Positions 1 to 64,000 of a DNA stretch of 64,000 bases are shown here, piece by piece. A program made the translations under genes and the position numbers. This stretch comes from Noviherbaspirillum massiliense JC206 (GTDB lineage Bacteria; Pseudomonadota; Gammaproteobacteria; Burkholderiales; Burkholderiaceae_D). Position 1 is the first letter of the stretch, and each line of letters opens with the position of its first letter. The DNA lies in assembly GCF_000312045.1 (NCBI RefSeq), contig NZ_HE978634.1, forward strand, positions 1,854,098-1,918,097, read 5' to 3'. The notes beneath the pieces are model-generated. The model was not told where the DNA came from. It saw only the letters and a list, made by a program, of their open reading frames with translations, and did not search any database.

Positions 1-100
1 AGCAATCGCCTTTTCAGCCTTCCGATCCGAACGGCGCCCGCCGCAAGGGACAGGGAAGATACACAATCAAAAATCGTCTGTAAAGAGATCAAGGATAACC

Positions 101-679
101 ATGCAACATTCCCGCCGCCGCTTTATCAATCTTCTAGCAGCCATTACCCTAGCAGGCGCCGCAGTAACGTCAGCTGCTGCGGATAATCCGCGCGTCTTGA
201 TGAAAACCAGCATGGGTGACATCGTTCTGGAACTGTACCCGGAAAAGGCACCCAAGACCGTGGACAACTTTTTGCAGTACGTAAAAAGTGGTCATTACAA
301 CGGCACGATCTTCCACCGGGTGATCGACGGTTTCATGATCCAGGGTGGGGGCTTCGACAAGGACATGAAGCAGAAGCCGACCATGGCGCCGATCGAGAAT
401 GAGGCAAAGAACGGCCTCAAGAACGACAAGTACGCGGTCGCGATGGCCCGCACTTCCGCCCCCCACTCCGCTTCCGCGCAGTTTTTCATCAACGTAAAGA
501 ACAACAGTTTCCTAGACTACCCGGGCCAGGACGGCTGGGGCTATGCCGTGTTCGGGAAGGTCATCAAGGGAACGGATGTCGTCGACAGAATCAAGACGGT
601 CGAGACGTCGAATCAGGGAATGCACCAGAACGTTCCGGTCAAGCCGGTCGTCATTGAATCTGCAAGCGTATTGAAATAA
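101..679 (+). CDS. ppiA: Exported peptidyl-prolyl cis-trans isomerase (cyclophilin)
   Basis: This 192-residue cyclophilin should catalyse proline cis-trans isomerisation outside the cytoplasm. Residues 1-27 form a signal peptide. The segment SRRRFI at residues 4-9 resembles a twin-arginine motif, it is followed by a hydrophobic stretch, and cleavage is likely after the Ala-Ala-Ala at 25-27. The catalytic signature FHR lies at 71-73 within a block ending IDGFMIQGG, and the QFF motif is in the conserved ASAQFFIN segment. The start is supported by AAGGA about 6 bases upstream. The next gene is a close paralogue lacking the signal peptide, so the pair looks like a duplication that split into periplasmic and cytosolic forms. 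Whether export is by Tat or Sec cannot be decided from sequence. Confidence 0.93.
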
Positions 680-709
680 CCCATCGTCAACCAATCGACA
701 GGAACTCCC

Positions 710-1198
710 ATGGCCGTCCTCCTCACTACCAATCTAGGCAACATCAAGCTCGAACTCGATGCCGACAAGGCACCCAAAACCGTGGAAAATTTCCTTTCCT
801 ACGTTCGCTCCGGCCATTACAACGGCACCATCTTTCACCGCGTCATTGACGGCTTCATGATCCAGGGCGGCGGCTTCGAACCCGGCATGAAACAGAAGCC
901 GACCAATGACCCGATCGAGAATGAAGCGAAGAACGGCTTGAAGAACGAGCCATACACCATTGCGATGGCTCGTACTTCCGCACCGCACTCCGCATCTGCG
1001 CAATTCTTCATCAACGTGAAGAACAACAGCTTCCTCGATTATCCGGGCCAGGATGGCTGGGGATACTGCGTGTTTGGCAAGGTAGTGGAAGGCACGGACG
1101 TAGTCGACAAGATCAAGTCCGTCAAGACGACCCGTACCGGGATGCATGCCGATGTTCCGGTCGAGAACGTGGTCATTGAGAAGGCCGAAGTGGTCTGA
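710..1198 (+). CDS. ppiB: Cytosolic peptidyl-prolyl cis-trans isomerase B
   Basis: This 162-residue cyclophilin has no signal peptide and so should act in the cytoplasm. FHR is at residues 42-44, followed by [11 protein letters not shown] and the QFF motif in ASAQFFIN. It is very similar to the upstream exported copy through most of its length; the stretch around [13 protein letters not shown] is identical in both. The start has AGGAA about 8 bases upstream. It begins 30 bases after ppiA, and lpxH begins about 26 bases after its stop, so the three are probably co-transcribed. Confidence 0.95.
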
Positions 1199-1224
1199 TC
1201 CATTTGCCTGCACAATCTTCCCTC

Positions 1225-2034
1225 ATGCTCGATTCAAGCACCACGTCTGGCAGTTCGGCGAACAGAAAAGCGCAACCGGAAACCGTTGCGCTTTTCATTT
1301 CTGACCTGCATCTGCACCCCTCCCTGCCGCGCACTACGCAGGCCTTCATGGATTTCCTGGCCAGGCACGCGATCAAGGCAAGGCAGTTGTACCTGCTGGG
1401 TGACATGTTCGAGTACTGGGCCGGCGACGATGACATTGCCGCGCCGTACAACACGCAAATCGTCGATGCCATCCGCGATGTCGCTAATGCCGGAACTCAG
1501 ATTTTCTGGGTCGGCGGGAATCGCGACTTCCTGGTTGGCGAACGCTTTGCGCAGGCGGCCGCCGTCACGCTCCTGCCCGATCCGTTCATTGCACCGATTG
1601 CAGGTCAGCGCATCATCCTGACCCATGGCGATGCGCAATGCACCGACGATCACGACTATATGGTCTTCCGCGCACAGGTACGCAACCCGGCGTGGCAGCA
1701 GGAATTTCTTTCAAGGCCGCTTGAACAGCGCAAAGCCATCATCGAAGGTCTGCGGCATGGCAGCCGCGAAGCTCAGCGTGCCAAGTCTTACGAGATCATG
1801 GACGTGAACGCGGGTGCTATCGACGCCTTGTTCGACGAGTACGGCAGCACCATCCTGATACACGGCCATACTCACCGTCCCGCCGTGCATCAGCACCAAC
1901 TCCACGGTGTCACATACACGCGCCATGTTCTGCCCGACTGGGATTGCGATACTGAGTCGCCGCGCGGCGGCTGGATCGCGATCGATGCCGACGGGACAAT
2001 CAGGCGCTTTTCCCTGGACGAATTGGATAAATAA
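1225..2034 (+). CDS. lpxH: UDP-2,3-diacylglucosamine diphosphatase LpxH
   Basis: LpxH hydrolyses UDP-2,3-diacylglucosamine to lipid X and UMP, the fourth step of lipid A synthesis, at the inner face of the membrane. The 269-residue protein shows all the calcineurin-type metal motifs: DLH at 27-29, GD at 59-60 followed by FEYW, GGNRD near 97-101, THGD in the middle, and GHTH near the C-terminus. The ATG at 1225 is preferred. An in-frame TTG at 1204 would add seven residues, and neither has a strong ribosome binding site. The position after ppiB is a common arrangement in betaproteobacteria. Confidence 0.95.
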   Translation: MLDSSTTSGSSANRKAQPETVALFISDLHLHPSLPRTTQAFMDFLARHAIKARQLYLLGDMFEYWAGDDDIAAPYNTQIVDAIRDVANAGTQIFWVGGNRDFLVGERFAQAAAVTLLPDPFIAPIAGQRIILTHGDAQCTDDHDYMVFRAQVRNPAWQQEFLSRPLEQRKAIIEGLRHGSREAQRAKSYEIMDVNAGAIDALFDEYGSTILIHGHTHRPAVHQHQLHGVTYTRHVLPDWDCDTESPRGGWIAIDADGTIRRFSLDELDK

Positions 2035-2067
2035 AGCAGGCGGGAAAGGGGCCAGGTTACGCCAGGC

Positions 2068-2769
2068 TCATTCGAACTGCTTCTTGAAATTTTCGAGTTG
2101 CTCGCTCAGGCCCTGCACGACCTGGCGCAGCTCGGCCACTTCCTGTTCGAGCTCTGCCAGACGATCGCTCCTTCTGGCCGTTCCCGCCGAAGAAGCGTTG
2201 ATTGCCTCTCCCTCGGCGTCTGCCTGGCTCGAACCGGAAAGCAGGTGGACATAACGCGATTCCTTCGTACCGGGAGTCCGCGCAAGACGCGCCACCAGCG
2301 GCGGAAACTTGTCGATCAAAAACTGTAGCCCGGTTTCCACTTCAGCCACTGATGCAAAATCATGCAAGCGGCCGCTGCGCGCCCGGATTTCCCCGGCAGT
2401 CTGGGCACCGCGCAGCATCAGCAAGCTCAGGATGGCGAGCTTGTCCTGTTCGAGGAGCCAGACGATGCGCATCCGGTGCTCGTACTTGGCCACGCGCGCA
2501 TTCGCCTGGCGCACTTCGGCCACCAGTTTTCTCCGGATCAACCGCTGCAGCACTTCCATCACCGTCTCTTCCGACAGTGACATCACCGGTTCGCGGCTCG
2601 ATAACTGATTGCAGCCATTCGTCAGCGCATTCAGTGACAGCGGATAGCTGTCCGGCGTCAATGCCTCCTTTTCCGCCAACACGCCCAGCACCCTGACCTC
2701 GTTCGGATCAAGCAGCAATTGATCGCTGCCGGCTTCGCCCGCAGCCTGATTCATGTCGGAATCGCTCAT
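2068..2769 (-). CDS. yceH: YceH family protein (DUF480), two winged-helix domains
   Basis: A 233-residue member of the YceH/DUF480 family, whose molecular role is not established. The N-terminal part (about residues 20-105) carries the family signature around RVLGVLAEKEALTPDSYPLS and NQLSSREPV. A second winged-helix-like part follows with LLMLRGAQTAGEIRAR. The last 35 residues form a probable coiled coil of heptad-like Leu, Glu and Gln. It faces lpxH tail to tail, with 33 bases between the stops. Ten bases separate it from cysE upstream on the same strand, so they may share a transcript. Confidence 0.85.
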   Translation of the reverse strand: MSDSDMNQAAGEAGSDQLLLDPNEVRVLGVLAEKEALTPDSYPLSLNALTNGCNQLSSREPVMSLSEETVMEVLQRLIRRKLVAEVRQANARVAKYEHRMRIVWLLEQDKLAILSLLMLRGAQTAGEIRARSGRLHDFASVAEVETGLQFLIDKFPPLVARLARTPGTKESRYVHLLSGSSQADAEGEAINASSAGTARRSDRLAELEQEVAELRQVVQGLSEQLENFKKQFE

Positions 2770-2779
2770 CGCACTAGTT

Positions 2780-3529
2780 CTATTCCACCAGCCTGTTCAA
2801 CTGCTCCGGATCGAACTTGTCCAGTTGGGGAAGCACATCGCAGGTAATTCCTGCCGCCTTCAATGCAGCAATGATTTTCTGCAGCTGGTGCTCCTGCGTG
2901 GCGGCCTGGTCGATCAGGCCTCGCAAGGCGGACGACAGTGGATCGTCGCCGTTCGGTGTTACGCCATAGGCGGCAAACATGCGAGCGGTCGCTTCCTCCC
3001 GCGCCTTGTTCGCATCCTTCTGCACAATGTGGGCAGGATTGCCGACCGCGGTCGCGCCCGCTGGCACTTCCTTCACGACGACTGCGTTGGAACCGACTTT
3101 CGCCCCTTCTCCGACGGTAAAACCACCCAGCACCTTTGCGCCCGCACCCACAATAACGCCGCGCTCCAATGTCGGATGGCGCTTCGTGCCCTTGCTGAGG
3201 GATGTGCCGCCGAGCGTGACACCCTGATAAATCGTGCAGTCATCACCCACCTCGGCTGTTTCGCCGATAACGACACCAAAGCCGTGATCGATGAACACTC
3301 GCCGTCCAATCTTTGCGCCAGGGTGAATTTCGATGCCGGTCAGACCGCGCGCAACATGCGAAATGAAGCGGCCAAGCCATTTCCATCCATTTTGCCAGCA
3401 CGAGTGCGCCCAGCGGTGCATCACGATCGCATGCAGGCCCGGATAACAGGTCAGCACCTCCCATGCCGTGCGAGCGGCAGGGTCACGCTCAATGATGCTG
3501 GCAATGTCTTCACGAAGGCGGCTGAACAT
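2780..3529 (-). CDS. cysE: Serine O-acetyltransferase
   Basis: CysE makes O-acetylserine from serine and acetyl-CoA, the first committed step of cysteine synthesis. The 249-residue protein begins directly with the short helical domain (ERDPAA at 14-19), as in the short EpsC-type enzymes, then runs into a left-handed beta-helix of hexapeptide repeats from about residue 63. The active-site DHG is at 81-83, followed by [12 protein letters not shown] and the GVTLGGT loop. The C-terminal 60 residues are more variable and hydrophilic. No cysteine synthase gene is adjacent. Confidence 0.93.
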
Positions 3530-3654
3530 AAGGGATTCGACTGTTTACTGGGTGTGTAATGTTACTGCGTTGCACGAAGATTTGCTGGTGACAGCCGCCG
3601 CTTCGACGCCGGTAAGGCCATCTTCTGCGGCAGGCTGGGGATGGAAGAGCGCGC

Positions 3655-4395
3655 TCAGGACTTGGCGATACGCTGGCGGCGCGCCTCGAAAAGACAGACG
3701 CCGGATGCGACGGAAACATTCAGGCTTTCAACAGCACCAAACATCGGGATGCTGACGAGGAAGTCGCAGTTCTCGCGCGTGAGCCGGCGCATGCCCTCGC
3801 CTTCGGAACCCATGACGAGTGCAACCGGCCCGGAAAAATCCGCCTCGTACAGGCTTTTCTCGGCTTCGCCGGTCGTGCCGATCAACCAAATGTCCCGCTC
3901 CTTCAATTCCCTCAGCGCGCGTGCAAGATTGGTGACGGTAATGTAGGGAACGGTCTCAGCCGCTCCGCTTGCCACCTTTGCCGCGGTCGCATTCAGGCCC
4001 ACCGCGCGATCCTTCGGCGCAATCACTGCATGGGCACCGGCGGCATCGGCGACCCGCAGGCATGCGCCGAGGTTATGCGGGTCGGTGACGCCATCCAGTA
4101 CCAACAACAAGGGAGGCCCTTCGACCGCATCCAGCAATTCGTCCAGGTTGCGCGCCAGGGAAAGATCGCCCGCCTTTGCGACTACCCCTTGATGCCGCCG
4201 CGTTCCCACCATGCCGTCGAGGCGCTGGTCATCGGCATGAATGACGCGAACTTTGGCCGCTTCGGCCGCGCGCAGCAATTCCTGCATGCGTCGGTCATGG
4301 CGAGTCGCATCGATGTAAATCTCTTCGATCGATGAAGCATCATGGCGGATGCGCGCGGTTACGGCATGAAAGCCGAAAATCATTTTGCTTTTCAT
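3655..4395 (-). CDS. rlmB: 23S rRNA (guanosine-2'-O)-methyltransferase RlmB
   Basis: RlmB methylates the ribose of G2251 in 23S rRNA. The 246-residue protein has the family's N-terminal RNA-binding domain (about 1-75) and a C-terminal SPOUT domain. Its three motifs are visible: NLGACLR with the key Asn, GSEGEGMR, and the knot motif around [15 protein letters not shown]. Its start lies 2 bases after the rnr stop on the same strand, so it is translationally close to RNase R. This rnr-rlmB pairing is widespread in proteobacteria and supports both calls. Confidence 0.95.
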
Positions 4396-4397
4396 GG

Positions 4398-6821
4398 TTA
4401 CCGTCTTTTCTTGCCAGGCTTCGATTGTGCTTTCGCAGTGCGCTTTCTATCCGTGTTCGCAGAGCCCGCTTTCGTACGCTTCGCCGCTCCTGACTTCCCG
4501 GAATTGGCAGCCTTCTTTGCAGCTTTCGGCTTGCTTTTCTTTTCGGTGGCCTGTTCCGCGCGCCGCGCTTCGTTTTTCAGCTGGGTCTTGATGCCCGGCT
4601 CGGATACCAGGCGCAAATCGATCTTTCGCGCATCGAGGTCTACCCGGCTGACCTGCACAGTTACCCGGTCGGTCAACTGGTAGCGAATGCCGGTGCGTTC
4701 GCCGCGCAATTCATGCCGCGCCTCGTCATATTGAAAGTAATCCGCGCCCAACTCCGTGACATGCACCAGACCTTCAATGTAGAGGGAATCGAGCTGCACG
4801 AAAATGCCGAACGAGGTGACTCCGGAAATGGTGCCAGTGAATTCCTCGCCCAGCTTGTCGCGGATGAAATAGCATTTCAGCCAGGCTTCGACGTCCCGTG
4901 AAGCTTCGTCCGCCCGCCTTTCATTGGCGGAGCAATGCACGCCCAGCGCTTCCCAGATCGCGAGATCGCCTTCCGACTTCTTCTTGCCTGCAGCCTTGTC
5001 CTGCGCCTGCATCTTGCGCGCCGCGGGTGACAGCATCGTGTTCAGCACGCTGGTATCGATGCCTTTGGGCTCGTACCGCTTGCCTTGCAGGACCGCCTTG
5101 ATGGCGCGATGGGTAAGCAAATCAGGATAGCGGCGGATCGGGCTGGTGAAGTGGGCATAGGCCTCGTATGCCAGTCCGAAATGGCCGATGTTGTCCGGAC
5201 TGTACACCGCCTGCTGCATGGAACGCAGCAGCATCGTCTGCAGCAGTGTCGCGTCGGGGCGATCCTTGATCTTGGTCATCAGCTCCGCATAATCCGACGC
5301 AGCCGGGTTGTCGCCGCCGGCCAGGTGCAAGCCCACCTGCTTCAGGAAAGTCCGAACCTGATTCAGCTTCTCCTTGGTTGGACCGGCATGAACGCGGTAG
5401 GTGGTCGGGTGCTTGTGACGCTCGAGCAAATCGGCAGCACAAACGTTTGCCGCCAGCATGCATTCCTCGATCAGGCGGTGCGCATCATTGCGGGTGCGCG
5501 GCAGAATCTGTTCGATCTTTCCCGCCGCATTGCAGACGATGTAGGTTTCCGTCGTCTCGAAATCAATGGCGCCGCGCTTGTGCCGCGCCGTCAGCAGCGC
5601 CTGGAACACGTTGTAGAGATTCTGCAGGTGCGGCACCAGTTCCTGGCGCCGCGCCGCCTCGATTCCCTTGGTGTTGGCAAGGATGGCCGCCACCTCGGTA
5701 TAAGTCAGGCGTGCTGCCGAGTGAATCACGGCCGGATAGAACTGGTAAGCCTTGATGTCGCCTTTTCCGGTAATGACCGCGTCGCACACCAGCGTCAGGC
5801 GGTCGACATCCGGATTCAGGGAGCATAATCCGTTCGACAGCTTCTCCGGCAACATCGGAATGACCCTGCGCGGGAAGTAGACGGAAGTGCTGCGCTCCAG
5901 CGCGTCGGTATCGAGTGCGTCGCCCGGCTTCACATAATGGCTCACATCCGCAATCGCAACGATCAGGCGGAAGGCATTGCTGCGCCCGATCTTCACCGGT
6001 TCGCAGTAGACGGCATCGTCGAAATCCCGCGCATCTTCGCCATCGATGGTTACCATCGGAATGTCGCGCAAATCGACGCGGTCGGCCAGGTCTGCCTGGC
6101 GCACCTCGTTCGGCAACTTCGCCGCAAGCTTCTTGGCCGCCTCGGAAAATTCATGCGGCACGCCATATTTGCGCACGGCGATTTCGATTTCCATCCCCGG
6201 GTCATCGATATCACCCAGCACCTCGACGATCTTTCCTACGGGCTGGGTATAGCGCGATGGCTGCTCGGTCAGTTCGACGCTAACTACCTGACCGGTTTTC
6301 GCCTTCCCCGGCGAACCGGCGAGCAGGATGTCCTGACCGATGCGCTTGTCTTCCGGGGCGACAATCCAGACGCCATTTTCATTCAACAGGCGTCCGATCA
6401 CCCGCGTATTCGCACGCTCCACGACTTCGACGATCGTACCCTCCGCCCGCCCTCGCCTGTCCGTGCCGGAAATGCGCACCTTCACCCGATCGCCATGCAG
6501 AACCTTTTGCATTTCCTTCTCGGGGAGAAAGATATCCTCAGTACTGTCGTCCGGGATGAGAAAGCCATAGCCTTCCCGATGGCCGCTTACCCGTCCTTCG
6601 ATAAAGTTCGAGTGGTGGGCTAACTGGTAGTGACCATTGCGATTCGGCTTGATCTGGCCATCACGTTCCATCGCATTCAAGCGGCGCATCAGGCCGTCCA
6701 GTTCGTTTTGCTTCACGCCGAGAGCCGCGGCAAGGGAATCCAGGTCCTGCGGTTCCGTCGCGGTACGTAAGATGCCGAGAATCTCCTCTCGGCTGGGAAT
6801 ACTGTATTGATATGCGCTCAA
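4398..6821 (-). CDS. rnr: Ribonuclease R
   Basis: A processive 3'-5' exoribonuclease that degrades structured RNA. Domains in order are an N-terminal helix-turn-helix, two cold-shock domains (containing [15 protein letters not shown]), the RNB catalytic domain with the acidic cluster [10 protein letters not shown], an S1 domain ([15 protein letters not shown]), and a Lys/Ala-rich basic tail of about 65 residues. I place the start at the TTG at 6821, giving [15 protein letters not shown], which fits the usual family N-terminus and has GAAG upstream. Another TTG at 6854 would add 11 residues. There is no ATG near the start. Confidence 0.93.
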
Positions 6822-6910
6822 AAGAATACTTCGATTATTTTTTTGTTGGTTCAAAAGCTAGTGTAACGGAGTACCGTAATATTTACCTAACATCTGGTTT
6901 TAGAGACAGT

Positions 6911-6932
6911 GCAATTGAAAGCGTTCAATTGC
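6911..6932. promoter_or_regulatory. Perfect 9-bp inverted repeat between rnr and tRNA-Leu
   Basis: GCAATTGAA and TTCAATTGC flank the 4-base centre AGCG. The repeat sits about 90 bases upstream of the rnr start and 10 bases upstream of the -35 of the tRNA-Leu promoter. It could be a protein-binding operator or a small hairpin. No T-tract follows, so it is not a terminator. The binding factor is unknown. Confidence 0.45.
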
Positions 6933-6941
6933 ACGAATGAA

Positions 6942-6969
6942 TTGACTTGGCCGTTTTTTCGGTTATAAT
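6942..6969 (+). promoter_or_regulatory. Sigma-70 promoter of tRNA-Leu
   Basis: A -35 TTGACT (6942-6947) and a perfect -10 TATAAT (6964-6969) are separated by 16 bases, ending 16 bases before the tRNA. The spacer contains a T-run. Confidence 0.8.
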
Positions 6970-6985
6970 CTCTTTCTTCTGAGAT

Positions 6986-7072
6986 GCCCAGATGGCGGAA
7001 TTGGTAGACGCACTAGGTTCAGGTCCTAGCGGTGGCAACACTGTGGAGGTTCGAGTCCTCTTCTGGGCACCA
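6986..7072 (+). tRNA. tRNA-Leu (anticodon CAG)
   Basis: An 87-base class II tRNA. The acceptor stem GCCCAGA (6986-6992) pairs with TCTGGGC (7062-7068), followed by discriminator A and an encoded CCA (7070-7072). The anticodon stem CTAGG/CCTAG encloses the loop TTCAGGT, giving anticodon CAG, which reads CUG. A long variable arm follows and the T loop TTCGAGT is present. It has its own promoter and terminator. Confidence 0.97.
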
Positions 7073-7080
7073 AGTTTATG

Positions 7081-7114
7081 AAATAAAGGCTCGCTTTGCG
7101 AGCCTTTATTTTTT
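7081..7114 (+). terminator. Rho-independent terminator of tRNA-Leu
   Basis: A 14-bp stem (AAATAAAGGCTCGC with GCGAGCCTTTATTT) around a TTT loop, ending in a T-run, starts 8 bases after the tRNA. Confidence 0.9.
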
Positions 7115-7219
7115 CGGCTCAGAAAGCAGTTGGTTTCACCGTTGACTTAGATTCAAAAGGCACGCTTGCAAGTCCAAGCCGTGCACTCCATGAAACTGGG
7201 ACTGCTTCCTCAAATATCT

Positions 7220-7255
7220 AAAAAGCCCGTCGATTCCTCGGCGGGCTTTTTTTTT
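7220..7255. terminator. Terminator downstream of the phosphoribosyltransferase gene
   Basis: A 10-bp stem (AGCCCGTCGA with TCGGCGGGCT, one G-T pair) with loop TTCC is flanked by five A on the left and nine T on the right. It can work in both directions. On the minus strand it would end the long ndk-to-hpt run. Confidence 0.8.
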
Positions 7256-7286
7256 GCGCTCCGGTTTCACTAATTGAAGTGGTGAA

Positions 7287-7823
7287 TCAGTCCGCTTTTC
7301 CTTTCTTGATCCAGGCAGCAAGCTGGTTCGGACGCAGACTGTCATATTCCTCGAACGGCTGATGGATCCAGGGATTGGTCGGAAGATATTGCAAGTAATA
7401 ATCCGGACGCAGCGCCGAACAAGCCTTGCACCAGATGACGGCAGATCTGACCTCGGTCACGGCCGGGAAATTCTCTTTCAGATGATGCTGAACCTTTTCC
7501 AGAGTGACTCCGGAATCAACCAGGTCGTCTAGCAGAAGCACCTTTCCGGAAAGCCCTCCCGAAGTCGTGGTGATGTACTTCGAGATATTCAGCTCTCCCT
7601 GCTGAGTGCCCGCCTCCTCCCGATAAGAACTCGTGGACAAAATCGCCAGCGGAACGTCGAAGATCCGCGAAAATATGTCTCCCGGCCGCAGCCCGCCGCG
7701 AGCCAGACACAGCACTTGGTCGAATTTCCAGCCCGACTCATGTACCAGCGCCGCCAGTCCTTCGATGGCACGATAGTACTCGTCCCAAGATACCCACAGG
7801 TGTTTGTCGTTCGACACGTTCAT
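7287..7823 (-). CDS. Purine-type phosphoribosyltransferase
   Basis: A 178-residue type I phosphoribosyltransferase. The PRPP-binding loop is LLLDDLVDSGVT at 96-107, with an early LARGGLRPGD motif at 40-49 as in xanthine, guanine and hypoxanthine salvage enzymes. The last third has NPWIHQPFEEYD, typical of the xanthine-guanine group. The exact base preference cannot be read from sequence. It lies 23 bases after purA on the same strand, so salvage and de novo AMP synthesis are coupled here, and it is the last gene before a strong terminator. Confidence 0.85.
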   Translation of the reverse strand: MNVSNDKHLWVSWDEYYRAIEGLAALVHESGWKFDQVLCLARGGLRPGDIFSRIFDVPLAILSTSSYREEAGTQQGELNISKYITTTSGGLSGKVLLLDDLVDSGVTLEKVQHHLKENFPAVTEVRSAVIWCKACSALRPDYYLQYLPTNPWIHQPFEEYDSLRPNQLAAWIKKGKAD

Positions 7824-7846
7824 GATCTCTGTTTTCCTGGCGATTC

Positions 7847-9163
<1,317 letters not shown>

Positions 9164-10315
9164 TTAATCCAAGTTTTTTAGAATCCAGTTTCCATTCTCG
9201 AAAGCGAGAGTGCGGTCACAATCGAATTCGTCCTGATCGTTTTCGTGGCCGGGCAGGCTTTGGATCACTATTTCACCGCCCCCCCGCAATTCAGCGATTT
9301 TCGCACGCAAATCAGCATCGGTTCCCCATGGCGCCAGGATGGCACGCTTGCGTCCCCCTCCCTGAACCAGGCGCGCCAATTCGCGCAGGTCCATGGAAAA
9401 TCCTGTTGCCGGTCGCGCACGGCCGAATGCTTCGCCTACGTGGTCATACCGGCCGCCGCGCGCTACTGCGTTTGGGAGACCTGGCACATAGGCAGCAAAC
9501 ATCGCGCCGCTATGGTAATGATATCCCCGCAAATCAGCCAGATCGATCGTCACGTCCGCCGGGCCGGCAAAACTTGCCAATGCCTGCAATTCATCGAGCG
9601 CCTGTGCGACGCCCGGCAGTTGCGGAAGGATGCTGCGCGCACGGTCAATCGTCTCGACATCCCCGTACAGGGTGGGAAGCGCCATGAGGGCTGCCCGGGT
9701 GGCAGGTTCGAAATTCGAAGTGATGGCCCGCAGGCCCGGAATATCCTTGGCCTCGAGCAAGGAAAACAATTCATCTTCCCGCTTGCCTGCATTCTGGTCC
9801 CGGGCAAGGATGGCGCGCAAAACACCGACATGGCACAAGTCCAGGCGCACCTGTGAAATCCCGGCCAGGGCCAGCGAGGCCATCGCCAGCTCTTGAATCT
9901 CGGCGTCGGCCTCGAGCCCGGCATGTCCATAGATCTCGGCACCGATCTGCAACGGTTCGCGTGTCGTATGGAAGCCGGACGGACGGGTATGCAACACGCT
10001 GCCGGCATAGCAAAGCCTGGTGACGGAATTGCGGTTGAGCAAATGCGCATCGATGCGGGCCACTTGCGTCGTCATGTCCGCGCGCAGCGCCATCGTTCGC
10101 CCCGACAACTGGTCGATCAGGGTGAACATCCGCAAATCCATGTCTTGTCCCGCTCCGGTCAGCAAGGACTCGCGGTATTCGAGCAGCGGAGGCATGACAA
10201 GCTCGTACCCGTACAGGCGGAAATTATCCAGCAAGGCACGGCGCAACTCTTCGATCTTGCGCGCCTCGGACGGCAGGACATCGGCGATATTTTCAGGAAG
10301 GAGCCAATTCGGCAT
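9164..10315 (-). CDS. hisZ: ATP phosphoribosyltransferase regulatory subunit HisZ
   Basis: HisZ is a histidyl-tRNA-synthetase-like protein that forms a complex with the short form of HisG, the first enzyme of histidine synthesis, and confers feedback control. The 383-residue sequence begins [13 protein letters not shown] and carries class II synthetase-like motifs ([12 protein letters not shown], then [21 protein letters not shown]). It lacks the anticodon-binding domain of true HisS, which is encoded separately in this window. No hisG is nearby. Confidence 0.94.
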
Positions 10316-10333
10316 GACTAGAAAGGCGATACT

Positions 10334-10528
10334 TCAGGACAGAAGGTGAACCAGGGCCAGGATTGCCGCTCCAGAGAGCAATGTTGCCAACCCCACGAAA
10401 CGGATTTGTCCGTCGGACAAGCGGAGAAGGCGGCTAAAAGTCTCCCGCCATTGCCTGGGAAAGAAAAAAGGAACAGCCCCTTCCAGCAGCAGCATTAGTC
10501 CGAGCGCGACTATCCAGGAGCCATTCAC
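10334..10528 (-). CDS. DUF2065 small membrane protein
   Basis: A 64-residue protein with two predicted membrane helices (about 5-22 and 44-62) joined by a short basic loop with FPRQWRETF, matching the YjeT/DUF2065 family. Function is unknown. It sits 12 bases after hflC and 18 bases before hisZ, its usual position in this conserved cluster. Confidence 0.85.
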   Translation of the reverse strand: MNGSWIVALGLMLLLEGAVPFFFPRQWRETFSRLLRLSDGQIRFVGLATLLSGAAILALVHLLS

Positions 10529-10540
10529 GGTATGGACAGG

Positions 10541-11431
10541 TCATTTCTTGGGATTGACGGGTCCCGAAGCCGGATTCCTGAAGTACTTGAAGAATTCGGA
10601 GTTAGGGTCGACAACCATCATATCGGAGCGATTCTTGAAGCTCGCACGATAAGCTTCCAGGCTTCGGTAGAATCGGAAAAACTCGGGATTCTGTCCGAAA
10701 GCCTGCGCATAGATCTGTGATGCTTTTGCATCGCCTTGGCCACGGATATTTTCGGCTTCGCGATAAGCCTCGGCAAGAATAACCGTCCGCTGCCTGTCGG
10801 CGTCCGCGCGTATCTTCTCAGATTCGGCAGCACCAGTCGAGCGCAATTCATTGGCAACGCGCATGCGCTCTGCCTTCATCCGCTCATACACTGAATTATT
10901 GATCTGTTCGACATAGTCGACGCGCTTCAGACGGACATCGATGATTTTCACGCCGATCTGCTGTGCCTCATCGGCGACCTTCTTCCCGATGGCATCCATC
11001 ACCTTGCTGCGCTCCCCGGAAATGACTTCCCTCACAGTGCGCTTTGTAATCTCTTCGTTCAGTGCGGCCTTGATGATCTGCAGCATACGATCATGCGCCC
11101 GGCGCTCATCGCCACCGAAGCTCACGAAATAAAGCTTGGGCTCGACGATTTGCCATTTCACGAAAGCGTCAACCAGGATGTTTTTCTTCTCGGCGGTGAT
11201 GAACCGGTCAGCATCAGGTGTGTCCAGCGTCAAAATTCGCTTATCCAGAAATACCACGTTCTGGAATGGCGGCGGCAGCTTGAAATGCAGCCCTGGTTCG
11301 CTGATGACCTTCTTGACTTCGCCGAGGGCGAATACGATCGCGTACTGGCGCTGGTCAACGATGAACAACGTCGAAAAAAGTACCGACAGTGCGATGAGAG
11401 CAACGATTGCAAGCGAGATCAACCGGTTCAT
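10541..11431 (-). CDS. hflC: HflC, subunit of the FtsH-modulating membrane complex
   Basis: HflC pairs with HflK to form a large periplasm-facing assembly that surrounds and modulates the FtsH protease. The 296-residue protein has an N-terminal membrane anchor (about 5-25) and a band-7/SPFH domain with the characteristic FVKWQIVEP and ERMKAERMRVANE segments. An Ala/Glu-rich helical region and a disordered C-terminal tail follow. Its start codon overlaps the hflK stop by one base (TAATG), so the two are translationally coupled. Confidence 0.95.
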   Translation of the reverse strand: MNRLISLAIVALIALSVLFSTLFIVDQRQYAIVFALGEVKKVISEPGLHFKLPPPFQNVVFLDKRILTLDTPDADRFITAEKKNILVDAFVKWQIVEPKLYFVSFGGDERRAHDRMLQIIKAALNEEITKRTVREVISGERSKVMDAIGKKVADEAQQIGVKIIDVRLKRVDYVEQINNSVYERMKAERMRVANELRSTGAAESEKIRADADRQRTVILAEAYREAENIRGQGDAKASQIYAQAFGQNPEFFRFYRSLEAYRASFKNRSDMMVVDPNSEFFKYFRNPASGPVNPKK

Positions 11432-12714
11432 TATCTCGTCTCCCGTTCACGGGAATCGCGGCCATCCCGATTCCTTCCATCCCTTTGCCTCTCCGAGTCC
11501 GCCGATGGCAAGGCATCAGATTGATTCGTTGCCGGAGCCGATACGCCGCTATTTGCCCTTCCAGCTACTCCAGGTTCGCCCGATGCTGATTGGGCAATCA
11601 GCTTATCCAAAGGCAAATAGATCAGGCTGTTGCCCGCTTTCGCATCCACCATGACTTTCGTCGCGTTCGAAAAAATCTGCTGCATGGTTTCGATATACAT
11701 GCGGTCGCGCGTGACGGCAGGCGCTTTCTGGTATTCGGTGAGCACCTGCTTGAAACGCGCGGCATCACCTTCGGCATTGGCGATCACCCGCGCCCGATAA
11801 GCTTCGGACTCCTGCAACAGGCGCGACGCCGAGCCGCGTGCTCTGGGAATGACATCGTTAGCATAGGCCTGGCCTTCATTCTTTTGGCGCTCCCGGTCCT
11901 GTCCCGCCTTGACTGCATCATCGAAGGCAGCCTGAACCTGTTCGGGCGGTTGCACGCCTTGCATGGTCACGTTGGTAATTTGCGCACCGGTCTTGTAGCG
12001 GTCGAGGATTTGCTGCATCAGTTGCGCGACATCGAGCGCCACCTTCTCACGGCCTTCGTAGAGCACGAAGTCCATTTTGCTGCGGCCGACGATTTCGCGG
12101 ATCGCAGTTTCAGCCACCTGCCGAACGGTCTCTTCCTGGTCTCGGTTATTGAATACCCAGTCGGACGCATTCTTGAGCTTGTACTGCACGGCGAACTGAA
12201 TATCGATGATGTTCTCGTCGTCGGTGAGCATCAGCGACTCTTTCGGCTGCTTGTTGCGAACATTTGAACGGTAACCAACTTCCACTGTACGAACCTGGGA
12301 AACGTTAACCACTTCATGGCTCTGGATTGGAAACGGCCAGCGCCAATTAAAGCCCGCTGGCGTCATGTGGCTGTATCTCCCGAAGGTCATGACCACGCCG
12401 GTCTGTCCTTCCTGGACAATGAAAAATCCACTGATGAGCCAGAGAAAAAGGATGACGACTGCGATCGCGCCAATTCCTAGACCGGCACCGCGCATGCCGG
12501 AATTGTCGCCACCGCCATTCCTGCCACCGGTTTTATTGCCGAGCAGGCGGTTGAGCTTTTGATTGAAATCTCGCCAGAGTTGATCAAGATCAGGCGGGCC
12601 GTCGTTTGGCTTTTTTCCTTCCTGGCTTTGATTGTTTTCCTGCGAACCTCGTCCCCAACGGGGATCGTTCAATGAAAGCTTGACGCCTATTTTTTCTAGT
12701 ATGGGAACGAGCAT
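11431..12714 (-). CDS. hflK: HflK, subunit of the FtsH-modulating membrane complex
   Basis: HflK is the partner of HflC. It has a hydrophilic Gly/Asn-rich N-terminus with the family motif SLNDPRWGRG, a membrane helix (IGAIAVVILFLWLISGFF) and an SPFH domain with AVQYKL and RDRMYIETM. Its C-terminal tail is Ser/Arg/Glu-rich. I choose the ATG at 12714, giving a 427-residue protein that starts MLVPILEKIGVKLSL. A longer frame from 12822 exists but would overlap the hflX 3' end by 59 bases and has no better ribosome binding site. Confidence 0.92.
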   Translation of the reverse strand: MLVPILEKIGVKLSLNDPRWGRGSQENNQSQEGKKPNDGPPDLDQLWRDFNQKLNRLLGNKTGGRNGGGDNSGMRGAGLGIGAIAVVILFLWLISGFFIVQEGQTGVVMTFGRYSHMTPAGFNWRWPFPIQSHEVVNVSQVRTVEVGYRSNVRNKQPKESLMLTDDENIIDIQFAVQYKLKNASDWVFNNRDQEETVRQVAETAIREIVGRSKMDFVLYEGREKVALDVAQLMQQILDRYKTGAQITNVTMQGVQPPEQVQAAFDDAVKAGQDRERQKNEGQAYANDVIPRARGSASRLLQESEAYRARVIANAEGDAARFKQVLTEYQKAPAVTRDRMYIETMQQIFSNATKVMVDAKAGNSLIYLPLDKLIAQSASGEPGVAGRANSGVSAPATNQSDALPSADSERQRDGRNRDGRDSRERETR

Positions 12715-12763
12715 TCTGTCGCTATCCGGCTTTATGTATTTGGTTGGAATGCCAGTTGATCTA

Positions 12764-13885
12764 TCATGTTCGCGCGTCATGGATTTGCCCGGCTGATATA
12801 GGGGGAACGTCAGGCATTCCATCCGCTTTCGCGTATTCCGCTATGGCTTCACGCAGAAAATCCAGACCGGATCCAGCCTGCGCGCTGATAAAAACACGCC
12901 GGATTTTATCATATTCATCACGTTCCACTGCGGGCTCCAGGCCGGCGGCATCAATCTTGTTCCAGACCAGAATCTGCGGGATATGGTCGGCGCCAATTTC
13001 TCTCAGGACTTCATTCACCTGCTCGATCTGCTCCATGCGTACCGGGCTTGCAGCGTCCACCACATGCAGCAGCAGGTCGGCATGGATCGTCTCTTCAAGC
13101 GTGGCCCGGAATGCTGCAACCAGCTGGTGCGGCAATTCCCGGATGAATCCAACCGTGTCCGAAATAACGATGTTTCCGGCCTCACCCAGATAGATACGCC
13201 GCGAGGTTGTATCCAGCGTCGCGAATAGCTGATTGGCGGCATACGCGCGCGCCTTGGCAAGAGCGTTAAACAATGTCGACTTCCCCGCGTTGGTATAGCC
13301 GACGAGGGAAACGGAAAAAGCATTGTTGCGTCCCCGGGCACGACGCTGCGTCTCGCGCTGGCGCTGCAACTTTTCGAGGCGGGACCTCAAGGCCTTCACC
13401 CGGTCTCCCAGCAATCGACGGTCGGTTTCGAGCTGGGTTTCACCAGGGCCTCGCAAGCCGATGCCGCCCTTCTGGCGCTCCAAGTGAGTCCAGCCACGTA
13501 CCAGGCGAGTGGAAAGATGCTGCAACTGAGCCAACTCGACTTGCACCTTACCCTCATGACTCTGGGCACGCTGCGCAAAAATATCGAGGATCAGGCTGGT
13601 CCGGTCAACCACCCGAGTCTTCAAATGTCGCTCAAGATTTCGTTGCTGGGCGGGCGATAATGCGTGATTGAAGATCACGATATCGATTTGATTTTCCGCG
13701 ATAGCTGAGGCGATTTCCTCTGCCTTGCCGGAACCCACGAAGAGGGCCGCGTCCGGACTGGAGCGCTTGCCCGTGACCGTGGCCACTGGCTCGGCCCCCG
13801 CAGATTTTGACAGCAAACTTAATTCTTCGAGGCTCGCAGCAAAGTCGCCTTTGCCGAAATCGACGCCGACTAACGCAGCGCGCAT
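12764..13885 (-). CDS. hflX: Ribosome-associated GTPase HflX
   Basis: HflX is a GTPase that binds the large ribosomal subunit and rescues stalled or heat-damaged ribosomes. The 373-residue protein has the N-terminal HflX domain with GSGKAEEI and a coiled linker with GGIGLRGPGETQLE. The GTPase domain follows: G1 GYTNAGKST, G3 DTVGF and G4 NKID. It starts 27 bases after hfq, as in most proteobacteria. Confidence 0.95.
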   Translation of the reverse strand: MRAALVGVDFGKGDFAASLEELSLLSKSAGAEPVATVTGKRSSPDAALFVGSGKAEEIASAIAENQIDIVIFNHALSPAQQRNLERHLKTRVVDRTSLILDIFAQRAQSHEGKVQVELAQLQHLSTRLVRGWTHLERQKGGIGLRGPGETQLETDRRLLGDRVKALRSRLEKLQRQRETQRRARGRNNAFSVSLVGYTNAGKSTLFNALAKARAYAANQLFATLDTTSRRIYLGEAGNIVISDTVGFIRELPHQLVAAFRATLEETIHADLLLHVVDAASPVRMEQIEQVNEVLREIGADHIPQILVWNKIDAAGLEPAVERDEYDKIRRVFISAQAGSGLDFLREAIAEYAKADGMPDVPPISAGQIHDART

Positions 13886-13912
13886 GGGAGAGACGAGCGG
13901 AGTAACGATACC

Positions 13913-14149
13913 TTATTCCGCTTCAGATTCAAGGTTGAGATTGACGGCACGTGCCGGAACCACTGTAGAGATGGCATGCTTGTAAACCATTTGCGTAACG
14001 GTGTTACGCAGCAGAACGACATACTGGTCAAATGATTCGATATGCCCTTGCAGCTTGATCCCATTGACCAGGTAAATTGAAACGGGGACATGCTCTTTGC
14101 GTAAGGCATTGAGGAACGGGTCTTGTAACAGTTGCCCTTTATTGCTCAT
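13913..14149 (-). CDS. hfq: RNA chaperone Hfq
   Basis: Hfq is a hexameric Sm-like RNA chaperone that pairs small RNAs with mRNAs. The 78-residue protein contains the complete core: [22 protein letters not shown] (RNA-binding face), [10 protein letters not shown] and the Sm2 motif [10 protein letters not shown]. The C-terminal tail is very short, ending ESEAE, as usual in betaproteobacteria. The start has TGGAG 6 bases upstream. The 116 bases between der and hfq may hold a separate promoter. Confidence 0.97.
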
Positions 14150-14265
14150 GGCAGCTCCATTGTGTAGTTGTGATTAGGAGTTGGAGACGACTTGGAAAAT
14201 TTCAAGCGCCTTTGTGCAGTACAGTACGAATGTAATCGATTTTTGCGTTTCTTGCCACGAAAAAA

Positions 14266-15615
14266 CTAGCTTTCCCCTTTGGCGAAAGGGTTCTTGCTCG
14301 AGCGCAGTTCGATACGTAATGGAGTTCCGACTAATGAAAAAGTTTCACGAAAATGCTTTTCCAGATAGCGCTTGTAGTTTGCGTCAATGGCTTCCAAAGA
14401 GTTGCCATGGATAACGACAATCGGCGGATTCTGTCCACCCTGATGGGCATAACGCAGTTTCGGCCTTACGCTACCCTTGCGGCGCGGCTGCTGATGCTCG
14501 ACCGCCTCGGCCAAGGCTCGCGTCAGCTTCGGTGTCGGCAGTTTTGCCATTGCGGCGGCATACGCTGCATCAACCGACTTCATCAAGGGACCAATTCCGG
14601 TGGATTTCAATGCTGAAATGAAATGGAACTTGGCGAAGGACAGGAAATTCAGTTTCCGTTCCAGATCCATCTTGATCTGATCACGTTTGTCCGAATTCAA
14701 TCCATCCCATTTATTGACCCCCACGACCAATGCCCTGCCGGACTCCAGAATGAATCCCGCGATGTGGGCATCCTGTTCCGATACATCCTGCTGAGCATCA
14801 ATCAGGAGCACCACCACATTCGCCTCGGAAATCGATTGCAGTGTTTTGACGACCGAAAATTTTTCGATCGCCTCGAACACTTTTCCTCGGCGCCGTATGC
14901 CAGCCGTATCGATCAGAGAATATTGCTTGCCGTCGCGCTCGAAAGGAATTTCAATCGAATCGCGTGTCGTGCCAGGCATATCGAATGCGATCACGCGCTC
15001 TTCACCGAGCAAGGTATTAACCAGCGTCGATTTGCCCACGTTCGGGCGGCCGACGATGGCGATCCTGATCCCTTTGCCGGGAGCCTCGTCAGGAATTTCC
15101 TCGACAGCCGGCCGCTGTGCTGCAACCGAGTCAAGCGCCTCACCGACCAGGTCCGCTACTCCATCGCCATGAGCGGCAGAAATTACATATGGATCGCCGA
15201 GACCTAGTTCATAGAAATCCGCGGTGACCGCGGTGTATCTCATGCCCTCCGCTTTGTTGACCACTAGCATCACAGGACGCCCGGATTTTCGCAAAAAGTC
15301 CGTAATGGTCTTGTCATGCGGCGTCAGGCCCTGACGTCCGTCAACGATGAACAGGACCACATCCGCTTCAGCCACGGCCTGCCTGGTCTGCTTGGCCATT
15401 TCATGCATGATGCCTTCTTTGGCGACCGGCTCGAAACCGCCGGTATCAATCACGAGAAATGGCCGTTCCCCAATGCGTCCCTCACCGTAATGGCGGTCAC
15501 GCGTCAGCCCCGGCATATCAGCGACGAGCGCATCCCGCGACCGGGTCAGCCGGTTGAATAAGGTAGATTTGCCGACATTCGGTCGGCCTACAAGTGCAAT
15601 TACCGGCTTCATCAA
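14266..15615 (-). CDS. der: Ribosome biogenesis GTPase Der (EngA)
   Basis: Der is a double GTPase needed for assembly of the 50S subunit. The 449-residue protein has two G domains, each with a [10 protein letters not shown]-loop, one near residue 10 and one near 188, separated by an acidic linker. DTGGF, DTAG and NKAEG/NKWDG motifs follow in each. The C-terminal KH-like domain contains PPIVVIHGN. Its start is 4 bases after the bamB stop. Confidence 0.97.
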
Positions 15616-15619
15616 CTTA

Positions 15620-16774
15620 TTACTCGGTCGTCAGAGCGACCAGTTTTCCTGCCTGGGTTTGAAAGATCAGATTGGAACCGGCAATCAAGGGCGAAGCCGG
15701 GATAATGGGACTGCCATCCGTACGGGCACGAGCAAGAAACGAACCATCTTCGCGGGAAAGGAAATGGACAAATCCCTGCATATCACCGACTACGACCGCA
15801 CGTCCAAAGGAAACCGGCACCGACAAACGGCGGTTTGCCAATTTATCGTTCCGCCATACGCCGGTGCCTGTATCCCGGGTGAAAGCATTGACGGCGCCTC
15901 GGTCATCGGGAACGAATACAAAGCGTTCATCGACGGCCAGACCAACATCGCTGGAAAGCTCCCTTGCCCAGCGCGGCGTGCCGGTAACTGCATCAAAGCA
16001 GGCAACGCGCCCCTGATAGGCAACTGCACATACATCCCGGCCTGCCGCAACGGGCGCACCGGACACGTCTGCAATGCGTTCTAGCTCCGTCGTGCCGCGC
16101 GGATCCCCAACGGCAGCCTCCCAGCGCGCGCCTCCGTTGGAAAGCGCCAAGGCCACCAATCTGCCACCCGGCAGCGCAACAAAGGCGCTCGGGCCTGCAA
16201 TTGCGATTCCCGGCGCAGTCCGCAAGGTCAGGGGCGGAGTGCTTCGTTGCACCACCCAGCGGCGTGTTCCGGTGTCTGCATCATAGGCAGCGATGCGATT
16301 GTCGACGCTGCGCACAATGACCAGCCCTTGCCCGACTGCCGGTGCAGACAGGATTTCGCTGGAGGCCTGGGCTTTCCAGCGTAATTTCCCCTCGGCGTCG
16401 AACGCCAGCAGCACTCCCTTCTCACCGGCTACGGCGACGGTAAGGCCATCGCTGCCCACTCCCGCAGAAAGTCGCGTACCGGCATTGATGCGCCAGATTT
16501 CATTTCCGCTGGCGGGATCCACGCGAATCAATGTCCCATCCGCACCGGCAGCAAACAGGTTGCCGTTGGCAAACGCTGGAGAAAAGGTAAATGCCCTGGC
16601 CTTGGCAACCGGAACAGTCCATGCAGTGCGTACTGCAAGTGTCGGCTTGAAATCGACCAACGGGGCAGGAGGATTACGCTCTTTATCGGCAAAGGGATTC
16701 AGCGATGACAACGCCGAACAGCCACCGAGCAGGACGGACATGCCTATCCATGCGAGTTTTACCGCAGTACGCAT
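15620..16774 (-). CDS. bamB: Outer membrane assembly lipoprotein BamB
   Basis: BamB is the beta-propeller lipoprotein of the BAM complex that inserts outer-membrane proteins. The 384-residue sequence begins with a lipoprotein signal ending LLGGC, with the lipidated Cys at residue 19. It then shows repeated PQQ-like blades with Gly-Trp spacing ([26 protein letters not shown]). It precedes der by 4 bases and follows yfgM by 20, the standard bamB context. Confidence 0.95.
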
Positions 16775-16794
16775 CTATTCCCCTTCCCTGACGA

Positions 16795-17445
16795 TCAGCC
16801 TACGGATTTTGCAGAAGTTCCGCCGATGGCATCCAGCTTCAACTGGATCAATTGACGGGCCGGATCATTCGTATCGGATTTATCCAGCGCCAGTTGATAT
16901 GCGGACCGGGCTTCCTGCACCTTGTTCTGCGCAACCAGAATATCGCCCTTCCGGTCTGCGACAGCGCCTGCAAACGCCGCAGGGACGTCGCCAGAAAGTA
17001 CCTTCAGGGCTTCATCGTAGGCTTTCTCATCAAGCAGCACGCCTGCGAGCCGGATCCTTGCAATCGCCTTGTATTCTTCATCGCGGCCATTGCTGACGAC
17101 CCATTGCAACTGCGCTCTAGCGACTTTCAGGTCGTTCGCATCGAAGGCGGATTTGGCAGCCGCCAGCGCGCCCATTTCTGCATAGGCAGTACGACCGAAC
17201 TTGTCGGTCAGGTCCGTCGCTGCGCGCTGCACTTTAGCAGCGTCTTTTGCCGTGACCGCTTTCTGCAGTTCCTCGTACAACTGCCCGGCTTGCGCTGCCT
17301 GGTTGCGCAGATAGTAATTCCATCCGGACCATCCGGCATAAGCGGCGAGCACGATGATCAGGACCCAGCTGATCAGGTTGCCGTACCGATTCCACCATGC
17401 CTTCAAGCTAGCCAGTTGTTCCTGTTCTTCGTGATCGTATGCCAT
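16795..17445 (-). CDS. yfgM: YfgM family membrane-anchored TPR protein
   Basis: A 216-residue protein with a short cytoplasmic N-terminus (MAYDHEEQEQL), one membrane helix (about 25-43, WVLIIVLAAYAGWSGW) and a periplasmic region of TPR-like helices. In E. coli YfgM works with PpiD near the Sec translocon. The chosen ATG has GAAGG 7 bases upstream. An upstream in-frame extension overlapping hisS is not needed. Confidence 0.88.
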   Translation of the reverse strand: MAYDHEEQEQLASLKAWWNRYGNLISWVLIIVLAAYAGWSGWNYYLRNQAAQAGQLYEELQKAVTAKDAAKVQRAATDLTDKFGRTAYAEMGALAAAKSAFDANDLKVARAQLQWVVSNGRDEEYKAIARIRLAGVLLDEKAYDEALKVLSGDVPAAFAGAVADRKGDILVAQNKVQEARSAYQLALDKSDTNDPARQLIQLKLDAIGGTSAKSVG

Positions 17446-17455
17446 GTTGATGCCT

Positions 17456-18796
17456 TCAGTGATGATGTTCAGGATGATCGCAATCGTCGCCGCAAGTAAT
17501 CTGGTCAACGATGTAATCCACCACGGTATCGAATGCGACGCTGTGTTGATTGTTTTCAGTATCGGCCGAGCGCATGGCCTTCACGGTCGCCACGCCCTTG
17601 GCAACTTCATCTTCCCCAAGGATGACCGCAAAGCTGGCACCACTGCCATCGGCTCGCTTCATTTGGGATTTGAAGCTACCGCCTCCGCCCGCCGCCGCGC
17701 AATGTAGCACGACATCCAGTCCGGCATCCCGCAAGCGCTCAGCGATGACGAAAGCATGCATCTGCGCCTCATTCCCCTGGTGCACGATATAGACATCGCA
17801 TTGGTTCGGCGCGAAATGATCGCCGTTTGCTTTCATCAGTTCCAGCAGACGTTCGACGCCCATCGCAAAACCGCATGCCGGAGTGGGCTTGCCGCCGAAC
17901 ATTTCGATCAGCGGATCATAGCGCCCGCCACCGCACACCGTTCCCTGGGAGCCCAGCTGATCGGTGACCCACTCAAATACAGTGCGGTTGTAATAGTCCA
18001 TGCCGCGGACCAGGCGCGGATTGATGGAAAACGGGATATTGTTGTGCCGCAGGATCTTCTGCACGCCTTCAAAATGAGCGCGCGATTCTTCGCCGAGATA
18101 GTCGAGCAGCTTGGGCGCCCCGTTGACCATTTCCTGCATGGTCGGATTCTTGGTATCCAGAATACGCAAGGGATTGGAATACAGGCGGCGCTGCGCATCC
18201 GTATCCAGAACGTCCTTGTGGCGCTCGAAATACGCAACCAGGTCAGCGCGATGCCGGTTGCGCTCGTCCGCATTGCCGATCGAGTTGAGTTCGAGCCGAA
18301 CATCCCGCAGGCCGAGGTCATCCCAGAGCCGCTGGCACAACATGATCAGTTCAGCATCGATGTCCGGCCCGGTAAACCCGAGTGCTTCGGCGCCGACCTG
18401 ATGGAACTGACGATAGCGGCCGCGCTGCGGACGTTCATGACGGAACATCGGACCAGCGTACCAGAGGCGCTTGGGGCCATCGTAGGTGAGATTATGTTCC
18501 AGCGCGGCGCGCACCACGCCAGCCGTGCTTTCCGGGCGCAGCGTGAGCTGGTCGCCATTCATCGAATCGACGAAGGAATACATTTCCTTTTCGACGATAT
18601 CGGTCACTTCTCCGAGGCCGCGCGCGAACAATGCCGTCGGCTCGACGATGGGCGTGCGGATCTGCTGGTAGCCGTAGCTCTTCAGCACGGACTGCACCGT
18701 GTTCTCGAACAGTTCCCACAAAGGCGCATCGGCGGGAAGAATGTCATTCATTCCCTTCACGCCGGCGATCTTTTCTACTCTCTTGTTTTCTGACAT
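17456..18796 (-). CDS. hisS: Histidyl-tRNA synthetase
   Basis: HisS charges tRNA-His. The 446-residue class II synthetase shows GMNDILP at the N-terminus, motif 2 in [15 protein letters not shown], the histidine-binding [14 protein letters not shown], and motif 3 [11 protein letters not shown]-terminal anticodon-binding domain follows, ending in a His-rich tail (PEHHH) that is unusual but short. It lies between ispG and yfgM, a conserved position. Confidence 0.97.
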
Positions 18797-18826
18797 TCTC
18801 TTCTGAGGACAGGCACGCGGGCGCGA

Positions 18827-20104
18827 TCAGACCGCCGCCTTCTCTTTTCCATAACGGGTTTTCACATAGTCCAGCACGATGGCCTGGAATTCCTCTGCGA
18901 TGCGCTCGCCGCGCAGGGTCACTTTTTTCTCGCCATCCACGAATACCGGTGCCGCAGGCGATTCGCCAGTTCCCGGAAGGCTGATGCCGATGTTGGCGTG
19001 TTTCGATTCCCCCGGTCCGTTGACGATGCACCCCATCACGGCGACATTCATGTTTTCCACGCCAGGGTATTGCTTTTTCCAGACCGGCATCTGGTCGCGC
19101 AGGTAGGTCTGGATCTTGTCCGCCAGATCCTGGAACACGGTCGATGTGGTACGACCGCAGCCAGGGCAGGCAATGACCATGGGCGCAAACTTGCGCAAGC
19201 CCATGGTCTGCAAAATTTCCTGGGCCACCACGACTTCCCTGGTGCGGTCGCCTCCGGGTTCCGGCGTGAGCGAAATGCGGATCGTGTCGCCAATTCCTTC
19301 CTGCAGCAAGACGGCCAGCGCGGCCGTCGATGCCACGATGCCCTTGCTGCCCATGCCCGCCTCGGTCAGACCGAGATGGAGCGGATAGTCGCAACGACGA
19401 GCAAGCTCGCGGTAAACGGCAATCAGGTCCTGTACGCCAGAGACCTTGCATGACAGGATGATGCGGTCGCCGCGCAGCCCCAATTCCTCCGCGCGCTGCG
19501 CATTTTCGATCGCCGACGTTACCAGGGCTTCGTACATGACCGCTTGCGCATCCCACGGCTGCGACCGCCGCGCATTTTCATCCATGATGCGCGCCAGCAG
19601 CGCCTGGTCGAGGCTGCCCCAATTGACGCCAATGCGCACCGGCTTTTCGTACCTGCACGCCGCTTCAATCATTTGCGCGAACTGGGTATCGCGCTTGGCA
19701 CCCTGCCCGACGTTTCCGGGATTGATCCTGTATTTGGACAGCGCCTTCGCGCACTCCGGAAAATCATTCAGCAATTTGTGACCGTTGTAGTGGAAGTCGC
19801 CCACCAGCGGCACATCAACGCCCATCCGGTCCAGCTGTTCCCGAATCGCCGGCACAGCAGCGGCCGCTTCAGGATTGTTGACGGTGATACGCACCATTTC
19901 CGAACCTGCGCGCGCAAGGTCCTTTACCTGGATCGCCGTACCGATGGCATCTGCAGTGTCGGTATTGGTCATGGACTGGACAACCACCGGCGCACTGCCA
20001 CCAATGACAATCTCGCGATCCTGGTAACGAACTGCCACCTGGCGCGTCACATGACGGGTGAGCGGTCCGGATACGATCGGGGCATCGGTTGTAGGCTTGT
20101 TCAT
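18827..20104 (-). CDS. ispG: 4-hydroxy-3-methylbut-2-en-1-yl diphosphate synthase IspG
   Basis: IspG is a [4Fe-4S] enzyme that makes HMBDP in the MEP isoprenoid pathway. The protein is about 425 residues. The TIM-barrel part starts after [12 protein letters not shown]. Cluster-binding cysteines are in CPGCGRT and in [11 protein letters not shown] choose the ATG at 20104, 2 bases after the rodZ stop; an earlier in-frame start would overlap rodZ by about 70 bases. The rodZ-ispG-hisS order is widespread in gammaproteobacteria and betaproteobacteria. Confidence 0.96.
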
Positions 20105-20106
20105 GA

Positions 20107-21105
20107 TCATTTCAGGTCCAGTCGGACCACGTTGCTCTTTGTCCCTGTTTTCAACGCGAGTGGCGCACCACGCCAAGTTGCATCTACCCCCGCGGCATTG
20201 CCGATTACCAGGGATACCGGGCCGGAAATCTTGACTGTTTCGGTCGAGCCTGCCTTGGCCAGCCGAGCAAGTAGATATTTCCCATCAGCACGCTTGATTT
20301 CTACCCACGAATCCTCTCGGAAATTCAGTACGAGCGCATCCTTTGCAACTGCTGCATCGTCACGCCCCGGAGCATTTTCCTCCTTGACGGGACTGTTTGC
20401 AGCATCGGACGACGAAGATGGAACTGGCGTCTCGGGTGTTGAGCGCGCAGGCTGCACGACAGTGCTGGCCACGTTCTGCTCGTCATCCGCATGCGGCTGC
20501 AATGGAGGCGGTGTCTCCGCAAGCGTTTCCGCTGCGCTTTCCGGAGCAGATGGCGCCGGCTGGATTCTCTCCTTCCCTTTTACAAAAGCCAGAGCCCTTT
20601 CTGCCTGGGTCGAGATGGCCACCGGAATGGCAGACAGTTCCCCGCGATTCAAGAACGCCGCCAGCGCGACAAGCACAATGACAAGCACCAGAACTTCCGC
20701 CTTCCAGTACCTCGTAAAGCTGCGCTCCTCCATGGGAGAGCCGAAACGCGGTTCCTGGAATGGCGTATCCAGGGCGCTCCGCTTCGGAGTCGGATCACTC
20801 GCCGCGGTCGGTTCACCCGGAAGTGCGGCGAGCAAAGGCGTCGGATCGAGCTTGAGGAGCTTCGCATAGGCGCGCATGAAACCGCGCGTGATTGCCATTC
20901 CGGGCAACGCAGCGTAGTCGTCGGCCTCAAGCGCTTGCACCTGCCTTACGGCAAGGTTGAGTTGGCCGGCAACGTCTTCAACCGTCCAGCCCTTCGACTC
21001 GCGGAGTGCAGCAAGCTGTGCACCCGGGCTCTGGGCCGGGGCCTCCGGCTCTTGCGACGCCGCCTCTGCCCCCGTCAGTTCGCTCGCTTCCAAATCCTTA
21101 TTCAT
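20107..21105 (-). CDS. rodZ: Cytoskeletal shape protein RodZ
   Basis: RodZ links the MreB cytoskeleton to the membrane. The N-terminal half has a helix-turn-helix of the HTH_25 type ([19 protein letters not shown], then [13 protein letters not shown]), followed by a basic juxtamembrane segment and one membrane helix ([17 protein letters not shown]). A low-complexity Pro/Ala/Ser linker comes next, then the periplasmic DUF4115 domain with [15 protein letters not shown]. The ATG at 21105 overlaps the pilF stop by 8 bases. This gives a 332-residue protein. Confidence 0.93.
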
Positions 21106-21895
21106 CAAATGCTCCACGCTGGTAAGTCGCGTATTCACGTGAATTGGGGTGTCGCCTGCGCAGCTGGGTTGCAAGGCTGGTCTCGGTCAAGCCATCCCCC
21201 TGCTTATGCGCGGTCCTGATCGCAAGCCACAGCACTTCCGGAGTCATGATCTCCGATTTCAGCACGCGATTGATATAAAAGCGCGCCCTCTCATAATCAC
21301 GTCGCTCGTAATAAATCTTCGCGAGATTGGTATTCGTGACCGAATTGGCTGGATCGAGTTGAAATGCCCGGCTCAAATACTGCTCTGCGGCCGCCATGTT
21401 CTTCAGCTTCAGGGAGCAAACGCCTGCATTGTTCAAGGCCTTGGCCGGAGACTGATAGGCACGGTTCTTCAGCACGGCCTCGAAATAATCGATCGACTGC
21501 CGCTCACGCCCGGTCTGACACAAGAACCAGCCGTAATTGTTATTGAAATCCGGGTTATTCGGCATTAGTTTGAGCGCCTGCTGAAAGCTCTCTTCCGCCA
21601 GCCTGTTCTCGCCCATGTCCATGTAGATCAAGCCGCGCATGCTGTGTGCGTCGGCCGAGTCCGGGTCTGCCTGCAGCGCCTTCTTGACTTCATCGAGAGC
21701 AATTTCCAGTTGATGTTGCTCGTAGTAGCCTACCGCCAATCGCAGGCGAATGCGGGCAAGCTTCTGATTTTCCGTCTGGTCGGAACTGGTTTTCAACTCG
21801 CCTTGCGAGCCAGCCGATGGATAGGATGCACATCCTCCCAGCAGCACGAAAGAACAGACCGCAGCAACTGCCAAGCCTTGCCGGATTTTCCTCAC
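21098..21895 (-). CDS. pilF: Type IV pilus biogenesis lipoprotein PilF/PilW
   Basis: A TPR lipoprotein that helps the PilQ secretin localise and assemble in the outer membrane. The 265-residue protein has a lipoprotein signal ending LLGGC (Cys about 22) and at least five TPR-like repeats ([49 protein letters not shown]). Its ATG overlaps the rlmN stop by 4 bases. No other pilus gene is in the window. Confidence 0.92.
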
Positions 21896-23061
21896 CTAGG
21901 CACCTCCACAATACGCCCGAAATTCTTTCCGAATTTTTTCTGATATTCCGCCATTTTTTGCATCCGCTCCTGCACACGCGTGCGGTCCTGTACTTCGCCC
22001 GCAAGCTGCCCGCAAGCTGCATCGATATCGTCACCCCGGGTTTTTCGGATGGTCGTGACAATGCCGGCATCCATCAGGATCTGGGCAAATGCCTTGATGC
22101 GCGGATTCTTGGATCGGGTCAAGCCCGACTCCGGGAATGGATTGAAGGGAATCAGGTTGAATTTGCACGGAACTGTATTCTCCCCGCCCTGTACCAATTC
22201 CACCAACTCGCGAGCATGGGCGTCGGTGTCGTTCACGCCATCGAGCATGCAATATTCAAAGGTAATGAAGTCGCGCGGCGCGAATTCCAGGTACCGCTTG
22301 CAAGCCGCCATCAATTCGGAGAGTGGGTATTTCCGGTTCAAGGGCACCAGCCCATCGCGCAACGCGTCGTTGGAGGCGTGCAGCGATACTGCCAGCGCGA
22401 CCGGGCATTCCTGGGCCAGTCTGTCGATCATGGGCACCACGCCGCTGGTGGAAACCGTGACGCGCCGCCGTGACAGCCCGTAGGCGTTGTCGTCGAGCAT
22501 GAGCCGCAATGCGGTGACCGTTGGCTCGAAATTCAGCAGGGGTTCGCCCATGCCCATCATCACCACATTGGTGATCTGACGCTCACCCTTGGGCCCAGGC
22601 TCGATGCCCTTGGACTTGCGCAGCTCGAATTCCGCCATCCAGAGCTGGCCGATGATTTCACCGACTGTCAGATTGCGACTGAATCCCTGCTTGCCGGTAG
22701 AGCAGAAACGGCAGTTGACTGCGCAGCCGGCTTGAGTCGAGATGCACAGCGTGCCCCGGTTCTCTTCAGGGATGAAGACGGTTTCGACCGCGTTACCCTG
22801 TCCGACATCAAGCAGCCATTTGCGTGTGCCATCGGCCGAGGTGTGGTCGCTGATCACCGCCGGAGCGGCAATCGTCGCGCGGGTCTTTAATTTCTCGCGC
22901 AGTGATTTGGCAAGATCCGACATCGCGTCAAAATCGCTGACGCCGAATTGATGAATCCAGCGCTGAAGCTGTTTGGCGCGAAACGGTTTCTCACCCAACT
23001 CGCCGCAATAGGCAACGAGTTGTGCGGGATCGAGGTCCAGCAAATTGGTGAGAGACGTCAT
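21892..23061 (-). CDS. rlmN: Dual-specificity RNA methyltransferase RlmN
   Basis: RlmN is a radical-SAM enzyme that makes 2-methyladenosine at A2503 of 23S rRNA and at A37 of some tRNAs. The 389-residue protein has the radical-SAM cysteines in [15 protein letters not shown], the MGMGEPLLN motif, and a conserved Cys near the C-terminus ([10 protein letters not shown]) that serves as the methylated residue. Its start is 67 bases after ndk. Confidence 0.96.
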
Positions 23062-23128
23062 AGCAATATTTCATCAAGCCATTCATCCTTGAAGCAACAT
23101 ACTGCGCACAAGGAGAATGGCAATTCAA

Positions 23129-23554
23129 TCAGCGGGAATAAACATTCAATGCCGGGAAGAAATAGGCAATTTCAACCTTGGCAGTTTCGGGGGCATCCGA
23201 GCCATGGACCGCGTTGGCATCGATGGAGTCGGCAAAATCGGCACGGATAGTGCCTTTCTCCGCTTTCTTCGGATCGGTGGCGCCCATCAGTTCACGGTTT
23301 TTGGCGATCGCATTTTCGCCTTCCAGAACTTGCACCATCACCGGCCCGGAAATCATGAAATCCACCAGGTCCTTGAAGAACGGACGTTCGCGATGCACGG
23401 CATAAAAGCCTTCTGCTTCAGCACGCGACAGTTGCGCCATACGGGCGGCCACGATTTTCAGTCCTGCATTTTCAAAGCGGGAATAGATCTGACCAATCAC
23501 ATTTTTTGCGACAGCATCAGGCTTGATGATTGACAGGGTGCGTTCGATTGCCAT
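23129..23554 (-). CDS. ndk: Nucleoside diphosphate kinase
   Basis: Ndk transfers the gamma phosphate between nucleoside triphosphates and diphosphates. The 141-residue protein begins [15 protein letters not shown], with the catalytic His in NAVHGSD near residue 117 and the [14 protein letters not shown] loop. The ATG at 23554 has TGGAG about 9 bases upstream and is preferred over an ATG five codons earlier. It is the first gene of the long minus-strand run, so its upstream region probably holds the main promoter. Confidence 0.97.
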
Positions 23555-23773
23555 CTGTAAAAACTCCAATAAAAATAAAGGGTTAAGATAAGGAATGAAG
23601 AATTAAACTAACCTTCTATTCTAGCATGAAACACCTTCCGTACGGCAGGGAACCGAAATCCACCATCCGGAGATTCGGAACCCCGGCATGCTCCCGCTGC
23701 TCTGACGTGGAAGTGGTCATGTTATTCTTTCGGAACGCAATCTTCTCGTAAAACCTCGGATTGGAGGCCCAAT

Positions 23774-24466
23774 ATGGACCAAAACCTGCAGCGTGCCTAC
23801 GGCACAAGCACTGAATCGCTCGTCGTACGCAACCGGGTACTGCGCAATACCTACTGGCTGCTCGCGATCTCGATGATTCCCACGATCCTGGGCGCCTGGC
23901 TTGGGGTGCAGTTCAGGTTCTCTTTCTTCCAGGGGAGCCCTGTTGTCGGATTCATGCTTTTCCTTGCGATTGCATTCGGATTCTTCTATGCGATCGAAAA
24001 AACGAAAAATTCCGGACTGGGCGTCGCTATCCTGCTTGGCTTCACCTTCTTCATGGGGCTGATGCTGTCCCGTCTGATCGGCCACATCCTTGGCTTCACG
24101 AACGGTGCGGCGCTCATCATGACGGCGTTTGGGGGAACGGCTGGAATACTGGGCGTGATGGCCACGATCGCCACCGTTTCGAAGCGGGATTTTTCCGGAC
24201 TCGGGAAATGGCTGTTCGCCGGCGTGCTAGTGATCCTGGCGGCTGCCCTGGCAAATATCTTCCTGCAATTGCCGGCGCTGTACCTCGTCGTATCGATCAT
24301 GGCGATCGCCATCTTTTCCGCCTACATCCTGTTCGACGTGCAGCAAATCATCAATGGTGGAGAAACCAACTACATTTCCGCCACGCTGAACATCTATCTG
24401 GACGTCTACAACATTTTCGCCAATCTGCTGGCCCTGCTCGGCATTTTTGGCGGCAGCCGCGATTGA
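23774..24466 (+). CDS. yccA: Bax inhibitor-1 / YccA family membrane protein
   Basis: A 230-residue protein with about seven membrane helices, the BI-1 family pattern. The N-terminus is short and polar (MDQNLQRAYG), and the C-terminus has the conserved segment ILFDVQQIINGGETNYI followed by LYLDVYNIFANLL. In E. coli YccA interacts with FtsH and HflKC, encoded here 11 kb away. The start has GGAGG about 7 bases upstream. It is transcribed divergently from ndk and ends at a bidirectional terminator shared with rlmD. Confidence 0.9.
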   Translation: MDQNLQRAYGTSTESLVVRNRVLRNTYWLLAISMIPTILGAWLGVQFRFSFFQGSPVVGFMLFLAIAFGFFYAIEKTKNSGLGVAILLGFTFFMGLMLSRLIGHILGFTNGAALIMTAFGGTAGILGVMATIATVSKRDFSGLGKWLFAGVLVILAAALANIFLQLPALYLVVSIMAIAIFSAYILFDVQQIINGGETNYISATLNIYLDVYNIFANLLALLGIFGGSRD

Positions 24467-24490
24467 AGCGATTGAAGCTCTAGAGAGGTA

Positions 24491-24520
24491 AAAAAAGCCG
24501 GCCCGCGGGCCGGCTTTTTT
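24491..24520. terminator. Bidirectional terminator between yccA and rlmD
   Basis: A perfect 30-base palindrome, A6-GCCGGCCCGCGGGCCGGC-T6, is placed between the convergent stops of yccA and rlmD. T-runs on both strands allow termination in both directions. Confidence 0.92.
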
Positions 24521-24534
24521 GTTTCCAGGCTCGG

Positions 24535-25878
24535 CTAATTTGCCAGTTCGAATACCGCAATCGATTCCACGTGGGCCGTGTGCGGAAACATGTTGACCAC
24601 GCCCGCCTGTTTCAGGACATATCCTCCCAAATGGACTAGCACGCCGGCATCGCGCGCCAGCGTCGCCGGATTGCAGGACACATAGACAATGCGTCTCGGC
24701 TTCATGTCAGGATGCGCTTCCCCCAGACCCACGACGGCCTGACACACTGCGATCGCACCTTCACGCGGAGGATCGATCAGCAAACGGTCGAATTTTCCGA
24801 GCGCGACCAGGTCTTCGGTCGTCGCTTCGAACAAATTGCGGCAATGGAAGCTGGTCTTTTCCGCCAGGCCGTTGGCCCTGGCATTTTCCAAGGCGCGCTC
24901 CGTCAGCGTTGTGCTACCTTCAATGCCGACCACTTCGCGTGCCTGAGTCGCGAGCGGCAGCGTGAAATTCCCGAGACCGCAGAACAGGTCTGCCACCCGT
25001 TCGTCCGGCTGCACTTGCAACAAGCGCAAGGCGCGCGCCACCAGCACTCGGTTGATATGGTGATTCACTTGGGTAAAGTCGGTCGGCTTGAACGGCATCC
25101 TGATGCCGAATTCGGGCAAGGTGTAAGCCAGCTCAACATCAATCGGATAAAAGGGGTGGACAGTATCCGGCCCTTTGGGCTGCAGCCACCACTGGATCTG
25201 GTATTCGTCCGCAAACGCCCTCAGCTTGTCCTGATCCTCCTCTGTCAGCGGCGCCATGATCCGTAACACGAGCGCTGTCACCTTGTCGCCGACGGCCAGT
25301 TCAATCTGCGGCATCTGCTCAAAAATGGTGAGCGATTCCACGAGGCGTCGCAGCGGCACCAGCATCGCCGAAACATGCGGGGGCAGGATTTCGCAGGTCT
25401 CCATGTCGGCGATGAAAGAGGATTTCCGCTCATGAAAGCCGACCAGCACGCCGCCCTTCTTCCTGACATTGCGCACTGACAGTCGTGCGCGGTAACGGTA
25501 TCCCCAAGTGGGGCCATGGATCGGGCGCAGGATAGTCTCCGCGCGCACCTTTCCGATGTGCCAGAGGTTGTCTTCCAGCACCCGCTGCTTGATCGCGACC
25601 TGCGCTCCCGCTTCCAGGTGCTGCATCGCGCAGCCGCCACAGATACCAAAGTGCCGGCACTGGGGCTTGGCCCGCAGCGAAGACTCGCTGTGCAATTGCG
25701 TCAGGACGGCAGCCTCCCATTTTGGCTTCCTGCGGAACGACTCGAAGCTGACACGTTCGCCAGGCAGCGCTCCCTCCACAAAAATCACCTTGCCTTGCGT
25801 GCCGTCTTCGTTCTGCAGATGGCCCACGCCTCTGCCTTCCATGTCCAGGGATTTGATTTCGATGATGTCGTGCTGCAT
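24535..25878 (-). CDS. rlmD: 23S rRNA (uracil-5)-methyltransferase RlmD
   Basis: RlmD (RumA) makes m5U1939 in 23S rRNA. The 447-residue protein has an N-terminal TRAM domain ([13 protein letters not shown]) and four Fe-S cysteines, three in [10 protein letters not shown] and one further on. A Rossmann methyltransferase fold follows with [15 protein letters not shown], and the catalytic Cys is in [12 protein letters not shown]. It is the last gene of the rpoS-associated run, 69 bases after the exonuclease gene. Confidence 0.93.
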
Positions 25879-25947
25879 AAGGATATGAATTGCCGGAGCG
25901 GCGTTCGTCCGGGTCCGGGTATGAAAAAGAAAATTCTCGCCGTGAAT

Positions 25948-26736
25948 TCAGGGCCGAGCTTGCGGCTGCCAGGCAGCCAGATATTCCTTCCAGTGGGCCC
26001 CATCGAGTGCGGAAAGCGAGGATCGCACCAGGTCGATCTCCGCGTCATACGCAGCGCGTGTCAGGGCGCCACGCATGAGCTGGTAGCGGCAATAGACGAG
26101 GTAGGTATTGACGACGTCAGTTTCGCAGTAATTGCGGATTTCTTCGAGCCGCCCTTCCTGGAACAGGGGCCATACCTGCGATCCGTCCACGCCCAGCTTG
26201 CCGGGAAAGCCGCACAGTTTGGCAAGTTCATCCAGCGGGGCATTTGCGCGGCCCGTATAAAGCGCAAGCATATCCATCAAATCAAGATGACGGGTATGAA
26301 AACGGTTCAGGTAATTGTTCCACTTGAAGTCGCGGTCGTCGTCGCCCATTTCCCAGTAGCGCGACGCGCACACGCCGTTGACCATGGCACGGTAATGCAG
26401 GACCGGCAGATCGAAGCCGCCTCCATTCCACGAAATGAGCTGCGGGGTGTACTTGTCAATGATACGAAAGAAGTCTTGTACCAGCTTCCCTTCCTGGTCC
26501 TGCAGGCTTCCCAGAGAACGCACGCGAAAGCCCTCGTCATCGCGGAAGACGCAGGAAATCGCCGCGACACAATGCAGGTGATGCTGCAAGAATTCCGATC
26601 CCGTCCTTTCACGGCGCGCGTCGAATGCAAGCGCAGCAACTTCGCTATCCGTCATGGATTCCGGATGCCCGTTCAAGGCGCGCAAGCCAGCAACATCGGG
26701 AATCGTCTCGATGTCGAATACCAGTACCGGAATCAC
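25948..26736 (-). CDS. Predicted 3'-5' exonuclease, PolB-proofreading-like
   Basis: A 262-residue DEDDy exonuclease resembling the proofreading domain of family B DNA polymerases, without any polymerase part. Motif I is VFDIETIP (residues 5-12), motif II is [13 protein letters not shown], and motif III is [11 protein letters not shown] with the Tyr-x3-Asp spacing. Its GTG start overlaps the rpoS stop in GTGA, so translation is coupled to the stationary-phase sigma factor. The family's physiological substrate is not established. The coupling suggests a role in starvation or stress repair, which is an inference. Confidence 0.85.
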
Positions 26737-27761
26737 AACAAGGCATCCTTTCCGACTCCGCGCGCGGTCAGTGCGCGCTTGAGCTTGACCAGGGCTTCCT
26801 GCTGGATCTGCCTGACGCGCTCCCTTGTGACGCTCATTTCTGCCGCCAGTTCTTCGAGGGTGGCCGGATCGTCGTTATCAAGGCCGAAGCGCCGGATCAC
26901 CACGAGGCGCTGCTTGTCCGGCAATTTCTTCAGCCAGTCACGCACCAGCACCGTCATCTCATGCGTCTCCGCACGGGAATCCGGCGAGTCGTCGGAATCA
27001 CCAGGCAGCATGTCCATCAGGCTGGCCTGCGGATCATTGTCGAGCGGCGCGTCGAGCGACGTCGCATGTTCGGACAAGGCGAGAATGTCCTGCACGTCTT
27101 CCACCGGCCGATCCACCAGATGCGCGATGTCCTCCACGCTGGCGTCCTTGCCGTCATGGTGCTGTGCCTCCAGGTGATACTTGGCGCGCAGGATCTGATT
27201 CAATTCGCGAACCATGTGTACCGGCAGCCGCACGGTGCGCGCCTGGTTCATGATGGCGCGCTCGATGCTCTGCCGGATCCACCAGGTCGCATAGGTAGAA
27301 AAACGGAAGCCGCGCTCCGGCTCGAATTTGTCGATCGCACGCATCAATCCGAGATTGCCTTCCTCGATCAAATCCAGCAGCACCACACCGCGGTTGATGT
27401 AATGCTTGGCGATCGATACCACCAGGCGCAGATTGTGCTCAATCATCTTCTGCCGGGCTTCGAAATCACCCTGCTTCGCCAAGGTGGCGAAACGGATCTC
27501 CTCTTCGGCCGACAGCAGAGGGCGAGCCCCAATCTGGTTCAGGTAATGCTGCGTGGTGTCGGTGGACAGTTCAGCCGCAAGCACCGTCTTCAATTCATCC
27601 ACCGGGTCGACCGTGGCCACGTTGGGATCGGCGGGGTCGACTTCGCGCAAGTCGTCAATCAGCGCAGCCCCTGTTTCCTCCGCGCTGCCAAGCGACATGT
27701 CGTCGGACAGGTCGTCCGAAGGCGTTTCATCTTCCAGAGGCTCTCGGTGGTTGCGTGTCAT
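26733..27761 (-). CDS. rpoS: Stationary-phase sigma factor RpoS
   Basis: A 342-residue sigma-70-family factor. Region 1.2 is [21 protein letters not shown]. Region 2 includes [27 protein letters not shown] and [13 protein letters not shown]. Region 4 ends with the helix-turn-helix [20 protein letters not shown]. An acidic N-terminal extension of about 55 residues lacks the long region 1.1 of RpoD. Its position directly after nlpD, with no gap between stop and start, settles the RpoS identity. Control by a promoter inside nlpD, as in E. coli, is likely but not visible. Confidence 0.96.
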
Positions 27762-28724
27762 TTAACGATCCGGCAGATATTTCGAGGGATCAACCGGCTT
27801 GCCTTGCTGGCGAATCTCGAAATGGAGTTTCACAGCGTCAGTGTCGGAATTTCCCATTTCGGCAATTTTTTGCCCTTTGCTGACGGTTTGACCCTCTTTC
27901 ACCAGGATGGTTTTGTTATGCGCATAAGCGGACAACAGATTATTGGAGTGTCTTAAAATCACCAAATTTCCGTACCCGCGCACGCTGCTGGCGTACATCA
28001 CCTTTCCCGCACCTGCTGCCAGCACCGGCTGCCCGATTTTTCCGGCAATATCGATGCCCTTCTTGCCTTCGCTAAAGGCGCTGACGACCTTGCCTTCGGT
28101 TGGCCATACCCAGCTGAGTCCCTCGGTATCGGCATTGGAAGCAGGAGGCGTTTCCGGTCCTTTTTCCGACGCTTTTGGCTCCTCGCCCTTGTGCGCATCC
28201 GGCTTGATCGATGCGACCTGCGACGAGTTGGTGGTGTCGGGCTTTTGCAGCTCTGCCAGCGACTTTTCCGAATATGGACGCTTGTCGCCGCGTGGAACAC
28301 TCTTATTGGGGGCGCTGGCATGGGCGGCTGCGCCCGCAGCCCCCAGAGGCCTCACCTCTACTCCAGAATTTGTGGAAACGCTGCCCACCTGAGTGCCGCC
28401 CGCGCCAATTCCCGGCTCGGGAGGCGCAACCCGCAACATCTGGTCGACCTTGATGTCGTTCGGATCTGCCAGATTGTTCCACGCAACCAGGTCGCGATAG
28501 TTTTGGCCGAACTCGAGCGCGATCTGGATCAGCGTATCGCCTTTCCTGACGATGTAATAACCACGTTCGGCCTGCTTGGCTGGTGCCTGCGCTGTCGAAC
28601 CGGCTGCCGATCGTGCAGTGGAAGTCCGGTCCACGACTGGCGCAGGATGGCGTGGTGTCATGCAGGCCGCAATTAGGCTAGACAACATCGCGACGGATAC
28701 TAAACGTGCTGTTTTCATTCTCAT
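27762..28724 (-). CDS. nlpD: Amidase activator lipoprotein NlpD (LysM + degenerate LytM)
   Basis: A 320-residue outer-membrane lipoprotein with a lipobox in SLIAAC. LysM lies at about 54-100 (YYIVRKGDTLIQIALEFG). A Pro/Ser/Lys-rich linker and a C-terminal LytM/M23 domain follow. The domain looks inactive: the first zinc His is replaced in KGIDIAG and the HxH motif reads KLH. This matches E. coli NlpD, which activates the amidase AmiC at the division site instead of cutting peptidoglycan itself. It follows pcm by 52 bases and abuts rpoS. Confidence 0.94.
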   Translation of the reverse strand: MRMKTARLVSVAMLSSLIAACMTPRHPAPVVDRTSTARSAAGSTAQAPAKQAERGYYIVRKGDTLIQIALEFGQNYRDLVAWNNLADPNDIKVDQMLRVAPPEPGIGAGGTQVGSVSTNSGVEVRPLGAAGAAAHASAPNKSVPRGDKRPYSEKSLAELQKPDTTNSSQVASIKPDAHKGEEPKASEKGPETPPASNADTEGLSWVWPTEGKVVSAFSEGKKGIDIAGKIGQPVLAAGAGKVMYASSVRGYGNLVILRHSNNLLSAYAHNKTILVKEGQTVSKGQKIAEMGNSDTDAVKLHFEIRQQGKPVDPSKYLPDR

Positions 28725-28776
28725 GCAATCAATTATCTTGTGGCGGCAGCGATGCCCGATCAGAAGTGGAGCGATG

Positions 28777-29646
28777 TCAGATCACGCCGGAGCGCAGCGG
28801 CACAAAATGGCAATCTTCCAGTGTGGCCGTCGTCCACTCGAATTTGCTGACTCGTTCGATCAATTGAAGCACTTGATGCTGCGCACCTACTGGCGCGACC
28901 AGTCTTCCCCCGATACTCATTTGCTCCAACAGGGTCTGCGGGACTTCCATTCCGGCGGCGGCCAGAATGATACCGTCGAATGGCGCCACCTGGGGAAGTC
29001 CAAGCATACCATCTCCATAGTGCAAGCGAATATTGGCAATGCGCAGCGGCCTCAAGTTGGCCTTTGCCAATTCATGCAAGGGCTTGATGCGTTCAATCGA
29101 ATACACCTCTTTCGCGACCAGCGACAGGACGGCTGCCTGGTAGCCGCAGCCCGTGCCGATCTCAAGTACGCGGTTCAGCGTTCCGCCATTGCCGTTATCG
29201 CGCATGACTTCAATCATGCGCGCCACAATATAGGGTTGTGAAATCGTCTGGTGATGCCCGATCGGCAAGGAGGCGTCGATATAGGCTTGACTGGCAAGCG
29301 CCGGTTCCACGAAGAGGTGGCGCGGCACGGCTTCCATGGCCGCCAGTACTTTCGCATCCTTGACTCCCTGCTTCGCGACGCGAGCCACCATCGCCTTCCG
29401 GACTGCATCGGATACCAGCGATGCCGAACGATCAGCCGGTGGTCCAGGGGGATTGATCCGTGGCTCGGTCGATGTTGCCAGATTCGCGCCGGAGGCAGCA
29501 CGGCTTAGATTTTGCAATGCATTCTGCGTCGCGGTTTGCGGTGTCGCAATCTTGACGATAGCGGAGAGTTTTTCCGGCACCGTCTTTGGGGCTTTTTCAA
29601 CAACAGCAGACAATGACAGCGGAAAACGCTTGCTCTTGCCAGTCAT
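28777..29646 (-). CDS. pcm: Protein-L-isoaspartate O-methyltransferase
   Basis: Pcm methylates isoaspartyl residues in aged proteins to start their repair. The SAM-binding motif is [15 protein letters not shown], and the family segment [15 protein letters not shown] lies before it. The 289-residue protein carries about 75 extra N-terminal residues rich in Ala, Thr, Pro and Ser that the compact E. coli enzyme lacks. Its ATG overlaps the surE stop by 4 bases, so it is coupled to SurE. Confidence 0.95.
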
Positions 29647-30380
29647 AGCAATCCCCTCCTGAGCGCATCCAGTTGTTCCCTATGTGTCAGATCCATCTGC
29701 AAAGGCGTTATTGATACATAGCCATGCGCCACCGCATGAAAATCGGTACCTTCTCCGGCATCTTTCGCTGCTCCCGAAGGGCCGATCCAGAAGATCTCGC
29801 GGCCGTGAGGATCCTGAGTTTTGATGACCGGTTCGGATGGATGCCTTTTGCCCAGTCGGGTTGCCACCATGCCCTTGATCTCGTTGTATGGCAAGCTTGG
29901 AATATTGACGTTAAGTAAATACGGCTTGCTCAGCAATTCCGCCTTATGCTCGACAATGTCTCGCGCCACTCGTGCCGCCGCATCCAGGTGCGCCCATCCC
30001 TTCTCCACCTGGGAAAATGCGATTGCCGGAACGCCGAACAGAAATCCTTCGGTTGCAGCGGCCACCGTTCCTGAATACAGGGTGTCATCTCCCATGTTCT
30101 GGCCCTGGTTGATGCCAGAAACCACAAGGTCTGGCTTGAATGCGAGTCCGCCGGTCAAGGCCACGTGCACGCAATCGGATGGTGTGCCATCGACGAAATA
30201 GGCGCCGCTTTCCGATCGATAAACCGACAAGGGCCGGTTAAGTGTCAAGGAATTCGAACTGCCGGACCGATTGCTGTCCGGTGCGACGACCACAATATCT
30301 GCAATCGGAGCAAGGGCATTGGCCAGAGCAATGATTCCAGGCGCCAGATAGCCGTCGTCGTTACTGACAAGAATTTTCAT
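29643..30380 (-). CDS. surE: 5'/3'-nucleotidase SurE
   Basis: SurE is a metal-dependent phosphatase of nucleoside monophosphates with a stationary-phase role. The 245-residue protein starts [10 protein letters not shown], with the metal-binding Asp pair at 8-9, and continues with [13 protein letters not shown] and [13 protein letters not shown]. The ATG at 30380 fits the family N-terminus exactly; an earlier in-frame start eight codons upstream is unlikely. The surE-pcm-nlpD-rpoS order matches E. coli. Confidence 0.96.
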
Positions 30381-30454
30381 AAGGCGCGATTTTACCCGAA
30401 GCAAACTTTGCTTCTCATCTGAGTCCGACCATTTTGAGGCATAATCGTAAATTC

Positions 30455-30470
30455 AAACGACCGTTCGTTT
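30455..30470. promoter_or_regulatory. TetR-type inverted repeat upstream of the quinone oxidoreductase gene
   Basis: AAACGA and TCGTTT flank CCGT, 23 bases before the start codon of the gene at 30493 and just downstream of a -10-like CATAAT (30440-30445). The geometry resembles TetR/AcrR-family operators, in which a repressor blocks transcription. No such regulator gene is in the window. Confidence 0.5.
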
Positions 30471-30492
30471 TTCCAAATAAAGAGGAGACTTC

Positions 30493-31473
30493 ATGAAAGC
30501 CATCGTTTGCAAGACTTGGGGACCGCCCGATTCGCTTCGAGTCGAAGATTTGCCCGATGTGGTTCCCGGCCCAGGCCAAGTCTCCATCGATGTCCAGGCA
30601 GCAGGCGTCAACTTCCCCGACGTGCTCATCATCCAGAACAAGTACCAGTTCAAGCCTGAACTGCCCTTTACCCCGGGGAGCGAACTTGCAGGCGTGGTGC
30701 GCGCGGTGGGCGAAGGCGTGACGCAATTCAAGGCGGGCGATAAAGTGATTGCCTTCGTCAGCACAGGCGCGTTTGCGCAGCAAATCGCCGCCCCGGTCCA
30801 GGCCCTGATGCCGATGCCGCCAGGTCTCGATTTCGATACCGCCGCCGCCGTCACCCTCACTTACGGCACGTCGCACCATGCTGTGGTCGACCGGGCGCAG
30901 TTAAAGGCCGGCGAAACCATGCTGGTGCTCGGCGCGGCCGGCGGAGTGGGTCTAGCGGCAATCGAGATCGGCAAGGCACTGGGCGCACGCGTGATCGCCG
31001 CCGCCTCGACCGACGAGAAGCTCGAAGTGTGCAAAGCCCATGGCGCCGACGCGACGATCAACTACAGCACACAAGACTTGCGCGAGGCGATCAAGGCCGC
31101 GACCGAAGGCAAAGGCCCCGATGTGATCTACGACCCGGTCGGCGGCGTCTATGCCGAACCGGCATTCCGCTCCATCGCGTGGCGCGGACGCTACCTGGTG
31201 ATTGGCTTTGCCAATGGCGAGATTCCCAAGCTGCCCTTGAATCTTCCGCTGCTCAAAGGCGCTTCGCTAGTTGGCGTATTCTGGGGCGAATTTGCCCGGC
31301 GCGAGCCGAAGGCCAATCTGGCCGCGATGCGCGAGCTGATGGGCTGGATGGCCGAAGGCAAGATCAGGCCGCATATCTCGCACCGCTACGCCCTGGCTGA
31401 GACGCCGCAAGCCCTGAACGACATGGCGGCGCGCAAAGTCACCGGCAAGGTCGTCATCCAGCCGCAGAGATAA
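30493..31473 (+). CDS. NADPH:quinone oxidoreductase-like zinc-free MDR enzyme
   Basis: A 326-residue medium-chain dehydrogenase/reductase of the quinone oxidoreductase group. The N-terminal GroES-like domain contains GVNFPDVLIIQ and PGSELAGVV. The Rossmann domain has the NADPH loop VLGAAGGVGLAAIEIG. The catalytic zinc ligands of alcohol dehydrogenases are absent, as expected for the group. The start has AGAGGAG 6 bases upstream. It is a single-gene unit between surE and a terminator, with a likely repressor site in front. The electron acceptor is not predictable. Confidence 0.88.
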   Translation: MKAIVCKTWGPPDSLRVEDLPDVVPGPGQVSIDVQAAGVNFPDVLIIQNKYQFKPELPFTPGSELAGVVRAVGEGVTQFKAGDKVIAFVSTGAFAQQIAAPVQALMPMPPGLDFDTAAAVTLTYGTSHHAVVDRAQLKAGETMLVLGAAGGVGLAAIEIGKALGARVIAAASTDEKLEVCKAHGADATINYSTQDLREAIKAATEGKGPDVIYDPVGGVYAEPAFRSIAWRGRYLVIGFANGEIPKLPLNLPLLKGASLVGVFWGEFARREPKANLAAMRELMGWMAEGKIRPHISHRYALAETPQALNDMAARKVTGKVVIQPQR

Positions 31474-31492
31474 TCAAGGGCTCAACCCTTCG

Positions 31493-31529
31493 AAACGCCC
31501 TTGTTCCCGCTGCGGAGCAAGGGCGTTTT
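31493..31529. terminator. Terminator between the quinone oxidoreductase and dinG-type genes
   Basis: An 11-bp stem (AAACGCCCTTG with CAAGGGCGTTT) with a 14-base loop and a short T-run lies between two convergent genes. It abuts the stop codon of the minus-strand helicase. Confidence 0.75.
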
Positions 31530-33526
31530 CATTCCGCCTCGCGCGGGGAGAAGAATGCCTTCGCCACTTCCGCATCCCTCGTCCGCTTGAATGGCGGCAG
31601 GCTCTGCCAGATGCGCCTCCCATACGGCTTGGAGATCAGGCGGGGATCGCAGATCATCAGGACGCCGCGGTCGCTCTCGTCCCGGATCAGCCGCCCTGCT
31701 CCCTGCTTCAGATTGATGATCGCTGCCGGCAACTGGTGATGGACGAAGCCGTTCAATCCCTTCTTTTCCAGTGCCTCAATGCGCGCGGCCAGCACCGGAT
31801 CATCCGGCGGCGAAAATGGCAGTTTGTCGATGATTACCAGGGACAGCGCCTCTCCCCGCACATCCACGCCTTCCCAAAAACTCTGGCTTCCGATCAGCAC
31901 CGCATTGCCGGCGGCGCGAAAGCGATCAAGCAATTCGGTACGTCCTGCCTCACCCTGCACCATCAGCGGAAAAGGCAGCTTGCGCTTTTCGAATTCCTCG
32001 CGCAGGCGTTCCGCGGCGCGATTCACGGCGCGCAGCGTCGTGCACAGCAGGAAGGCACGGCCGCCAGACGCCTCGATCATAGGCAAGGCGGCATCGATGA
32101 CTGCATCGGTATAGTCATAGGAATTTGGTTCCGGAAGATTGTCCGGCACATAGAGCAAACCCTGTTGCCCGTAGTCGAACGGACTGGGCCATGCCTGCGC
32201 CGGCTCGTTCCACAAGCCCATCTGCGATGCGTAATGGTTGAAATCGTTTTTGACCGCGAGCGTCGCCGAAGTGAATATCCACGCACGTGGCGCACCTTCG
32301 CGCTGCTTGCTGAAAATCGGCGCAATCGATAGCGGTGTCTGGTGCAATTGCAGGGAAGATGTAAATGCCTCGATCCAGAACACCCGGTCCTGGCCCGCCG
32401 CGGAACTGCCATCCTCGCCTGCCGCATTCCATTTTTCAAGCTTGGCAACGATATCGACAGCGCGCGTCCGGCATTGCTCGATGGTTTCCGCACGCTCTGC
32501 CTGCTTTTCCAGGACAGCAACCATGCCTTCCAGTTCATCCTTCAGCTTTTCCAAGGCAGGAAAGAACGGACTGGATGGGGCAATCTGATTGACGGCGAGA
32601 CGCACCAGGTCCTGCGGAAAGGCCAGACGCAGATCCCGTGCCGCACGTTCCACCGGAGCGACGACTTTCGGCCACTCCGCGCCATCCCGCGCATGCGCCA
32701 GGCCTTCCGCCAGGACGTCGCGACACAGTTCCAGCACTTGCGACGTCGAGACGGTTTCTCCGAAAAACAGCGTGGCGGTTTCCGGCAGTTGATGTGCTTC
32801 GTCGAAGATGATCGTATTCGCAGACGGAAGCAACTCGGCCACACCGGTGTCCTTGAGAGCCACATCGGCAAAGAACAAATGGTGATTGACCACCACGACA
32901 TCGGCCTGCTGTGCCTCGCGGCGCGCCTTCATGACGAAACAGTCCTGGTAGTACTGGCATTCCGCACCGAGGCAGGTATCGCGGGTGGAGGTAACGAGAT
33001 TCCATACCGTTGCCGACTCCGGCACCTTCGACAGTTCCGCCTTGTCGCCGGTCATCGTGGTCTTCACGAAGCGCGATATTTCCCGCAAATAGCCCACATC
33101 TTCCCGCGCAGTGAGCCTCCCATTCTGCAATGTCCGTTCAAGGTGGAAATGGCAGACGTAATTGGCTCTTCCCTTCAGCAGGGACACGGAAACCGGCGCA
33201 TGGAGCGCCTTGCGCACGGTAGGAATATCGCGCAGGTAAAGCTGATCCTGGAGGTTCTTGGTGCCGGTCGAGACGATCACCTTGCCGCCCCAGAGAAGCG
33301 CAGGCACCAGATAGGCAAACGTCTTGCCGGTCCCGGTGCCCGCCTCGGCGATCAGGGTCTTTTGCTGTGCGATTGCATTCGCGATCGCCTTGGCCATTTC
33401 GGTTTGTGACTGCCGTGGCCGAAAGCCTGCGACTGCCTGACTCAAGGCGCCATTTACGCCAAACAGTTGCTCGATATCGCCATCATGTGTGGCCGGTACA
33501 GGTGAAATAGAAGCGTTTTCGGTCAA
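31529..33526 (-). CDS. DinG/XPD-family ATP-dependent DNA helicase
   Basis: A 665-residue superfamily 2 helicase of the DinG/YoaA type. Walker A is EAGTGTGKT (about 61-69), the DEAH box is IFDEAHQLPE, and motif VI includes GAGRLIRDESDRG. Cysteines in NYVCHF, CLGAECQYYQDC and nearby fit the Fe-S cluster of XPD-like helicases. Such enzymes unwind 5'-3' and help resolve replication or R-loop problems. The only start near the N-terminus is a TTG at 33526 with no clear ribosome binding site. YoaA-like assignment is as likely as DinG. Confidence 0.9.
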   Translation of the reverse strand: MTENASISPVPATHDGDIEQLFGVNGALSQAVAGFRPRQSQTEMAKAIANAIAQQKTLIAEAGTGTGKTFAYLVPALLWGGKVIVSTGTKNLQDQLYLRDIPTVRKALHAPVSVSLLKGRANYVCHFHLERTLQNGRLTAREDVGYLREISRFVKTTMTGDKAELSKVPESATVWNLVTSTRDTCLGAECQYYQDCFVMKARREAQQADVVVVNHHLFFADVALKDTGVAELLPSANTIIFDEAHQLPETATLFFGETVSTSQVLELCRDVLAEGLAHARDGAEWPKVVAPVERAARDLRLAFPQDLVRLAVNQIAPSSPFFPALEKLKDELEGMVAVLEKQAERAETIEQCRTRAVDIVAKLEKWNAAGEDGSSAAGQDRVFWIEAFTSSLQLHQTPLSIAPIFSKQREGAPRAWIFTSATLAVKNDFNHYASQMGLWNEPAQAWPSPFDYGQQGLLYVPDNLPEPNSYDYTDAVIDAALPMIEASGGRAFLLCTTLRAVNRAAERLREEFEKRKLPFPLMVQGEAGRTELLDRFRAAGNAVLIGSQSFWEGVDVRGEALSLVIIDKLPFSPPDDPVLAARIEALEKKGLNGFVHHQLPAAIINLKQGAGRLIRDESDRGVLMICDPRLISKPYGRRIWQSLPPFKRTRDAEVAKAFFSPREAE

Positions 33527-33576
33527 AGCGTCGACAATCTTGGAAGGATGCTATACATACCCATACGGGGAGGATT

Positions 33577-33777
33577 TCAGGCAGGAACGTCGGGCACGAG
33601 TTGCATCTTCAGCAATGTGATATGGTCCTTCAGCTGCAGCTTGCGCTTTTTCAGGCGCCGCAACTGCAATTCGTCATGCAGAGGATCGCGCGCGAGCACT
33701 TCGATCACCATGTCCAGATCACGGTGTTCGACTTCGAGTTCGACGATGCGTCGCCGTATCTCTTCCTGATCGACCAT
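33577..33777 (-). CDS. DUF465 (YdcH-type) small coiled-coil protein
   Basis: A 66-residue, highly charged, probably all-helical protein. It has the DUF465 pattern with a conserved C-terminal RLKKRKLQLKDHI, followed by a short tail. Function is unknown. It lies 50 bases upstream of the helicase gene on the same strand. Confidence 0.82.
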   Translation of the reverse strand: MVDQEEIRRRIVELEVEHRDLDMVIEVLARDPLHDELQLRRLKKRKLQLKDHITLLKMQLVPDVPA

Positions 33778-34078
33778 AATTCGTTAAGGAAGGCTATTTA
33801 TGAGATATTGTAGGACCGCTCGGGCTGGTGTAAAACCGTCACTACGCCCTTCGCACGTTTCCCGGTCACTGCAGTGCAAATTGCCTTTCCAGTGCCGGCA
33901 TACAATTCGCACAAGGCTCGCCGCTTCAACCAAGCAAGTGGCTCGCAGCCTTTCAAAGCTCTCCCGGTTCTCGGCGCAGGATTATCGGATTAATGTAACA
34001 AAAGCCAACAAAGCGGATGTTGAAATTTTCCACATGCAATAATCCGTCGCCAGCCAGAAGTGTAATCCACCCGGACTT
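33778..34078. other. Intergenic region between DUF465 and PP2C genes
   Basis: About 300 bases between divergent genes. It should contain the promoters of both, but I see no convincing -35/-10 pair, repeat or RNA gene. The only open frames are short and without family features. Confidence 0.5.
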
Positions 34079-34885
34079 ATGAGCCAATACAAGATAGAGG
34101 CAGCGACAGGCCAGCATATTGGCGATCGGCAAGAACAGCAGGATCGCGTTGCCCTGTTCGCTTCCCCGCGCGCTCCCGGCTACATGATGGCTGTCGTCGC
34201 AGACGGCATGGGTGGATTGAGCGGCGGCACCCTGGCTGCGGAGCAGGTCATCAGTACCGCGAAGCAGGCATTCGAGGGATTCTCTCCCAAGACGGACAGC
34301 GTCGAAGCCATGCTGACATCGATCGTGCAGGAAGCCCATACCGTCATCAAGCTTACTGCCATTTCCTCAGACAAGAAGCCGCACAGCACGATGGTCGCGT
34401 TGGTGCTGACCCCCGAAAAGAGCGCCTACTGGGTACATGTCGGCGATTCGCGCCTGTATCGCTTCCAGGGGGCAAACTGTATGGAGCGCACGGCCGATCA
34501 TTCCTACACCGCTCAGCTTGCGCAGGAAGGGAAGCTGAGCCGCAAGCAAGCGGAAAATCATCCGCTGTCGAACATGCTGGTCAACATGCTCGGCTCCGAT
34601 TACATCGAGCCGCAAGCCAGTCTGGGCCGTCATGATCAGCTCAAGGCGGGGGATGCATTCCTGCTCTGCTCGGACGGTCTCTGGCACTACTTTTCGGATG
34701 CCGAATTAGGGGTCGCGGTGGCGATGAATTCGCCGCGCCACGCATCGGAGATGCTGATCAACAAAGCGCGCGAACGTGCGACCGGCACGTCCGCGGATAA
34801 CTGCACACTAGCGATTGTCAGGCTGGTCGAGGCGCCGGAAGAAGCCGCAAGCGCCGCTGCCAGAAAAACCCGCCGAACAAGTTGA
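34079..34885 (+). CDS. PP2C-family protein serine/threonine phosphatase
   Basis: A 268-residue phosphatase with the PP2C metal-binding motifs in order: DRQEQQD near residue 17, VADGMGG near 41, HVGDSRLYR near 121, LCSDGLWHY near 199 and DNCTLAI near 241. It is soluble, with no membrane or sensor domain, and ends in a short basic tail. No Hanks-type kinase is adjacent, so its substrate is unknown. It is convergent with the next gene. Confidence 0.92.
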   Translation: MSQYKIEAATGQHIGDRQEQQDRVALFASPRAPGYMMAVVADGMGGLSGGTLAAEQVISTAKQAFEGFSPKTDSVEAMLTSIVQEAHTVIKLTAISSDKKPHSTMVALVLTPEKSAYWVHVGDSRLYRFQGANCMERTADHSYTAQLAQEGKLSRKQAENHPLSNMLVNMLGSDYIEPQASLGRHDQLKAGDAFLLCSDGLWHYFSDAELGVAVAMNSPRHASEMLINKARERATGTSADNCTLAIVRLVEAPEEAASAAARKTRRTS

Positions 34886-34935
34886 TCCTCGAGCGCCGTC
34901 AGGCCTCCCCGACAGTCTGGCCCGTACACCGGTCG

Positions 34936-35685
34936 TCATGGATTGCGTGCAGCTTCCTTGTCAGCCCGCTTCTTGTTCTTCTCCGCCTTCCTTGCTTCCA
35001 CTTCCCGCTGGTGTTCCTGAATCTTGCGGATCTTTCTTTCATAGGCGGCGACATTTTCCGCGCGCTTCTTTGCCTCCGCGGCCACATGGTCAGGATCAGG
35101 TTCCGGCATTGATTTGTGGGCGCGGCTATGCTGCGGCTTGCTTGGTTCCTGGCCCCTTTCCTTGGCATCAGTCTCGGTAGCGGCACCTTTTCCTGCTTCA
35201 GACGGACCGGGGGCAGAATCGGTCCGCGCAGAATTTCCGCTCTGGTCCAACGGATTCGCTCCCCCATCCTGTGCCTGTCGGTTGGCCAGTGCCTGATCGC
35301 GTGCATCTACCTTGGCCTGGCGCTTGAAAGCATTGGCTTCGATTTCCACCGGACGTATCCGCGCAAAGGCAGCACGCCGCCTTTCCTTGGCATCGTCAAT
35401 GCATGCGCTCGCAAAGAAGCGCCCGTAGCAGGCACGTTCCTCCTGGGTGTAGCGCTCCTTGACCGCAGCGCGCGCCTTGCCCGCTTCCGCCAGCGCCTGG
35501 TCTGCGGATTCGACGGTACGGATCGAGCCTGCTGGATAAGCCGATGCGACCCTCGCGGCAGGATCGGCATTTTGTGCCATTGCAGATGACAAGAGCAGTA
35601 AGGCGGCGATGGCCGCGACAGCGCCCGGCAATTTACGTTGGCCGGAAAGACGTGCCGTGTCGGGGCTTAGCAATAAGTTCATCAT
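34936..35685 (-). CDS. Exported Lys/Ala/Glu-rich hypothetical protein
   Basis: I do not recognise a family. The 249-residue protein has an N-terminal signal-like segment (about 20-38, GAVAAIAALLLLSSAMA) ending near AMAQ. A region with two Cys follows (ERACYGRFFASACIDDAKERR, trimmed here), then a Pro/Ser/Gly linker. The highly charged C-terminal helix is predicted coiled coil, with many Lys, Glu and Arg. Its ATG overlaps the zapE stop by 4 bases, so it is co-translated with zapE and may act in envelope or division. The function is an inference only. Confidence 0.7.
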   Translation of the reverse strand: MMNLLLSPDTARLSGQRKLPGAVAAIAALLLLSSAMAQNADPAARVASAYPAGSIRTVESADQALAEAGKARAAVKERYTQEERACYGRFFASACIDDAKERRRAAFARIRPVEIEANAFKRQAKVDARDQALANRQAQDGGANPLDQSGNSARTDSAPGPSEAGKGAATETDAKERGQEPSKPQHSRAHKSMPEPDPDHVAAEAKKRAENVAAYERKIRKIQEHQREVEARKAEKNKKRADKEAARNP

Positions 35686-36779
35686 GCCAGTCTGTCCGCG
35701 ATGTCGCGGCGCTCGGATTCCATGTATTCGGACGATTGCATCTCGATGATTCGCGAAACCGTTCGGTGAAACTCGTTTGAAAGCGTGCCCTCAGTATACA
35801 GTTCATCCGGCTCCACTTCGGCCGACATCAGCAGCTTTACCCTGTGGTCGTACAACACATCGATCAGCCAGGTAAAACGGCGTGCTTCGGACGACATGGC
35901 CGCCGACATGCGGGGCACGCCCGACAGGATGACGGTATGGAACAGGCTGGAAATCTCAAGATAGTCATTCTGCGAGCGCGGCCCGCCGCACAAGGTGGCG
36001 AAATCGAACCAGACCACACTGCCCGCGCGCCGCAAGGCCCTGATCTCGCGCGCTTCGATATGTATGCGCGGATCTTCGTCTTCGGTCTCCGCAAGCTTGG
36101 AAAACGCGGCGCGCAGCGCACGGTCGGATTCCGCATTCAATGGCGTATGATAGGCCGCCACCTGTTGCAAGACCCTCTTCCTGTAATCGATCCCGGCGTC
36201 GATGTTCATCACGTCCAGCTTCTCCTTCAGCAGAGCAATCGTCGGGAGCATGCGGTCCCGATGCAGCCCTTCCGGGTACAGCCCGTCCGGATGATAGTTG
36301 GACGTCATGATGAATGACACACCGTTGTCGAACAATGCCTTCAGGAGGTTGTAGAGGATCATTGCATCGGCGATATCCGACACATGGAATTCGTCGAAGC
36401 AGATCAGGCGATACTTCCTTGCCACACGTCGTGCAACTTCATCCAGCGGATCGGCGCGCCCCTTCAGTTCGTCCAGCTGGTGATGCACTTCACGCATGAA
36501 TTCATGGAAGTGCAAGCGCGTCTTGCGCACCACCGGCACGACCGAATAGAAGCTATCCATCAGAAAGGACTTGCCGCGCCCGACGCCGCCCCACATATAG
36601 ACGCCGCGCGGCACCTCCGGACGGCTGATCAGGCGCATCAGCTTGCTGGACCGCTGGGACTTGAAACGCACCCAATCGTCGTATGCCTGCTGCAAGCGTT
36701 CCACTGCCGCGCGCTGCGCCGGATCGGCCTTGAAACCGCGCTCCGACAGCGCATGTTCGTAATACTCCCGGACGTTCAT
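35682..36779 (-). CDS. zapE: Cell division ATPase ZapE (AFG1/LACE1 family)
   Basis: ZapE is an AAA-type ATPase that binds FtsZ and supports division under stress. The 365-residue protein has Walker A GGVGRGKS (about 64-71), LHFHEFM, Walker B LICFDEFHV, and MTSNYHPDGLYPEGL. A C-terminal segment with RFTWLIDVLYDH follows. It overlaps the downstream exported-protein gene by 4 bases. Confidence 0.93.
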   Translation of the reverse strand: MNVREYYEHALSERGFKADPAQRAAVERLQQAYDDWVRFKSQRSSKLMRLISRPEVPRGVYMWGGVGRGKSFLMDSFYSVVPVVRKTRLHFHEFMREVHHQLDELKGRADPLDEVARRVARKYRLICFDEFHVSDIADAMILYNLLKALFDNGVSFIMTSNYHPDGLYPEGLHRDRMLPTIALLKEKLDVMNIDAGIDYRKRVLQQVAAYHTPLNAESDRALRAAFSKLAETEDEDPRIHIEAREIRALRRAGSVVWFDFATLCGGPRSQNDYLEISSLFHTVILSGVPRMSAAMSSEARRFTWLIDVLYDHRVKLLMSAEVEPDELYTEGTLSNEFHRTVSRIIEMQSSEYMESERRDIADRLA

Positions 36780-36865
36780 GTCGTTCTGCTCGTTTGTTGA
36801 ATTCTTGCTTTTCAGCTCTGCTGAGTGAGCTGCATGAAGTGCATGTCGCCGATCAGGCCAAGGAC

Positions 36866-36895
36866 GAAAAAATGGGCGAGACTGCGCTCGCCCAT
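36866..36895 (-). terminator. Rho-independent terminator of the glycine-rich lipoprotein gene
   Basis: Read on the minus strand, a 9-bp stem (ATGGGCGAG with CTCGCCCAT) and 6-base loop end in TTTTTTCG, about 75 bases after the stop at 36970. Confidence 0.8.
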
Positions 36896-36969
36896 GGAAT
36901 TGCTGATCTCCGACAAAGCAGCTCGATCCAGCTTCTGATCCGGTTGATTTGCTGTTGCCGATCGGCGGC

Positions 36970-37365
36970 TTACTGCGAATTCATTTCGATCGTCACGCGC
37001 GAAGGATAGCCTCCGCCACCCAGCCGCACCGGCACGCTCAAGCCCACACCCACGCCCACATTGCCGCCGCCACCGCCTACGCCCAGGCCAACGCTCGATC
37101 CATACGCACCGGAGGGGCGGAAAATCATTTCGGACGTGCGGTAGCCTTCCTTGTTGCAAACGACATGCAGGTCGCCATTCGCCGGCCCCACCGCTACCGA
37201 ACCAGGCGTCGTGACGGCCCAGTTGCCGCTGTTGGTGCTCACGCTGCAACTGGCACCCGGAATCGCCTGCCCCTTGCTCGCCGTGTCGACCTCGACAATG
37301 CCACCCGATCCTGTCGTTGCGCAAGCTGCAAGTGCAATCGGCAACGCCAGGATCAGGGTGCGCAT
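36970..37365 (-). CDS. Glycine-rich putative lipoprotein
   Basis: A 131-residue protein of unrecognised function. It starts with a lipoprotein signal (MRTLILALPIALAAC) with the likely lipidated Cys at residue 15. The middle has a single-domain region with two Cys (ASCSVSTNSGNW and VVCNKEGY), followed by a Gly/Val-rich stretch (GVGGGGGNVGVGV) and a beta-strand-like C-terminus. The ATG at 37365 gives an exact lipoprotein signal, so the 12-codon upstream extension is rejected. It lies 10 bases after lpdA but has its own terminator. Confidence 0.72.
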   Translation of the reverse strand: MRTLILALPIALAACATTGSGGIVEVDTASKGQAIPGASCSVSTNSGNWAVTTPGSVAVGPANGDLHVVCNKEGYRTSEMIFRPSGAYGSSVGLGVGGGGGNVGVGVGLSVPVRLGGGGYPSRVTIEMNSQ

Positions 37366-37375
37366 GTCCGACTCC

Positions 37376-38803
37376 TCAGAAATTGAGCGAGCGCTTGTCA
37401 ACCGCGAGCGCCGCTTCCTTGGTCGCTTCAGCCAGCGAAGGATGAGCGTGGCAGATGCGCGCGATGTCTTCTGCCGATGCCCGGAATTCCATGGCCACGA
37501 CAGCTTCGGAAATCAGTTCGGACACCATGGGGCCTACCATGTGCACGCCCAGGATTTCATCCGTCTTCGCATCCGCCAGGAATTTGACCATGCCGGAAGT
37601 GTCACCGAGCGCGCGGGCACGTCCGTTGGCCATGAAGGGGAAGGTGCCAGCCTTGTAGGCGACGCCTTCGGCTTTCAACTGCTGCTCGGTCTTGCCGACC
37701 CAGGCAATTTCCGGAGAAGTATAGATGACCCAGGGAATCGTGTTGAAGTTGACATGCCCATGCTGGCCGGCGATGCGCTCGGCAACCGCGACACCCTCTT
37801 CTTCTGCCTTGTGGGCCAGCATCGGGCCGCGCACTACGTCGCCCACCGCCCATACGTTCGGAAGATTCGTCCGGCAATCCCCATCGACAGAAATGAAGCC
37901 ACGATCGTCCAGCTTCAATCCAATTCCTTCGGCATTCAAGCCGTTGGTGTTCGGCACCCGTCCAATGGAAACGATCAGCTTGTCAAACACCGCCTTTTGG
38001 GCATTGCCCTTCTCGTCGGTGTATTCCACGCTGACATTGTTCTGCCCAGGCGTGATTGCACCGATCTTGACGCCAAGCTGGATCGCCAGACCCTGCTTGG
38101 TCAGCAGCTTGTGCGCTTCCTTGGCGATCTGCTCATCGACTGCGCCGAGGAAGGTCGGCAAGGCTTCCAGAACCGTCACTTCGGCACCGAGACGGCGCCA
38201 CACGCTGCCCATTTCCAGGCCAATCACGCCGGCACCGATGATGCCCAGCTTCTTCGGCACGGCCTCGATGGACAGGGCGCCGTCATTCGACAGCACCAGC
38301 TTTTCATCGAAGGCAACATCGGACAAGGCGCGCGCGTTCGAACCCGTCGCAACGATGACGTGCTTGCCGCTGATGGTTTCTTCGCCCGCCCCGGCAATCT
38401 TGATCTCGTATCCGCCGTCGGAGCTCTTCACGAAAGAACCGCGACCATGGAAAAAGCTGACCTTGTTCTTCTTGAACAGGTACAGAATGCCGTCGTTGTT
38501 CTGCTTCACGACGGTGTTTTTGCGTGCCAGCATCTTGCCAACATTCAGGCCAAGGTTCTTGACCTCGATACCGTGTTCGGCAAATCCATGCCCTGCATGC
38601 TCGTAATATTCCGACGATTGCAGCAGTGCTTTCGAGGGAATGCATCCGACATTGGTGCAGGTGCCGCCCGGTGCCGGGCCGCCCTTCTCGTTTTTCCATT
38701 CGTCGATACACGCCGTGCTGAAACCCAATTGCGCAGCGCGAATGGCCGCCACATAGCCACCGGGTCCGGCACCGATGACGATTACATCAAAATTTTTAGA
38801 CAT
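37376..38803 (-). CDS. lpdA: Dihydrolipoyl dehydrogenase (E3)
   Basis: E3 reoxidises the lipoyl arm of the 2-oxoglutarate dehydrogenase complex and makes NADH. The 475-residue flavoprotein has the FAD motif [16 protein letters not shown], the redox disulfide [13 protein letters not shown], the NAD motif [13 protein letters not shown] and the C-terminal catalytic [11 protein letters not shown]. It has no N-terminal lipoyl domain. It follows sucB by 76 bases, so it is probably the E3 dedicated to this complex. Confidence 0.95.
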
Positions 38804-38879
38804 ATCCTGGCCTGAAAACCGCAATTCTCTAGGGATACCGGCTGCGGCGACGAATTGTGCCGCAGCCTGGGCGCTTTAC

Positions 38880-40139
38880 TTACAGATCCAGCAACAGACG
38901 GGCCGGATCTTCCAGCGCTTCTTTCATCGCGACCAGACCCAGTACGGCTTCGCGGCCATCGATGATGCGGTGGTCGTAAGACATGGCGAGGAAGTTGATC
39001 GGACGGATCACGATCTGACCCTTCTCAACGACAGGACGCTCCTTGGTCGCATGCACGCCGAGAATCGCCGATTGGGGAGGATTGATGATCGGTGTCGACA
39101 GCATCGAACCGAACACGCCACCATTGGAAATAGAGAAGGTGCCGCCCGTGAGTTCTTCCAGCGTCAGCTTGCCGTCCTTGGCTTTCGCGCCGAACTCTGC
39201 GATCTTCTTCTCGATTTCGGCGATAGTCATCTGATCCGCATCGCGCAGGATAGGCACTACCAGGCCGCGCGGCGAACCGACGGCGATACCGATATCGAAG
39301 TAACCGTGGTAGACGATATCGTTGCCATCTACCGAAGCGTTCAGGATCGGGTACTTCTTCAGCGCAGCGACTGCCGCCTTGACGAAGAAGGACATGAAGC
39401 CAAGCTTGACGCCGTGCTCCTTCTCGAACTTGTCCTTGTACTTGTTGCGCAGGTCCATGACCGGCTGCATATTGACTTCGTTGAAGGTCGTCAGGATGGC
39501 ATTGGTGGACTGGGATTGCAGCAAGCGCTCGGCGATGCGGGCACGCAGGCGGCTCATCGGCACCCGCTCTTCCGGTCGGTTGGCAAGGCCTTTCAGGTTC
39601 ACCGGCGCAGCCACTTGTTGCAGTGCAGGTTTTGCCGCAGGTGCGGGAATGGGAGCAGGCGCTGCCTTGTTTTCCAGTGCGGTGATGACATCGCCCTTGA
39701 GAATGCGGCCATCCTTGCCGCTGCCAGCAACCTGACCCGCTGCGAGATTATTATCAGCCAGCATTTTCGCGGCAGCCGGCATGGCAACAGGAGATCCTGC
39801 GTTCGATGCAGTCACTTCAGCAGTTACCGGTGCGGCGGCCTTTGCCGCAGCTGCCACGGGAGCCGCGGCGGCGGCAGGAGCGGCCGCACCAGCCTTGGCT
39901 TCGGTATCGATCTTCGCGATCACTTCGCCCGCGACAACGGTGCTGCCATCGCCCTTGATGACTTCGGTAATGACACCGCTATCCGGTGCCGGCAACTCAA
40001 GCACCACCTTGTCCGTCTCGATGTCGATCAGGTTCTCGTCGCGGGTGACTGCATCGCCCACCTTCTTATGCCACTGCAGCAGCGTCGCCTCGGCGACGGA
40101 TTCGGACAACTGCGGGACTTTTACTTCAAGTATTGCCAT
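38880..40139 (-). CDS. sucB: 2-oxoglutarate dehydrogenase E2 (dihydrolipoyl succinyltransferase)
   Basis: E2 forms the core of the 2-oxoglutarate dehydrogenase complex and makes succinyl-CoA. The 419-residue protein has one lipoyl domain with the modified Lys in ETDKVVLE (about residue 43) and an Ala/Pro linker. The peripheral-subunit-binding domain follows (MPAAAKMLADNNL), then the acyltransferase domain with the catalytic SYDHRIIDGREAV. The ATG at 40139 gives the family start MAILEVKVPQLSE; a 16-codon upstream extension is not needed. Confidence 0.96.
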   Translation of the reverse strand: MAILEVKVPQLSESVAEATLLQWHKKVGDAVTRDENLIDIETDKVVLELPAPDSGVITEVIKGDGSTVVAGEVIAKIDTEAKAGAAAPAAAAAPVAAAAKAAAPVTAEVTASNAGSPVAMPAAAKMLADNNLAAGQVAGSGKDGRILKGDVITALENKAAPAPIPAPAAKPALQQVAAPVNLKGLANRPEERVPMSRLRARIAERLLQSQSTNAILTTFNEVNMQPVMDLRNKYKDKFEKEHGVKLGFMSFFVKAAVAALKKYPILNASVDGNDIVYHGYFDIGIAVGSPRGLVVPILRDADQMTIAEIEKKIAEFGAKAKDGKLTLEELTGGTFSISNGGVFGSMLSTPIINPPQSAILGVHATKERPVVEKGQIVIRPINFLAMSYDHRIIDGREAVLGLVAMKEALEDPARLLLDL

Positions 40140-40199
40140 GTAACGCTCCGTTTCGGGTTGTTCGGGCGGCATGCCAGCTTCTGACATGCCGTCGGGTCA

Positions 40200-43055
40200 T
40201 TATTTCGTCAGCACAAAGCCCTTGAGCTTTGAGAATGCAGCATCGATCAGCGCCTTCTGCTGAGCGTAGTGCTTGTCGTAATAGCCGACGGCCGGCGATG
40301 CACTTGCGGGGCGGCCTGCGTAAGCAAGCTTCTGGCCCTCTTCCAGGTTCTCGAAAATGTTGTGCTGAATCTGGAACCATGCACCCTGGTTCTGCGGCTC
40401 GTCCTGCGTCCACACAAACTCGTTAAAGTTGGGGAATTTCTTCAGTTCGGCAGCAAGAGCCTTGTGGGGGAAGGGATAGAGCTGCTCGATGCGTACGATC
40501 GCCACTTCCGACTGGCCACGCTCCTTGCGCGCATTGACCAGGTCGTAGTACACCTTGCCGGAGCATGCGATCACGCGCTTGACCTTTTTCGGATCGATCT
40601 TCTCGTCCACTTCGCCGATCACGGTCTGGAACGTGCCCTTGGCCAGTTCGGACAGAGGCGATCCGGCATCTTTGTTACGCAACAGCGACTTCGGCGTCAT
40701 GATGACCAGCGGCTTGCGGAACAGGCGAATCATCTGCCGGCGCAGCAAGTGGAAAATCTGCGCCGCGGTAGTCGGTTGCACGACCTGCATATTGTTTTCG
40801 GCACACAGTTGCAGATAACGTTCGAGGCGGGCGGACGAATGTTCCGGCCCCTGCCCTTCATAGCCATGCGGCAGCATCATGACGAGGCCGGAGGCGCGCC
40901 CCCATTTCACTTCGCCGGAGCTGATGAACTGGTCGATCACTACCTGCGCACCATTGGCGAAGTCGCCGAATTGCGCTTCCCAGATAGTGAGGGTATTCGG
41001 CTCAGCGGTCGAATAGCCGTATTCAAAACCGAGCACCGCTTCTTCCGACAGCACGGAGTCGATGACGGTAAAAGGAGCCTGGTTCTCGGAAACGTTTTGC
41101 AGCGGAATATAACTGCCTGCATCCCAGCGTTCGCGGTTCTGGTCATGCAGCACCGCGTGCCGGTGCACGAAGGTTCCGCGGCCAGCATCCTGGCCGGTCA
41201 GACGCACGGCATAGCCCGACGACACCAGGGAGGCATAGGCCAGATGTTCGCCCATGCCCCAGTCAAGATTCAGTTCACCACGACCCATTGCTGCGCGGTC
41301 GGCAAGCACCTTCTCGACCAGCGGATGCAGCTTGACATGCTCGGGTGCCGTAGTAATGCGCGCGGCGAGGCGTTTCAGTTCCGCCAGCGGCACCGCGGTA
41401 TCGGCCGCATCGGTCCATTTGCGGTTGAGGAAAGGCATCCAGTCAACCGCATACTTGCTCTTGAAGTTGGAAATCACCGGATCGACGGTGTGACGGCCCG
41501 CATCCATCGCATCGCGATAGGCCTTGACCATTGCATCCGGCGTGTCGGCAGATATCGTGCCCTGCGTAGCCAGCTTGTCTGCGTACAGCTTGCGGGTGCC
41601 CGGGTGCTGGCCGATTTTCTTGTACATCAGGGGCTGGGTCAGCGCCGGAGTATCCTGCTCGTTGTGGCCCAGCTTGCGGAAGCAGACGATGTCAAGAACG
41701 ATATCCTTCTTGAATTCGAGCCGGAAATCGAGTGCGATCTGGGTCGCGAAGACGACCGCTTCCGGATCGTCGCCATTCACGTGCAGCACCGGTGCTTCGA
41801 TCATCTTGACGACGTCGGAGCAGTACAGGGTCGAACGGGTATCGCGCGGATCGGAAGTGGTAAAACCGATCTGGTTGTTGATGATGATATGTACCGTTCC
41901 GCCGGTGCCGTAGCCACGGGTCTGCGCAAGGTTGAGCGTCTCCATCACGACACCCTGTCCGGCAAACGCGGCATCGCCATGCACGAGAACAGGCAGGACT
42001 TGCGAGCCATCCTTGTCGCCGCGCCGCTCCATGCGGGCCTTGACCGAACCTTCGACAACCGGGTTGACGATTTCGAGGTGCGAGGGATTGAACGCGAGTG
42101 ACAGGTGCACCGGTCCGCCAGGCGTGGTCAGATCGGAAGAAAAGCCCTGGTGATATTTCACGTCGCCGGCCGGCAGGTCGTCCGCATGTTTGCCTTCGAA
42201 TTCGGCAAACAGGTCCTGCGGCATCTTGCCCAGCGTATTGACGAGCACGTTAAGACGGCCGCGATGCGCCATGCCGATCACGATTTCCTGGACGCCTTTT
42301 TCACCGGCGCGCTGAATGATTTCATCCAGCGATGCGATAAAGCTTTCGCCGCCTTCGAGGGAGAAGCGCTTCTGACCGACATACTTGGTATGCAGATAGC
42401 GCTCGAGTCCTTCCGCGGCGGTCAGGCGCTCAAGAATATGCTTCTTCTTTTCGGGAGAAAAATTCGGGGTGGAACGTACCGACTCCAGGCGTTCCTGCAT
42501 CCAGCGTTTTTGTGCCGGGTCACTGATGTACTGGAATTCCGGGCCGATCGAGCGGCAATAGGTATCGCGCAATGCGTTGAGCAGATCGCGCAAAGAAGCG
42601 GTTTCGGAGCCGAAATAGGTATTGCTGATATTGAATACCGTGTCCATGTCGGCGTCGGCGAAACCGTAGAAGCTCGGCTCCAGTTCCGGAATGCTAGGAC
42701 GCTCCTGGCGCTGCAGCGGATCAAGATTCGCCCAGCGGTTGCCGAGAAAACGATAGGCTGCAATGAGTTGGGTGACTGCAACGCGCTTGCGGCCCATATC
42801 GGGATCGGCAGTTGCAGTTACCGTGCGAATCGGGCCCTGCTTGGCACGTTCTGCAAACGAGGCGATTACTGGCGCATGAGCCACATCCGGCCGGGTTGAA
42901 CCATCGACGGCAGGCACATGCTGCATGGCGTCGAAATAAGCACGCCAGTTTTCGGGAACGGAACCGGGATTGTTGAGATACGCCTCGTACAGTTCTTCAA
43001 CGTACGGTGCATTTCCGCCAAACAAATAGGAATTGGAAAGATACTGCTGCATCAT
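40200..43055 (-). CDS. sucA: 2-oxoglutarate dehydrogenase E1
   Basis: E1 decarboxylates 2-oxoglutarate with thiamine diphosphate. The 951-residue protein has the N-terminal E2-docking segment (SYLFGGNAPYVEELYEAY) and IGMAHRGRLNVL. The ThDP-binding region is around HGDAAFAGQGVVMET, and NNQIGFTTSDPRDTRST and a C-terminal transketolase-like domain with VLGFEYGYSTAEP follow. The ATG at 43055 has AGAAAGG 8 bases upstream and is preferred over a GTG three codons earlier. It heads the sucA-sucB-lpdA run, 60 bases before sucB. Confidence 0.96.
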   Translation of the reverse strand: MMQQYLSNSYLFGGNAPYVEELYEAYLNNPGSVPENWRAYFDAMQHVPAVDGSTRPDVAHAPVIASFAERAKQGPIRTVTATADPDMGRKRVAVTQLIAAYRFLGNRWANLDPLQRQERPSIPELEPSFYGFADADMDTVFNISNTYFGSETASLRDLLNALRDTYCRSIGPEFQYISDPAQKRWMQERLESVRSTPNFSPEKKKHILERLTAAEGLERYLHTKYVGQKRFSLEGGESFIASLDEIIQRAGEKGVQEIVIGMAHRGRLNVLVNTLGKMPQDLFAEFEGKHADDLPAGDVKYHQGFSSDLTTPGGPVHLSLAFNPSHLEIVNPVVEGSVKARMERRGDKDGSQVLPVLVHGDAAFAGQGVVMETLNLAQTRGYGTGGTVHIIINNQIGFTTSDPRDTRSTLYCSDVVKMIEAPVLHVNGDDPEAVVFATQIALDFRLEFKKDIVLDIVCFRKLGHNEQDTPALTQPLMYKKIGQHPGTRKLYADKLATQGTISADTPDAMVKAYRDAMDAGRHTVDPVISNFKSKYAVDWMPFLNRKWTDAADTAVPLAELKRLAARITTAPEHVKLHPLVEKVLADRAAMGRGELNLDWGMGEHLAYASLVSSGYAVRLTGQDAGRGTFVHRHAVLHDQNRERWDAGSYIPLQNVSENQAPFTVIDSVLSEEAVLGFEYGYSTAEPNTLTIWEAQFGDFANGAQVVIDQFISSGEVKWGRASGLVMMLPHGYEGQGPEHSSARLERYLQLCAENNMQVVQPTTAAQIFHLLRRQMIRLFRKPLVIMTPKSLLRNKDAGSPLSELAKGTFQTVIGEVDEKIDPKKVKRVIACSGKVYYDLVNARKERGQSEVAIVRIEQLYPFPHKALAAELKKFPNFNEFVWTQDEPQNQGAWFQIQHNIFENLEEGQKLAYAGRPASASPAVGYYDKHYAQQKALIDAAFSKLKGFVLTK

Positions 43056-43200
43056 CTTGCTCACCTTTCTTCGCGTTTCGCGAGATTAGCGGGTTAATCT
43101 AACCTTCCGCGACACGGCCTGACCGGTTAGCGGATTGCACATCAAGTTGTGGGGGGAAGGGCTAAGTGACCTGAAGTGTTCTTACGAAATTCAGGCGCTA
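43056..43200 (-). promoter_or_regulatory. Structured leader of sucA (candidate sucA RNA motif)
   Basis: Read toward sucA, the leader contains hairpin AGATTA-ACCCGC-TAATCT (43083-43100). It is followed immediately by TCGCG-AAA-CGCGA (43071-43083), which ends 3 bases before the ribosome binding site AAGAAAGG. Such structure next to the binding site could control initiation. A sucA RNA motif has been reported in Burkholderiales leaders, and I cannot confirm a match by eye. Confidence 0.4.
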
Positions 43201-43230
43201 GCATATCATATTTGCCTCTGGCGGCAGGCG

Positions 43231-43259
43231 AAAAAAAAGCGAGCCACAAGGGCTCGCTT
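43231..43259 (-). terminator. Terminator downstream of gltA
   Basis: On the minus strand, a 9-bp stem (AAGCGAGCC with GGCTCGCTT), a 5-base loop and a run of eight T lie 19 bases after the gltA stop. It separates gltA from sucA transcription. Confidence 0.9.
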
Positions 43260-43277
43260 CATTACTGCAACGGGCAG

Positions 43278-44591
43278 TTAGCCGCGCTTGGACATCGCCG
43301 GCACTTCGCGGGGAACAGCACCCACATACAGCTGGCGCGGACGGCCGATCTTTTGCTCCGGATCGGAAATCATTTCGTTCCACTGAGCGATCCAGCCGAC
43401 GGTACGGGCCATGGCGAAGATTCCGGTGAACAGCGAAACCGGGATGCCGAGCGCGCGCTGCACGATGCCGGAGTAGAAGTCGACGTTCGGATAGAGCTTG
43501 CGCTGCACGAAGTAGTCGTCTTCCAGGGCGATCTTCTCCAAAGCCATGGCAAGCTTGAACAGCGGATCGTTATGCAGGCCGAGTTCGTTCAGCACTTCAT
43601 GGCAGGTTTCACGCATCAGCTTGGCGCGCGGGTCATAATTCTTGTAGACACGATGCCCGAAGCCCATCAGCTTGACATTCGAGTTCTTGTCCTTGACCTT
43701 GGCGATGAATTCACCGATACGCTCGACGCCGCCCTGGCGCTGGATGTCTTCCAGCATGTTCAGCGCTGCTTCATTCGCCCCACCGTGGGCCGGACCCCAC
43801 AGGCAGGCGATGCCGGCGGCGATACAGGCGAACGGATTGGCGCCGGAGGAACCAGCCAGACGCACAGTCGAAGTCGAAGCGTTCTGCTCGTGATCGGCGT
43901 GCAGGATCAGGATGCGGTCGAGAGCGCGCACCAGCACGTCGTTCACCTTGTACTCTTCACAGGGCGTCGAGAACATCATGCGCATGAAGTTTGCGCTGTA
44001 GGACAGATCGTTGCGCGGGTAAACGAAAGGCTGGCCGACGGAATACTTGTAGGACATTGCCACCAGGGTCGGCAGCTTCGCGATCAGGCGGATCGCCGAG
44101 ACTTCGCGGTGATGCGGATCGTTGATGTCGAGCGAGTCATGGTAGAACGAAGACAGAGCACCGACGGTACCGACCAGCACCGACATCGGGTGCGCGTCAC
44201 GACGGAAGCCGCGGAAGAAAAACTGCATCTGCTCATGAACCATGGTGTGCTTGGTTACGGTATCGACGAAGTTCTTCTTCTGGGCCGCGTTCGGCAGTTC
44301 ACCGTTCAGCAGCAGGTAGCAGGTTTCAAGGAAGTCGCAATTGACCGCCAACTGCTCGATCGGGTAGCCACGATACAGCAGCTCGCCCTTGTCGCCATCG
44401 ATATACGTGATCGAGGAATTGCAGGCAGCCGTCGACATGAAGCCGGGATCATAGGTGAACTTGCCGGTGGCGTTGTACAGCTTGCGAATGTCGACTACGT
44501 CCGGGCCGATTGTTCCCTTGTAAATTGGCAACTCAAGCGACGGGGTGCCATCGGAAAACGATAGCGTGGCTTTTGAATCAGAGTTTGGCAT
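43278..44591 (-). CDS. gltA: Citrate synthase (type II)
   Basis: GltA condenses oxaloacetate and acetyl-CoA. The 437-residue protein is the length of the hexameric NADH-sensitive Gram-negative type. Active-site segments are visible: [29 protein letters not shown] with the second His, and a C-terminal Arg segment. The N-terminus has [10 protein letters not shown], typical of type II. It lies 70 bases after sdhE and ends in a strong terminator, so it may belong to the sdh transcript. Confidence 0.97.
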
Positions 44592-44661
44592 GGCTCTTCC
44601 TTCTCTAAAGAGGTGAGTCTAATTAATGAAGTTGCAAAAAGAACAGAAATCCGAACAACAA

Positions 44662-44931
44662 TCAGGCACTGCGCAATCTCGCCAACAGCGCGTGGACGTG
44701 CGGCAAATCTAGTTCGCCTTCCGGTTCCGTGCGCGCCAGCAGCAAATTCATCAAATCGTTGTCTGGCAGTTCCATCAACCGAGAAAATGCATCCACCTCT
44801 TCGTCGGTCAGTTCGGTTTCATGCGCATCCAGAAACCGTGTAATGATCAAGTCATTCTCGAGCAAACCTCGGCGTGCCCTCCAGCGGAGGCGGGCACGTT
44901 TGACTGGATCGGCTTGGTGGGTGGTTGGCAT
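44662..44931 (-). CDS. sdhE: Succinate dehydrogenase assembly factor SdhE
   Basis: SdhE promotes covalent attachment of FAD to SdhA. The 89-residue protein has the family motif RRGLLENDLII at about 20-30, including the invariant RG, and an acidic middle (LTDEEVDAFSRLMELPDNDL). It lies between sdhB and gltA on the same strand, as expected for its role. Confidence 0.93.
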   Translation of the reverse strand: MPTTHQADPVKRARLRWRARRGLLENDLIITRFLDAHETELTDEEVDAFSRLMELPDNDLMNLLLARTEPEGELDLPHVHALLARLRSA

Positions 44932-45055
44932 AGTCTCTCATTCATGTCGAAGCGCTAGGAACCCTCCCTGCCCGGCCGCCAATGACAGGCCGTTAGAAAT
45001 GCGCTCGACCGCCTAGTGAATTTCCAGGCGTTGCCCGGTTGAAAGTCGCTAGTGT

Positions 45056-45077
45056 GCGGGAGAACAACGTCTCCCGC
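45056..45077. repeat. 8-bp inverted repeat between sdhB and sdhE
   Basis: GCGGGAGA and TCTCCCGC surround ACAACG, 16 bases after the sdhB stop. No T-run follows on the minus strand, so it is more likely an mRNA-stabilising or processing hairpin than a terminator. Confidence 0.5.
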
Positions 45078-45092
45078 CTCGTGCCGTCAAAA

Positions 45093-45803
45093 TTACACGG
45101 TGCGGCGCACCATCAGTTCCTTCACCTTACCAATCGCGCGTGTCGGATTCAAGCCCTTCGGACAAACGTCCACGCAATTCATGATGGTATGGCAGCGGAA
45201 CAAGCGGTATGGATCCTCCAGGTTATCCAGGCGCTCACTGGTCGCCTGATCCCGGCTGTCGGCGATGAAGCGGTAAGCCTGAAGGAGGCCCGCCGGACCG
45301 ACGAACTTGTCCGGATTCCACCAGAATGATGGGCAGGAGGTCGAGCAGCATGCACAGAGGATGCACTCATACAGTCCATCCAGCTCTTCGCGCTCCGCCG
45401 GTGTCTGTAAACGCTCCTTTTCGGGAGGAATCGACTCGTTGATCAAATAAGGCTTGATCGAATGGTACTGCTTGAAAAACTGGGTCATGTCCACGATCAG
45501 GTCGCGGATGACCGGCAGGCCAGGCAGCGGCCGCAATACGATGGGCTCGGTCAGCTCATTGAGGTTGGTGATGCACGCCAGGCCATTCTTGCCGTTGATG
45601 TTCATGGCGTCGGAACCGCATACGCCTTCGCGGCAGGAGCGGCGCAGCGCGAGGGAGTCGTCCACGTCGGCCTTGATGCGCTGCAATGCATCCAGCAGCA
45701 TCTTGTCGGTGTCTTGCAGTTCGACAGTCAGATCCTGCATGTATGGCTTCGCATCCTTGTCCGGATCGTAGCGATAGATCTTGAATTTCAGAGTACGTGG
45801 CAT
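45093..45803 (-). CDS. sdhB: Succinate dehydrogenase iron-sulfur subunit
   Basis: SdhB carries electrons from SdhA to the membrane quinone site. The 236-residue protein has all three cluster motifs: [2Fe-2S] in [21 protein letters not shown] (partly), [4Fe-4S] in [11 protein letters not shown] and [3Fe-4S] in [14 protein letters not shown]. The quinone-site [10 protein letters not shown] segment is present. It starts 11 bases after sdhA. Confidence 0.97.
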
Positions 45804-45814
45804 GTTCTACCTTG

Positions 45815-47593
45815 TTAGAAAGTGCGTGCTTTGGGCTTGAAGGTTTCGACTGTCAGCGGCTTGGTGTTGACCGGCTTGTAGTCGAGGCGATTGCCTTCGG
45901 AGAACCACAGCGAGTGCTTCATCCATTTTTCGTCGTCGCGATTCGGGAAGTCGCGGTGGGCATGCGCGCCGCGAGATTCCTGGCGAGCGGCTGCGGACAC
46001 GATGGTTGCTTTCGCCGTCTCGATCAGGTTGTCGAGTTCCAGCGCTTCAACACGAGCAGTGTTGAATACCTTCGACTTGTCCTTGAACGACACATGCTTG
46101 CGGCGCTCGTCCAATTCCATGATCTTCTGCACGCCGGTCTGCAGCAATTCATCCGTGCGGAACACGCCGCAATATTGCTGCATGCTCGAGCGAATCGCGT
46201 TGGCCACATCCTGGACACGTTCGGAGCCGGTGCTCGACTCGAGCTTCGCGAGGCGCGACATCGCCATGTCGGCGGCATCCGCCGGCAGAGGCTTGTGGCT
46301 CTTCGCCTTCAGGTTGCTTGCAACGATATGATTGCCCGCTGCGCGGCCGAACACCACGAGGTCGAGCAGCGAATTGGTGCCGAGGCGGTTGGCGCCGTGC
46401 ACCGAGACGCAGGAGCATTCGCCGATGGCATACATGCCGTTGACCACTTCATTGGGATTGCCATTCTTCGGCGCCACGACCTGGCCGTGGATGTTGGTCG
46501 GAATGCCGCCCATCTGATAGTGGATGGTCGGAACGACCGGGATCGGCTCCTTGGTTGCATCCACGTTGGCAAACTTGTGCCCGATTTCCAGGATCGACGG
46601 CAGGCGCTTGCGGATGGTGTCCGCGCCGATGTGGCGCAGGTCTAGCAACACATGGTCCTTGTTCGGGCCGACGCCGCGTCCTTCCTTGATTTCCTGGTCC
46701 ATGGAGCGCGACACGAAGTCGCGCGGCGCCAGATCCTTCAGGGTCGGCGCATAGCGTTCCATGAAGCGTTCGCCGTTCGAGTTGATCAGGATGCCCCCCT
46801 CGCCGCGTACACCCTCAGTGATCAGCACGCCGGCACCAGCCACTCCGGTCGGGTGGAACTGCCAGAATTCCATGTCTTCCAGCGGCAGGCCGGCACGCGC
46901 AGCCATGCCGAGGCCGTCGCCGGTATTGATGAACGCGTTCGTCGATGCCGCAAAAATGCGCCCTGCTCCGCCGGTGGCGAACACTGTCGTCTTGGCTTCG
47001 AGAATCATCACATCGCCGGTTTCCATTTCCAGCGCAACGACGCCCAGCACATCACCATCGGCATCGCGAACCAGGTCGATCGCCATCCACTCAACGAAGA
47101 AGTGGGTCCGGGCGCGCACGTTGCGCTGGTACAGCGTGTGGAGGAGCGCGTGGCCGGTACGGTCGGCGGCCGCGCAGGCGCGCTGTACAGGCTTTTCGCC
47201 GAAGTTCGCGGTATGGCCGCCGAACGGGCGCTGGTAGATCGTGCCGTCCGGATTGCGGTCGAAAGGCATGCCGAAATGTTCGAGTTCATACACGACTTTC
47301 GGAGCCTCGCGGCACATGAATTCGATCGCATCCTGGTCGCCGAGATAGTCCGATCCCTTGACGGTGTCGAACATGTGCCAGTACCAGTTATCCTCGGACA
47401 TGTTGCCGAGCGAAGCGCCAATACCGCCCTGCGCAGCCACGGTATGCGAACGGGTCGGGAAAACTTTCGACAATACCGCGACATTCAGGCCGGCTTCAGC
47501 CAGCTGCAGTGACGCACGCATGCCGGAACCGCCGGCACCGACGATGACCGCATCAAAACGGCGGGAAGGAATGGAAGTCTTGATTGCTGCCAC
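45815..47593 (-). CDS. sdhA: Succinate dehydrogenase flavoprotein subunit
   Basis: SdhA oxidises succinate to fumarate with covalent FAD. The protein is about 592 residues. The FAD motif is VIVGAGGSGMRAS, the FAD-linked His is in RSHTVAAQGG, and the substrate region includes HPTGVAGAG and SVHGANRLGTNSLLDL. I choose the GTG at 47593, 2 bases after the sdhD stop, because it gives the family start (M)AAIKTSIPSRRFD. A longer in-frame ATG at 47647 would overlap sdhD. Confidence 0.95.
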   Translation of the reverse strand: MAAIKTSIPSRRFDAVIVGAGGSGMRASLQLAEAGLNVAVLSKVFPTRSHTVAAQGGIGASLGNMSEDNWYWHMFDTVKGSDYLGDQDAIEFMCREAPKVVYELEHFGMPFDRNPDGTIYQRPFGGHTANFGEKPVQRACAAADRTGHALLHTLYQRNVRARTHFFVEWMAIDLVRDADGDVLGVVALEMETGDVMILEAKTTVFATGGAGRIFAASTNAFINTGDGLGMAARAGLPLEDMEFWQFHPTGVAGAGVLITEGVRGEGGILINSNGERFMERYAPTLKDLAPRDFVSRSMDQEIKEGRGVGPNKDHVLLDLRHIGADTIRKRLPSILEIGHKFANVDATKEPIPVVPTIHYQMGGIPTNIHGQVVAPKNGNPNEVVNGMYAIGECSCVSVHGANRLGTNSLLDLVVFGRAAGNHIVASNLKAKSHKPLPADAADMAMSRLAKLESSTGSERVQDVANAIRSSMQQYCGVFRTDELLQTGVQKIMELDERRKHVSFKDKSKVFNTARVEALELDNLIETAKATIVSAAARQESRGAHAHRDFPNRDDEKWMKHSLWFSEGNRLDYKPVNTKPLTVETFKPKARTF

Positions 47594-47595
47594 GA

Positions 47596-47961
47596 TTAAA
47601 CTCTCCAGATAATCTGCGCCGCCCATCCAGCGCAACCGATCAGCCACAGGAGTGTGGCAACTTGCAATGCGAACCGGATCGACACGGGCTTGATGTAATC
47701 CATCCAGATGTCACGCATGCCAACCCATGCGTGATAGAAGAGCGAAAGGAAAGTCACGAAGGTGGCAATCTTGAACCATTGCTGGGCAAAAAGTCCTGCC
47801 CATCCCTCATAGCTGAAATTCCTGCCCGAAAAGAATGCCACCAGGAGAATGATCGTGTAGACCGCCATCACGATGGCGGTGGCACGCTGAACCATCCATT
47901 CCTTGAGTCCGTAATGCGCGCCCACCACCAGGCGCTTTGGACCAATATTATTGTTCGCCAT
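47596..47961 (-). CDS. sdhD: Succinate dehydrogenase membrane anchor subunit SdhD
   Basis: A 121-residue protein with three membrane helices that helps bind heme b and ubiquinone. The likely heme-ligand His is in LSLFYHAWVGMRDIWMDYI (about 77), and KEWMVQRATAIVM precedes helix 1. It directly follows sdhC with no gap. Confidence 0.94.
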   Translation of the reverse strand: MANNNIGPKRLVVGAHYGLKEWMVQRATAIVMAVYTIILLVAFFSGRNFSYEGWAGLFAQQWFKIATFVTFLSLFYHAWVGMRDIWMDYIKPVSIRFALQVATLLWLIGCAGWAAQIIWRV

Positions 47962-48372
47962 TTAAAACGCTCCAAACAGTTTCAGTGCAATCAGTGCGGT
48001 CAGCACCAGGCTGAAGGCAAGCACGCCTGCCGCAGTCTTGCGGGCGGAGTTCTTGTCCAATCCTACGTGGGTATCAAGCAGAAGATGGCGCAGGCCGGCG
48101 CTGAAATGATGAAGATAGGCCCAGACCAATCCAAGGAGCACCAACTTCACGAACCAGTGCGAGGCAATGCCCTTGAAGTGCTCGAAGGAAATTTCCGATG
48201 TCAGGCTCTTGTCAAGCAGATACAGGACAAAAGGCAGCAGCAGGAACATCAGGAAGCCGCTGATTCGGTGAAGAATCGAAATCAGGCCCGCCAAGGGCAA
48301 GCGGTACTGAACGATCTGCGTGATATGGATGTTACGGAACTCCCGCCGGCTTTTTTCTACGGCTTCGGACAT
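47962..48372 (-). CDS. sdhC: Succinate dehydrogenase cytochrome b556 subunit SdhC
   Basis: A 136-residue three-helix subunit. The quinone-site segment is SILHRISGFLMFL, and the heme-ligand His is in HHFSAGLRHLLLDTH. It is the first gene of the sdhCDAB run, and GAGAGG lies 7 bases before its ATG. The 138 bases to gntR should hold the operon promoter, but no clear elements are visible. Confidence 0.95.
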   Translation of the reverse strand: MSEAVEKSRREFRNIHITQIVQYRLPLAGLISILHRISGFLMFLLLPFVLYLLDKSLTSEISFEHFKGIASHWFVKLVLLGLVWAYLHHFSAGLRHLLLDTHVGLDKNSARKTAAGVLAFSLVLTALIALKLFGAF

Positions 48373-48511
48373 GACAGAACCTCTCTAAGCTTAATAAACC
48401 CGTAATTTTCGCTGATTTCGCTGCCTTTGTGCAGCACGTAAATAGACTTCATTCATCGAAACCAAGCAATTCCAGCACTTCGAATACGCAACAATCACGT
48501 CACCTGCCGGC

Positions 48512-49303
48512 TCAGCTCAACTCGTTCTGATAGTGATGGCGAGTAGTCAGATACAGGCCTCGCCTTACTTCCACCGGCCGATCGCCATAAGTGAAAGATA
48601 CTCGCTCCACGCTAAGCAATGGGGTGTTCGCCTGCACACCCAGCAGCTCGGACGTTTCCTCATCTGCGCTGACCGCTCGGATTTTTTCCGTGGCACGGAT
48701 CATCCGGGTTCCGAATTCGGTTTCGAACAAGCCGTACATCGGCCCCTTGTATTCGACAAGACGCTCCGCCGTCAGCCCTTTGAAAATAACTCCCGGCAGC
48801 CACAATTCCTCGACGATTGTCGGCACTCCGTCAAATGATTGCACGCGCTTGATAAATATCACCGAGTCGCCTGATTTAATATCAAGCAGACGCGCGACTT
48901 CTGCGGGCGCGCGCAAGCGCTTCACGTCAATAAATTTGCTTTCCGCGTAATGAGGCTCGCCCGCATCCGGCATCAATCGCAGAAAACGGAACTGCGCGCG
49001 TTCTTCATGATGAGTCGCGACGAACGTTCCCTTCCCCTGGCGGCGCACGACGAGGTTTTCGGCCGCAAGCTCATCGATAGCCTTGCGCACCGTACCCTGG
49101 CTCACCTTGAACCGACTCGCAAGCTCGATCTCGCTCGGAATCAACTCGCCCGGCTTCCACTCGCCAGACTGCAGACTTTGGGTAATGAGGGCCTTGATTT
49201 GCTGATAAAGCGGGCTGAAGGTGGGAGAAGTTCCGATGGGAGAAATTCCCGCCCCTGCGTTGAAAACGCCATTGCCGGTCAAGTTGGACGGATTGGAACT
49301 CAT
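48512..49303 (-). CDS. GntR-family transcriptional regulator (HutC type)
   Basis: A 263-residue regulator. Its N-terminal winged helix contains PLYQQIKALITQSLQSGEW, then IPSEIELASRFKVSQGTVRKAIDEL. A UTRA ligand-binding domain follows from about residue 110 with TIVEELWLPG and ERVSFTYGDRPVEVRRGLYL. I place the start at 49303 (MSSNPSNLTGNG); an upstream frame to 49459 would run through the promoter region. It sits between sdhC and divergent mdh, with an operator-like palindrome in the gap, so it probably controls itself and mdh, and perhaps the sdh operon. The ligand is unknown. Confidence 0.88.
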   Translation of the reverse strand: MSSNPSNLTGNGVFNAGAGISPIGTSPTFSPLYQQIKALITQSLQSGEWKPGELIPSEIELASRFKVSQGTVRKAIDELAAENLVVRRQGKGTFVATHHEERAQFRFLRLMPDAGEPHYAESKFIDVKRLRAPAEVARLLDIKSGDSVIFIKRVQSFDGVPTIVEELWLPGVIFKGLTAERLVEYKGPMYGLFETEFGTRMIRATEKIRAVSADEETSELLGVQANTPLLSVERVSFTYGDRPVEVRRGLYLTTRHHYQNELS

Positions 49304-49363
49304 AAATGGATATTTCACCACAAAACACCGTTTGCCGTCCAGAAAAAAGTAAGAGGTAATATG

Positions 49364-49387
49364 TCTTATATAAGATATAAGATAAGC
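49364..49387. promoter_or_regulatory. Operator-like palindrome between gntR and mdh
   Basis: TCTTATATAAGA (49364-49375) is a perfect 12-base palindrome, continued by two more TAAGATA-type half units up to about 49387. The AT-rich, symmetrical form and the place between the divergent gntR and mdh genes fit a GntR-family binding site. Which promoter it overlaps cannot be stated from sequence alone. Confidence 0.6.
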
Positions 49388-49592
49388 ATTGACAGAGTCT
49401 CTATGTGCACCTACACTCGCGAGCAACATTTTACGAAAGGCAGGAATTTGGCCAGCCACGAGAGTTTGGATATTCCGCTGTCATGGCGGTTACCTGGCTG
49501 TGCCTGAACAGGCTTTCGACGGTATCATTACAAGCTTTCGGAATCACCCCTGCAGCCCCGACACCGTTTCATCATCACTTTGGAGATTCATC

Positions 49593-50582
49593 ATGGCTAA
49601 AGCCCCCATGCGCGTTGCCGTTACCGGCGCCGCCGGCCAAATCGGCTACTCCCTGCTATTCCGTATCGCTAACGGCGACATGCTGGGCAAGGACCAGCCG
49701 GTCATCCTGCAATTGCTCGAGATCCCTGACGAGAAAGCGCAAAAGGCGCTGAAGGGCGTGATGATGGAGATCGACGATTGCGCATTCCCGCTGCTGGCCG
49801 GCATGACTGCTCACAGCGACCCGATGACCGCGTTCAAGGATGTCGATATCGCCCTGCTCGTGGGCGCTCGTCCGCGCGGCCCGGGCATGGAGCGCAAGGA
49901 CCTGCTCGAAGCAAATGCAAAGATCTTCACGGTACAGGGCAAGGCCCTCGACGCAGTCGCTTCGCGCACTGTCAAAGTGCTGGTCGTCGGCAATCCGGCG
50001 AACACCAACGCCTACATCGCGATGAAATCCGCTCCCAGCCTCCCGGCCAAGAACTTTACCGCGATGCTCCGCCTCGACCACAACCGCGCGCTGTCGCAGG
50101 TCGCTGCAAAAATCGGCAAACCGGTTTCCTCGATCGAGAAACTGTGCGTGTGGGGCAATCACTCTCCGACCATGTACCCGGACTACCGCTTCGCGACTGT
50201 CGACGGCAAGTCCGTCAAGGACACGATCAATGACGAGGAATGGAACAAGAACGTGTTCCTGCCCACTGTTGGCAAGCGTGGTGCGGCCATCATCGAAGCG
50301 CGCGGCCTGTCTTCCGCCGCATCGGCAGCGAATGCCGCCATCGACCATGTGCGTGACTGGGTGCTCGGCACCAACGGCAAGTGGACCACCATGGGCATCC
50401 CGTCCGACGGCTCGTATGGCATCCCGAAAGACACGATGTTCGGCTTCCCGGTCACCACTGAAAACGGCGAATACAAGATCGTCCAGGGACTGGATATCGA
50501 CGCATTCTCGCAAGAGCGCATCAACCTCACTCTGAAGGAGTTGATGGAAGAGCGCGAAGGCGTCAAGCATCTCGTCGGCTGA
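49593..50582 (+). CDS. mdh: Malate dehydrogenase
   Basis: Mdh interconverts malate and oxaloacetate with NAD. The 329-residue protein is of the type found in betaproteobacteria. The NAD motif is [12 protein letters not shown], the active-site Arg is in [14 protein letters not shown], and the catalytic His is in [12 protein letters not shown]. The ATG at 49593 has TGGAG about 9 bases upstream, and the family start [12 protein letters not shown] confirms it. Confidence 0.97.
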
Positions 50583-50592
50583 TCCTGAGGAT

Positions 50593-50639
50593 GGGACAAG
50601 TGGCACATACTGGTGAAACCGGAATTTGCCGCTTGTCCC
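50593..50639 (+). other. Stable two-stem hairpin between mdh and the HpcH/HpaI gene
   Basis: GGGACAAGTGGCA pairs with TGCCGCTTGTCCC (13 positions, one G-T), enclosing a small inner stem CTGGT-GAA-ACCGG. There is no T-run. It starts 10 bases after mdh and ends 37 bases before the next ATG, which has no visible ribosome binding site. Confidence 0.55.
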
Positions 50640-50676
50640 TCCGCTCAGGCCATTTCAACTGAAGCATCCGTCGCAC

Positions 50677-51645
50677 ATGCACCCTTCCGAGGTCTTATTC
50701 CAGGGCACCCGTCAGCCCGTATCAATTCCGGCATGCGATCACTACGCCGGTTCAGAAAAATTGATGCGCAAGTCGATTGCCCTGCAACAAGAGCTTGGTC
50801 CTGTTTTCGATATCACCTTCGATTGCGAAGATGGTGCCAGTACCGGCAATGAAGAAGCCCACGCAAAGCTGGTGGCGTCCATCATCGGCAGCGAAGACAA
50901 CCGCTTCAACCGTATCGGCGCCCGCGTCCATGACGTGACCCACCCCGGTTTCGAACAAGACGTTGCGATCATCTGCACCCAGGCTGCGCGGCTTGCCTAT
51001 CTGGTGCTGCCCAAGGTGGACGGCCTGGACGACGTGGTACGTGCCATCGGCCTTGTCAACCAGTACGCTGCCAAGGCCGGACGCAAGGATCTTCCCATTC
51101 ACGTGCTGATCGAATCCCACGGCGCCCTCGCCGCTGTGCGTGAAATCGCAGCACTGCCGCAGGTGGAATGCCTGTCGTTCGGCATCATGGACTTCGTATC
51201 TGCGCATTACGGCGCCATTCCCGGCAGCGCCATGCGCTCCCCCGGCCAGTTCAGTCATCCTCTCGTGGTTCGCGCAAAGCTCGAAGTCGCTGCGGCATGC
51301 CATGCGCATGGCAAGGTCCCCTCTCACAATGTCACGACCGACATCAAGGACATGGCTGTGGTCGCCGGCGACGCCAGGCGGGCTGCCAGCGAATTCGGCT
51401 ATTCCCGGATGTGGAGCATTCACCCGAACCAGATCAGGCCGATCGTTGAAGCACTGGCCCCAAGCATGTCGGAAGTCCAGGAAGCCAGCGATATCCTGAC
51501 CGCGGCACGGGACAACCAGTGGGGGCCAATTCAGCACAAGGGCACGCTGCACGACCGCGCCAGTTACCGTTATTACTGGACGATCCTGCAGCGGGCAAAA
51601 TCGAGCGGACTGGCTTTGCCGGATTCCGCTCTTGAATTACTGTAA
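50677..51645 (+). CDS. HpcH/HpaI aldolase / citrate lyase beta-like protein
   Basis: A 322-residue TIM-barrel lyase of the HpcH/HpaI-CitE family, which cleaves or forms acyl-CoA or organic acids using Mg2+. Family motifs are DITFDCEDGAS (Mg-binding Glu/Asp), GARVHDVTHPGFEQD, VLPKVDGLDD, HVLIESHGA and WSIHPNQI. The substrate is not clear: malyl-CoA- or citramalyl-CoA-type activity is possible, and no CitF or CitD partners are adjacent. It lies between mdh and acnA in a TCA cluster. The ATG at 50677 lacks a clear ribosome binding site. Confidence 0.85.
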   Translation: MHPSEVLFQGTRQPVSIPACDHYAGSEKLMRKSIALQQELGPVFDITFDCEDGASTGNEEAHAKLVASIIGSEDNRFNRIGARVHDVTHPGFEQDVAIICTQAARLAYLVLPKVDGLDDVVRAIGLVNQYAAKAGRKDLPIHVLIESHGALAAVREIAALPQVECLSFGIMDFVSAHYGAIPGSAMRSPGQFSHPLVVRAKLEVAAACHAHGKVPSHNVTTDIKDMAVVAGDARRAASEFGYSRMWSIHPNQIRPIVEALAPSMSEVQEASDILTAARDNQWGPIQHKGTLHDRASYRYYWTILQRAKSSGLALPDSALELL

Positions 51646-51692
51646 TGATGCGCGACCGTCACGATATCGTGTCCGCGCACGGAGAAGAACTT

Positions 51693-52154
51693 ATGAAAAA
51701 GCTGCCTGTATTGTTTTTCCTGGCTGTCAGTATTGCGGCAGGAACGCCGGCGTTGGCAGCAGAGTCGGCACCACAAGCAAGCCATACACAGAAGAAGCCT
51801 GCAACGAAAAAAGCAGCCTCTTCGAAAAAACGCGCTGCAGCGGCGAACAAAGACGATCAGACGCCAGATATCAGCGCTTCGCAACCTGTCGAGTACGACT
51901 GCGAGCTCGGCAACAAGCTGACCGTTTACCGCCAGGCAGATAATGACCAGCAGATCACAGTCCGCTGGAAAAAGCGGCTGCTGCGCTTCGAGCGCGTACC
52001 GACGACAACTGGCGCGAACCGGTTCGAGAACCGCAAGAATGGTTTGGTATGGATCGATATTCCGGCCAAGGGTATGCTGCTCGATGCCAAGAAGGGTCGT
52101 CAGCTGGCCAACGAATGCCGGAACGCCGATCAGCTAAAAGCACAGGCGATGTAA
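51693..52154 (+). CDS. Small exported protein of unknown function
   Basis: A 153-residue protein with a signal peptide (KKLPVLFFLAVSIAAGTPALA, cleaved near residue 23). A Lys/Ala-rich linker and a C-terminal domain with two Cys follow (VEYDCELGNKLTVYR and ANECRNADQ). I do not recognise a family name. The start has GGAGAAG about 9 bases upstream. It lies 107 bases before acnA and 47 after the lyase gene, and a similar exported protein in this position is consistent with a conserved neighbourhood. Confidence 0.75.
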   Translation: MKKLPVLFFLAVSIAAGTPALAAESAPQASHTQKKPATKKAASSKKRAAAANKDDQTPDISASQPVEYDCELGNKLTVYRQADNDQQITVRWKKRLLRFERVPTTTGANRFENRKNGLVWIDIPAKGMLLDAKKGRQLANECRNADQLKAQAM

Positions 52155-52260
52155 AGCCTGAGAACACAGATACAGAAGAAGAACCGTCCAACGGATATTC
52201 GCCTGTCGCAGCACGATTTGAAGTATTTTTCATCAGTTGAATTGCACCCAAGGAGAGGTC

Positions 52261-54972
52261 ATGTCACGCAACACACTGAACACGCTGAAGGAATTCAAGA
52301 TTTCGGATTCCAAAAAAGGCAAGTTCTACTCGCTTCCCGCCCTGGAGAAAAAACTCGGCGTCAATATTTCGCGCCTGCCAGTATCGATCCGTATCGTCCT
52401 GGAATCGGTGCTGCGCAACTGTGACGGCAAGAAGGTCACCGAAGAGCATGTCACCCAGCTGGCGAACTGGAGCCCCACGGCTGCACGGGTCGATGAAATC
52501 CCGTTCGTGGTGGCGCGAGTCGTGCTGCAAGACTTTACCGGCGTTCCCCTGCTGGCCGACTTGGCTGCCATGCGCGGCGTCGCTTCCAAGATGGGCAAGA
52601 AGCCGAAGAACATTGAACCGCTGGTGCCGGTTGACCTGGTCGTCGACCACTCGGTGCAAATCGACCACTTCCGCGAACCCAAGGCGCTCGACCTCAATAT
52701 GAAACTGGAATTCCAGCGCAACAACGAGCGCTACCAGTTCATGAAATGGGGCATGCAGGCATTCGACACCTTTGGCGTGGTGCCTCCCGGCTTCGGCATC
52801 GTGCACCAGGTGAACCTTGAGTACCTGGCACGCGGCGTGCACCTGAAGGACGGCGTGTACTACCCGGACACCTTGGTCGGAACCGACTCCCACACCACGA
52901 TGATCAACGGCATCGGCGTCGTCGGCTGGGGCGTCGGCGGCATCGAAGCTGAAGCGGGCATGCTCGGCCAGCCGGTGTACTTCCTGACCCCTGACGTGGT
53001 GGGCGTGAACCTGACCGGCCAGCTGCGCGAAGGCGTCACCGCAACCGACCTGGTGCTGACCATCACCGAACTGCTGCGCAAGCACAAGGTCGTCGGCAAG
53101 TTTGTCGAGTTCTTCGGCGAAGGCACCGCTTCGCTCTCGACCACCGACCGTGCGACGATCGCCAACATGGCACCGGAATACGGCGCCACCATGGGCTTCT
53201 TCCCGGTGGACGAAAACACCATCGAATACTTCAAGGGCACCGGCCGCAGCAAGGCGGAAATCGACGCGTTCGCAAACTATTTCAAGGCCCAGAATCTGTT
53301 CGGCATCCCGAAAGCCGGCGACATCGATTACTCGAGCGTAGTGGAACTGGATCTCGGCTCGGTCGCACCCTCGCTGGCCGGCCCGAAACGTCCGCAGGAC
53401 CGCATCGAAATCGGTAACGTCAAATCGACCTTCACCGACCTGTTCTCCAAGCCGGTCGCGGAAAACGGCTTCAACAAGAAAGCGGAAGACCTGAATGCCG
53501 CCTACGAGACGGCCGACGGCGTGCAACTGAAGAACGGCGACGTGCTGATTGCCGCAATCACTTCCTGCACCAACACCTCGAATCCGAGCGTACTGCTGGC
53601 CGCTGGCCTGCTGGCGAAGAAAGCCGTCGAGGCTGGCCTGAAGGTCGCGCCGCACATCAAGACTTCGCTCGCGCCCGGATCGCGCGTCGTGACCAAATAC
53701 CTGGAAGCGGCAGGCCTGCTGCCCTATCTGGAAAAGCTTGGCTTCGGCGTGACGGCCTACGGCTGCACCACCTGCATCGGCAATGCCGGCGACCTGACCC
53801 CGGCCCTGAATGACGCCATCGTGAAGAACGATGTGGTCGCTGCTGCCGTATTGTCCGGCAACCGCAACTTTGAAGCGCGCATCCATCCGAACATCCGCGC
53901 CAACTTCCTGGCATCGCCGCCGCTGGTAGTCGCTTACGCGATCGCCGGCAATGTCACGAAGGACCTGATGACCGAGCCGGTCGGCAAGGGCAAGGGTGGC
54001 CGCGACATCTACCTCGGCGACATCTGGCCGAGCTCGCGTGAAATCGAAAAGCTGATGAAGTTCGCGATGAACGCGAAGACCTTCAAGGAAAACTACGCCG
54101 ACGTGAAAGGCGCCCCAGGCAAGCTGTGGGAGCAGATCAAGGGCGTGGCACAGGGCGAGGTCTACAACTGGCCCAAGTCGACCTACATCGCTGAACCGCC
54201 GTTCTTCCAGGACTTCGATATGCAGCCGAAAGCAGCGGCAGCCGGCATCACCGGCGCTCGTGCACTCGGCATCTTCGGCGATTCGATCACCACGGACCAC
54301 ATCTCCCCGGCCGGCTCCATCAAGGAATCCAGCCCGGCAGGCAAGTGGCTGATCGAGAACGGCGTCATGAAAGCCGACTTCAACTCCTACGGCTCGCGTC
54401 GCGGCAACCATGAAGTGATGATGCGCGGCACCTTCGCCAATGTTCGCATCAAGAACCTGATGATCCCGCCCAAGGCCGACGGTTCGCGGGTGGAAGGCGG
54501 CGTGACCGTTTACCAGCCGAGCGGCGAACAGATGTCGATTTACGATGCAGCGATGAAGTACATCGACGCGGGTGTGCCTACCGTGGTGTTCGGCGGTGAA
54601 GAGTATGGCACCGGCTCCTCGCGTGACTGGGCTGCCAAAGGCACCCAGCTGCTCGGCATCAAGGCCGTCGTCGCCCGTTCATTCGAGCGCATCCACCGCT
54701 CGAACCTGGTTGGCATGGGCGTGCTGCCGCTGCAATTCCTCGGCGACGACAGCGTGCAATCGCTGGGCATCAAGGGCAATGAAACCTTCGACCTGAAAGG
54801 GATCGAAGGCGAGATCAAGCCGCAGCAAAAGGTCACGCTGGTCATCAACCGCGCCGATGGCAGCAAGCAGGAAGTTGCGCTGCTGCTGCGTATCGACACG
54901 CCGATCGAAGTCGACTACTACAAGCATGGCGGCATCCTTCCCTTCGTTCTGCGCCAGTTGCTGGCAGCCTGA
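52261..54972 (+). CDS. acnA: Aconitate hydratase AcnA
   Basis: AcnA converts citrate to isocitrate with a [4Fe-4S] cluster. The 903-residue protein has the long AcnA/IRP-type architecture. Cluster cysteines are in [10 protein letters not shown] and [12 protein letters not shown], the substrate loops include [14 protein letters not shown], and the swivel domain contains [14 protein letters not shown]. The ATG at 52261 has AGGAGAGG just upstream. It is the last gene of the mdh-side run and ends before two hairpins. Confidence 0.97.
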
Positions 54973-54981
54973 CCGCGGAAT

Positions 54982-55002
54982 CATGCCGGCCCAGCCGGCA
55001 TG
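54982..55002 (+). repeat. 9-bp inverted repeat after acnA
   Basis: CATGCCGGC and GCCGGCATG around CCA, followed by only a short T-run. It may be a weak terminator or an mRNA 3'-end stabiliser ahead of the stronger terminator at 55052. Confidence 0.5.
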
Positions 55003-55051
55003 ATTTGTCGCAACACAGTCGCGAGAGCACGCAGGTATTCTTGCGGATAAA

Positions 55052-55079
55052 AAAACGCCGGGTTTTCCCGGCGTTTTCT
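55052..55079. terminator. Terminator downstream of acnA
   Basis: An 11-bp stem (AAAACGCCGGG with CCCGGCGTTTT) with a TTTT loop, A-run on one side and T-run on the other. Confidence 0.9.
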
Positions 55080-55243
55080 TCTTTGTCTTCCACCATAGAA
55101 GGACAAGTGCGAGCACATGCGACATTTCCTGCTTCAATCCTGTCCGGCGAGAAACGTCTCCACACACGAACAGGTGTTCAAGATATCTTGATGCTTGTCG
55201 AATCCACTACAATACGAGTTCCAGGCTTCATTCCTATCCTGCC

Positions 55244-56494
55244 ATGCGCCGCCCGTCGAAAGCTTCTTCCCGCAAACATTCTGGCGAAAGCCAGCGTCTG
55301 ATCACCCTGATCGAGGGGCAGATCCTTGCCGCGAGCCGGCTTGAGGAGCGCACATGGGAACGCAACGTCGATTCCCAGCTGAACAAACTCCTGAAAAGCG
55401 GCTACCAGGATGTGATCGACGCAGCGTTGGACCAACTGTTCAAATCTGACCTGGAAGCCTACGATGTGCTGATGGAAGCGGTCGAGGCGGCAAGCGAATC
55501 CTGTGTCGTCGAACATGATGGCGTGCAGTATGAAGGCTTGCTGATCGCCGCCCCTATCCTGGCCTGGACGCGCTTCTCCATCCCATCCGGCTCCATCCCG
55601 GCGGACATGGTGGTAACTTTGTCTGCCCATCTGCATGGCCACTTGCTGGTGCCCGGCGCTCACCTGGCCTTGGCTCCGACGCTGTTTTCAATCGACCAAT
55701 TGCCACGCAGCCATGTCGAACTGTTTGCGATCACGCAGCGCATGGTGCAGGCGGCAGTGAAAAACACTCCCCTGCGCCCGCTCGCACACGCGCCGGAAAC
55801 AGCGCCATTCCTCGCTGACACGCGCTACCTGCTGGCCGCCGTGGCCGCTCCCGCAGGCGAGCCGCTGTTCCGCTGGCAGGCCAGCCTGTCTCCATCGGAG
55901 CGCGATGCCGCATTGAGGCAATGGCGGACGCAGGCGATGCCTAACGTGATGAAACTGCTGCCAGGATGCGGTGTCGAGTTGCTGCTGCCGGAGGCCTACT
56001 ACGTCGCCTGCCGCGAAGCGGACAAGCTGATCCGCCCTGCTTCGATCCGCGCCGCCGTGCATTTCCTGACTCACACGCTAGGCGTCGAGGCGTCCGGGCT
56101 GCGCGCTATCATCGGGGACTTCAGCGAGGATCCGCTTGGAGGCCGGGTTGACGAATACCGCATCAGCTTCACTCTGCGCCATAGCGAAGAAGTGCTGTAT
56201 GGCGTGGTTTGGCCGCTCTATGGAGACGAGGACGACGAGGAGTCGGCCAAGGTGATGGCAGGCTCCCCTGCCAGCCCGGACATCATGACGACAAGCGTTC
56301 GCAGCTCACCGATCGAGGAAGTTCAAGCACTGCTGAAGGAATGCGGCATCGTCCACATCAAGTACCATACTGAGCGCTTTCCGATGGAATTCTGCGACGA
56401 TTGCGGCACGCCGATGTACCCGGATCTGGAAGGGGACCTGGTACATCCCGAGATGCCGGAGGACGTACCGGCCGGCAGCGGCCATTTTCACTGA
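55244..56494 (+). CDS. DUF2863 family protein
   Basis: A 416-residue soluble protein of a family restricted to Burkholderiales-type bacteria. It has no known function. A basic N-terminus is followed by RLEERTWERNVDSQLNKLLKSG. The C-terminal region contains FCDDCGTPMYPDLEGDLVHPEMPED, whose Cys pair resembles half of a metal site (two Cys only). The start lies 165 bases after the acnA terminator. It converges with the CYTH gene. Confidence 0.82.
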   Translation: MRRPSKASSRKHSGESQRLITLIEGQILAASRLEERTWERNVDSQLNKLLKSGYQDVIDAALDQLFKSDLEAYDVLMEAVEAASESCVVEHDGVQYEGLLIAAPILAWTRFSIPSGSIPADMVVTLSAHLHGHLLVPGAHLALAPTLFSIDQLPRSHVELFAITQRMVQAAVKNTPLRPLAHAPETAPFLADTRYLLAAVAAPAGEPLFRWQASLSPSERDAALRQWRTQAMPNVMKLLPGCGVELLLPEAYYVACREADKLIRPASIRAAVHFLTHTLGVEASGLRAIIGDFSEDPLGGRVDEYRISFTLRHSEEVLYGVVWPLYGDEDDEESAKVMAGSPASPDIMTTSVRSSPIEEVQALLKECGIVHIKYHTERFPMEFCDDCGTPMYPDLEGDLVHPEMPEDVPAGSGHFH

Positions 56495-56509
56495 AAGACG
56501 ACTGCATCC

Positions 56510-56974
56510 CTACCACCTCGAGTAGGGATGGCGCAGCAGGTTGGCATTGAAATAGCGCGCGTCGTGCGTGACTTCTTCACCAACCCATTCCGGCCTGGCA
56601 AACGCCTGATCTTCGCTCTGCAATTCAACCTCGGCCACCACCAGGCCGGCGTTCTCGCCGAGGAATTCGTCGACCTCCCACACCATGCCCTCGTGCGAGA
56701 TCCGGTAGCGGTATTTTTCGATGATCGGCCGCTCGCACAACCCATCCAGCAAGGCTTGCGCATCTTCGGGCGGAATCGGATATTCCCACTCCCCGCGCGT
56801 CGCTCCTTGCGTGCGGCCCTTGATCGTCAGCGTCGCCGCTGTTCCTTCGACGCGCACCCGCACTACCCGGTCCGGATGCGAAGACAGGTAGCCCTGGCGC
56901 AGCAATACACCCTGCCCCAGTGCCTTCCACCGCTCGTCGCGCACCAGGAACTTGCGCTCGATCTCGACGCTCAT
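56510..56974 (-). CDS. CYTH domain triphosphate-processing protein
   Basis: A 154-residue single CYTH domain (triphosphate tunnel metalloenzyme). The signature ExExK appears as EIERKFL at residues 4-10, followed by alternating charged strands (VVRVRVEGTAATLTIKG, VVAEVELQSEDQAF). Related proteins hydrolyse inorganic triphosphate or act as adenylate cyclases; the activity here is not predictable. Its ATG overlaps the upstream peptidase stop by 4 bases. Confidence 0.88.
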   Translation of the reverse strand: MSVEIERKFLVRDERWKALGQGVLLRQGYLSSHPDRVVRVRVEGTAATLTIKGRTQGATRGEWEYPIPPEDAQALLDGLCERPIIEKYRYRISHEGMVWEVDEFLGENAGLVVAEVELQSEDQAFARPEWVGEEVTHDARYFNANLLRHPYSRW

Positions 56975-58104
56975 GCCCGGCTTCTTTCCAGTGCACGAAG
57001 AATAGGCTGAAGGATGGCCTCGCCCAGCTTCGCGCTGCGCGCGCCACTCCAGCCGACACGGGCATCAGGCAGGAGCGCGTTGTCCTTGAAAGGCATTTCC
57101 AGCGTCAGCGACAGGCATTTGAAGGTGTGGCCAACGTATTTCGATGCGAGGCTCAGCATGTCTTCCCGGTACTTGGTCGCCTCATAGCCGTGTTCCGCCT
57201 GAAAATCCGGGCTGGCAGCCTTGAAATCCTCGATGAACGCCTGCTGCTGCGCCATCTGTGCCTCCGTGAAGCCTTCGAGCATTTCCGATCCGGCGACAAA
57301 TACGTAAGGCAGACTTTCATCGCCGTGGATATCGAAAAACAGGTCGCATCCGGTCTCGTGCATTTTCTTCCGGACGAACAAGACTTCCGGGCTTTTCTCG
57401 ATCGACGGCGACATCCATTCGCGATTCAAGTTGGCGCCCGCAGCGTTGGTGCGCAGATTGCCGCGCACCGAGCCATCGGGATTCATGTTTGGCACGATAT
57501 AAAACACTGCCTGCAGCAGCAGGCGCCGCGCAACCGGGTTCGCGCTGTCGGTCAGCGCATCCACCATGCCTTCGACAAACCATTCGGCCATGGTCTCGCC
57601 CGGATGCTGGCGTGCGATCACCCACACTTTTTTCGCCGCAGCCGGATCGCCGATCACCAGCAGGTCAAGATCCCGCCCGTCCACGGTGTTGCCGAGGTCG
57701 GTCAGGCATGCTTCCGGAAAGGCTTGCGCCCGACCCAGCATCTGCAAATGGCGCTCCCAGGAATACGGCTCGAAATAGGCGTAATAGATGCTGTCGTGCT
57801 CCGGCACGTGCCGGATCGTCAGCACGCCGCCGTCGTACTCGGTCGGCACCCGGAACCATGTCTGCCTGTCATAACTGGCAACTGCTTGGTAGTTGTCCCA
57901 GCCGTGGGGAAAGGCTGCCTGCGCGGCATTCAGGAAGCGCATTGCGCACGGCGTATTGCGTGCGCCCTGCAGGCGGAAATAAAACCACTGAAGAAAGTCC
58001 GCATGCGAATCCTTGCGGATATTGAGTTCGATGGCCTGCGGGTCCTCGGCGCGCACCACTTCAATGGCGCCGGCGTCGAAATGGGAACTGATCTTGATTG
58101 ACAT
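56971..58104 (-). CDS. M14-family zinc carboxypeptidase (cytosolic type)
   Basis: A 377-residue M14 peptidase related to cytosolic carboxypeptidases and to AGBL/CCP proteins. It has an N-terminal beta-sandwich domain (about 1-110, with YYAYFEPYSWERH). The M14 domain follows, with the zinc motif ARQHPGETMAEW (His and Glu), NPDGSVRGNLRTNAAGANLNR, and DIHGDES with the third zinc His. There is no signal peptide. The ATG at 58104 fits the family; the 18-codon upstream extension is unlikely. It is translationally coupled to the CYTH gene. Confidence 0.9.
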   Translation of the reverse strand: MSIKISSHFDAGAIEVVRAEDPQAIELNIRKDSHADFLQWFYFRLQGARNTPCAMRFLNAAQAAFPHGWDNYQAVASYDRQTWFRVPTEYDGGVLTIRHVPEHDSIYYAYFEPYSWERHLQMLGRAQAFPEACLTDLGNTVDGRDLDLLVIGDPAAAKKVWVIARQHPGETMAEWFVEGMVDALTDSANPVARRLLLQAVFYIVPNMNPDGSVRGNLRTNAAGANLNREWMSPSIEKSPEVLFVRKKMHETGCDLFFDIHGDESLPYVFVAGSEMLEGFTEAQMAQQQAFIEDFKAASPDFQAEHGYEATKYREDMLSLASKYVGHTFKCLSLTLEMPFKDNALLPDARVGWSGARSAKLGEAILQPILRALERSRA

Positions 58105-58224
58105 GGATGAGAATGCTGAAGTTGTGCGTGTAACGGGAGAAATGGCGCGGGCCGGCATGCTACGTAACCGGGCGCTGGCATGGATGCTATTCTGCGGCTT
58201 TTATCGATTCCGGCAAAGTCTCTG

Positions 58225-59187
58225 ATGAAATTCCTCGCCTTATTGTCAGCATTGACATTCAGCGTCGCCACCAGCCTCGCTCATGCGGATACATGGCCGT
58301 CCAAACCGATCCGCCTGGTCGTGGCAGCGCCCGGCGGTTCCTCCCTCGACATCATTGCGCGCACCATCGGCGACAAGCTGAAAAGCCGCCTGGGCCAGGC
58401 CATCGTCGTCGACAATATCCCTGGCGCGTCGGGCACGATTGCCACCGCCAACGTCGCCAGGGCGGCACCCGATGGCCACACCCTGCTCATGTCCTACAAC
58501 GGCCCGCTCTCATCCGCGCAATTCCTGGCGAGACTGCCCTACGACCCGCAGAAAGACCTGGCTCCGGTCATCCTGACGAGCTCGCAGCCGAATGTGCTCG
58601 CGGTGAACCCCGACGTGCCGGCAAAGAATGTCCCCGAATTGATTGCTTACGCAAAGGCAAATCCCGGCAAGCTGAATTACGCCTCGGTCGGCAACGGTTC
58701 GTCCTCGCACCTTACGATGGAGCTTTTCAAAACCATGGCCGGCATCGATGTGCTGCATGTCCCCTACAATGGTGCCCCGCCAGCCGCCATGGCAACCGTT
58801 GCCGGCGAATCGCACATGCTCTTCGGAGTGCCTTCGGTCATCCTGCCCCAGGTCAGGAACGGCAAGCTCAAAGCCATCGCCGTCACCAGCGCCAACCGCT
58901 TCCCGCTCCTGCCGCAACTGCCCACGATGTCGGAAGCCGGGTTGCCCAAATTCGAAGCGCTGGCCTGGAACGGAATTCTCGCTCCCGCGCGGACGCCCGC
59001 CGGCATCGTCAGCCGACTGAATCGCGAGATCGACAGCATCCTAAAAATGCCGGACGTGAAAGCACGCCTGAACAATGTCGGACTGGAGCCCGCGGGCGGC
59101 TCGCCCGAATCCTTCAAATTGCTGATGTCCTCCGAAGCCCAAAAATGGTCCGAAGTGATTAAAAAAACCGGTGCCAAGCTCGATTAA
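58225..59187 (+). CDS. Bug-type tripartite tricarboxylate transporter substrate-binding protein
   Basis: A 320-residue periplasmic receptor of the Bug/TctC family, which is greatly expanded in Burkholderiales and binds carboxylates or other small anions. It has a signal peptide (about 1-24, ending SLAHA) and the family strands [45 protein letters not shown] and [13 protein letters not shown]. No TctA or TctB membrane genes are adjacent, which is common for orphan Bug proteins. The ligand is unknown. It is the last core gene before the tRNA-Pro. Confidence 0.88.
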
Positions 59188-59231
59188 GCAATTTGTTGGC
59201 CGCTGCGTAGCGGAAATCATTATCGCTCTGC

Positions 59232-59237
59232 TATAAT
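59232..59237 (+). promoter_or_regulatory. -10 element of tRNA-Pro
   Basis: A perfect TATAAT lies 11 bases before the tRNA. No convincing -35 is visible at the right distance. Confidence 0.5.
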
Positions 59238-59247
59238 ACGCGGCTCG

Positions 59248-59325
<78 letters not shown>

Positions 59326-59344
59326 ATAGAATCAAAGACTTACG

Positions 59345-59371
59345 AAAAGCCGCCTTGTGCGGCTTTTTTTT
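59345..59371 (+). terminator. Terminator after tRNA-Pro
   Basis: A 9-bp stem (AAAAGCCGC with GCGGCTTTT), loop CTTGT and a T-run. Confidence 0.88.
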
Positions 59372-60524
59372 GCCTTGGATTTGGTAAGAAATCTGATAAG
59401 AAAGAATCCAAGTACGAAGCGAACGATCGAGAGTCCCGTTCGCAGTTCGGTGCCGCACTAGTTCGTCAAAAATTCCTTTGCGAAAATACCAACCAATACG
59501 ATTGGCCTTTTATTCTCGGAACCAGATACATCCCTATCCAACCTATTCCCTTGGAATTCACTTCAGGTTCGCGCCTCTTCATAAGACACATCGACCAAAT
59601 TTTCCAAATTTTTCAACGTGCACGCGGCAATAGGATGTAACGTTTCGCCGCCCACGATTCACTTTGGCTCAAAGCGCCACCACTCAGCATTTTTCCATTA
59701 GCGTTCGAGCAATCAAATAGCGCCTGCCGGATTTCCCTAGCCACAGCGGCTCGAAACAGGACCGCTTGCGAAGTGTTTGTTAGGAGCGCGCGGATGTACC
59801 TCGCTCATGGCGTATTTAACCTGCGGTCCGCCGTTGGCAATTCGTTATCGTTGTCCGCAAAGAACACCTTGTTTCGCAGTTAAATTCAATAACACCAGCT
59901 GCTAACAGGATCAGGCTGATCTAGTACTTAGGCATTTTTAGAGCGACCATTCACACGTCATTAGGTCTTCCATCATGTTCACAAAGTGCGAATATGAATC
60001 GGACTTAAGCCGGTTTGCGGTATCGGCCAATAACTAAAGAAGCGTCACGTAAGAAAGAAACAGTACCGCATGGGTGATGTGCGAAGAAGCCTTTCATCAT
60101 TGATCACCCTCAAACACCGCCTTCAATTCGGTGGATTATGTGGCCAATCGTTTTTACTGTAATAACTAGTCACTGTTTCAATGGGATTGCTGTAATAAAT
60201 AGTCACCATCTCAATGAGAATTACGCTCTAACGCTAAATGGCACTTTGGAATGGCAAGCCGGCCAATGCAGTAGAAAGGCATTCTCACTCTTCGACCACT
60301 CAATGACATTAGTGCACACGCAGTAGATGCTTATGCCGCACTATTCCGAGATTAGTGTGAGTACCCATATGACTTATGCCGTTAATCACGTCAAACGACG
60401 GGGCGAGGCGATTCAAGGCCAACAGAGAATGCCTCCACTCATCCTCTGAAGGACGGAATAGACAGGATCCTTCAGATACGACATAGCGCATCGCAGAGGT
60501 GATTAGCATCAACGAGGAGGTGTC
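59372..60524. other. Gene-poor junction between tRNA-Pro and the accessory operon
   Basis: About 1.15 kb with no recognisable gene on either strand. Base composition appears more AT-rich than the core, with several stretches of mixed short repeats, and the only open frames are short and lack family features. No integrase, att repeat or complete insertion sequence is seen. It looks like decayed DNA at a former insertion site. Confidence 0.6.
60157..60222 (+). repeat. Two imperfect 33-base tandem repeats
   Basis: Two copies with period 33 share CTGTAATAA, TAGTCAC and TCAATG segments, at roughly 75 percent identity. Terminal repeats of this kind occur at some insertion sequence ends (for example IS21 family), but no transposase is present, so this is only a possible relic. 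Confidence 0.5.
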
Positions 60525-61673
60525 GTGGTTACACCCAATATACCCCTAGAACGTAGCCTCGCCCCCGTTCATGAGTTAGGTGATCGAGCACCTCAACCGG
60601 GAATTGGCCTATGTCTCTCTGGAGGGGGTTATCGGGCGATGATTTTCCATTTGGGAGCACTCATTCGGCTGAATGAAGCCGGCCTACTTTCTCAATTAAC
60701 ACGCGTTTCCAGCGTTTCCGGCGGCTCAATTACGGCTGCCGTGTTAGGTATGAAATGGCAGAACCTTCGATTCATAAATGGAATCGCGTCAAATCTCATT
60801 CGCGAAGTAATCGATCCGATCCGGCGCTTCGCCCAGCATACAGTTGATATTCCGTCGATAATTACTGGCACCCTCTTGCCTGGCACTGCTAGCGATAGAG
60901 TGGCACGGGCTTACAGTGAATACCTATATGGCGATGAAACACTGCAATCGCTGCCAGATGACCCACCCCGCTTCGTTATTAATGCGGCGAACATCCAAAG
61001 CGGGGCGCTCGTAAGGTTTTCAAAACCCTATATCCGGGATTATAAGGTGGGCGAAATACGTAACCCCGCCGTTTCGTTGGCCATGGCGGTCACAGCCTCT
61101 TCCGCCTTCCCGCCCGTGCTATCCCCTGCTGTAATGAAGTTCACCCCCAATGCTTTCAGTCCCGTCAATAACGAAATGCTGGCAAGCGAAGAATTCCGTA
61201 AACAAATGGTGCTAAGTGACGGGGGCGTTTACGACAATCTTGGGTTGGAAACCGTATGGAAACGGTTGGACACGGTGCTGGTATCCGATGCTGGTATGAA
61301 ATTCGCCCCGGATCATCACCCTGCCGAGGACTGGGTGCGGCATAGCAGGCGTGTGTTGGAACTAATTGACAACCAAGTGCGCGGCCTGCGCAAAAGGCAA
61401 TTGATCAGCGCATTTCAAGCCGGCCTGCGTCGAGGATGCTACTGGGGAATTGGAACAGACATCAATAGTTACGGGCTGGATGATGCACTGCCCTGTCCTC
61501 CGGATCGCACAGATGAGCTTGCCCATGAGCCTACCAGACTGGCAAAACTTCCGGATGAAGTACAGGAGCGGTTGATTAACTGGGGGTATGCCGTATGTGA
61601 CGCGGCAGTGCGACGTTATCTGGATCCTTCCCTGGCACCGCCGACGCAGTTTCCTTATGCATCGGGAGTTTGA
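60525..61673 (+). CDS. Patatin-like phospholipase
   Basis: A 382-residue patatin-type lipid hydrolase with a Ser-Asp dyad. The oxyanion loop is SGGGYRA at 32-38. The nucleophile is Ser65 in SVSGG, where the usual first Gly of GxSxG is Ser63. The catalytic Asp232 is in LSDGGVYDNLG. There is no signal peptide or membrane helix, so it should act on inner membranes or lipids from the cytosol. The GTG start has GAGGAGG 5 bases upstream. Patatins are effectors in some anti-phage systems such as CBASS, and the neighbours here make a similar role worth testing. Confidence 0.88.
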   Translation: MVTPNIPLERSLAPVHELGDRAPQPGIGLCLSGGGYRAMIFHLGALIRLNEAGLLSQLTRVSSVSGGSITAAVLGMKWQNLRFINGIASNLIREVIDPIRRFAQHTVDIPSIITGTLLPGTASDRVARAYSEYLYGDETLQSLPDDPPRFVINAANIQSGALVRFSKPYIRDYKVGEIRNPAVSLAMAVTASSAFPPVLSPAVMKFTPNAFSPVNNEMLASEEFRKQMVLSDGGVYDNLGLETVWKRLDTVLVSDAGMKFAPDHHPAEDWVRHSRRVLELIDNQVRGLRKRQLISAFQAGLRRGCYWGIGTDINSYGLDDALPCPPDRTDELAHEPTRLAKLPDEVQERLINWGYAVCDAAVRRYLDPSLAPPTQFPYASGV

Positions 61674-61766
61674 GTCGTTTACGTACAGTTAGCGCTATTT
61701 CAATTTGACAGTACATGGTAATTCCGGATTGGCCATTGACTGCCGAATCAGTTAGGAGGAAGGCTC

Positions 61767-63716
61767 ATGTTCCCGAACACCAGCAAGGAATACCGCGAAG
61801 AGCCGGCTGACCATCTACCCAATCTACCGCCGTTTCGACGGCTCAAGGCGTACGCGTTCGACCCAAGCCTATCCCTTCGCCTAGAAACAGCGGCAATCAA
61901 CCACACGACCTTTGAAATACCGTGGGACAGCAAATTAAAACCCGGGCCACGAGGCGACTATATTGAAGTGGTGGACTATGATCCAGCGAGCGGGTGCTGG
62001 TATGACCCCGTCGACTTGAATGCGACGCATATCCTTGCCCAGGACGGTCTCCCGCCGTCGCAGGGCAATCCACAGTTTCACCAACAAATGGTCTATGCCG
62101 TGGCTATGAACACGATTTCAAATTTTCAACGTGCACTTGGGCGGCAAGTCATGTGGTCATCGCGCGACGTCCCTGCATCAAAAGCCACGGGGGCCCAGCG
62201 CGATCAATATGTGCCAACTCTGCGTATCTATCCCCATGCATTGCGCGCAGCTAATGCCTATTACAGCCCGAAAAAGAAAGCCTTGCTCTTTGGTTATTTC
62301 CAGGGCCCGACCGGCACCGTATTTTCATGTTTATCACAGGATATTGTCGTACATGAGACGACGCATGCTCTGCTTGATGGAATGCATCGAAGGTACGTGG
62401 AGGACAATCACCCCGATACGTTGGCCTTCCATGAGGCGTTTGCAGATCTGGTCGCCCTGTTCCAGCATTTCACGCTGCCTGAAGTCCTTAAGCATCAGCT
62501 GGAACGGACACGCGGCAACCTCGAGGCGCATACATTGTTAGGCGAGCTTGCTCAGGAATTCGGGGAAGCGACGGGTCGCTACGGGGCCCTGCGCAGTGCT
62601 ATTGGAGAAATTGGGCCTGATGGCGAGTGGCACCTTATCAAACCGAATCCCAGGCGCCTGCATGAGGCCGCAGCTCCGCATGAGCGGGGCTCAATTTTAG
62701 TGGCCGCCGTGTTCTCGGCCTTCCTAGCCATTTACAAGGCACGGACGAAAGGCCTACTTGCTATTGCAAGCGCGGGGTCCGGGAAATTACCTGAGGGCAT
62801 ACTTCATCCTAGCCTGATCGAAGCCCTTGCCCTCCAGGCTACGAAAACGGCAAGGCACTTTTTATATATGTCGATTCGCGCGCTAGATTATTGCCCGCCG
62901 TTCGACATTACATTTGGTGACTATCTGCGCGCACTGATCACTGCAGACTATGACATGGTTCCCAATGACAAATACGGGTACCGGGTGGCCTTGATTGAAT
63001 CGTTTCGCCGTTGGGGCATTGTGCCGGAAGGGCTCAAAACGCTGTCAGAAGAGCAGTTGCGCTGGCCCTACGCCAAGCTCGAGTATGAACATGGTTGGAA
63101 TGCGCTCGCGGCGGTGGCCGACAATTTAAAAGAACTCATAAGTAATGCGCTGTATGTCGACGAACGCAAAAATGTATTCGACTACTTGAAAGATGCGCGA
63201 ATAAAAACGCATGAGTTTTTGCGTGGCGCGCTGACGAGAAAGGAAGAACAAGCTCAACGCGAAGCGTTCATGAAAGTGACAGGACTAAATTTGTCGCCTG
63301 AGATAAAAGAGGTCGCAAGCCAACTCTATCGTCGACCAGAAAAAGCTGTGGAGCTACCTTCTTTTGAAGTGCATTCAGTATTGCCTACGCTGCGCGTTAC
63401 CCCTGACGGGGAGATTAAAAAACAATTGATCATTTCGGTAACCCAGAGGGTCGCCGCGGACATTAATCGTGATGATCCAAGCTGCGGGACATTCGATTTC
63501 CGCGGTGGAAGCACGCTTATCTTTGATATGGACGGCGATCCGACCCTGCGGTATGCCATCACCCGTCCGATTGGCGATCAAAAGCGCCTGGAGGCGATTC
63601 AAGCCTATAAAAGTGCCCGCAGCGAAAAGCGCTTTTCACTGCGGGAGACCTACTTCAGCGGTCTTTCGCTGTCATTGGAAGAAGAACCATTTTGTTTCTT
63701 GCATGACGAGTACTAG
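61767..63716 (+). CDS. Thermolysin-type (gluzincin) metallopeptidase of unusual architecture
   Basis: A 649-residue protein with a clear gluzincin zinc site: HETTH at 196-200, with Glu223 and Asp227 in HEAFAD, the same E-x3-D pattern as the M4 third ligand. There is no signal peptide or M4 propeptide, so it appears cytosolic. The region after about residue 430 has no family I recognise and includes a long helical stretch and a beta-rich C-terminus. TAGGAGGAAGG precedes the ATG. It lies 93 bases after the patatin gene and 9 bases before the MBL-type gene. It could activate or process a partner, which is an inference. Confidence 0.75.
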   Translation: MFPNTSKEYREEPADHLPNLPPFRRLKAYAFDPSLSLRLETAAINHTTFEIPWDSKLKPGPRGDYIEVVDYDPASGCWYDPVDLNATHILAQDGLPPSQGNPQFHQQMVYAVAMNTISNFQRALGRQVMWSSRDVPASKATGAQRDQYVPTLRIYPHALRAANAYYSPKKKALLFGYFQGPTGTVFSCLSQDIVVHETTHALLDGMHRRYVEDNHPDTLAFHEAFADLVALFQHFTLPEVLKHQLERTRGNLEAHTLLGELAQEFGEATGRYGALRSAIGEIGPDGEWHLIKPNPRRLHEAAAPHERGSILVAAVFSAFLAIYKARTKGLLAIASAGSGKLPEGILHPSLIEALALQATKTARHFLYMSIRALDYCPPFDITFGDYLRALITADYDMVPNDKYGYRVALIESFRRWGIVPEGLKTLSEEQLRWPYAKLEYEHGWNALAAVADNLKELISNALYVDERKNVFDYLKDARIKTHEFLRGALTRKEEQAQREAFMKVTGLNLSPEIKEVASQLYRRPEKAVELPSFEVHSVLPTLRVTPDGEIKKQLIISVTQRVAADINRDDPSCGTFDFRGGSTLIFDMDGDPTLRYAITRPIGDQKRLEAIQAYKSARSEKRFSLRETYFSGLSLSLEEEPFCFLHDEY

Positions 63717-63725
63717 GAGATCGAA

Positions 63726-64000
63726 ATGGCTCCAAGGACAAGAAATGCGCCAGGGAAAAAACCATTGGAACATCAAACCGTTTCCGGTCGCCGCAGCACA
63801 GACCAGAAAGGTGATAACCCAATCGCGGAAACTCCACGCTTGCGTATCCGCATGTACCGACATGGCTTGGGAGATTGTCTCCTGCTCCGCTTTGCGCAAT
63901 CTTCCGACCGCACATTCAATATCGTCATTGACTGCGGCTTAATCGGCGTCGCACGAAACCCGAAAGAGACAATGGCAAGGGTAGTGCAAGATATATCAAC
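63726..64000 (+). CDS. Metallo-beta-lactamase-fold protein, 5' part only
   Basis: The gene runs off the right edge; 91 codons are visible. After a basic, low-complexity first 37 residues, the start of an MBL fold is visible: RMYRHGLGDCLLLRF (42-56), then the strand NIVIDCGLIG (65-74). This resembles the ComEC-like MBL group, which begins with a GxGD loop and an ID-G turn. The metal-binding HxHxDH motif would be beyond the window. AGGAGA overlaps the upstream stop, so it is coupled to the peptidase gene. Confidence 0.7.
   Translation, partial: MAPRTRNAPGKKPLEHQTVSGRRSTDQKGDNPIAETPRLRIRMYRHGLGDCLLLRFAQSSDRTFNIVIDCGLIGVARNPKETMARVVQDIS

Follow-up and report, generated by a model that had tools for sequence, protein, structure and literature searches.

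A metallopeptidase and MBL-fold gene pair with an exchangeable patatin partner in Noviherbaspirillum massiliense: a possible protease-activated nuclease module

Introduction

Several bacterial defence systems encode a ComEC-like MBL-fold protein beside a protease. In Hachiman (HamMAB), AVAST (Avs1), Lamassu and the DRT nuclease-protease pairs, the MBL protein carries insertions relative to ComEC, and the protease is a trypsin-like domain that is fused to the core defence protein and encoded downstream (Tuck et al. 2025, PMC12799240). HamM and Avs1a contain two disordered insertions and are cut by the partner trypsin-like protease, and HamM degrades DNA after this cut (PMC12799240). In canu, a caspase is encoded upstream of the MBL pro-nuclease gene, and the accessory genes vary (PMC12799240). 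The main text of that study uses none of the words “peptidase”, “subtilisin”, “patatin” and “M48”, and in the places shown “metallo” stands for metallo-beta-lactamase only, while its supplement may list other protease classes (PMC12799240). In the literature searched, which was covered by titles and the beginnings of abstracts, no description of a metallopeptidase-MBL pair or of the triad reported here was found.

The operon of Noviherbaspirillum massiliense described below resembles these pairs in that a ComEC-like MBL protein with insertions relative to ComEC is encoded beside a protease, and in the defence neighbourhood of some of its relatives. It differs from the trypsin-type pairs (PMC12799240) in that its protease is a stand-alone metallopeptidase of the M36/M4 fold that is encoded upstream of the MBL gene, in that a lipase is added, and in that one flexible loop of the MBL protein is conserved instead of two. 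With canu it shares the upstream protease gene, the downstream gene for a putative MBL pro-nuclease and the variable accessory genes, whereas it lacks a caspase and its protease belongs to an unrelated class. A trypsin-like or caspase protease is characteristic of the gated MBL nucleases; here an M36/M4 fold with HExxH is found instead. As the protease class differs and a lipase is present, we do not place the operon in the trypsin or the caspase kind; by analogy, it is probably a variant of the protease-activated MBL nuclease pairs that works alike.

The operon and its surroundings

The analysed stretch of 64,000 bases (the window; C1:1854098-1918097 of the 4.19-Mb genome) ends inside an operon of three co-directional genes, the coordinates of which agree with the initial annotation (Table 1). 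The MBL gene extends about 1.3 kb past the window end. Between tRNA-Pro and the patatin start lies an AT-richer leader of 1.2 kb, which contains two tandem 33-nt repeats (60154-60219, 82% alike) as a possible regulatory site. Rfam found no RNA families other than tRNA in 59200-61800, and two promoter-like sites were found versus 4.7 in shuffled sequences.

Table 1. Coordinates of the operon, its left flank and integrase-bearing tRNA-Pro loci of two relatives
Feature	Position	Strand	Size	Basis or remark
tRNA-Pro (ggg)	59249..59325	+		ARAGORN, Rfam; left of the operon
Leader region	59326..60524			gene-poor, 46.5% GC
Patatin-like phospholipase	60525..61673	+	382 aa	PF01734, 7.8e-18
Zinc metallopeptidase	61767..63716	+	649 aa	M36/M4-like gluzincin fold
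MBL-fold (ComEC-type nuclease-like) gene, start	63726..64000	+	533 aa (full gene)	full gene L002:5824-7425
Integrase genes beside partial tRNA-Pro copies	L177:1290-15217			same-genus relative
Integrase genes beside partial tRNA-Pro copies	L178:666-2317			same-genus relative

According to the ORF lists, only the three operon genes lie between tRNA-Pro and the next cluster, which starts about 460 bases downstream of the MBL gene on the same strand and which, from its gene order, we take to be of hopanoid type (L002:7887-20000). Its first gene is glycosyltransferase-like, and none of the other searched genomes of the genus matches it closely; the best match (48%) comes from another genus of the family. 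The GC content of the triad, 52.3% versus 54.3-63.1% in the flanks, is below that of each of 162 overlapping 4.9-kb flanking windows. A metabolic or lipid-remodelling cassette tied to the hopanoid-type genes is very improbable and was rejected: the cluster does follow closely on the same strand, but searches with two of its genes gave no match at 89 other loci (the flanks being short at some), and the low GC content and patchy distribution of the triad also stand against it.

By hydropathy, none of the three proteins has a signal-like or membrane-like segment. In the ORF lists, the operon contains neither an LmuB SMC-like ATPase gene, as expected for Lamassu, nor a CD-NTase cyclase gene, as expected for CBASS. 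The patatin shares its fold with the CapV-type effectors of CBASS, but with no cyclase gene in the operon a CBASS-type control of the patatin is not supported.

The metallopeptidase

The catalytic motifs of the patatin (Ser65, DGG at 232) and of the peptidase are intact, as had been read from the sequence initially. In the peptidase, these are HETTH at residues 196-200 and the downstream E223, and fold comparisons show that approximately residues 22-431 resemble the M36/M4 gluzincins, the C-terminal 215 or so residues lying mainly outside the comparison. Judged by this modelled fold and by HExxH with the downstream Glu, it is a gluzincin zinc peptidase. Fold and HExxH...E motif are common to it and to M36 (fungalysin) and M4 (thermolysin), whereas the missing Pfam match, the missing signal-like segment and the long extra C-terminal region set it apart from them. 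With a limit of E 5, at which weak matches may be filtered, no Pfam match was obtained and the M4/M36 cut-offs were not reached. A Pfam caspase match was not found either, so that the caspase upstream of MBL that defines canu is not present. None of the PADLOC models matched the peptidase at E 0.1.

The conserved partner is the MBL protein

When named genomes were scanned under guidance of a profile, at least 572 relatives turned up among candidate stretches, and the best 80 of the 572 were analysed. A same-strand MBL relative follows the peptidase in 78 of these 80 loci, with a gap below 300 bases in all but two of the 76 with coordinates, the exceptions being L057 (374 bases) and L055 (split). 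As to the two loci counted without MBL, the sequence of L104 stops about 130 bases past the peptidase gene, and L122 shows neither an MBL match nor an MBL motif of the pattern tried. The MBL match of L055 (12075-14582) is split in two with about 1.3 kb in between, as though the gene had been interrupted; it was counted as present, and its second piece alone entered the identity correlation. In contrast, 26 ordinary M4-like loci from the family of the window, used as a control, matched neither the MBL protein nor the patatin at E 1e-3; 25 of these were read 1.5 kb past the match (about 1 kb past the gene in one that was measured), and L017 ends at the contig end. The identities of peptidase and MBL protein correlate (Spearman 0.50, n=86); the MBL proteins of L052 and L102 and the patatin of L102 are absent from this comparison, because the frames derived for them contain a stop. 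The protease gene is adjacent to and co-inherited with the MBL gene.

The three-gene set recurs in other genomes, though patchily, and no known metabolic or secretion pathway was found to which it belongs. What is conserved as a unit is peptidase and MBL protein, not peptidase and patatin; the latter pair was rejected as the core, as the constant partner is the MBL protein.

The MBL protein has a ComEC-type nuclease fold and an intact metal motif (HxHxDH). Its profile similarity to known nuclease-associated models concerns mainly the N-terminal motif region. Among the PADLOC candidates, PDC-M48 is the one whose MBL component, PDC-M48B, it matches weakly (1.1e-5), while the peptidase, as mentioned, matches no PADLOC model. 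Of two loops that are flexible in the model, the one at 271-320 is present family-wide, with Y279 near-invariant and P313-F314 invariant, whereas the one at 201-212 is found in few relatives; by the model, the published signature of two gating loops is thus present by half. The invariant loop residues may also have a structural role.

The patatin occupies a variable slot

The patatin matches Pfam PF01734 with 65.8 bits against a cut-off of 27.7 and carries GGG at 33 and the nucleophile Ser65 within VSGG in addition to its DGG; the first residue of GxSxG is Ser instead of Gly. PADLOC phospholipase effector models match it only at E 0.01-0.017. Within the best 80 of the 572 relatives, it finds matches in 22 loci, and most of the 80 have no lipase by the tests used. 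A same-strand upstream gene lies within 400 bases in 44 of the 80. A Pfam scan of 53 upstream or N-terminally fused proteins, not including those encoded upstream in L050 and L086, revealed 20 patatins, 9 S8 subtilases and one Tle1-like lipase; the other families, among the 25 of 35 that were listed, mostly have one protein each and look unrelated. In L086 (2842-8058), a 1739-aa protein encoded upstream of an S8-gluzincin fusion has local similarity to the patatin set.

On plasmids, the slot is filled in further ways. A phospholipase-D-like gene lies 34 bases upstream of the pair, and it may encode a nuclease since it also matches DrmC models. One relative has a DUF2235 gene downstream of MBL, DUF2235 being presumably the older name of the Tle1-like family. 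In some, an S8 domain is fused to the peptidase, and on two Hymenobacter plasmids an LmuB-like ATPase is encoded 15-24 bases upstream (LmuB profile 2.2e-20 and 3.9e-24). The 39-kb plasmid pRlX3 of R. ruizarguesonis (L129) carries an S8-gluzincin fusion with MBL pieces and a separate patatin, as well as another protease, annotated as serine protease and with a weak M4 match below the cut-off, which is followed by a short MBL gene.

The patatin was swapped in this genome against an unchanged pair, as shown by sequence identities and trees. Compared with seven betaproteobacterial loci, the peptidase of the window is 64-72% and its MBL protein 55-59% identical, whereas the patatins are merely 30-32% identical. 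The patatin has its closer relatives (52-57% identity) on a Rhizobium plasmid and in a Sinorhizobium, a planctomycete and a different betaproteobacterium, although the peptidases found there share 48-50% identity with that of the window. The trees agree with this: the peptidase falls into a clade of 11 betaproteobacterial rows (support 100/100), and the patatin groups with the Rhizobium, Sinorhizobium, planctomycete and other-betaproteobacterium set. Forcing the patatin together with the seven betaproteobacterial patatins was rejected (AU p 1e-65), the groups for the tree tests having been picked after the identities were seen and the L052 patatin having been left out of the clade test. The peptidase could likewise not be forced together with six patatin-linked others (p 7e-32), a result that says little because these six do not form a clade themselves. 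In Mantel correlations over the same 20 loci, the values were 0.53 for patatin-peptidase, 0.62 for patatin-MBL and 0.68 for peptidase-MBL, so that the patatin is not separated from the pair by this measure.

The nearest patatin (57.7%) is that of S. meliloti M270, where it heads a patatin-S8-MBL operon, the MBL protein of which strongly matches the models of LmuA (7.2e-53), Avs1a (8.6e-32) and the RT-associated MBL (9.6e-31). By annotation, Paroceanicella has the order patatin, hypothetical protein, S8, MBL. On plasmid B of S. americanum (L124:4713-7227), a patatin of the window type lies divergently beside a caspase-domain gene.

Mobility and defence-gene neighbourhood

In this genus, the tRNA-Pro gene is an integration site or hotspot that is used by integrase-bearing islands in two relatives, each of which has a Phage_integrase ORF next to a partial 3' copy of tRNA-Pro, at a distance of 14 and 19 kb, respectively, from the complete gene. 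In the window genome, no tRNA-Pro attachment repeat was found within 38.6 kb downstream, the nearest match being 16 bases with three mismatches. The cassette is patchily distributed: ten of the 11 other genomes of the genus that were searched have no match, one (G162) has a more distant sister type, and a match at 1e-60 occurs in 4 of 369 genomes of the class, including that of the window. The peptidase matches 63 plasmid records, 25 of which cover at least 80% of it, and the plasmid annotation mostly labels the relatives as “hypothetical protein” or “MBL fold metallo-hydrolase”. A peptidase relative (37% over 90%) is also encoded in a record of 9.5 kb that is named “Bacteriophage sp.” and stems from a faecal sample (MT836994.1:4312-5883).

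Among 16 plasmid stretches that carry the pair and are annotated, three have CBASS and/or Hachiman genes. These three, R. leguminosarum 248, R. rhizogenes and A. tumefaciens H25/79, are related and not independent, and they are the plasmid triads examined that have the patatin-peptidase-MBL order of the window; two further plasmid triads (NZ_CP048595.1 and the unannotated NZ_CP144206.1) are outside this count. Profiles confirmed HamA/HamB in R. leguminosarum 248 and PtuA/PDC-M01 in R. rhizogenes, and A. tumefaciens H25/79 has DUF1837 and helicase genes by annotation. The other 13 stretches have no annotated CBASS or Hachiman genes; they show SIR2, ThiF, MoxR, an LmuB-like ATPase or nothing obvious. 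As controls served four stretches, each from the opposite side of one of four plasmids; none of the four has an annotated defence gene, the annotation being incomplete. Around 20 long-contig loci, mostly from Bacteroidota, 98 defence-model families of PADLOC were matched in 120 flank proteins versus 41 in 119 control proteins from half a contig away; these are families and not per-protein counts, 25 of which were listed for each side, and many kinase models occur in both, so that no enrichment is read from them. Six of the seven picked genes per locus were scanned, and one control protein (L158:10600-15903) was dropped. The earlier expectation of variable loci near defence genes is supported by the patchy distribution and by the three related triads.

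Proposed function and alternatives

We tentatively favour, at a probability just short of even, that the operon is a cytosolic, horizontally acquired anti-phage or anti-invader suicide module, in which the metallopeptidase activates an MBL pro-nuclease and the patatin is an exchangeable second effector; the foreign composition and the patchy distribution are observed, and horizontal acquisition shares the tentative standing of the whole. The MBL partner would be a ComEC-type nuclease that is kept inactive by insertions between its metal motifs. Upon infection, which could be sensed by the C-terminal region of the peptidase or by the patatin, the peptidase would become active and cut its MBL partner, for which the flexible loop at 271-320 with Y279 and P313-F314 is the most likely site. 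The freed nuclease would then degrade DNA and stop cell and phage. The patatin would be an accessory that can be exchanged, and the same switch would most likely release it as a second effector that damages membranes. The order of the genes and their near-constant pairing, the folds, the conserved motifs, the composition, the distribution, the patatin exchange and some defence neighbourhood are observed, while proteolytic activation, DNase activity, the trigger, the role of the patatin and phage defence are inferred.

The initial annotation had suggested that this may be a protease-controlled lipase module with a defence or toxin role. A protease-MBL-lipase cassette does recur and has some defence neighbours, but the lipase is an exchangeable partner and not the core, and the defence role would follow from context. 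A version in which the peptidase activates the patatin, so that the lipase kills and the MBL protein regulates, for instance as a hydrolase that clears a signal or prevents the system from switching on, appears unlikely to us. In its favour, lipase-type proteins (patatin, Tle1-like, phospholipase-D-like) are repeatedly found next to the pair, the patatin gene is the first in the operon, and the overall patatin-peptidase correlation (see above) counters the objection from exchange. However, patatins are far less constant beside the peptidase than the MBL protein, which carries an intact nuclease-type metal motif, and a specific protease-substrate pair would resist an exchange of the patatin against an unchanged pair. 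Because the patatin is exchangeable and was swapped here, whereas peptidase and MBL protein form the conserved unit, the ComEC-type MBL protein is the better-supported target of the protease.

Less probable still is a protease cascade or antagonism module that is not aimed at phage and acts between bacteria or on mobile DNA, for example in plasmid exclusion. Both lipases, patatin and Tle1-like, have roles as secreted effectors, and the Pfam name of the Tle1-like family refers to these. The many plasmid records and the occurrence of caspase-gluzincin pairs in related loci would fit such a function, but the absence of signal and membrane segments by hydropathy does not, and no secretion genes were recognised by eye among the neighbours.

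A wider form of the pro-nuclease reading, which is possible although we rate it clearly below the suicide module itself, is a dual effector system in which one metallopeptidase switches on both a membrane lipase and a DNase of the ComEC type. Metallopeptidases would then join the trypsin-like and caspase proteases as the third class with this role. The lipase position would be a plug-in slot for unrelated enzymes, namely patatin, Tle1-like and perhaps phospholipase D proteins, and the peptidase family, which in other loci is coupled to subtilases, to caspases and to LmuB-like ATPases, would form a proteolytic cascade with interchangeable outputs. If activation by the peptidase is true, the published principle of proteolytically activated pro-nucleases would extend to a metallopeptidase, with lipases as exchangeable partners, and bacterial immunity would be built from parts (protease class, nuclease, lipase) that can each be swapped independently of the others. 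It would also give a role to many proteins that now bear uninformative labels, and the large set of relatives together with the precise loop residues provides material for testing.

A canu-like trait is seen in a sister subfamily of the peptidase. In both loci that were read (L198:9298-14066 and L199:6835-11685), the sister peptidase follows a caspase-domain protein of 965-993 aa after 38 and 12 bases, respectively, but with no MBL gene nearby, as no HxHxDH-type ORF occurs in the stretch listed. One of these caspase-domain proteins also has weak Amidase_2 and alpha/beta-hydrolase matches, which are below the cut-offs.
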